From positions 1 through 25,138 of IMG/VR virus record IMGVR_UViG_3300023296_000563: a stretch of DNA of 25,138 nucleotides; one strand, 5' to 3'. The DNA comes from a virus. Made by a program: the position numbers and the translations under genes. Below the pieces are notes generated by a model, which made no database searches, was not told where the DNA came from, and saw only the letters and a program-made list of their open reading frames with translations. Positions 1 to 25,138 of this stretch are shown piece by piece; the stretch's first letter is position 1; the number at the start of each line of letters is the position of its first letter.

Positions 1-1
1 T

Positions 2-574
2 CAACCAGGTGAGATTCCATTTGGTGATCTTTTACATGTTAAATTGGAAACTGAAAATTTTTACAATGAAGCAGAACAAGGCACGAGCATCGACTCTTTA
101 ATTTTACAATTAGACAACTTTGCAAAACGCAAAATACAAGATTGTATTTGTGTATTTTTTATAACAAATCCTACGAGATTTTTACATTTCCAAAACGGAC
201 AAAAACAGGTTCTTAGACCAACAGGAGACAAAAGTGCATTGAATAGATTTTATTTCTCAGACGTACAGTCAGATGAATTGGATTATCATAGGGCAAACAT
301 ATCAATACTCGCAGTGCAAAGAATGTGTCAACAATTGGGTTACCAAGATTATTACATAGAAGGCTGGACCAACATAGATTGGAAATATACAGGCATAGAC
401 AAAACAAAATTTATTCCACAAAGTGCTACTGAGATGTTTGGAGCCGACACAAATACAAAAACATTAGAACTTGCAAAATTTCAAGACAATGAATACATTA
501 ATCCAAACAAGTATCATCCTAATCAAAAAGGTCACAGTCTTATAGCAGAAAAACTTTTTAAGTTTATTAGGTAA
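2..574 (+). CDS. SGNH/GDSL-like hydrolase, 5'-partial
   Basis: The reading frame is open to the left edge of the window, so the true start is outside; a TTG at position 44 is only an internal codon. The visible 190 residues end with a stop at 572-574. The C-terminus contains YHPNQKGHSLIAEKL, which resembles block V of SGNH/GDSL esterases and acyltransferases (D-x-x-H-P-N-x-x-G-H). The usual Asp three residues before the His is Asn here, so activity is uncertain. The N-terminal block with the catalytic Ser is not visible. Such proteins remove or add acyl groups on glycans, which would suit the glycosyltransferase neighbours. It overlaps the convergent gene downstream by 8 nt. Family assignment rests on one motif and the overall look, so confidence is moderate. 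Confidence 0.55.
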   Translation, partial: QPGEIPFGDLLHVKLETENFYNEAEQGTSIDSLILQLDNFAKRKIQDCICVFFITNPTRFLHFQNGQKQVLRPTGDKSALNRFYFSDVQSDELDYHRANISILAVQRMCQQLGYQDYYIEGWTNIDWKYTGIDKTKFIPQSATEMFGADTNTKTLELAKFQDNEYINPNKYHPNQKGHSLIAEKLFKFIR

Positions 575-1277
575 ATTCGTTTTTGCAACGTTCACGTAGA
601 CGTTCATATTTCCTACGACCTCCAGGCCTGCCTCTCATAGATTTGCCCAATCCGTAGGCGTGACAAAAATAGCCAGTCATGCTCATTTTTTCGTTAAAGC
701 GATAATTCATATATTTGGTTGGTACATTACTGTCCAGCATTGTGCGGATCAGTATCCTACTGTCATCATCATTCCAACTCTTGTAGTCGCAGAACGGTCT
801 CATTATTTTTGCAGAAAATTCATTTATCATAAACACACCTGCATTGAATCGTTTTGATGCTAGTGTTTGTGGATCATACTTTTCTAGAATAGTATTTTGT
901 TTTTCCAACTGATGCCATTTTAGTCCTTTCTGTTCTGCCCGAACACTGTGTACCGGTTTGAAACTGTCAGTGTCAGGGTACATTTCGAAACAGTTTGGAG
1001 CATCAGACCAAACAACGACATCAGTGTCCAGATACAACACATTATTATATTTGCTCCACCAGTCATCGTTCATGATTAGGTCCAGTCTTTCAAAGGTTGG
1101 ATGTGTATGATTTACTCTTGCCTCAGTGATCAATTGGTAATCAACTCCGCACCTTTCAGCATATTTTTTTACAGACAACGTAGAATAATGAAACAATTCA
1201 TCTACATGGGTAAGATTATTGAAATCTGGTTGCACGTAGTTGTCTGGTTTCACAAAATACTGTACAATACAATCCAT
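567..1277 (-). CDS. Glycosyltransferase with DxD motif (GT8-like)
   Basis: A 236-residue protein on the minus strand, starting with ATG at 1277. The centre has LYLDTDVVVW (Asp84-x-Asp86), the metal and nucleotide-sugar binding DxD of GT-A glycosyltransferases, preceded by a region on a tyrosine/aspartate-rich core (SKYNNVLYLDTD) typical of GT8-like enzymes. The C-terminus is basic (GRPGGRRKYERLRERCKN), possibly for binding nucleic acid or a membrane surface. It is divergent from gmd with 19 nt between the two ATGs, and convergent with the SGNH gene. Donor and acceptor cannot be read from sequence. It probably modifies host or virion glycans together with the neighbouring genes. Confidence 0.7.
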   Translation of the reverse strand: MDCIVQYFVKPDNYVQPDFNNLTHVDELFHYSTLSVKKYAERCGVDYQLITEARVNHTHPTFERLDLIMNDDWWSKYNNVLYLDTDVVVWSDAPNCFEMYPDTDSFKPVHSVRAEQKGLKWHQLEKQNTILEKYDPQTLASKRFNAGVFMINEFSAKIMRPFCDYKSWNDDDSRILIRTMLDSNVPTKYMNYRFNEKMSMTGYFCHAYGLGKSMRGRPGGRRKYERLRERCKNEFT

Positions 1278-1289
1278 TCCATATATAAT
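1261..1289 (+). promoter_or_regulatory. Putative sigma-70 promoter of gmd
   Basis: TGTACA (1261-1266, four of six to consensus), a 17-bp spacer and a perfect TATAAT (1284-1289). The predicted start of transcription is at about 1296, one base before the ATG of gmd, so the mRNA would be practically leaderless. The segment overlaps the start of the divergent glycosyltransferase gene. Confidence 0.45.
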
Positions 1290-1296
1290 TATTATA

Positions 1297-2268
1297 ATGA
1301 AAAAAGTAGCATTCGTAACCGGCGTGACCGGACAAGATGGTCCATACCTATCTAAACACCTGTTGGAAAATGATTACAAGGTTTATGGTCTAATAAAACG
1401 ATATTCCAATCCTAACCTGGAAAACCTAAGATATCTCGGCATTGAAAATGATATTGAATTATTAACCGGAGATATCACTGACTGTTCAGCAATGAACCAT
1501 TTAGCAAAAACACTGAAGCCAAATGAATTTTACAACTTGGCGGCGCAAAGTTTTGTAAAAGCAAGTTGGGATTTAACCATGGTTACAACAGAAGCAAACT
1601 CACTAGGTGTGTTGAATATACTCACAGCACTCAAAGAAAATTCACCCAACACAAAGTTTTACCAAGCAAGTACATCTGAACTATACGGCAACAGTTCTGT
1701 AGATGGCAAGCAAGATGAAGAGACTCCTTTCAAACCAAGATCTCCATATGCTATTTCAAAATTGTATGCATATTGGATGACTGTGAACTTTAGAGAAAGT
1801 TATTCTATGTATACATCTAACGGTATACTGTTCAATCATGAGTCACCTTTACGAGGCAAAGAATTTGTCACAAGAAAAATTACTGACGGAGTAGCAAGAA
1901 TAAAACTTGGTCTCCAAGATAAAATATTGTTAGGCAACCTTGATGCAAAACGAGATTGGGGATTTGCAGGAGATTATGTTAAAGCAATGCATCAGATGTT
2001 GCAACAGGATGAACCGGACGATTATGTAATATGCACCGGCATACAGAACAGCATTAGAGAGTTGTGTGCTATAGCGTTTGAACATGCTGGCATATCTGAT
2101 TGGCAAAATAAAATAGAGTCAGATCCTAGATTTAAAAGACCAGCAGAACTTCATAGTCTGCATGGATCCAGTGCAAAAGCAAAACAAAAATTAGGTTGGA
2201 CTCCTACCATGACATTCGAAGATATGATAAAAAACATGGTTGATGAAGATATAAAAAGGCTCAGTTAA
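1297..2268 (+). CDS. gmd: GDP-mannose 4,6-dehydratase
   Basis: Converts GDP-D-mannose to GDP-4-keto-6-deoxymannose, the precursor of GDP-fucose, GDP-rhamnose and GDP-perosamine. It is a short-chain dehydrogenase of 323 residues. Visible motifs are the NAD(P)-binding TGVTGQDG (residues 8-15), NLAAQSFV (80-87), STSELYG (125-131), the catalytic Tyr151-x-x-x-Lys155 in SPYAISKLYAYW, FNHESPLRG, and GNLDAKRDWGFAGDYVKAM. All are diagnostic of Gmd, and length is close to the bacterial enzyme. I chose the ATG at 1297 over an upstream GTG because the Rossmann fold starts immediately after MKKVAFV and a -10 box sits just upstream. The gene heads a tightly packed set of glycosyltransferase genes, suggesting a phage-encoded deoxysugar used on LPS, capsule or virion glycans. 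No epimerase or reductase for the next step is in the window, so the product may feed host enzymes. Confidence 0.93.
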   Translation: MKKVAFVTGVTGQDGPYLSKHLLENDYKVYGLIKRYSNPNLENLRYLGIENDIELLTGDITDCSAMNHLAKTLKPNEFYNLAAQSFVKASWDLTMVTTEANSLGVLNILTALKENSPNTKFYQASTSELYGNSSVDGKQDEETPFKPRSPYAISKLYAYWMTVNFRESYSMYTSNGILFNHESPLRGKEFVTRKITDGVARIKLGLQDKILLGNLDAKRDWGFAGDYVKAMHQMLQQDEPDDYVICTGIQNSIRELCAIAFEHAGISDWQNKIESDPRFKRPAELHSLHGSSAKAKQKLGWTPTMTFEDMIKNMVDEDIKRLS

Positions 2269-3065
2269 TGCAAACTTTTAGTGTGGTTACAACGTGGGGA
2301 GAGCAACACTGGGATCTTTATGCTAAACGTTCAGTACAAAGTATCATAGACAACTGGCCTAAAGACACACAAAAGTTTTTTTATCCCGACAACATTGGTC
2401 AACAGATCGAAGCAGAAAATACATCATACTTTAGTTTAAAAGAAGTGCAACCAACCTTTGCAGATTTTGCAGAACGACACAAAAACAGTGCGTTAGTAAA
2501 AACTAAGATGGCAGAGGCCACTGATAATAAGTTTGTGTTTGACGTTGTAAGATTTGCACACAAGGTGTATGCTGTTATTGATGCGGCTGAAAGAGCAAAC
2601 ACAGAACAGTTGATTTGGATAGACGCTGATACAGTGACATATAAAACTATACCACAAGAATGGTTAGATCATATTGCGCCATTGAACAAATTTACAACTT
2701 TTATAGGCAGACCAAAAAAAGGATACTCTGAATGTGGATTTGTATCTTATAACTTGGCGTCGCTATACGCACAAGAATTTTTTGCAAGGTGGAAAGATTA
2801 TTATGAATTAGACCAATGGAACTCACTGAAAGGATTTACTGATTGTCATACCTATGATGCTGTGAGAACACAGATGGTTACTGAAGAAAAAATTAGCGAC
2901 AACGATTTGAATGATGGAAGATTTTTAGGATATCGTGGATCTAAACATCCTTTTGTGAATTCAGAACTAGGTGATTATATGGATCATCTCAAAGGCGAGC
3001 GTAAAGATATTAAAAACTCCAGCAAAGACATGAAAGTAAAAAGAAATCACGATCACTGGCAATGA
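2268..3065 (+). CDS. Glycosyltransferase-like protein with DxD motif
   Basis: A 265-residue protein whose ATG shares its A with the last base of the gmd stop codon, indicating translational coupling. It has LIWIDADTVTYK with Asp119-x-Asp121, a DxD metal-binding motif, preceded by an alpha/beta N-terminal half and followed by IGRPKKGYSECGFVSYN, as in GT-A folds where the acceptor pocket follows the DxD strand. The C-terminus is lysine-rich (KGERKDIKNSSKDMKVKR). The specific sugar is unknown. It is the second gene of the glycan operon and overlaps the next gene by 4 nt (ATGA). Confidence 0.65.
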   Translation: MQTFSVVTTWGEQHWDLYAKRSVQSIIDNWPKDTQKFFYPDNIGQQIEAENTSYFSLKEVQPTFADFAERHKNSALVKTKMAEATDNKFVFDVVRFAHKVYAVIDAAERANTEQLIWIDADTVTYKTIPQEWLDHIAPLNKFTTFIGRPKKGYSECGFVSYNLASLYAQEFFARWKDYYELDQWNSLKGFTDCHTYDAVRTQMVTEEKISDNDLNDGRFLGYRGSKHPFVNSELGDYMDHLKGERKDIKNSSKDMKVKRNHDHWQ

Positions 3066-3904
3066 AAATTGCAATATTTCCAGATACCTGTGCCAGAGCC
3101 GGCAAGCCTGTAATGAAAGCATTTATACAATCGTTGCAGGGCGAAAACATCATAATTTGTAAAAACAATGAAAGACCGGACTGTGATGTAGTTGTGATGT
3201 GGTCATGGCTGTTGGGCATGTATGGCAGAGACTCTATATACAATCATTACAAGAACAAAGCAAAATTTCTCATACTGGAAGTTGGCGGATTAAAACGTAA
3301 TCATGCATGGCGGATTGGCATAGGCGGTATAAACAGAGACGCTGAATTTGCCAACGAACAGGTTGATGATAAAAGACTGTCACTGTTCAACTTGGAGCCA
3401 TATGGTTGGCATAACGGCGAAGGTGAATACATTGTTATATGCACACAAAATCCAAGATCGATCGCTTGGGATCAAGGCTCAATTGAACAGTGGTGTGAAA
3501 AACAAATCAAATGGATCAGAACGCACACTGACAAAAAAATACTATTGAGACCGCACCCTAGAGCCTCAGTCAATCTAAATAAACTAGTGTCTAATAATGT
3601 AGAGATATCTGTCCCCAAGTTTATAGGAGAGCATGACCACGTCGACTTTGATAAACTACTAGGCAGAGCAGACTGTGTTGTAAATTATAACAGTAACCCA
3701 GCAATAGAATCTGTGCTGGCAGGAATACCTGTATACGTTGATGAATCAAGTTTGTGTAGGCCTGTTGGCAATGCTATTGGCTCTGATATGATACATGCAA
3801 GACCTAATAGATCAGAATGGTGCAAACAGATAAGTTACTGTGAGTGGTTTGTAGAAGAAATTCAACAAGGATTGCCATGGAAAAGGTTGAGAGAAAAATT
3901 ATGA
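3062..3904 (+). CDS. Capsule/glycerophosphate-type glycosyltransferase-like protein
   Basis: A 280-residue protein with no DxD motif but with two features of GT-B enzymes related to KpsC/KpsS capsule transferases and CDP-glycerol glycerophosphotransferases: LLRPHPRAS (residues 161-169) and the nucleotide-binding segment NPAIESVLAGIPVYVDESS (212-230). The N-terminus MKIAIFPDTCARAG begins a Rossmann-like strand. It overlaps the previous gene by ATGA and the next gene by ATGA, so the three are probably translated as a unit. It may act on a KDO- or glycerol-phosphate-containing acceptor, which would link it to kdsA at 8679-9509, but that is inference. I cannot name the substrate. Confidence 0.6.
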   Translation: MKIAIFPDTCARAGKPVMKAFIQSLQGENIIICKNNERPDCDVVVMWSWLLGMYGRDSIYNHYKNKAKFLILEVGGLKRNHAWRIGIGGINRDAEFANEQVDDKRLSLFNLEPYGWHNGEGEYIVICTQNPRSIAWDQGSIEQWCEKQIKWIRTHTDKKILLRPHPRASVNLNKLVSNNVEISVPKFIGEHDHVDFDKLLGRADCVVNYNSNPAIESVLAGIPVYVDESSLCRPVGNAIGSDMIHARPNRSEWCKQISYCEWFVEEIQQGLPWKRLREKL

Positions 3905-4653
3905 AAAATTTTGTTTGTGTATGTACCGGCAACAAATATGGTTTAGAATATGTTGATAAACTTTACAACATGGTTATGCGCCATTCTACAGATGTAAAGT
4001 TTCACGTTATCACAGACAGTAAAAAAGAATGGCAAGAAAATATACATCAAATTATTGTGACGCCTGTGTACCAAACTTGGTGGAATAAAATCCATATGTT
4101 TCGCGACGACATAGGCCTTGAAGGCCAAGTGCTGTTTATGGATTTAGATGTAGTGATCATACGAAACATAGATCATCTTTGGGATTTTGAAGGCAATGCA
4201 TTTGTTATCATTCAAGACTTTAACAGATGCAGAATAAAAAATTATCATGTGCGTAATTCATCAGTAATGAAATTTGTTGCTGGCAAGGAAGTGCATGTAT
4301 GGAATAAATTTAAAGAAGATCCTTTTGGTATTATTAAAAAATATAGAGGCGATCAAGATTACTTAACAGCACTGTATAGAGATGGAAAAATTTGGCCTCA
4401 TAATTGGGTAATGTCATACAAGTGGGAAATTGGTCTAGAAGAAGGAGAAAAACGCAACAGTCCACATGACAAATTTGTCACAGAAAGAATAACAAGAGAA
4501 AAAGTTATTACAATACAAAATGGCAAGAAAATTGAAACAGAAAGAGTTAAAAAATTTAATCTGCCAGATGATTGTGCAGTAATGGTGTTTCACGGCAAAC
4601 CAAATCCTGCACAAATTACTAAAGACCCATTGGTGTTGGAGAACTGGAGATAA
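3901..4653 (+). CDS. Glycosyltransferase with DxD motif
   Basis: A 250-residue protein from the ATG at 3901, which overlaps the upstream stop in ATGA; a longer in-frame extension to 3844 lies wholly inside the upstream gene and is unlikely. VLFMDLDVVIIRNIDHLWDF holds Asp81-x-Asp83, and TWWNKIHMFRDD precedes it, a pattern frequent in GT-A proteins annotated from marine phages. GDQDYLTALYRDG downstream resembles the second conserved metal/acceptor region of GT8-like proteins. It probably acts in the same pathway as the three genes before it. The C-terminal VFHGKPNP again matches the HGxxKP-type C-terminal metal ligand of GT8 enzymes. Confidence 0.72.
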   Translation: MKNFVCVCTGNKYGLEYVDKLYNMVMRHSTDVKFHVITDSKKEWQENIHQIIVTPVYQTWWNKIHMFRDDIGLEGQVLFMDLDVVIIRNIDHLWDFEGNAFVIIQDFNRCRIKNYHVRNSSVMKFVAGKEVHVWNKFKEDPFGIIKKYRGDQDYLTALYRDGKIWPHNWVMSYKWEIGLEEGEKRNSPHDKFVTERITREKVITIQNGKKIETERVKKFNLPDDCAVMVFHGKPNPAQITKDPLVLENWR

Positions 4654-4660
4654 TTAAAAC

Positions 4661-5161
4661 ATGTCACTGTTTGAATTTAATGATTATGGAGTAGAGCATT
4701 CAACTGTACCAACAGCAGAAGTATACATTACCAATGTAGAAGATTCATTTTCTATTACTCCGTTGAACCAATACATAGACAACAGACGTGTTATATTGAT
4801 TGGCATACCAGGAGCATTTACTCCTACCTGCACAGAGAAACATCTGCCAGGATTCCTAGATTCTGAAGATAAATTTTATGCCAAAGGTGTAGATGAAATT
4901 ATGTGTCTAAGTGTTAATGATGTGCATGTTATGACTGCGTTTGATGATTACATAAATTCAGAAGGTGGTCAAATTACCATGGCAGCTGATCCTTATGGTA
5001 ACATTGCCAAGCAATTAAATCTGTTGATAGAAAAAGATCATTTAGGCATGCGTATGCAAAGATTTGTTGCAATATGTAAAGATGGAAAAATAATCAAAAT
5101 GCTTGTAGATGAAAAAGGTCTAGATGTTTCTTCTGCAGAAAACTGTTTGAAGTTGCTATGA
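4661..5161 (+). CDS. Peroxiredoxin, Prx5/AhpC-TSA redoxin family
   Basis: A 166-residue thiol peroxidase that would reduce H2O2 or organic peroxides. The active site is PGAFTPTCTEKHLPGF, with peroxidatic Cys57 inside the required P-x-x-x-T-x-x-C pattern; the supporting Arg is likely in LGMRMQRFV. The length matches bacterial Prx5 enzymes. Other cysteines are in EIMCLSV, VAICKDG and, close to the C-terminus, SSAENCLKLL. The last could act as a resolving cysteine, though its position is a few residues later than in the atypical 2-Cys human Prx5. The gene follows the glycosyltransferases by 7 nt and overlaps the next gene by ATGA, so it is co-expressed with the glycan genes. Phage-encoded peroxiredoxin could protect the infected cell or virus enzymes from oxidative stress; this role is inferred. 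Confidence 0.9.
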   Translation: MSLFEFNDYGVEHSTVPTAEVYITNVEDSFSITPLNQYIDNRRVILIGIPGAFTPTCTEKHLPGFLDSEDKFYAKGVDEIMCLSVNDVHVMTAFDDYINSEGGQITMAADPYGNIAKQLNLLIEKDHLGMRMQRFVAICKDGKIIKMLVDEKGLDVSSAENCLKLL

Positions 5162-5847
5162 CATTATCCACTTACGAGGGCGAAGAAATAATTGCAAGTA
5201 TTGTGATTAAGCAAGGTAAAAAATATTTTAACAAAGTGTGGATGCCAAGAACTGTTTTTAATGATCCACAAAACAAAGACGCATATATTTTAGGCAACGG
5301 CGAATCAAGAAAAACATTTGATCTATATTCATTACCACAGGACACATATGGTTGCAATGCTCTGTACAGAAATTATACACCAGACTTTTTGGTTTCTGTA
5401 GATAGAAAAATTTACAAAGAAATTATAGACAGCGAGTATGAACAAAATAATATTGTGTATACCAACCATAACAATTTGACAAAGATTGGAGGCAATGCAC
5501 ATTTGATTCCAGCAAATCCACATCAAGGAGCAGGGCCTACAGCAATGCAAATTGCCATACATGATGGACATACGAATTTGATATGCATCGGTTTTGACTG
5601 TGGCCGAGACGGCCCTAATAACAATGTGTACAAAGACACAAATGGTTATAACACAGCAGAAACAGTAGTGCATCAAACTGTGTGGGCATCGCAAATACAT
5701 GGTATCATGAAGGCCAATCCAAAGATTACATTCACCTTTGTAGAAGGCGATTTACCATCATATTTCTTTGATCTTGACAACTGTAAAGCAATATCATATA
5801 CTGAATTAAGTACACACATAAATAATGGAAATGAGCAAACTACCTGA
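5158..5847 (+). CDS. GT42/MptE-like (DUF115-like) protein
   Basis: A 229-residue protein that overlaps the peroxiredoxin gene by ATGA. It carries AYILGNGESRKTFDLYSLP (residues 42-60), YGCNALYRNYTPDFLVSVD, and later GAGPTAMQIAIHDGHTNLICIGFDCG. This order (GNGxS, then CN-x-x-Y, then a Gly-rich helix followed by an IGFD strand) resembles the nucleotide-binding core of GT42 sialyltransferases and of the MptE/DUF115 fold. It therefore probably binds a nucleotide-activated sugar or a pterin-type substrate. Being in the glycan operon favours the glycosyltransferase reading. The C-terminus overlaps the next gene by 23 nt. Confidence 0.5.
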   Translation: MTLSTYEGEEIIASIVIKQGKKYFNKVWMPRTVFNDPQNKDAYILGNGESRKTFDLYSLPQDTYGCNALYRNYTPDFLVSVDRKIYKEIIDSEYEQNNIVYTNHNNLTKIGGNAHLIPANPHQGAGPTAMQIAIHDGHTNLICIGFDCGRDGPNNNVYKDTNGYNTAETVVHQTVWASQIHGIMKANPKITFTFVEGDLPSYFFDLDNCKAISYTELSTHINNGNEQTT

Positions 5848-6193
5848 ATCAATAAAAATAGGTTGGAAAGACGTCCGGATTGAAAAGGTTAAAACATCCT
5901 TTATAAAAAATAATTCTGACTACTGGGGACAATATGTTGCTCGTGAAAGCAAAATTGAAATCCAAGAAGAAGCAAAAGGCATAGATGTTGCTAATACTTT
6001 GTTGCATGAAATCATACATGCAATTGTGTATCACTCATCAATGAACTTAGAAGGCGGCCCACTCAAAGACGAGTATGCAGAAGAACACGTAGTAAACTCT
6101 ATGACCAATTGGTTAATGGGTGTGTTCAAAGACAATCCATGGTTATTAGACACTCTCAAAGAAACCATACATCCAAAAAACTCCAAAAAATAA
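5825..6193 (+). CDS. Small zincin-like metallopeptidase
   Basis: A 122-residue protein with LLHEIIHAIVYHSSM, giving the zinc-binding HExxH motif at residues 61-65 (catalytic Glu62). A downstream acidic segment, YAEEHVVNSMTNWL, could provide the third ligand (Glu or His), as in SprT-like or ImmA/IrrE-like single-domain zincins. There is no signal peptide, so it should act in the cytoplasm. A second ATG two codons in (5831) is an equally possible start. Targets could be host proteins or a repressor, but nothing in the sequence identifies one. The 3' end abuts a strong promoter for the next gene. Confidence 0.65.
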   Translation: MEMSKLPESIKIGWKDVRIEKVKTSFIKNNSDYWGQYVARESKIEIQEEAKGIDVANTLLHEIIHAIVYHSSMNLEGGPLKDEYAEEHVVNSMTNWLMGVFKDNPWLLDTLKETIHPKNSKK

Positions 6194-6200
6194 AGACTTT

Positions 6201-6236
6201 TTGACGGTTGACTTATCTTTGGTTATACCATATAAT
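6201..6236 (+). promoter_or_regulatory. Strong sigma-70 promoter
   Basis: TTGACT (6208-6213), an exact 17-bp spacer and TATAAT (6231-6236) form a near-consensus host-type promoter. A second -35-like TTGACG lies at 6201-6206, seven bases upstream. The downstream leader of about 30 nt has a Shine-Dalgarno AGAGGT (6259-6264) before the ATG at 6275. This is the strongest promoter recognised in the window and suggests early, high expression of the small gene that follows. Confidence 0.85.
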
Positions 6237-6274
6237 ATAGATAATAAGAAACACAATAAGAGGTAACAACAAAA

Positions 6275-6616
6275 ATGACAACTAACGCACAAAAAGTATT
6301 AGAACTAATTAAAGACAAACTATGTGATCAAGGAACAACAACTTATCAAGGTAGATCAGGCACATACAAATATGTAGAAGGTAGAACAACTTCTGAAGGC
6401 ACAATCAACGGTGTGGTACAGAAACTTCATTCTGAAGGATATCTTAAAACTGCAGGTTCATTTAAAATTCTAGAAGATGGCACTGTGTTGAGATTTACAG
6501 GTATTGCTACAAAAACATCAAAAGCAATCACAAAAGAAATGCTAATGAATGCACAAACACAAGAAGATACTACTGCAGAACTAAGCACTGATACACAAGA
6601 ATCAATTGCAATCTAA
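6275..6616 (+). CDS. Small unknown protein behind a strong early promoter
   Basis: A 113-residue protein I do not recognise. The N-terminal 75 residues alternate helices and short strands (TTNAQKVLELIKDKL, then GTINGVVQKLHSEGYLKTAG, then LEDGTVLRFTG), which could be a small winged-helix-like fold, with HSEGYLKTAG reminiscent of a wing after a helix. The C-terminal 35 residues are Thr/Glu/Gln-rich and probably disordered. The excellent promoter and ribosome binding site, and the terminator that follows, make this a stand-alone, strongly expressed unit, typical of phage early genes that act on host transcription or metabolism. The function is not determined. Confidence 0.75.
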   Translation: MTTNAQKVLELIKDKLCDQGTTTYQGRSGTYKYVEGRTTSEGTINGVVQKLHSEGYLKTAGSFKILEDGTVLRFTGIATKTSKAITKEMLMNAQTQEDTTAELSTDTQESIAI

Positions 6617-6659
6617 GTTAAAATCACTTAGAATATCTAACGTAAAGAAAACACTTTTG

Positions 6660-6690
6660 ACTGTTGAGTCTAAATGGGCTCAACAGTTTT
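6660..6690 (+). terminator. Intrinsic terminator before uvsW
   Basis: ACTGTTGAG (6660-6668) pairs perfectly with CTCAACAGT (6679-6687). Three further pairs (two of them G-U) tighten the loop to AAAT, for a 12-bp stem followed by TTTT. It closes the strongly promoted unit at 6275-6616 and ends just before the uvsW ribosome binding site, so it could also attenuate read-through into uvsW. Confidence 0.7.
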
Positions 6691-6702
6691 GGAGGAAAAT
6701 AC

Positions 6703-8154
6703 TTGCCGCATTGTACAATACAGATTAAAGATGAAGTCAACGTTAAACTAGAAGGATTAGATCTTGTCACTAGACGCAAACTAACAAACAAATTTAAATA
6801 CGAGATTCCAGGTGCAAGATTTATGCCGGCTGTGAAGTTGGGAAGATGGGACGGCACTGTATCATTTTTTACACAAGGTGGTTTGACCTATGTGAATCTG
6901 CTAGAAGACATTATGCCTATTCTAGAAGAAAACAATTACACATTTGATTTGCAAGACGAAAGAGAAGCATACAATCTAACATTTGACAAAGTGAACACAG
7001 AAACATTTTCACATGTTGCTTGGCCGGCAGGACACAACAATGCTGGAGAACCAATTTCGTTACGTGATCATCAAGTTGAAGTAATTAATAATTTTCTAGA
7101 CAATCCACAGTGTTTACAAGAAGTAGCCACAGCCGCTGGAAAAACTATTATCACTGCCGTACTCAGTAAACTGATTGAACCATATGGTCGAAGCATTATA
7201 ATTGTTCCAAACAAATCTTTAGTCACACAAACGCAAGAAGACTATGTTAACATGGGACTAGATGTTGGTGTATACTTTGGCGACAAAAAAGAAGTAGGAC
7301 ATACACACACCATTGCCACGTGGCAATCATTAAACATACTAGAAAAGAAAAGACTTAATGCAGAAGATGATCTCATAGAAGAATTTAAAAGAGATGTAGT
7401 TTGTGTAATAGTGGATGAAGTACACATGGCCAAGGCAGATGTATTAAGAAGACTGTTGACCAATGTATATGGTTATGTGCCAATTCGTTGGGGACTCACT
7501 GGTACAATACCAAAAGCAGAATATGAATTTAAATCATTACATGTCAGTTTAGGCAACGTTATCAATAAAGTGTCTGCTGTGGATTTGCAAGAAAAAGGAT
7601 TGCTGGCTAATCTAAACATTGAGATCATGCAACTTAATGATTTTGTAGAATATAAAAACTACAGAGAAGAACAAACATATCTTGTAACCAAACAAGAAAG
7701 AATCGATTATATCGGCAGAATGGTTGAGCAAATGTCACAAAGCGGTAACACACTAGTGTTAGTTGATAGAATCAAGTCAGGCGAGTTGTTAACATCAGCA
7801 GTACCGGGAGCAACATTTGTGAGCGGTTCTATGAAAGCCAGTGATAGAAAAAACACATATGATGAAATTAAAGAAGGTGAAGGTAAAATAATTGTGGCCA
7901 CATACGGTGTTGCGGCAGTAGGTATTAACCTGCCACGTATATTCAATCTTGTGCTATTAGAGCCTGGCAAGTCGTTTGTTAGAGTTATACAGAGCATAGG
8001 TAGAGGCATACGTAAAGCCAAAGACAAAGACTTTGTACGAATATGGGACATATGCTCTACAGCAAAGTTTTCCAAAAGACATCTTACAGAACGTAAAAAG
8101 TTTTATCGTGAAGCAGAGTATCCGTTTACAATAACAAAGGTTGACTATCAATAG
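6703..8154 (+). CDS. uvsW: UvsW-like superfamily 2 helicase
   Basis: In T4, UvsW is an ATP-dependent RNA-DNA and branched-DNA helicase that unwinds R-loops and drives the switch from origin to recombination-dependent replication. This protein of 483 residues has the UvsW N-terminal domain (FKYEIPGARFMPAVKLGRWDG), Walker A ATAAGKT (near residue 145), DEVH (about 238-241), WGLTGTIPK (motif III), and QSIGRGIRKA (motif VI). No ATG begins the frame. The TTG at 6703 is chosen because GGAGG at 6691-6695 lies 7 nt upstream and the protein then starts at the family's usual place; an earlier TTG at 6664 lies within the terminator hairpin. A sigma-70-type promoter for the next gene overlaps its 3' end. 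Confidence 0.92.
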   Translation: MPHCTIQIKDEVNVKLEGLDLVTRRKLTNKFKYEIPGARFMPAVKLGRWDGTVSFFTQGGLTYVNLLEDIMPILEENNYTFDLQDEREAYNLTFDKVNTETFSHVAWPAGHNNAGEPISLRDHQVEVINNFLDNPQCLQEVATAAGKTIITAVLSKLIEPYGRSIIIVPNKSLVTQTQEDYVNMGLDVGVYFGDKKEVGHTHTIATWQSLNILEKKRLNAEDDLIEEFKRDVVCVIVDEVHMAKADVLRRLLTNVYGYVPIRWGLTGTIPKAEYEFKSLHVSLGNVINKVSAVDLQEKGLLANLNIEIMQLNDFVEYKNYREEQTYLVTKQERIDYIGRMVEQMSQSGNTLVLVDRIKSGELLTSAVPGATFVSGSMKASDRKNTYDEIKEGEGKIIVATYGVAAVGINLPRIFNLVLLEPGKSFVRVIQSIGRGIRKAKDKDFVRIWDICSTAKFSKRHLTERKKFYREAEYPFTITKVDYQ

Positions 8155-8170
8155 ATAATCCACATATAAT
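8141..8170 (+). promoter_or_regulatory. Sigma-70 promoter giving a leaderless start
   Basis: TTGACT (8141-8146) within the end of uvsW, an 18-bp spacer, and a perfect TATAAT (8165-8170). The expected transcription start falls at about 8177, exactly the ATG of the next gene, and no Shine-Dalgarno sequence is seen. Confidence 0.7.
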
Positions 8171-8176
8171 AAAGTA

Positions 8177-8686
8177 ATGCAACTGCTTACTTTAGAAAAC
8201 AAATCCTACTTGATGGATCGTGTACCCGACAAGGTTGATGACGACTTACGTTTCTCGGTCTTGGATAATTCGGACATAACAAATCCAGATTTTTTCTTTG
8301 TGCCTTTGATATACCTTGAATCGTTTTCTTCTCCTTCTGCTGTGCTAGATATAGGAGAAAACAAAATTCAAATGCCATTAGATTGGCACATACTGTTGGG
8401 TGATCCAGAGTGTGGTGATTTAGAAATTGTGCCATTAACATCATTGAATGATAGATCATATCATGCTTTCTGTTTCAACCCACTGTCTGACTCGATGCCA
8501 AGATATCAAGAAGTTAGAATCACAAACATATACAACGAAGTTGATTGGTTCTTTCCTAGAGTAAAATCCAACCAATTGATCACAATTCCCACATCATCAA
8601 AAACTAAACCTGAATGTGCTTTTTTTATAAAAGAAATAAATCGAAACACTGACATGGTTATGCTCAATAATCTGTTTCATGCTTAA
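8177..8686 (+). CDS. Conserved T4-like marine phage protein, function unknown
   Basis: A 169-residue soluble protein. Its central part, IQMPLDWHILLGDPECGDLEIVPLTSLNDRSYHAFCFNPL in short segments, has the look of proteins I remember as conserved hypotheticals in marine T4-like phages, but I know no function. It is rich in beta-strand-forming stretches, with no membrane segment or catalytic motif that I can identify. It sits directly after uvsW, has its own promoter, and overlaps the start of kdsA by 8 nt, so it is co-transcribed with kdsA. Confidence 0.75.
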   Translation: MQLLTLENKSYLMDRVPDKVDDDLRFSVLDNSDITNPDFFFVPLIYLESFSSPSAVLDIGENKIQMPLDWHILLGDPECGDLEIVPLTSLNDRSYHAFCFNPLSDSMPRYQEVRITNIYNEVDWFFPRVKSNQLITIPTSSKTKPECAFFIKEINRNTDMVMLNNLFHA

Positions 8687-9509
8687 TTTTAAATTCACAA
8701 ATGCTGGCCCATTGAAAATAATTGCAGGACCATGTCAAATAGAATCAAGAGATCATGCAATGAAGATGGCAGAAATCATTGCAAACATCTGTCACGAAGA
8801 AGGCATGCGTTGGGTTTTCAAATCATCTTTCGATAAAGCCAATAGATCTTCTGCACAAGGACCACGCGGAGTAGGCATAAAAGAAGGATTAAAAATATTA
8901 CAAGAAGTAAAAGACCAATTCCAATGCGGTATATTGACAGACATACATCTTCCCAATCAAGCTAAGCCTGTAAGTGCAGTGGCAGACATCATACAGATTC
9001 CTGCATTTTTGTGTAGACAAACTGATCTAATTGTGTCAGCAGCTAAGACAGGCAAGATTGTAAATGTAAAAAAAGGTCAATTTTTATCTTACACAGACGT
9101 GGACAACATTGTGCAAAAAGTACTAAGCACTGGCAACAAAGAATGTATGATTACAGAACGTGGTACCAGTTTTGGTTATGGCAACTTGGTTGTCGACATG
9201 CGTGGTATTGCCTACATGAAACAAAAATTAAATCCTAAGAGTGCTATCACTACACCTATTGTATTTGATGGCACACACTCAGTGCAACAACCAGGAGGCC
9301 TTGGCACATCTTCCAGTGGTGATAGGAGCATGGTGGAACCATTGTGTTTGTCTGCTGTGGCTCAAGGTATATCTGCTGTATTTTTAGAAGTTCATAATGA
9401 TCCTGACAATGCTCCATCAGATGGGCCTAACATGCTGTATCCAGAAGATTTCCAAAAACTAATACACAAATTAAAAATACTAGACGCCACTGTAAAACAG
9501 AAGTTATAA
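8679..9509 (+). CDS. kdsA: 3-deoxy-D-manno-octulosonate 8-phosphate synthase (metal-dependent class)
   Basis: Condenses phosphoenolpyruvate and arabinose-5-phosphate to KDO-8-phosphate, the first committed step to KDO of lipid A-linked core LPS and some capsules. The 276 residues are full length. Motifs include AGPCQIES (17-23), KSSFDKANRSS, DIHLP, QIPAFLCRQTDL, CMITERGTSFGYGNL, FDGTHSVQ and EVHNDPDNAPSDG. Cys19, His200, Glu237 and Asp248 have the spacing of the metal ligands of the Aquifex-type enzyme (Cys11, His185, Glu222, Asp233), so this belongs to the metal-dependent class, not the E. coli type with Asn at the Cys site. Together with gmd and the glycosyltransferases it suggests that the phage maintains or alters host surface glycans during infection. 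Confidence 0.93.
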   Translation: MLNFKFTNAGPLKIIAGPCQIESRDHAMKMAEIIANICHEEGMRWVFKSSFDKANRSSAQGPRGVGIKEGLKILQEVKDQFQCGILTDIHLPNQAKPVSAVADIIQIPAFLCRQTDLIVSAAKTGKIVNVKKGQFLSYTDVDNIVQKVLSTGNKECMITERGTSFGYGNLVVDMRGIAYMKQKLNPKSAITTPIVFDGTHSVQQPGGLGTSSSGDRSMVEPLCLSAVAQGISAVFLEVHNDPDNAPSDGPNMLYPEDFQKLIHKLKILDATVKQKL

Positions 9510-9510
9510 T
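9481..9510 (+). promoter_or_regulatory. Putative promoter giving a leaderless start
   Basis: TAGACG (9481-9486, four of six to consensus), 18 bp, and a perfect TATAAT (9505-9510). The predicted transcription start coincides with the ATG at 9517. The -10 box overlaps the kdsA stop codon. Confidence 0.5.
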
Positions 9511-9516
9511 ATACAC

Positions 9517-10014
9517 ATGGCTGGAAAGTTTCTTGATATAAAAGCAATGATGGGTGCAGTTGACAGACGCGACAAAGCGTGGTACAATAGACTATCAGAA
9601 GAGGATAAAAAATTGTATTCGCCATATATGACAATGAGGTGGTCAGCATCTGCAGAAGACAAAGGATTGCAGGCAGAAGATCCAGACCTACATCGAAACA
9701 TACAAGAGTATTATGTGACAGAAGTGAATGAAAAAGTTAACAAGCATCACTGGACTTTATCAAAAAACCATAAAGCATTGTTATGGCAATTGAATGCAAT
9801 GTGTGGCTCAACCTTTGATCGATTATATCATCCGTGGATCTCTAGCAAAAAGAAAGCAACTACAAAAACCAAAACAAAAGACAAAAAATCAAAAATGCAA
9901 CAACTACAAGATCTATTTCCAAATGCAAAACAAAAAGATTTAGAAGTGTTAGACGCAACTATGTCTACTAAAGAATTTACAGAGTTGAAATCACAGTATG
10001 GAATCGACAAATAA
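9517..10014 (+). CDS. Probable clamp-loader small subunit, gp62-like
   Basis: A 165-residue basic protein. The core, AWYNRLSEEDKKLYSPYMTMRW followed by VNEKVNKHHWTLSKNHKALLWQL (shown in pieces) and HPWIS, has the arrangement I associate with marine T4-like gp62, the subunit that works with gp44 to load the gp45 sliding clamp. After a lysine/threonine-rich linker (residues about 111-130) there is a short helical C-terminal segment, FPNAKQKDLEVLDATMS. T4 gp62 is 187 residues, so the length fits. No gp44 is next to it here, which is unusual, so the assignment is tentative. The 3' end overlaps the zinc-ribbon gene by 17 nt in another frame. Confidence 0.5.
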   Translation: MAGKFLDIKAMMGAVDRRDKAWYNRLSEEDKKLYSPYMTMRWSASAEDKGLQAEDPDLHRNIQEYYVTEVNEKVNKHHWTLSKNHKALLWQLNAMCGSTFDRLYHPWISSKKKATTKTKTKDKKSKMQQLQDLFPNAKQKDLEVLDATMSTKEFTELKSQYGIDK

Positions 10015-10201
10015 ACCAGAGTGTCCTAAGTGCGAATCTTTCTTAGGTGATAACGGAAGATGTAAAAACTGCGAAACATTAGAACTATTTGCTTTAGGAT
10101 TAAAAATATCAAGAGCACAGAAAAAAGAGAAACTCGAATTAGAATGGGACGTTGAACCAACTAATAAACCCGGCGGAGTAGGCAGAAGAAAACTTAATTA
10201 A
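9998..10201 (+). CDS. Small zinc-ribbon protein
   Basis: A 67-residue protein starting inside the end of the gp62-like gene. Cys9-x-x-Cys12 and Cys22-x-x-Cys25 form a compact zinc ribbon; the rest is charged with a short helix (AQKKEKLELEW). Its last seven codons plus the stop lie in the left copy of the 24-bp direct repeat that brackets sufB. The right copy encodes the same tail with Asp in place of the final Asn, showing that the gene's natural 3' end has been duplicated by the sufB insertion. It may bind nucleic acid or another phage protein; the function is unknown. Confidence 0.75.
   Translation: MESTNKPECPKCESFLGDNGRCKNCETLELFALGLKISRAQKKEKLELEWDVEPTNKPGGVGRRKLN
10178..10201 (+). repeat. 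24-bp direct repeat, left copy (sufB cassette)
   Basis: Starts GTAGGCAGAAGAAAACTT and ends ATTAA. It matches 11713-11736 at 23 of 24 positions (A versus G at position 19). It encodes the C-terminus and stop codon of the zinc-ribbon protein. The distance between copies is 1535 bp. Confidence 0.92.
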
Positions 10202-10222
10202 TTTCGTATTTCTCTGTATAGT
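10194..10222 (+). promoter_or_regulatory. Weak putative promoter of sufB
   Basis: TTAATT (10194-10199), inside the left repeat, and TATAGT (10217-10222) are 17 bp apart. A late-like TATAAATT is also present at 10243-10250, only 8 nt before the sufB ATG. Either could drive sufB; the late-like box would give a nearly leaderless transcript. The 57 nt from repeat to ATG is extremely AT-rich and appears to belong to the incoming cargo. Confidence 0.35.
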
Positions 10223-10258
10223 AAATTACAAAACTTTATATATATAAATTAAAACATA

Positions 10259-11716
10259 ATGTCAGCAACAGAACAAACAATCAAACAAGTCAATAAACTA
10301 GGATCATCTGATTATAAGTATGGATTTTCTTCTGATATTGAGAGTATCCAGGCTCCAAAAGGCTTAAATGAAGAGGTTGTAAGATTTATTTCTAAGCAAA
10401 AAAATGAGCCTGAATGGATGCTTGAATGGAGATTGAAAGCTTTTAGCGTATTTAATAAGCTTAAAAAACCAGATTGGGCAAAGTTAAATTTCCCAGAAAT
10501 TGATTTTCAAGATTACTACTATTACTCAGCTCCTAAAAGCATGAAAGATAAGCCTAAGTCATTAGATGAGATTGATCCGGAAATTTTAAAAACGTATGAA
10601 AAACTCGGTATTCCAATTCAAGAACAAAAAATTTTATCAGGGGTGGCTGTTGATGTAGTTTTGGATTCAGTTTCTATTGCTACAACTTATAAAAAACAAT
10701 TAAGTGAACTTGGTATAATATTTTGTCCTATATCTGAAGCAATTCAGGAACATCCAGATTTAATAAAAAAATATTTAGGAAGCGTTATACCTGTATCTGA
10801 CCATTCTTTTGCAGCTTTAAATTCAGCTGTATTTACTGATGGTTCTTTTGTTTATATTCCCGAGAATGTTCGTTGCCCTGTTGAGCTCTCTACTTACTTT
10901 AGAATTAACGCAATCAATACTGGTCAATTTGAAAGAACTTTAATAATTGCTGATAAAAATAGCTATGTTAGTTATTTAGAAGGCTGTACAGCTCCAATGA
11001 GAGATGAAAATCAATTGCATGCAGCCAATGTAGAACTAATAGCGTTAGACAACGCTGAAATTAAATATTCAACTGTTCAAAACTGGTATCCTGGAGATAA
11101 AGAGGGCAAGGGCGGAATATATAATTTTGTTACTAAACGTGGTGCTTGTAGAGGCGTAAATTCAAAAATTTCTTGGACACAAGTAGAAACTGGCTCTGCC
11201 ATTACTTGGAAATATCCAAGCTGTATATTGCAAGGAGATAATTCTAAAGGTGAGTTTTACTCTGTAGCGATTACAAATAATTTCCAACAGGCAGATACAG
11301 GAACAAAAATGATTCATATTGGAAAAAATACAAGTAGCAAAATCATCTCTAAAGGAATTTCAGCGGGTAATGCAAGTAACACTTATAGAGGCCTAGTAAA
11401 AATTCAATCATCCGCTACTAATGCAAGAAATTTTACCCAATGTGATTCACTTCTAATTGGTAATGAATGTGGAGCTCACACAGTTCCATACATTGAATCT
11501 TCTAATAGTGGGGCTCAAGTAGAACATGAGGCTACAACCTCGAAAATTAATGAAGATCAACTTTTTTATTGTCAACAAAGAGGATTATCAAATGAGGAAG
11601 CTATAGGTTTAATTGTAAATGGCTTTTGCAAGGAAGTTTTACAACACCTTCCTATGGAATTTGCAGTAGAAGCTCAAAAGTTAGTAAGTATAAGTTTAGA
11701 AGGTAGTGTTGGGTAG
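10259..11716 (+). CDS. sufB: SufB, Fe-S cluster assembly scaffold
   Basis: SufB is the scaffold subunit of SufBC2D, on which Fe-S clusters are built using sulfur from SufS/SufE and energy from SufC. This copy is complete at 485 residues (E. coli about 495). The N-terminal domain ([12 protein letters not shown]), the beta-helix core ([37 protein letters not shown]) and the C-terminus ([40 protein letters not shown], ending SLEGSVG) are all intact. Cys395 and Glu422-His423-Glu424 correspond to the E. coli residues Cys405 and 432-434 needed for cluster formation. No sufC, sufD or sufS is nearby, so it must work with host partners. By eye its codon use differs from neighbours: few CTG/GTG codons and more GCT, TTT and TCT. 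Its stop codon TAG is formed by the first bases of the right repeat copy, so the cargo ends exactly at the repeat. Confidence 0.96.
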
Positions 11717-11736
11717 GCAGAAGAAAACTTGATTAA
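11713..11736 (+). repeat. 24-bp direct repeat, right copy (sufB cassette)
   Basis: Second copy of the repeat at 10178-10201. It supplies the sufB stop codon at its left end, and it contains TTGATT, the -35 element of the promoter for the next gene. Read in the zinc-ribbon frame, it encodes VGRRKLD followed by stop, that is, the ancestral 3' end of that gene. Confidence 0.92.
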
Positions 11737-11757
11737 CCAAGCAACGGCTGTTAAAAT
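11729..11757 (+). promoter_or_regulatory. Putative promoter whose -35 lies in the repeat
   Basis: TTGATT (11729-11734), 17 bp, TAAAAT (11752-11757). The predicted transcription start is at about 11764, one base before the ATG at 11765, as for other genes in the window. Confidence 0.45.
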
Positions 11758-11764
11758 AGATATA

Positions 11765-12439
11765 ATGCCAACATGTGAATACTGTAACAAATCATTTTCT
11801 AAACAAAGCACTCTCGAAGTTCATATGTGTGAGCCAAAAAGACGATGGAGTCAAAAAAACAACAAAGTTCATGTGTTAGCATTTGAAATCTTTAGACGTT
11901 TTTATGAAATAAATTACAACAATCAAAAGCCTAAAACATATACAGACTTTGTTCAGTCACAGTACTATAAAGCATTTGTTAAGACAGCAACCTTTATCAC
12001 AAGCAACACACCTATCGAAATTGGAGCATTCATAGACTGGCTTTGCACATCGAACATAAGAATAGACTCGTGGGCCAAACAAGGCACAATAGACACATAT
12101 CTAAAACATTTGATTCGTACAGAACCCGTACCACAAGCACTTAACAGAACTATAATGACCATGGGTGTTTGGGCAGATCAAGAAGACGCAAGACTTGAAG
12201 ATTTCTTCAAGTACGTAAACTTAAACAGAGTGTGCCAAATGATTGTAAATGGTAGAATATCCCCATGGGTGTTATTGAATTGCGAGACAGGCAAGGATCT
12301 AATTACTGTGATGCATGATGATCATATAAAAATGATATTTGAAGTAATTGATCCAGAATGGTGGAAGCGTACATTTAAAAAACGTGATGAAGATTTAGAT
12401 TTTGTTAGAAATACTTTACGTGAAGCAGGCATAGAATGA
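11765..12439 (+). CDS. Zinc-finger protein, possible gp59-type helicase loader
   Basis: A 224-residue protein from the ATG at 11765; a TTG further upstream lies within the repeat and is unlikely. The N-terminus is a C2H2/C2HC-type finger: Cys4, Cys7, His20, Cys22. The remainder is all-helical. Segments such as SQYYKAFVKTATFITSN, IGAFIDWLCTSNIRIDSW, IDTYLKHLI and VCQMIVNGRISPWVLLN follow, in order, stretches of T4 gp59 (for example the gp59 segment LLQSNIISFETFILLDS). gp59 loads the gp41 helicase on forked DNA, and gp41 and the gp61 primase are both in this window. The match is from memory and weak, so I give the function as a possibility only. It directly follows the sufB cassette. Confidence 0.55.
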   Translation: MPTCEYCNKSFSKQSTLEVHMCEPKRRWSQKNNKVHVLAFEIFRRFYEINYNNQKPKTYTDFVQSQYYKAFVKTATFITSNTPIEIGAFIDWLCTSNIRIDSWAKQGTIDTYLKHLIRTEPVPQALNRTIMTMGVWADQEDARLEDFFKYVNLNRVCQMIVNGRISPWVLLNCETGKDLITVMHDDHIKMIFEVIDPEWWKRTFKKRDEDLDFVRNTLREAGIE

Positions 12440-12452
12440 TAGGAATATTAAG

Positions 12453-13013
12453 ATGGATATAGATATAGACTTTGCTGATAGACAGAAAATACTAGACAAG
12501 TTGCCGCACGTCAAAGCAACCATTAATGATCATAATGGCCTTAAGTCACACAACACAGGCGTATACTTTACAGATGCTCCTACTATCCCAGACACCAACC
12601 AATGCTCACTAGATTATCAAGTAGCAGACGAACTTGGTTACTTTAAATTAGACTTGCTCAACGTAAACATATACTCACAGGTAACATCGAGAAAACATTT
12701 GCAAGAACTTTTTGATAAAGAACCCCCATGGCATAAATTACAAAACAAAAATTTTGTTGATCAATTATTTCATTTGAATAACCATTTCGATGTTGTTTCA
12801 AAACTACAACCTACTAATTTAGAACAACTTGCATCTTGCTTGGCCATTATTCGTCCGGCCAAACGATATCTGTTAAACATGGGTTGGGAGGAAATACTAA
12901 AGCAAGTATGGGTAAAGCCGGTTGATAATCAATATTTTTTTAAGAAGGCACATTCATTTTCATATGCAGGCGCGGTTGCAGTGCATATGAACTTAATCGA
13001 CTCGACGAATTAA
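12453..13013 (+). CDS. Miniature DnaE-like (family C polymerase palm) protein
   Basis: A 186-residue protein that condenses pieces of the bacterial replicative polymerase PolIII alpha. MDIDIDFADRQKIL contains the D-x-D-x-D-F pattern of the DnaE palm (PDFDVDF, with the two catalytic Asp). SHNTGVYFTDAPTIPD resembles HAGGVVIAPTKITDF; LGYFKLDLLNVN (Asp67) resembles AGLVKFDFLGLR with the third catalytic Asp. DQLFHLNNHFDVVSKLQP and LASCLAIIRPA match VFQLESRGMKDLIKRLQP and IALVALFRPG. All matches are in the same order as in DnaE. The thumb (about 80 residues) and most of the fingers are missing. It is therefore too small for a polymerase and may be an inactive or repurposed palm, perhaps a replication factor. 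The start follows the previous stop by 13 nt. The 3' end overlaps the convergent gene by 21 nt. Confidence 0.7.
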   Translation: MDIDIDFADRQKILDKLPHVKATINDHNGLKSHNTGVYFTDAPTIPDTNQCSLDYQVADELGYFKLDLLNVNIYSQVTSRKHLQELFDKEPPWHKLQNKNFVDQLFHLNNHFDVVSKLQPTNLEQLASCLAIIRPAKRYLLNMGWEEILKQVWVKPVDNQYFFKKAHSFSYAGAVAVHMNLIDSTN

Positions 13014-13367
13014 TTGAACAGTTTTTCGACGTATTCGTTTAGAAGAAGTGAGATCACTAAGTTGTACAATTGGCCCAAATACTATTGTGACTTCTTTGAC
13101 AGCAAATGAAACTAGGTAAGACCTAAACACCCTGAAACTGTCGCCGATGAATATATTAATAGGTAGTTTCCTGTTTGATTCCCACCACCAGGTCTTACCG
13201 TTTTCTAAGAACAATGTGCGTAACTGATGCGGTATTGCATCATAATTGTATATGCTAATGACCCGTGGATCACAGTTTTGACAAATGCCTAGATATTCTT
13301 CTTTACCCACCTTAATAAGTGTTAAGAACGGGTGATTTGATTGAATATTTTCTAGATCAATGGTCAT
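12993..13367 (-). CDS. Conserved phage protein, function unknown
   Basis: A 124-residue minus-strand protein, ATG at 13367. It is beta-rich with LRTLFLENGKTWWWESNRKL and INIFIGDSFRVFRSY, and has a strongly basic C-terminus (SSKRIRRKTVQLIRRVD) that suggests nucleic-acid binding. I associate the WWWESNRKLPINIF stretch with hypothetical proteins of marine T4-like phages but know no function. It is the only minus-strand gene in the central 10 kb and is divergent from the late-promoted virion gene, with 67 nt between their start codons. Confidence 0.7.
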   Translation of the reverse strand: MTIDLENIQSNHPFLTLIKVGKEEYLGICQNCDPRVISIYNYDAIPHQLRTLFLENGKTWWWESNRKLPINIFIGDSFRVFRSYLVSFAVKEVTIVFGPIVQLSDLTSSKRIRRKTVQLIRRVD

Positions 13368-13415
13368 TTCGTTGTAGTTACCATTATGTTTTTTCTATCG
13401 TTGGTATAATGGTTA

Positions 13416-13423
13416 TATAAATA
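13416..13423 (+). promoter_or_regulatory. T4-type late promoter
   Basis: A perfect TATAAATA, the consensus recognised by the phage sigma factor gp55 with gp33 and gp45 in T4. It lies 11 nt before the ATG of the virion-type gene at 13435. A TATAAT at 13405-13410 just upstream could be used by the host polymerase. No gp55 or gp33 is in this window. Confidence 0.75.
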
Positions 13424-13434
13424 TTAGAAATGCT

Positions 13435-14238
13435 ATGCAGTATCAAACAGGATATAACCTTACAAATCTTATAGATGTGTTTGTTCACACCTCGGGTACT
13501 GAGAGAAGAGTCGAAAAAGTGTACGAAAGAACTATAAAATTATATAAAGAATTTGACAACAAGTTCACTGTGGTGGTAAAAAACCAAGACCAAAAGAAAC
13601 AAGTTGTAGATGGTGCATCATGCGAACTGCAAATATCTGATGATAGCAATAATCTTGTTATTACAGTTGCAGGTGTTGTATCAGATGACGGTAGTACCGT
13701 TGCTACCAAAGGACAAATAGAGTTTACTATTACAGAATCTAATATGCTACAGTTAGATGGTCGATACTATCACGGTGTGTTGAGATTTACTGATACCGAT
13801 TCAACAGTCAAACCACTGTATGCTGACACAAGATATGGTGCCGCTTTGAACTTTGAAGTCATGCATGATGCTGGTCCAGAGTTTACAGCGTCAGAACTTG
13901 TTACATCTTTTACATTTGTAGGTGACGAACATGTGTCATCAACAATAGATGCAGAGCCAAATAAAAATTCAAATTCAGCATTGCACACTGCTGTGTACTA
14001 TCTCACAAACTTTACAGGTTCAATAAAAGTTATGGGCACAATGAGTGACGGTGCGTCATATGGTACTGACTCACAACAATCTGAATTTTTCCAAATAGAT
14101 AGACAGACATACGATGATGTTAGCACACCCCAGTATGTAAACTTTACTGGAGTTTTTAAACGAGTAGCATTTGTGATTACACTGTCTGATTCCTCAACTA
14201 TATTAACCGGTGTTGATAAAATCTTGTATAGAGTTTAG
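13435..14238 (+). CDS. Virion-type structural protein
   Basis: A 267-residue Thr/Ser/Asp-rich protein made of repeated short beta strands, with no catalytic motif. LQLDGRYYHGVLRFTDTDST and KPLYADTRYGAALNFEV resemble the beta-sandwich repeats of tail or baseplate proteins in marine T4-like phages. The perfect late promoter immediately upstream strongly supports a structural role. It ends one base before the start of the next gene (TAGTG overlap), so the two are co-translated. Confidence 0.6.
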   Translation: MQYQTGYNLTNLIDVFVHTSGTERRVEKVYERTIKLYKEFDNKFTVVVKNQDQKKQVVDGASCELQISDDSNNLVITVAGVVSDDGSTVATKGQIEFTITESNMLQLDGRYYHGVLRFTDTDSTVKPLYADTRYGAALNFEVMHDAGPEFTASELVTSFTFVGDEHVSSTIDAEPNKNSNSALHTAVYYLTNFTGSIKVMGTMSDGASYGTDSQQSEFFQIDRQTYDDVSTPQYVNFTGVFKRVAFVITLSDSSTILTGVDKILYRV

Positions 14239-15224
14239 TGGCTTGCGACATCTTACATTGGCTAGGGCCTGAGGTTGCTATACCTTACGATACATGCAAT
14301 GAAGACTTCTTGTACTCTTGTCGTGTGCCCGTAGAACTCCTGCATCGATTACAAAAAAACAATAAAAAAATTTTAGCATTGATCGACTTTTGTTGTCGTC
14401 CTATACCCAAAGACATTGATTGGCATCAATATGATCTAGTAGTTGGTATTCTGTTTGAAGAACTGATAAATCCATCTGATGTGCATTCTTTTATCGAATA
14501 CATGAATACAAAACAATATCCGTTAGAACAGATAGGTTGCATCACTTACAAAAGTTTAAATCACAAAGACATACCATTTAGTTTTCAATTGCAGTTGCCA
14601 TACGAAGACAGATATCGATACATGTTGGATTTTCAAGTTGATAATCGTCAAGCCACATATGATTGGTTATGTCTAATGGGACAGCCTCACTCACACAGAA
14701 TAAATGTTGTGCAAGACATTAGGCATCATGAAAATATTTTAAAATCATTTGCATCACATTTAGATGAAGATGATCCTGCACTACAAGGAGAGAAACCAAT
14801 CAAGATAGATCAAGGAAGAAGTTATTGCACACATCCTAGCAACATCAAATTGTATAATCAATGCCGAGCAGAACTAGTAGTGGAGACTGCATATTGGGAT
14901 TGTGATTATAGTCCATGGCTCACAGAAAAAACATGGAGAGCTGTGTTATACGGTATGCCGTTTGTGGTTGTTGGTCACAAACACACTTTGAAATATCTAC
15001 ATTCTTTAGGCTTTAAAACATATTCTGATCTATGGAGTGAAGATTATGATAATCTAAATGATCAACAAAGATGGTCTGCCATTTTAGAATTAATCAACCA
15101 ACCACTTGCAATTGATCCGGAAGTTGTAGAACAAATTTTGTTACACAACCTACAAAACTATGTTACAATAACTAACAACATGGAATCACAAAGAATTTGC
15201 ACTTTGTGGAACACAATCAAATGA
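14238..15224 (+). CDS. GT10-like glycosyltransferase-related protein
   Basis: A 328-residue protein starting with GTG that shares a base with the previous stop codon. The C-terminal half has SPWLTEKTWRAVLYGMPFVVVG followed by TLKYLHSLGFKTYSDLW (in pieces). The TEKTxxxxxxGxPFV pattern is the hallmark nucleotide-sugar-binding region of GT10 alpha-1,3-fucosyltransferases and of many related phage proteins. If active, the Gmd product could supply the GDP-6-deoxyhexose donor, linking this gene to gmd; that is inference. The N-terminal half contains no motif I recognise. Its placement behind a late virion gene suggests glycosylation of the virion or cell surface late in infection. Confidence 0.6.
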   Translation: MACDILHWLGPEVAIPYDTCNEDFLYSCRVPVELLHRLQKNNKKILALIDFCCRPIPKDIDWHQYDLVVGILFEELINPSDVHSFIEYMNTKQYPLEQIGCITYKSLNHKDIPFSFQLQLPYEDRYRYMLDFQVDNRQATYDWLCLMGQPHSHRINVVQDIRHHENILKSFASHLDEDDPALQGEKPIKIDQGRSYCTHPSNIKLYNQCRAELVVETAYWDCDYSPWLTEKTWRAVLYGMPFVVVGHKHTLKYLHSLGFKTYSDLWSEDYDNLNDQQRWSAILELINQPLAIDPEVVEQILLHNLQNYVTITNNMESQRICTLWNTIK

Positions 15225-15634
15225 TGTACGCATCTGTATTTTTACTATTAATCATAAAACATTGTATCTGCGATTATGGTATTCAAGGAAGATTTGATCC
15301 TAAAGCAACAAAAGATAAATGGTTGTCTCCTAGACTATGGTTACATGGATTTGATCATGCAGTAGGAACAGCAATGGTTTTTACTGTGTTCTGTGTGTGG
15401 TTATCTTTTGCTATTCCAAATTCTAATGCACTGATGTATCTGTCTATTGTTATTTTTGCTTTCAGTGACCTTGTGATACACAGCATGATTGATTGTGTAA
15501 AAAACAAAGTAATACACGGCAACGGATATAACAGCAGTCAAAGAATTTTTTGGTGGATTAACATGTTTGATCAAATTGCACACAATGTAACCTATTTTAT
15601 TTTCCTATGGTGCTTTGACAAATACTTTTTTTAA
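15221..15634 (+). CDS. DUF3307-like membrane protein
   Basis: A 137-residue integral membrane protein; ATG at 15221 overlaps the stop of the previous gene (ATGA). It has an N-terminal hydrophobic segment with LLLIIKHCICDYGIQ, then RLWLHGFDHAVGTAMVFTVF, MYLSIVIFAFSDLVIHSMID, and a C-terminal hydrophobic segment (TYFIFLWCF). The order of His/Asp residues within helices (KHxxxDY, LHxxxH, DLVIHxxID) is that of the DUF3307 family, which is of unknown function and found in bacteria and phages. The polar His/Asp in the helices suggest metal or proton handling. Likely four membrane segments. Confidence 0.65.
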   Translation: MMYASVFLLLIIKHCICDYGIQGRFDPKATKDKWLSPRLWLHGFDHAVGTAMVFTVFCVWLSFAIPNSNALMYLSIVIFAFSDLVIHSMIDCVKNKVIHGNGYNSSQRIFWWINMFDQIAHNVTYFIFLWCFDKYFF

Positions 15635-15642
15635 GTTATAAT
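15615..15642 (+). promoter_or_regulatory. Sigma-70 promoter of primase
   Basis: A perfect TTGACA (15615-15620), 16 bp, and a perfect TATAAT (15637-15642). The expected start is around 15649, two bases before the ATG of the primase gene. Confidence 0.7.
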
Positions 15643-15650
15643 AGTTTTAT

Positions 15651-16598
15651 ATGTTTCCTGAACTTAAACAGACAGTCGAATCACATCTGCCTGCTCGTAG
15701 GAAGAAAACACCGTCGGGTTGGATATCTTTCAATGCACCATGCTGTGTTAACCAAGGAGAAAGTGCTGACACTCGACAAAGAGGCGGAGTCATATATCCA
15801 GGCGACGGATCTATAAACTATCACTGTTTTAACTGTGGTTTTAAAGCCAACTATACCCCAGGTAGATATTTGAATACTAGATTCCGTAAACTGTTAGGTT
15901 GGCTGAATGTATCAAGCAGTATCATTGGAAAATTGAGTATGCAGGCAATTGCACTGTCACAAGAAGTGAATCCGGAACAAAAGAAATTAGATGATGAAAT
16001 AAAATTTGACACAATTAGATTACCAACAGATGCTGAACCTATTCGTACTAATCCATACCTTATTGAACGTGGTATTATAGACGTGCCGCACACTCTGTAT
16101 GAAGCACCTAGGTCCATGAAGGACAGAGTAATTGTGCCTATAAAATGGCAGGGCAAGTTGATCGGGTATGTGGCCAGAGCAATGACAGACATCTCACCCA
16201 AATACTTTGCACAAGTACAACCTGGCACACTGTTCAACCTAGACAATCAACACTGGTCTAGAAAATTTGTGATACTGGTAGAAGGTATATTTGATGCTAT
16301 ACAAATAGATGGTGTTGCTATACTAGGGTCTGAAATAGCACACAAACAAAAATTACAAATAGATGCATTAAACAGAAAAGTTATTGTTGTGCCCGATAGA
16401 GATCGTGCTGGCACTAAACTTATTGATCAAGTAAGTGAATGGGGATGGTCAGTGTCTATGCCTCCATGGGAACCTAATATAAAAGATGTAAATGATGCTG
16501 TGATTAAATACGGAAAGATACTGACCATTCAGGCAATACTCAAGTACACACATGACTCGAAAGCAAAAATAAAAGTAAATGAGAAACTATGGCTTTAA
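15651..16598 (+). CDS. DNA primase, gp61-like
   Basis: Makes RNA primers for lagging-strand synthesis in the gp41-gp61 primosome. The protein has 315 residues (T4 gp61 is 342). The zinc-binding region uses Cys31/Cys32 and Cys59-x-x-Cys62 (NYHCFNCGF). The TOPRIM domain has VILVEGIFDAI with Glu211, VVPDRDRAGT with Asp249 and Asp251, and KDVND with Asp279. All catalytic acidic residues are present. It has its own sigma-70 promoter and overlaps the next gene by 10 nt. The matching helicase gene lies about 3.5 kb downstream, separated by a nuclease, an oxygenase, dam and an inserted gene. Confidence 0.93.
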   Translation: MFPELKQTVESHLPARRKKTPSGWISFNAPCCVNQGESADTRQRGGVIYPGDGSINYHCFNCGFKANYTPGRYLNTRFRKLLGWLNVSSSIIGKLSMQAIALSQEVNPEQKKLDDEIKFDTIRLPTDAEPIRTNPYLIERGIIDVPHTLYEAPRSMKDRVIVPIKWQGKLIGYVARAMTDISPKYFAQVQPGTLFNLDNQHWSRKFVILVEGIFDAIQIDGVAILGSEIAHKQKLQIDALNRKVIVVPDRDRAGTKLIDQVSEWGWSVSMPPWEPNIKDVNDAVIKYGKILTIQAILKYTHDSKAKIKVNEKLWL

Positions 16599-17176
16599 CT
16601 GTAGAACATAGACAACGGTTGATCGAAGGACTAAAAGCGTTTGCAGAGTTTAGAAAACAGACTGGCATTAATGCGTTAGACAACTACGGATATAGAGAAG
16701 CATTACAAATACTAGAACTAAGAGCATTACTACCGTCAATAGATAAAGTGCCTGGCCGTACTGGCGCTGATGCTAAAGCAGAGGATCAAGGCTACACAAA
16801 CATAGAATTAAAAAGTAATCACTTTGAAAAAAACAAACTTACAATTAGCAATTGGCCGTGTGCAATGTTCGACATGAGTAAAAAAGGTGGCAAAGAAAAA
16901 TTGTACAAGTTCGAAGGCTTTGGACATGGCCTGTTTAATTCAATTGAACTCACATTGGTTGCTAGTTACTTTATTAAGAAAGAACACATGTATAAGATGC
17001 ATCCTCTGTTTGATAAAAAAATTGGACAGTATGAACTGTTCAAAGAAAGCAAAGAAACATTACGCGAAGCAATTGAAATATCTTTACAAGAAGTAATAGA
17101 ACATGTGGATCCAGATGATATTGTGTTTTTTAAAAATGGTCAAATAGTAACAATTAGAGAGGAAGGCGAAATATAG
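16589..17176 (+). CDS. PD-(D/E)xK-like nuclease-related protein
   Basis: A 195-residue protein that starts inside the primase gene. RTGADAKAEDQGYTNIELKS gives Asp61-x11-Glu73-x-Lys75, the arrangement of the PD-(D/E)xK nuclease core (restriction endonucleases, resolvases). It follows a helical N-terminal region, which could form the first helix of the fold with its acidic residue at Glu42. The C-terminal half, including SIELTLVASYFIKKEH, has no motif I know. I infer a DNA nuclease that works with replication or degrades host DNA; the assignment rests only on the motif. It ends directly next to the start of the oxygenase gene. Confidence 0.5.
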   Translation: MALTVEHRQRLIEGLKAFAEFRKQTGINALDNYGYREALQILELRALLPSIDKVPGRTGADAKAEDQGYTNIELKSNHFEKNKLTISNWPCAMFDMSKKGGKEKLYKFEGFGHGLFNSIELTLVASYFIKKEHMYKMHPLFDKKIGQYELFKESKETLREAIEISLQEVIEHVDPDDIVFFKNGQIVTIREEGEI

Positions 17177-17734
17177 ATGGAAATAAATCTAACTAACAAA
17201 ACAGTTTTTAAAGACAGTGTACACATGTTTAGAGATGCAGTAGATCCTATAGTTGCACAAAAGATACTTTTACAATTGGGTATAGATTATTCTTTGAAGC
17301 ACTTCGAGCCTAAACAAAAATTAGACAGTGATATTTTTACATATAACTTTGAACAACTCATGACACTGAATAACGATATAAAAACGTATGTGTACAGTGA
17401 TGACTTTCATAAGTTGGTGTCTGGGCAAACAGGCATTGAGGTGTCAAAGACTGTGTGTTGTTGGGCAAGTGCTTACAGTAAAGGACACTATCTTACTCCA
17501 CACACTGATGCAGTAAAGGATAGAAAAGTAGCCTATATATTTTATTTTAATAAAGAATGGCGACCACACTGGGGTGGTAACATTGCATTCGAGAAAGATG
17601 ATCACTGGATTATGATTCCTCCCATGCACGGAAGCATGATGCTGTTTGATGTGAGAGATAGTAAAAACAGACACATGGTTACTCCTGTGTGGTCAGATGA
17701 AACTAGATATGCAATTACAGGGTGGCTTGTTTGA
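17177..17734 (+). CDS. 2-oxoglutarate/Fe(II)-dependent oxygenase
   Basis: A 185-residue oxygenase of the prolyl-4-hydroxylase-like group. It has His109-x-Asp111 (TPHTDAVKDR), distal His166 (RHMVTPV) and Arg177 (TRYAITGWL) for binding iron and 2-oxoglutarate, with the typical core GGNIAFEKDD and HGSMMLFDV between. Such enzymes hydroxylate protein side chains or nucleic-acid bases and are common in marine T4-like phages. The ATG abuts the previous stop codon. The stop codon TGA lies in a perfect 12-bp palindrome containing GATC just before dam. Confidence 0.88.
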   Translation: MEINLTNKTVFKDSVHMFRDAVDPIVAQKILLQLGIDYSLKHFEPKQKLDSDIFTYNFEQLMTLNNDIKTYVYSDDFHKLVSGQTGIEVSKTVCCWASAYSKGHYLTPHTDAVKDRKVAYIFYFNKEWRPHWGGNIAFEKDDHWIMIPPMHGSMMLFDVRDSKNRHMVTPVWSDETRYAITGWLV

Positions 17735-17740
17735 TCAAAC
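17729..17740. repeat. 12-bp palindrome with a GATC site before dam
   Basis: GTTTGATCAAAC is a perfect palindrome around a Dam target. It covers the stop codon of the oxygenase and lies 8 nt before the chosen dam start. It could be a regulator site sensitive to methylation, but this is speculative. Confidence 0.5.
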
Positions 17741-17748
17741 CATTTAAA

Positions 17749-18588
17749 ATGAGAGTAAAAACGCCGTTGAGATATCCTGGAGGGAAATCAAGAGCAATAA
17801 AGTTTTTAGATACACATTTGCCTAAAAATAGATTTGCCAGATACTGTGAACCTTTCCTAGGTGGTGGATCAATGGCATTACATATCACACAGAAACATCC
17901 TGATGTTGATGTTTGGGTTAATGATGCACACTGGCCTCTATATGCTTTTTGGCATCAATTAAAATGCAGAGGTGAAGAGTTGGCTGTGGAACTGGAAGAG
18001 ATAAAATACCAAACCATGGCCTATCCCGACGCTCAAAGAGAATTGTTTAAAAAAGCCAAACAGGGGTTAGAGTCTGATGATGAATATGAAGCAGGCAAAA
18101 ACTTTTTTATAGTTAACAAGTGTGGCTTTAGTGGGTTGGCATCTACGTTTTCGCAACAAGCATATGATGGCAACTTCACACTAAACAATATAAGAAAGTT
18201 ACGTGGAGTTATTCCTATTATAAAAGATTGGGTCATTACCAATTATGATTACAAAGATGTTTGTTTTGGTGTCTGGGGCAACCCTGATTACGGAGATCAA
18301 TTCACATTCTTAGATCCCCCATATGACATCAAATCATTTCTGTATGGCAAAGATGGTAATTGGCATCGAGGATTTGATCATGCACAATTTCATGAACAGG
18401 TTAAAAAAATCGAAGGCGATTGGATGATCACATATAATTCTAATCCAAACATTTTAACCCTATGGGATGCATTTACATTATTAGAATGGGACCTAACATA
18501 TACTATGAGATCTACAGGTACATACCGCGACGATCAAAAGAAAAGAAAAGAACTATTGATAACCAATTACAAAAGTGATATAATATAA
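17749..18588 (+). CDS. dam: DNA adenine methyltransferase (Dam)
   Basis: Transfers a methyl group from S-adenosylmethionine to adenine N6, most likely in GATC. The 279-residue protein has TPLRYPGGKSRA and EPFLGGGSMA for AdoMet binding and FLDPPYDIKSF with the catalytic DPPY; the segment CGFSGLASTFSQ fits the Dam target-recognition region. T4 Dam has 259 residues. I prefer the ATG at 17749, because homologues start just before the YPGGK motif; a GTG at 17722 would add nine residues. The last 15 codons lie inside the left copy of the 55-bp direct repeat. It can protect phage DNA or time replication and packaging. Confidence 0.93.
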   Translation: MRVKTPLRYPGGKSRAIKFLDTHLPKNRFARYCEPFLGGGSMALHITQKHPDVDVWVNDAHWPLYAFWHQLKCRGEELAVELEEIKYQTMAYPDAQRELFKKAKQGLESDDEYEAGKNFFIVNKCGFSGLASTFSQQAYDGNFTLNNIRKLRGVIPIIKDWVITNYDYKDVCFGVWGNPDYGDQFTFLDPPYDIKSFLYGKDGNWHRGFDHAQFHEQVKKIEGDWMITYNSNPNILTLWDAFTLLEWDLTYTMRSTGTYRDDQKKRKELLITNYKSDII

Positions 18589-18599
18589 AAGTGCAACAG
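18545..18599 (+). repeat. 55-bp perfect direct repeat, left copy
   Basis: Identical to 20091-20145 at all 55 positions; distance 1546 bp. It begins inside the end of dam, runs through the stop codon and a complete promoter, and ends with GTGCAACAG, the first three codons of the gp41 helicase. Bases 18600-18615 continue to resemble the helicase 5' end (they can be read as ACAGAACTGCAG against ACAGAATTACAG) after a 10-nt gap, indicating a decayed helicase start. Confidence 0.97.
18556..18584 (+). promoter_or_regulatory. Promoter in left repeat copy, drives the methyltransferase fusion
   Basis: TTGATA (18556-18561), 17 bp, TATAAT (18579-18584). The predicted start is at about 18591, giving a leader of about 31 nt before the ATG at 18622. 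Confidence 0.75.
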
Positions 18600-18621
18600 A
18601 ACTGCAGATTAAAGTTTACGT

Positions 18622-20085
18622 ATGGCAACTGAAAAATTAAAATTTAAATTAGAACTATACGCAACAGTGTGGGATAAACCACCAGTTGCTAATATAAAAA
18701 TTAATGAGAAAAGTTATTTCAACAAAGAAATTACTAGCACTGAATATAAACCAACTATTATAGAATTTGAACACGAACTCGAAGACGGACTCGAAGTGAG
18801 TAAATGCAATCTCATTATAGACAGATTAAATAAAGATGCAGGGCAAGTAGTAATTAAAGATGGAAAAATTATTAAAGATCAATTATTACATATTAAATCT
18901 ATAGAAATTAATGAAATTGATATTGGGTCTTTATTATATCAAGGTGTGTATAGACCTGAATATCCAGAACCGTGGGCAACACAACAAGCAGAAGCAGGCA
19001 ACAAACTGCCAGAAACTGTTAAAAATATAACTCAGTTGGGTCATAACGGCACTTGGACCTTCACATGCTCATCTAGTCCACCTAATATAAGTGGGTTAAG
19101 TGAGTGGCGTCATGGTTGCAATCGTAAAGATTTACAAAAAAAAGTTAAGAAATATATTTTGTTGCAGAATGATGGTCCGCGTAATACGTGGTATCTTAAA
19201 TCATTTGCAGACTGTGTCGAAGATAAAAATTGTGTTGAAATAGGAACTGGACTAGGTATTCTCAGTTCAATTGCAATAGGTTTCAATCCTAAATCTATAA
19301 CTGCATATGAAAGAGATAATGAAGCATATAAAATAGCATCACACTGTTTGAATAAAAAAATCAATGTAAGACATGATACTATAGAAAATTTATATCAATC
19401 CCCGTTGGATCCAACACCTGATATCATATTTCATGAAATAATGGGTGACAGAATATGGGACGAAGGATGTAATTTATTTCTGCCGTACGGTATAGATAAC
19501 TGGCAAAAACCTACATGGTGTGCTCTCCCAGGTGAATTTATTACAGAGATTCATGTGTCTAAGGAAAAGTCAAAGTTTTCAAATGAAACAGATCCTAACG
19601 TTAGACCACATCCAAGTAGAAGTATTACGATAGATCCAGGTGTGTCTGTAGACCTTGAATGGTTACAAAAATTAAAAAATACAGTATATCCTATGTTTGA
19701 CTGTCATGATGAGAACCTTCGATTGTTCAACACCGACTTTGACTCTGCGGTATTCAAGGATTCGAAACCGGTTGCAAAATTTTTGCTGAATGTAAACAAA
19801 GGCACAATAACAAAGAATGATACAGAAGTGATTAGTTTTTCTGATATCACGTGGAGCAAAGATACAGCAATTGAATTAAATTTTGATGTTGAAAAAGATT
19901 CATTTATATTTTTTAGATTTGGAATCAAACATAAAACATCAATATTGTATTTAGATCAAGGTGATAGGTGGGGTGTAGTAGAGAACGTGTTACAAGTGAA
20001 AAAAGATACCAATGTGAAAATTGATCAAAAACTAAGGAATGGCGAAATTGGTATTGAAGTAGAAGGCAAACGCCATATTATATAG
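18622..20085 (+). CDS. Carbohydrate-binding/virion-type domain fused to a PRMT-like methyltransferase
   Basis: A 487-residue two-part protein. Residues 5-155 are a beta-sandwich of the carbohydrate-binding type common in marine phage structural proteins (KLELYATVWDKP, INEIDIGSLLYQGVYRPEYPEPWATQQ, NGTWTFTC). Residues 185-330 are a class I methyltransferase: DGPRNTWYL, motif I VEIGTGLGIL (205-214), acidic Glu230 in AYERDNEA, and HEIMGDRIWDE (271-281). The last resembles the double-Glu loop of protein arginine methyltransferases (E-x-M-G-x-x-x-x-x-x-E form). The remaining C-terminal portion is beta-rich like the PRMT barrel. It lies between copies of the 55-bp repeat and ends 5 nt before the right copy, so it is an acquired gene. 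It probably methylates a protein at the surface to which the N-terminal domain binds; the substrate is unknown. Confidence 0.75.
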   Translation: MATEKLKFKLELYATVWDKPPVANIKINEKSYFNKEITSTEYKPTIIEFEHELEDGLEVSKCNLIIDRLNKDAGQVVIKDGKIIKDQLLHIKSIEINEIDIGSLLYQGVYRPEYPEPWATQQAEAGNKLPETVKNITQLGHNGTWTFTCSSSPPNISGLSEWRHGCNRKDLQKKVKKYILLQNDGPRNTWYLKSFADCVEDKNCVEIGTGLGILSSIAIGFNPKSITAYERDNEAYKIASHCLNKKINVRHDTIENLYQSPLDPTPDIIFHEIMGDRIWDEGCNLFLPYGIDNWQKPTWCALPGEFITEIHVSKEKSKFSNETDPNVRPHPSRSITIDPGVSVDLEWLQKLKNTVYPMFDCHDENLRLFNTDFDSAVFKDSKPVAKFLLNVNKGTITKNDTEVISFSDITWSKDTAIELNFDVEKDSFIFFRFGIKHKTSILYLDQGDRWGVVENVLQVKKDTNVKIDQKLRNGEIGIEVEGKRHII

Positions 20086-20090
20086 TATAT

Positions 20091-20145
20091 GAAAAGAACT
20101 ATTGATAACCAATTACAAAAGTGATATAATATAAAAGTGCAACAG
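20091..20145 (+). repeat. 55-bp perfect direct repeat, right copy
   Basis: Second copy of the dam-gp41 junction. Read from the left it contains the end of a dam gene (EELL-like codons ending SDII and stop in the appropriate frame), a promoter and the first three codons of the functional helicase. Recombination between the copies would delete the methyltransferase gene and restore a direct dam-gp41 junction. Confidence 0.97.
20102..20130 (+). promoter_or_regulatory. Promoter of gp41 helicase in right repeat copy
   Basis: TTGATA (20102-20107), 17 bp, TATAAT (20125-20130). The expected start is at 20137, exactly on the GTG start codon of the helicase, so the transcript should be leaderless. There is no Shine-Dalgarno sequence between the box and the GTG. 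Confidence 0.75.
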
Positions 20146-21546
20146 TATACAACAGAATTACAGAAATTATTTTTAGAAATGTTTCTAGCAGATGCAGAGT
20201 CATTTGTCAGAGCACAAAACATATTTAGATATTCACACTATGATGCATCTTTGAGAGATGTGGCCAAGTTTGTGCATGATTATGCACAAGAGTACAAAAC
20301 ACTGCCTGATGTTGAAATTGTTAATGCAAAAACTGGTGGACAACTGCAATCGGCTGCCGACATTGATCCAAAACACTTTGATTGGTTTCTTGACGAGTAT
20401 GAAAGTTTTGCTAGACACAAGGAATTAGAATCTGCCATACTTGCATCTGCAGACTTGCTGGAGAAGGGCGACTATGGCCCAGTAGAGAAGTTAATCAAGG
20501 ATGCAGTGCAAATTGGTCTAACCAAGGACCTGGGTATTGATTACTTCGCTGATCCTAAAGCAAGATTGCAGGCTCTCAAAGACAACAATGGTGTAATGCC
20601 AACTGGCTGGAAAAACTTTGATAAGAAGTTGTTCGGAGGATTCAACAGAGGCGAACTTAACATTTTTGCAGGAGGATCAGGTGCAGGTAAGAGTTTGTTC
20701 TTGCAGAATCTTGCAGTGAACTATGCTGAACAGGGCATGAACTGTGTTTACATAACACTAGAGTTAAGTGAGAATTTGACTGCGATGAGAATGGATGCTA
20801 TGATGACTGATACTCCGGCCCGAGACATATTCAAAGACCTAGACACAGTTGACCTAAAAATAAAGATGAAAGCAAAGACCTTGGGCAAAGTTAGAATCAA
20901 ATATATTCCAAGTGGCGCAACTGCTGTTGATGTTAGATCATACATTAAAGAATTTGAAATACAACATGGCATAAAGTGTGATGTGGTGCTGGTTGATTAT
21001 CTAGACTTACTGATGCCGATGAATAAAAAAGTATCGCCAAGTGATCTATTTGTGAAAGACAAGTATGTGTCTGAAGAATTGAGAAACTTAGCAGTTGACT
21101 TGAATGCAATATTGATCACAGCATCACAGTTGAACAGAGCCAGTGTTGAGGAAATAGAATTTGATCACTCTCACATCTCAGGCGGACTATCTAAGATACA
21201 AACAGCAGACAATGTGATTGGTATCTTTACATCTCGAGCAATGAGAGAGCGTGGCAAGTATCAGATACAGTTCATGAAAACAAGATCCAGTTCTGGTGTT
21301 GGTCACAAAGTAGACCTAGAGTTTAATGTGGACACACTGAGAATACTCGATGTGGCCGAGGAAGAAGAGCATCAATCATTTAAGAAACAGTCGTCTTCTA
21401 TATACAGCAATCTAAAAAGAACATCCACAGTAACAGAAGAACCAAAAGAAGAACACAAAGCCAGTGGTGACAACATAGGCAAAGTAACAGCCAACGTTGA
21501 ATCAAGCAAGATAAAAGAACTTATCCGTAATCTAAATAAAAAATAG
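20137..21546 (+). CDS. Replicative DNA helicase, gp41-like
   Basis: DnaB-family hexameric helicase that unwinds DNA at the phage replication fork and carries the primase. It has 469 residues (T4 gp41 is 475). The N-terminal domain is helical (residues 1-120), followed by PTGWKNFDKKLFGGFNRGEL, Walker A GGSGAGKS (179-186), catalytic Glu in TLELSEN, Walker B VVLVDYLDLL, and the hairpin/arginine-finger segment ISGGLSKIQTADNVIGI. The C-terminal 50 residues are Lys/Glu/Ser-rich and probably flexible, ending with SSKIKELIRNLNKK. The GTG start is chosen because the alignment with the family begins there; a possible ATG is at 20179. The start codons are duplicated in the upstream repeat copy. Confidence 0.95.
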   Translation: MQQYTTELQKLFLEMFLADAESFVRAQNIFRYSHYDASLRDVAKFVHDYAQEYKTLPDVEIVNAKTGGQLQSAADIDPKHFDWFLDEYESFARHKELESAILASADLLEKGDYGPVEKLIKDAVQIGLTKDLGIDYFADPKARLQALKDNNGVMPTGWKNFDKKLFGGFNRGELNIFAGGSGAGKSLFLQNLAVNYAEQGMNCVYITLELSENLTAMRMDAMMTDTPARDIFKDLDTVDLKIKMKAKTLGKVRIKYIPSGATAVDVRSYIKEFEIQHGIKCDVVLVDYLDLLMPMNKKVSPSDLFVKDKYVSEELRNLAVDLNAILITASQLNRASVEEIEFDHSHISGGLSKIQTADNVIGIFTSRAMRERGKYQIQFMKTRSSSGVGHKVDLEFNVDTLRILDVAEEEEHQSFKKQSSSIYSNLKRTSTVTEEPKEEHKASGDNIGKVTANVESSKIKELIRNLNKK

Positions 21547-21547
21547 T

Positions 21548-22171
21548 TTAATAATCGTATTTGAACAGTGCAATATCAGATGCAAAATGTTTTGCCACAA
21601 TATCTATAGTTTCTTGGTCATAATAGGTTTTATAATCTCTGTGTGAACTTGCATTTAGGTTGGGCAATGGTGTCAAACACCCTGTCATTTTTTGTATAGA
21701 AACAAAGTCATGATCTAAACTTTCATAACGCAGTATCTGATCAACTCCTTCTGCCCAGTGTTGCTGTTGCCTACTCCAACTGCTCCATCCCCATTGATCA
21801 AAGTTTTGCACAAAAAATTTAAATCCTTTTGACAGATGTTCTAGTACCATGGTGCAATGATCAATTTGATAGTCTGTGTCTCTGTGTCTTGGATGTTTGC
21901 CCACGTGATCTGTTACCTCCTGTATATTTCTTGTGAGTTTTGATATGTGGTAGTGATAGTAACTGACCATTCTGTCCCATGGGTTTCGAATCACGCAAAA
22001 GGTATGCCCTACATCTTTGTAAATGTTTTGCATTTTTCTACAGGTGGTGTGTCTACGTAGGAATTCAAATCCACCTGCATGTTCCATCAGCCAAGAAGCA
22101 ACGGACACGCTGGCTGTCTTTGGAATGCCAATAAAAGTTATTACTGTTGGTTTTCTAACTACAACTGCCAT
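21548..22171 (-). CDS. Sulfotransferase family protein
   Basis: A 207-residue enzyme expected to transfer sulfate from PAPS to a carbohydrate. The 5'-phosphosulfate loop is FIGIPKTASVSVASWL (residues 13-28) and the 3'-phosphate binding region is FCVIRNPWDRMVSYYHY (57-73). These match the carbohydrate sulfotransferase superfamily found in many marine phages. It is convergent with the helicase gene; the stop codons are separated by one base. A late-like box lies 7 nt before the ATG. It could sulfate glycans on the cell surface or virion fibres, alongside the glycan genes at 1-5.8 kb. Confidence 0.85.
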   Translation of the reverse strand: MAVVVRKPTVITFIGIPKTASVSVASWLMEHAGGFEFLRRHTTCRKMQNIYKDVGHTFCVIRNPWDRMVSYYHYHISKLTRNIQEVTDHVGKHPRHRDTDYQIDHCTMVLEHLSKGFKFFVQNFDQWGWSSWSRQQQHWAEGVDQILRYESLDHDFVSIQKMTGCLTPLPNLNASSHRDYKTYYDQETIDIVAKHFASDIALFKYDY

Positions 22172-22178
22172 GTAAAAC

Positions 22179-22186
22179 TATTTAAG
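22179..22186 (-). promoter_or_regulatory. Late-promoter-like box
   Basis: On the minus strand CTTAAATA, six of eight to the T4 late consensus, 7 nt before the sulfotransferase ATG at 22171. Confidence 0.4.
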
Positions 22187-22192
22187 TTGGGA

Positions 22193-23065
22193 TTAAGAAG
22201 ATGAGATTTTGGTCACTGTGTAGTTTTTATGATACCACTGATTGAACAACAGGTTTTCGTATTCTGAATCACTGACCACCACAATTCTAGTGTGGTCTTC
22301 TGCAGTTTCATCCAGAGATGAATCCAACCAACCCAAATCAGCATCATATGATCCTGCTCCAATGAATCCCTGCACTGTGGTAGAGTCATTGTAGTAGTTG
22401 GCCATCAGTGATTCTGTGTCTTCTGAAGCAGAATCAGGCTTCTTGCAGAAGTAGTAGTCATGCAGTGCTGTGGAGTCATACAGCACAGAAGTGATGTCTC
22501 CATGATAGGACATCCATAGGTCACCCGCTGAAGTTTTTGTGAAGTTGAATTGCCATTCGCCTGCGTGATCTGACACAATGGCTGGTCGATAGAAGCCGCC
22601 TGCTAGATCATAGGTGGAATCCACAGTGATCATTTCGCCCCACCACACATGATCAGTATTGGGATCAAAGTGGTTCCACTGTGCTTGGGGATCGGCCAAC
22701 AGTTGTCTCACTGTGCTGGCAGTGCCGTTGATGACGGCGTTGAAGTTGTATGAGGTCAAACAGCAGGTGTCTGCTCCCACGGAAAAATGATTCACAACCA
22801 CATCTGTGGGCACTCGAGGAGTCTTCTGTGGCACAATGCTGATCACATGATCGCCTGTGCTGAGATCAGCATCAAATGTTAGGTCAGCGGCTGAGTCTCC
22901 CAGTGTGATGGTGTGTTTGGTCACACCGTCCAGTGTGACGGACACTGACACATCCACCATCGCCGCAGTCTCTTGTTTGGCTGAATCAAATGTTTCTTGA
23001 TAGTGGGCATAGGCGCTGTCGTCCACTGTGGGTCTTTTCTGTATGTTGAAGGTGTAGGTGCTCAT
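22193..23065 (-). CDS. Virion-type protein with carbohydrate-binding-like domain
   Basis: A 290-residue Asp/Ser/Thr-rich, beta-strand protein without catalytic motifs. Residues 38-80 (VSVSVTLDGVTKHTITLGDS, then LSTGDHVISIVP) look like a calcium-dependent xylan-binding-type carbohydrate module; GFYRPAIVSDHAGEWQFNFT resembles the second half of the N-terminal module of the protein at 18622-20085. It is GC-rich compared with the left of the window. The late-like box upstream and the fold make a tail or fibre-associated protein likely. The start is ATG at 23065; the next gene on this strand overlaps it by 4 nt. Confidence 0.6.
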   Translation of the reverse strand: MSTYTFNIQKRPTVDDSAYAHYQETFDSAKQETAAMVDVSVSVTLDGVTKHTITLGDSAADLTFDADLSTGDHVISIVPQKTPRVPTDVVVNHFSVGADTCCLTSYNFNAVINGTASTVRQLLADPQAQWNHFDPNTDHVWWGEMITVDSTYDLAGGFYRPAIVSDHAGEWQFNFTKTSAGDLWMSYHGDITSVLYDSTALHDYYFCKKPDSASEDTESLMANYYNDSTTVQGFIGAGSYDADLGWLDSSLDETAEDHTRIVVVSDSEYENLLFNQWYHKNYTVTKISSS

Positions 23066-23604
23066 TGTGCAGTATTTAGTGCTCCTGACACCTGCACTGT
23101 GTAACGGCGGGTGTTGCCCAGGTTGCCGCCCATGTGCAGTTCGTCAATGGAGAACTCCACCCAATCTCCTGCGGACCAGCCAGTGAACACTCGACCGTTC
23201 ACTTCAAAGTAGTGACCCGAACGCCAATCTTCCACAAATATCTGTCTGCGTCTGATACAATCCACTGGGTGAGCATCTCTGAGATTCTGCATGATATCTC
23301 GATGTGGCGGCAGGGCCATGCCAGGCAGAGCTACCACAAACAGAATGCGTTGGTTGGACCATGTGTTCACACGGAACTGAGCACACCACTCAAACAGGCC
23401 CTGTGCTGAGTCAGCGTCCACGTGATGGAACTCACCCCACTGTCTCAGGGTGCTCTCAGGATATCCCATGCTCAGCCACGGAGTCATGTGGTCAGGATGA
23501 TGTGGATCTGCAGTGCCCTGCTCCCAATAACGACGGTAGGGCAACTGTGAACAGCGTTCAGCAGTGTGTGCTGTCAACTGTGTGTGTCCAACTCTGACAG
23601 TCAT
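23062..23604 (-). CDS. 2OG-Fe(II) oxygenase, aspartyl/asparaginyl hydroxylase-like
   Basis: A 180-residue protein from the ATG at 23604. The frame extends to a GTG at 23670, but that would run into the divergent gene, and a late-like box lies 5 nt upstream of the internal ATG. Metal ligands are His101-x-Asp103 (LPPHRDIMQ) and His157 (DELHMGGN), with Arg166/167 (NTRRYTVQVSG) for 2-oxoglutarate. GWSAGDWVEFSIDELHMG matches the aspartyl/asparaginyl beta-hydroxylase-type jelly roll. It follows the same scheme as, but is not close to, the oxygenase at 17177-17734. It overlaps the downstream virion-type gene by ATGA. The target may be a phage structural protein. Confidence 0.75.
   Translation of the reverse strand: MTVRVGHTQLTAHTAERCSQLPYRRYWEQGTADPHHPDHMTPWLSMGYPESTLRQWGEFHHVDADSAQGLFEWCAQFRVNTWSNQRILFVVALPGMALPPHRDIMQNLRDAHPVDCIRRRQIFVEDWRSGHYFEVNGRVFTGWSAGDWVEFSIDELHMGGNLGNTRRYTVQVSGALNTAQ
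23073..23080 (-). promoter_or_regulatory. Late-promoter-like box
   Basis: Minus-strand ACTAAATA, six of eight to the T4 late consensus, 7 nt before the ATG at 23065 and inside the end of the oxygenase gene. Confidence 0.4.
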
Positions 23605-23609
23605 GCCTG

Positions 23610-23617
23610 TATTTACA
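23610..23617 (-). promoter_or_regulatory. Late-promoter-like box of the oxygenase
   Basis: Minus-strand TGTAAATA, seven of eight to the T4 late consensus, 5 nt before the ATG at 23604. With the plus-strand box at 23635-23642 it forms a divergent late promoter pair. Confidence 0.5.
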
Positions 23618-23634
23618 GATCGCCGCAAGGAGCC

Positions 23635-23642
23635 AATAAATA
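23635..23642 (+). promoter_or_regulatory. Late-promoter-like box of the AlgH/YqgE gene
   Basis: AATAAATA, seven of eight to the T4 late consensus, 6 nt before the ATG at 23649. The transcript would be almost leaderless. Confidence 0.5.
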
Positions 23643-23648
23643 TTTGAC

Positions 23649-24191
23649 ATGCAGTTGCTGGTAGCATCACCTCAAATCAATCACTCAGAACATGATCTAT
23701 GGCGTCACTCTGTGATCCTCACATTTGAAACTCAGACAGGTCACATGGGATTCATCATGAATCAACGAGTGGCCAACATCGATCACAACAACATCTCCAC
23801 ACTGTATGGTGTGGGTCAACTGCCTGTGCGTTCTGTCTACTGTGGTGGACCTGTGCTCACACAGAGATGCACCATACTGCACACACCCGAGTACTGCACA
23901 GAGAGCACCAAACAGTTGAGCACCACAGCTGCCATCACGTTCAATGATCGTGTGGTAGAGGACATTGTGGAGGGTCGCGGTCCCCAGCAGTACAAGATCA
24001 TGCTGGGATTCTGTCAGTGGCGCAAGGGTCAACTGCATCAGGAAACTGCACAGACCGGAGGTTGGCTCACTGTGCCTGCCACTGAGTTGATGTGGGGCAA
24101 CTATCGACAGAAAACCAAGATGTGGCGCAGAGCCTGTGAGTCAGGCGCACTGCTGGCCACTGATGCATTCCTCAACACTGTGGATGCTTGA
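23649..24191 (+). CDS. AlgH/YqgE (UPF0301) family protein
   Basis: A 180-residue protein. It has RHSVILTFETQTGHMGFIMNQ (residues 19-39 in pieces), VYCGGPVLTQRCTILHT (63-79), and IMLGFCQWRKGQLHQET with GGWLTVPATELMWG (117-150 in pieces). These are the three conserved blocks of the bacterial YqgE/AlgH family, whose members are about 180-190 residues. The bacterial function is not well understood; AlgH has been linked to alginate regulation in Pseudomonas. Finding it in a phage is unusual. Its codon use (CTG, GTG, CAC, ACA) and higher GC fit the right-hand part of the window rather than the left. It has a late-like promoter, so it may be made late in infection. Confidence 0.85.
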   Translation: MQLLVASPQINHSEHDLWRHSVILTFETQTGHMGFIMNQRVANIDHNNISTLYGVGQLPVRSVYCGGPVLTQRCTILHTPEYCTESTKQLSTTAAITFNDRVVEDIVEGRGPQQYKIMLGFCQWRKGQLHQETAQTGGWLTVPATELMWGNYRQKTKMWRRACESGALLATDAFLNTVDA

Positions 24192-24450
24192 GCAGAAGAA
24201 CTGCCACAGAGTCGAGTGAAACGATGCCGCTCCGTCAAAGCAATTTTTTAAAGATCCTGACTGTGACTCACTCAGAGTGACAGAGCATACATACGTGCAA
24301 ATGAACTCTTCTGTGCCTAGATGTATGCTGTGTGACTGTGTGTCACACTGTCATGAACCCTGTGAGTGCGGGACCTGCACGCAGTGCCGATGACTGACCA
24401 TGAACTGACTCACTGTGAGGCGGTGAGCACTGTGAAGGGAGCAGAGTAGC
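24192..24450. other. Non-coding stretch with a long imperfect hairpin
   Basis: No convincing gene is seen in these 259 bases; the long opposite-strand open frame nearby looks like a compositional artefact. A T-run lies at 24244-24249. A 9-bp perfect inverted repeat, AGCATACAT (24284-24292) with ATGTATGCT (24321-24329), extends outward to 24270-24343 with single mismatches, for 19 pairs in total. The octamer TGACTCAC occurs at 24264 and 24406. Confidence 0.5.
24270..24343. repeat. Inverted repeat / possible structured RNA
   Basis: Stem of 9 perfect pairs followed outward by blocks of 3, 3, 2 and 2 pairs, each separated by a single mismatch (three of them G opposite G). The loop is 28 nt (24293-24320). 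It could fold as an RNA element between the AlgH gene and the small genes. Confidence 0.4.
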
Positions 24451-24651
24451 ATGAGCAGAACTCAGCAGAAGTTGACAGAGATCATGGACAGTATACAAGC
24501 ATGGGTGGAGAGCACAGAGCGTGAGCGTGACTGTGTGCAGATAGAGGAATGGATGCGACGTGCTGGCATCTACACAGCACACATGACGGATGAGGATCGA
24601 GACTACTATCAATACGTGCAGTGGCTGTTGGAAGAGGAGCAGAGTGAATGA
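24451..24651 (+). CDS. Small acidic protein, unknown
   Basis: A 66-residue protein that I do not recognise. It is helical and acidic, with a heptad-like N-terminus (TQQKLTEIMDSIQAWVE) and EDRDYYQYVQWLLEEEQSE at the end. GGGAG lies about 10 nt before the ATG as a possible ribosome binding site. It overlaps the next gene by ATGA, which supports both being real and co-translated. Confidence 0.6.
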   Translation: MSRTQQKLTEIMDSIQAWVESTERERDCVQIEEWMRRAGIYTAHMTDEDRDYYQYVQWLLEEEQSE

Positions 24652-24830
24652 GACTGTGGTTGATCGCTGTACAGTGGTGTGTGGAATGGTTCTATGTGTG
24701 GGTGGCACTGCCCATGGAGCAGGGCACGCAGAGACTGTATGTGTGGTTGGATGATCAGATTGATCTGACAGAGTATGCACCCGAGAAGCGTTTCATGCGT
24801 GGCAAAAAAGGTCCTGTGTCCAAAAAATAA
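24648..24830 (+). CDS. Small membrane-associated protein, unknown
   Basis: A 60-residue protein beginning with a hydrophobic, Trp-rich segment (residues 2-22, LWLIAVQWCVEWFYVWVAL), probably one membrane-spanning helix, followed by an acidic stretch and a basic tail (KRFMRGKKGPVSKK). It is coupled to the previous gene by ATGA. Size and topology would suit a holin-like or membrane-anchoring role, but nothing more specific can be supported. Confidence 0.55.
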   Translation: MRLWLIAVQWCVEWFYVWVALPMEQGTQRLYVWLDDQIDLTEYAPEKRFMRGKKGPVSKK

Positions 24831-24848
24831 CCACCGCGTATTTTTTTG
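24821..24848 (+). terminator. Possible weak terminator
   Basis: An AT-only stem of 8 bp (AAAAAATA with TATTTTTT) around a 9-nt loop, ending in a run of seven T. It covers the stop codon of the small membrane gene. The stem is weak, so the call is tentative. Confidence 0.3.
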
Positions 24849-25138
24849 TGTCTGTGTAATCTAAATGAGGTGGTGATTCCTTGTCTATGGGTATTGCTTA
24901 AATGTGAGGCAAGCGTTTTCAAAACCAATATTGTGTAACAAGCGTGAGTAAGCCCCGACCTTCCTGAATCTCTCGAGACTGCCCCGACTGTCCTCTCTGT
25001 GGGTGAACGCAGACGGACTGCACCTCACCCCTTACCCTACCACTGGCTCTCTATCTGTGCAGAGCCCGCAGAGTGCGAGTGGCAGCAGTGCCTCTGTAGC
25101 AGAGTGCATAGTGTGACTCACAGTACACAGAGCCTCTC
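24831..25138. ncRNA. Hairpin-rich non-coding tail, candidate structured RNA
   Basis: No gene is apparent in the last 308 bases on either strand. Four perfect hairpins follow one another: GGGTGA (25001-25006) with TCACCC (25025-25030), enclosing GCAG/CTGC; GGCTCT (25045-25050) with AGAGCC (25061-25066); GGCA/TGCC (25081-25092); and CTCTG/CAGAG with a 3-nt loop (25092-25104). Upstream are the palindrome TCTCGAGA (24971-24978) and two copies of GCCCCGAC (24952 and 24980). I recognise no tRNA or named RNA family. It may be part of a larger structured RNA that continues beyond the window. The strand is not known. Confidence 0.35.

Follow-up and report, generated by a model that had tools for sequence, protein, structure and literature searches.

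The window (the whole stretch of DNA analysed, 25,138 bases of an IMG/VR virus record) comes from a marine T4-like phage, judging by its gene content. Alongside a UvsW-like helicase and a primase, it encodes a gp41-like helicase that shares 54% identity with its counterpart in Pseudomonas phage PA5oct, as well as a Dam methylase and numerous glycosyltransferase-like proteins; some of these names are presumptive, assigned by us from reading the sequence itself. All viral records with which it was compared are metagenomic fragments. A gene for a Dam-type adenine methyltransferase (17722..18588, plus strand) and one for the gp41-like replicative helicase (20137..21546, plus strand) lie to the left and right of the open reading frame studied here, which spans 18622..20085 on the same strand and specifies 487 aa without an in-frame stop.

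Our analysis confirms that two separable modules are joined in this one real reading frame: an N-terminal domain predicted to be a CBM60-like beta-sandwich (aa 1-149, 18622..19068), a joint or linker (aa 150-164, 19069..19113), and a methyltransferase region assigned to the PRMT superfamily (aa 165-487, 19114..20085), the last being homologous end to end with proteins of two other viral contigs, L002 and L056. Motifs are readily recognised in the methyltransferase region, all on the plus strand. NDGPRN (aa 183-188, 19168..19185), a PRMT7/9-type ND..RN motif, precedes motif I, VEIGTGLG (aa 205-212, 19234..19257), the putative SAM-binding element, and E230 is the acidic residue after strand 2. 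In the loop HEIMGDRIWDE (19432..19464), E281 follows E272 at a distance of nine residues; alignments by phmmer and hmmsearch put this loop in register with the PRMT7 loop SEIFGTMMLGE, which bears out the double-Glu assignment of the first-pass annotation. Further downstream, GDRW (19960..19971) resembles a THW loop and takes the position of the GHW found in L002, L056 and bacterial PRMT-like proteins. L002 and L056 (61-65% identity) retain the two Glu as well as NDxxRN and motif I; the Glu pair is invariant in 3/3 members, and motif I and E230 are kept in relatives. The motif and fold matches of the fusion protein are far beyond chance. In both halves dN is well below dS (0.24 against 0.92 for the methyltransferase half, window to L002; 0.14 against 0.40 for the N-terminal half, window to the viral contig L003), which indicates purifying selection.

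The N-terminal module

The N-terminal 149 residues have relatives at 52 other loci in viral contigs, with up to 74% identity; the family representatives that were read are stand-alone proteins, mostly of ~160 aa, and a methyltransferase match was found at none of the 52 loci. An AlphaFold model of the L003 member (~74% identical to the window, 37 sequences) reached a pLDDT of 92.9. In structure comparison it matched best the CBM60-type modules 2xhh (Z 10.8) and 2xfd (Z 10.7), the next best scoring 5.5, and Foldseek likewise returned CBM60 at rank 1 (probability 1.00, E 5e-3). These matches support the carbohydrate-binding module proposed in the first pass, with a predicted CBM60 beta-sandwich fold. 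CBM60 is a Ca-dependent carbohydrate-binding module. Since the Pfam CBM families matched neither the window protein nor its relatives, and identity to vCBM60 is 6%, we write of a CBM60-like fold rather than of a CBM60 member. The phage family and vCBM60 (2xfd, 2xhh) share the predicted fold over ~110 residues, but vCBM60 is a xylanase appendage whereas the phage family is a stand-alone phage protein with an additional C-terminal helix. This helix, conserved as SPFYMWLLENLY at the end of the stand-alone proteins, is missing from the fusion, whose joint directly follows the domain's final strand as placed by the L003 model. A frameshift hiding the lost tail was considered and rejected: frame +2 gives a vague ST*YKWVK* and then stops, which is unconvincing. 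To our knowledge no CBM60-like N-terminal domain is known from PRMTs.

The module had also been called virion-type, and here the genomic context points elsewhere: it matches no structural PHROG family, its neighbours in the window are Dam and the helicase, and its relatives adjoin a replicative helicase gene or a nucleotidyltransferase-like gene (a name that we gave from reading the sequence). Packaging of the enzyme in the particle is similarly unsupported, though not disproved, by a locus that has a sigma70-type promoter-like sequence and replication-gene neighbours and no structural-gene context.

Two further observations concern this family. Among several of the records L034-L053 the CBM60-like gene often lies beside the gp41 helicase gene and a gene for a 281-aa protein, and in L036 (333-1499) the domain is duplicated in tandem within one frame of ~388 residues.

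Filled and empty sites at the Dam/helicase boundary

The fusion gene is swap-in cargo. Contigs L061 and L059, near-identical to the window, run from Dam directly into the helicase and lack both the fusion gene and the whole 1491-bp insert around it (18600..20090, plus strand); L061 is 98.4% identical to the window over 6.9 kb to the left of the cargo and 98.3% over 2.1 kb to its right. In the window the insert lies between two identical copies of a perfect 55-bp direct repeat (18545..18599 and 20091..20145, both plus strand), of which the empty allele of L061 and L059 has one. The repeat is the gene boundary itself, holding the last codons and stop of Dam, a sigma70-type promoter and the first three codons of the helicase; its promoter-like TTGATA-N17-TATAAT (18556..18584, plus strand, in the left copy upstream of the fusion gene) is a consensus match only, at 11/12 positions with an extended -10. 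The right junction recurs in L060, a contig from another sample that starts inside the methyltransferase and runs via the right repeat into the helicase, identical at 215/215 bases.

Because the duplicated boundary carries a promoter, cargo and helicase both retain one, and recombination between the 55-bp repeats would excise the cargo cleanly. We infer transcription of the cargo from the repeat promoter and, for the order of insertion and deletion, either gain through a single crossover with boundary-carrying DNA or later loss by repeat recombination. The window has a second insertion of this kind within its 25 kb, likewise framed by a duplicated gene boundary: a sufB-like gene (10259-11716) between 24-bp repeats (10178-10201 and 11713-11736, 23/24 identical). 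This gene is absent at the corresponding place in L061, and in L091, L096, L103 and others it directly follows that for the helicase; it therefore moves.

Promoter-bearing mobile cassettes of T4-type phages (PeSLs; Arbiol 2010, Comeau 2014, as cited in PMC4503421) are the nearest known parallel in that, as far as that citing account describes them, a promoter-bearing element borders swapped early genes in both systems. The window repeat differs from PeSLs as outlined there in being a duplicated gene boundary of 55 bp whose ends are coding, of which two copies flank one cargo, and in that no strong stem-loop was found in the repeat region. Comparison of filled with empty sites shows cleanly the gain and loss of cargo genes in T4-like phages.

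The fusion of a CBM60-like domain with a methyltransferase is known from the window contig only, and this one contig is the basis both for the left junction and for the fusion itself. The same fusion was sought in other phages, as the first-pass annotation had proposed, and none came to light in viral contigs searched with the whole protein, the catalytic part, the N-terminal part and sub-alignments; the halves stand alone elsewhere, the methyltransferase as a separate protein in L002 (349 aa) and L056 (329 aa). Nor did two close-range scans covering 84,980 genomes of bacteria and archaea turn up another fusion or any cellular relative. Being confined to the window contig, the fusion is not a conserved design. 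Its single occurrence, and the loss exactly at the joint of the tail that the CBM-like family conserves at its C-terminus, could suggest that the assembly is chimeric here or that two separate genes meet in a non-functional junction. We regard this as quite improbable, given that the frame stays open for 487 codons, that the right side (methyltransferase tail, repeat and helicase) is found unchanged in the other sample, that the junction on the left is formed by an identical copy of that repeat, that the joint sits just past the last strand of the CBM-like domain, and that the linker has no in-frame ATG or GTG at the expected methyltransferase start.

The helicase, used as query, had 80 relatives. 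In L133 (2191-5891), and also in L134-L138, the gp41 helicase gene is interrupted at residue 183 by an apparent split intein (GGSG/C...HN/TGKS); the two halves in L133 are separated by a 606-residue open frame, an arrangement that we take to resemble known fractured gp41 genes.

Kinship of the methyltransferase half

By sequence comparison, residues ~165-487 are the catalytic part of a PRMT-superfamily methyltransferase. A phmmer search of all solved structures returned PRMT7 4m36 (E 3.8e-5), and a profile of the three members (window, L002 and L056) reached a best E of 2.4e-8 in the PDB, where 34 of its 36 matches are named PRMT. The other two are 8rbk, labelled MGC151858 and aligning like PRMT9, and 1wy7, which is the sole non-arginine-methyltransferase of the set if 8rbk is counted as an arginine methyltransferase. 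GAMT structures are absent from these matches. With hhalign the same profile gave P 6e-11 over 166 columns against bacterial PRMT-like proteins and P 6e-14 against a group of phage PRMT-like proteins (the L148 group, below); an unrelated generic class I methyltransferase profile, used as control, gave a much weaker P of 1.6e-4 over 21 aligned columns. The PRMT-like character claimed in the first pass is thus sustained.

The Trypanosoma brucei PRMT7 (4m36) and PRMT9 (6pdm, 7rbq) have in common with the window enzyme the ND..RN motif, motif I, the register of the double-Glu loop and the order of elements, although the S of their SE is H in the window enzyme and only the enzyme's first ~130 residues can be aligned, the barrel half being unalignable. 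A profile comparison of the C-terminal ~180 residues with the PRMT barrel gave no alignment (P 0.21), the Pfam PRMT_C model has no match in the window protein, and the THW-loop place reads DRW in the window as against GHW in L002 and L056. Structure prediction, suggested as a check on both domains, served for the N-terminal family; for the methyltransferase half, with an alignment of three sequences, AlphaFold gave a pLDDT of 35 and the model was not used. The best Pfam match of the window protein, PrmA, falls below the cut-off and was not accepted as its identity; two bacterial proteins with a PRMT_C barrel match PrmA as well, so the weak PrmA match is no argument against PRMT kinship. In a tree of catalytic domains the window clade stands alone on a very long branch, and we therefore name no close ancestor.

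The two bacterial PRMT-like proteins (WP_207183737.1 and WP_222987434.1, both annotated 'ribosomal protein L11 methyltransferase') share with the window enzyme ND..RN, motif I and two Glu nine apart, at 17-19% identity; they differ from it in having a recognisable barrel (PRMT_C), and carry GHW or SHW near the end. Bacterial PRMT-like genes are located in metabolic gene clusters that also encode redox enzymes and ATP-grasp proteins. Bacterial plasmid clusters of this sort were seen in L139 and L140, with a PRMT-like gene (annotated L11 methyltransferase), an iron-containing redox enzyme, a Rieske protein and an ATP-grasp gene.

The first-pass annotation had expected such enzymes to be rare in phages, and indeed neither the window protein nor a PRMT-like protein of bacteria has a match in 50,697 phage genome records, and a literature search found no paper on a phage PRMT. 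A bacterial profile nevertheless uncovered further phage PRMT-like enzymes, in L146, L147, L150 and the L148/L151-L154 group, stand-alone proteins of 280-312 aa that share an LND.xRN.WY-type motif and motif I with the window enzyme; the second Glu is lost in the L148/L151-L154 group. We know of no earlier description of any of these proteins (L146, L147, L148, L150, L151-L154). Several divergent PRMT-like lineages are thus present in uncultivated phages.

Amidinotransferase-like neighbours and the likely acceptor

An amidinotransferase-like gene lies immediately upstream of the PRMT-like gene in L147 (2821-3939), L150 (2576-3625), L151 (683-1855), L153 (2799-3956) and L154 (2808-3971), and one position further away in L148 (1391-2560) and L152 (1582-2739). 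The L148 protein matches HsvA (E 4.8e-8) and glycine amidinotransferase (E 9e-5). Neighbours of this type possibly form a guanidino-compound pathway with the PRMT-like enzymes. Amidinotransferase-like genes are, however, frequent in large phages (9/20 records tested), so the linkage is suggestive only; none was found in the window, L002 or L056 records, which are fragments.

By established PRMT chemistry, the double Glu argues for a guanidinium acceptor. We consider it, on balance, probable that the gene is a swap-in cargo encoding a SAM-dependent, PRMT-superfamily enzyme that methylates a guanidino nitrogen, with E272 and E281 holding the guanidinium, and that its N-terminus acquired, through an in-frame fusion, a CBM60-like domain that occurs elsewhere in phages as a free protein. 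Guanidine as the substrate is what we infer from these residues. Several points weigh against the explanation as a whole: the missing amidinotransferase in the records of the window clade, the loss of the second Glu in the amidinotransferase-linked group that is closest by profile, the very long branch, and a C-terminal part that has neither a barrel alignment nor a confident model. As to the acceptor, the amidinotransferase linkage of the distant phage relatives makes a guanidino small molecule at least as likely as protein arginine. We tentatively put a small guanidino compound or guanidino-sugar slightly ahead, with protein arginine a real possibility and any other acceptor less probable than either.

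A small-molecule guanidine N-methyltransferase, acting in a creatine-like or other guanidino-metabolite pathway of the phage, is a plausible though far from assured role. It would fit the amidinotransferase-like neighbours of three divergent phage PRMT-like groups, and it has precedents: BlsL, whose similarity to PRMT and GAMT is low, acts as a methyltransferase on a small guanidino intermediate of an antibiotic (PMC5572114), and a global ocean survey reports virus-encoded guanidinoacetate N-methyltransferase to be the most virus-enriched gene that it found (PMC11360552). The window clade without such a neighbour, the commonness of amidinotransferase-like genes in large phages and the lack of GAMT among the PDB matches speak against it. 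A true protein arginine methyltransferase, modifying phage or host proteins during infection without being packaged, seems somewhat unlikely. Its nearest solved structures are PRMT7, PRMT9 and PRMT2, the double Glu is in register, and dimethyl-arginine has been reported in structural proteins of marine phages, where host enzymes were held responsible (PMC13288928); but the redox and ATP-grasp genes around the bacterial relatives and the amidinotransferases adjoining several phage relatives suggest small guanidino substrates, and a barrel and dimerisation arm are not demonstrated in the window enzyme. More doubtful is descent from a PRMT-like fold to a different acceptor such as an amine or carboxylate, which the long branch, the second Glu lost in one group of phage relatives and the C-terminal half without an assigned fold would allow, but which sits poorly with both Glu and ND..RN being invariant in the window clade.

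If active, guanidino-N methyltransferases of this kind would be candidates for a guanidine methylation that phages themselves encode and that uses a PRMT-type site, and would alter infected-cell proteins or feed the creatine-like pathway already suspected from the ocean survey (PMC11360552). Much more speculatively, and with little probability, large marine phages might share an undescribed family of PRMT-like guanidine methyltransferases, in part paired with amidinotransferases, through which guanidino groups on surface glycans or metabolites would be formed and methylated; the sugar-binding module added here would then serve glycan targeting, and the genes would spread as promoter-repeat cassettes. 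One contig of the phage set, L147, carries two PRMT-like genes in tandem (3959-4888 and 4927-5865), with ~33% mutual identity.
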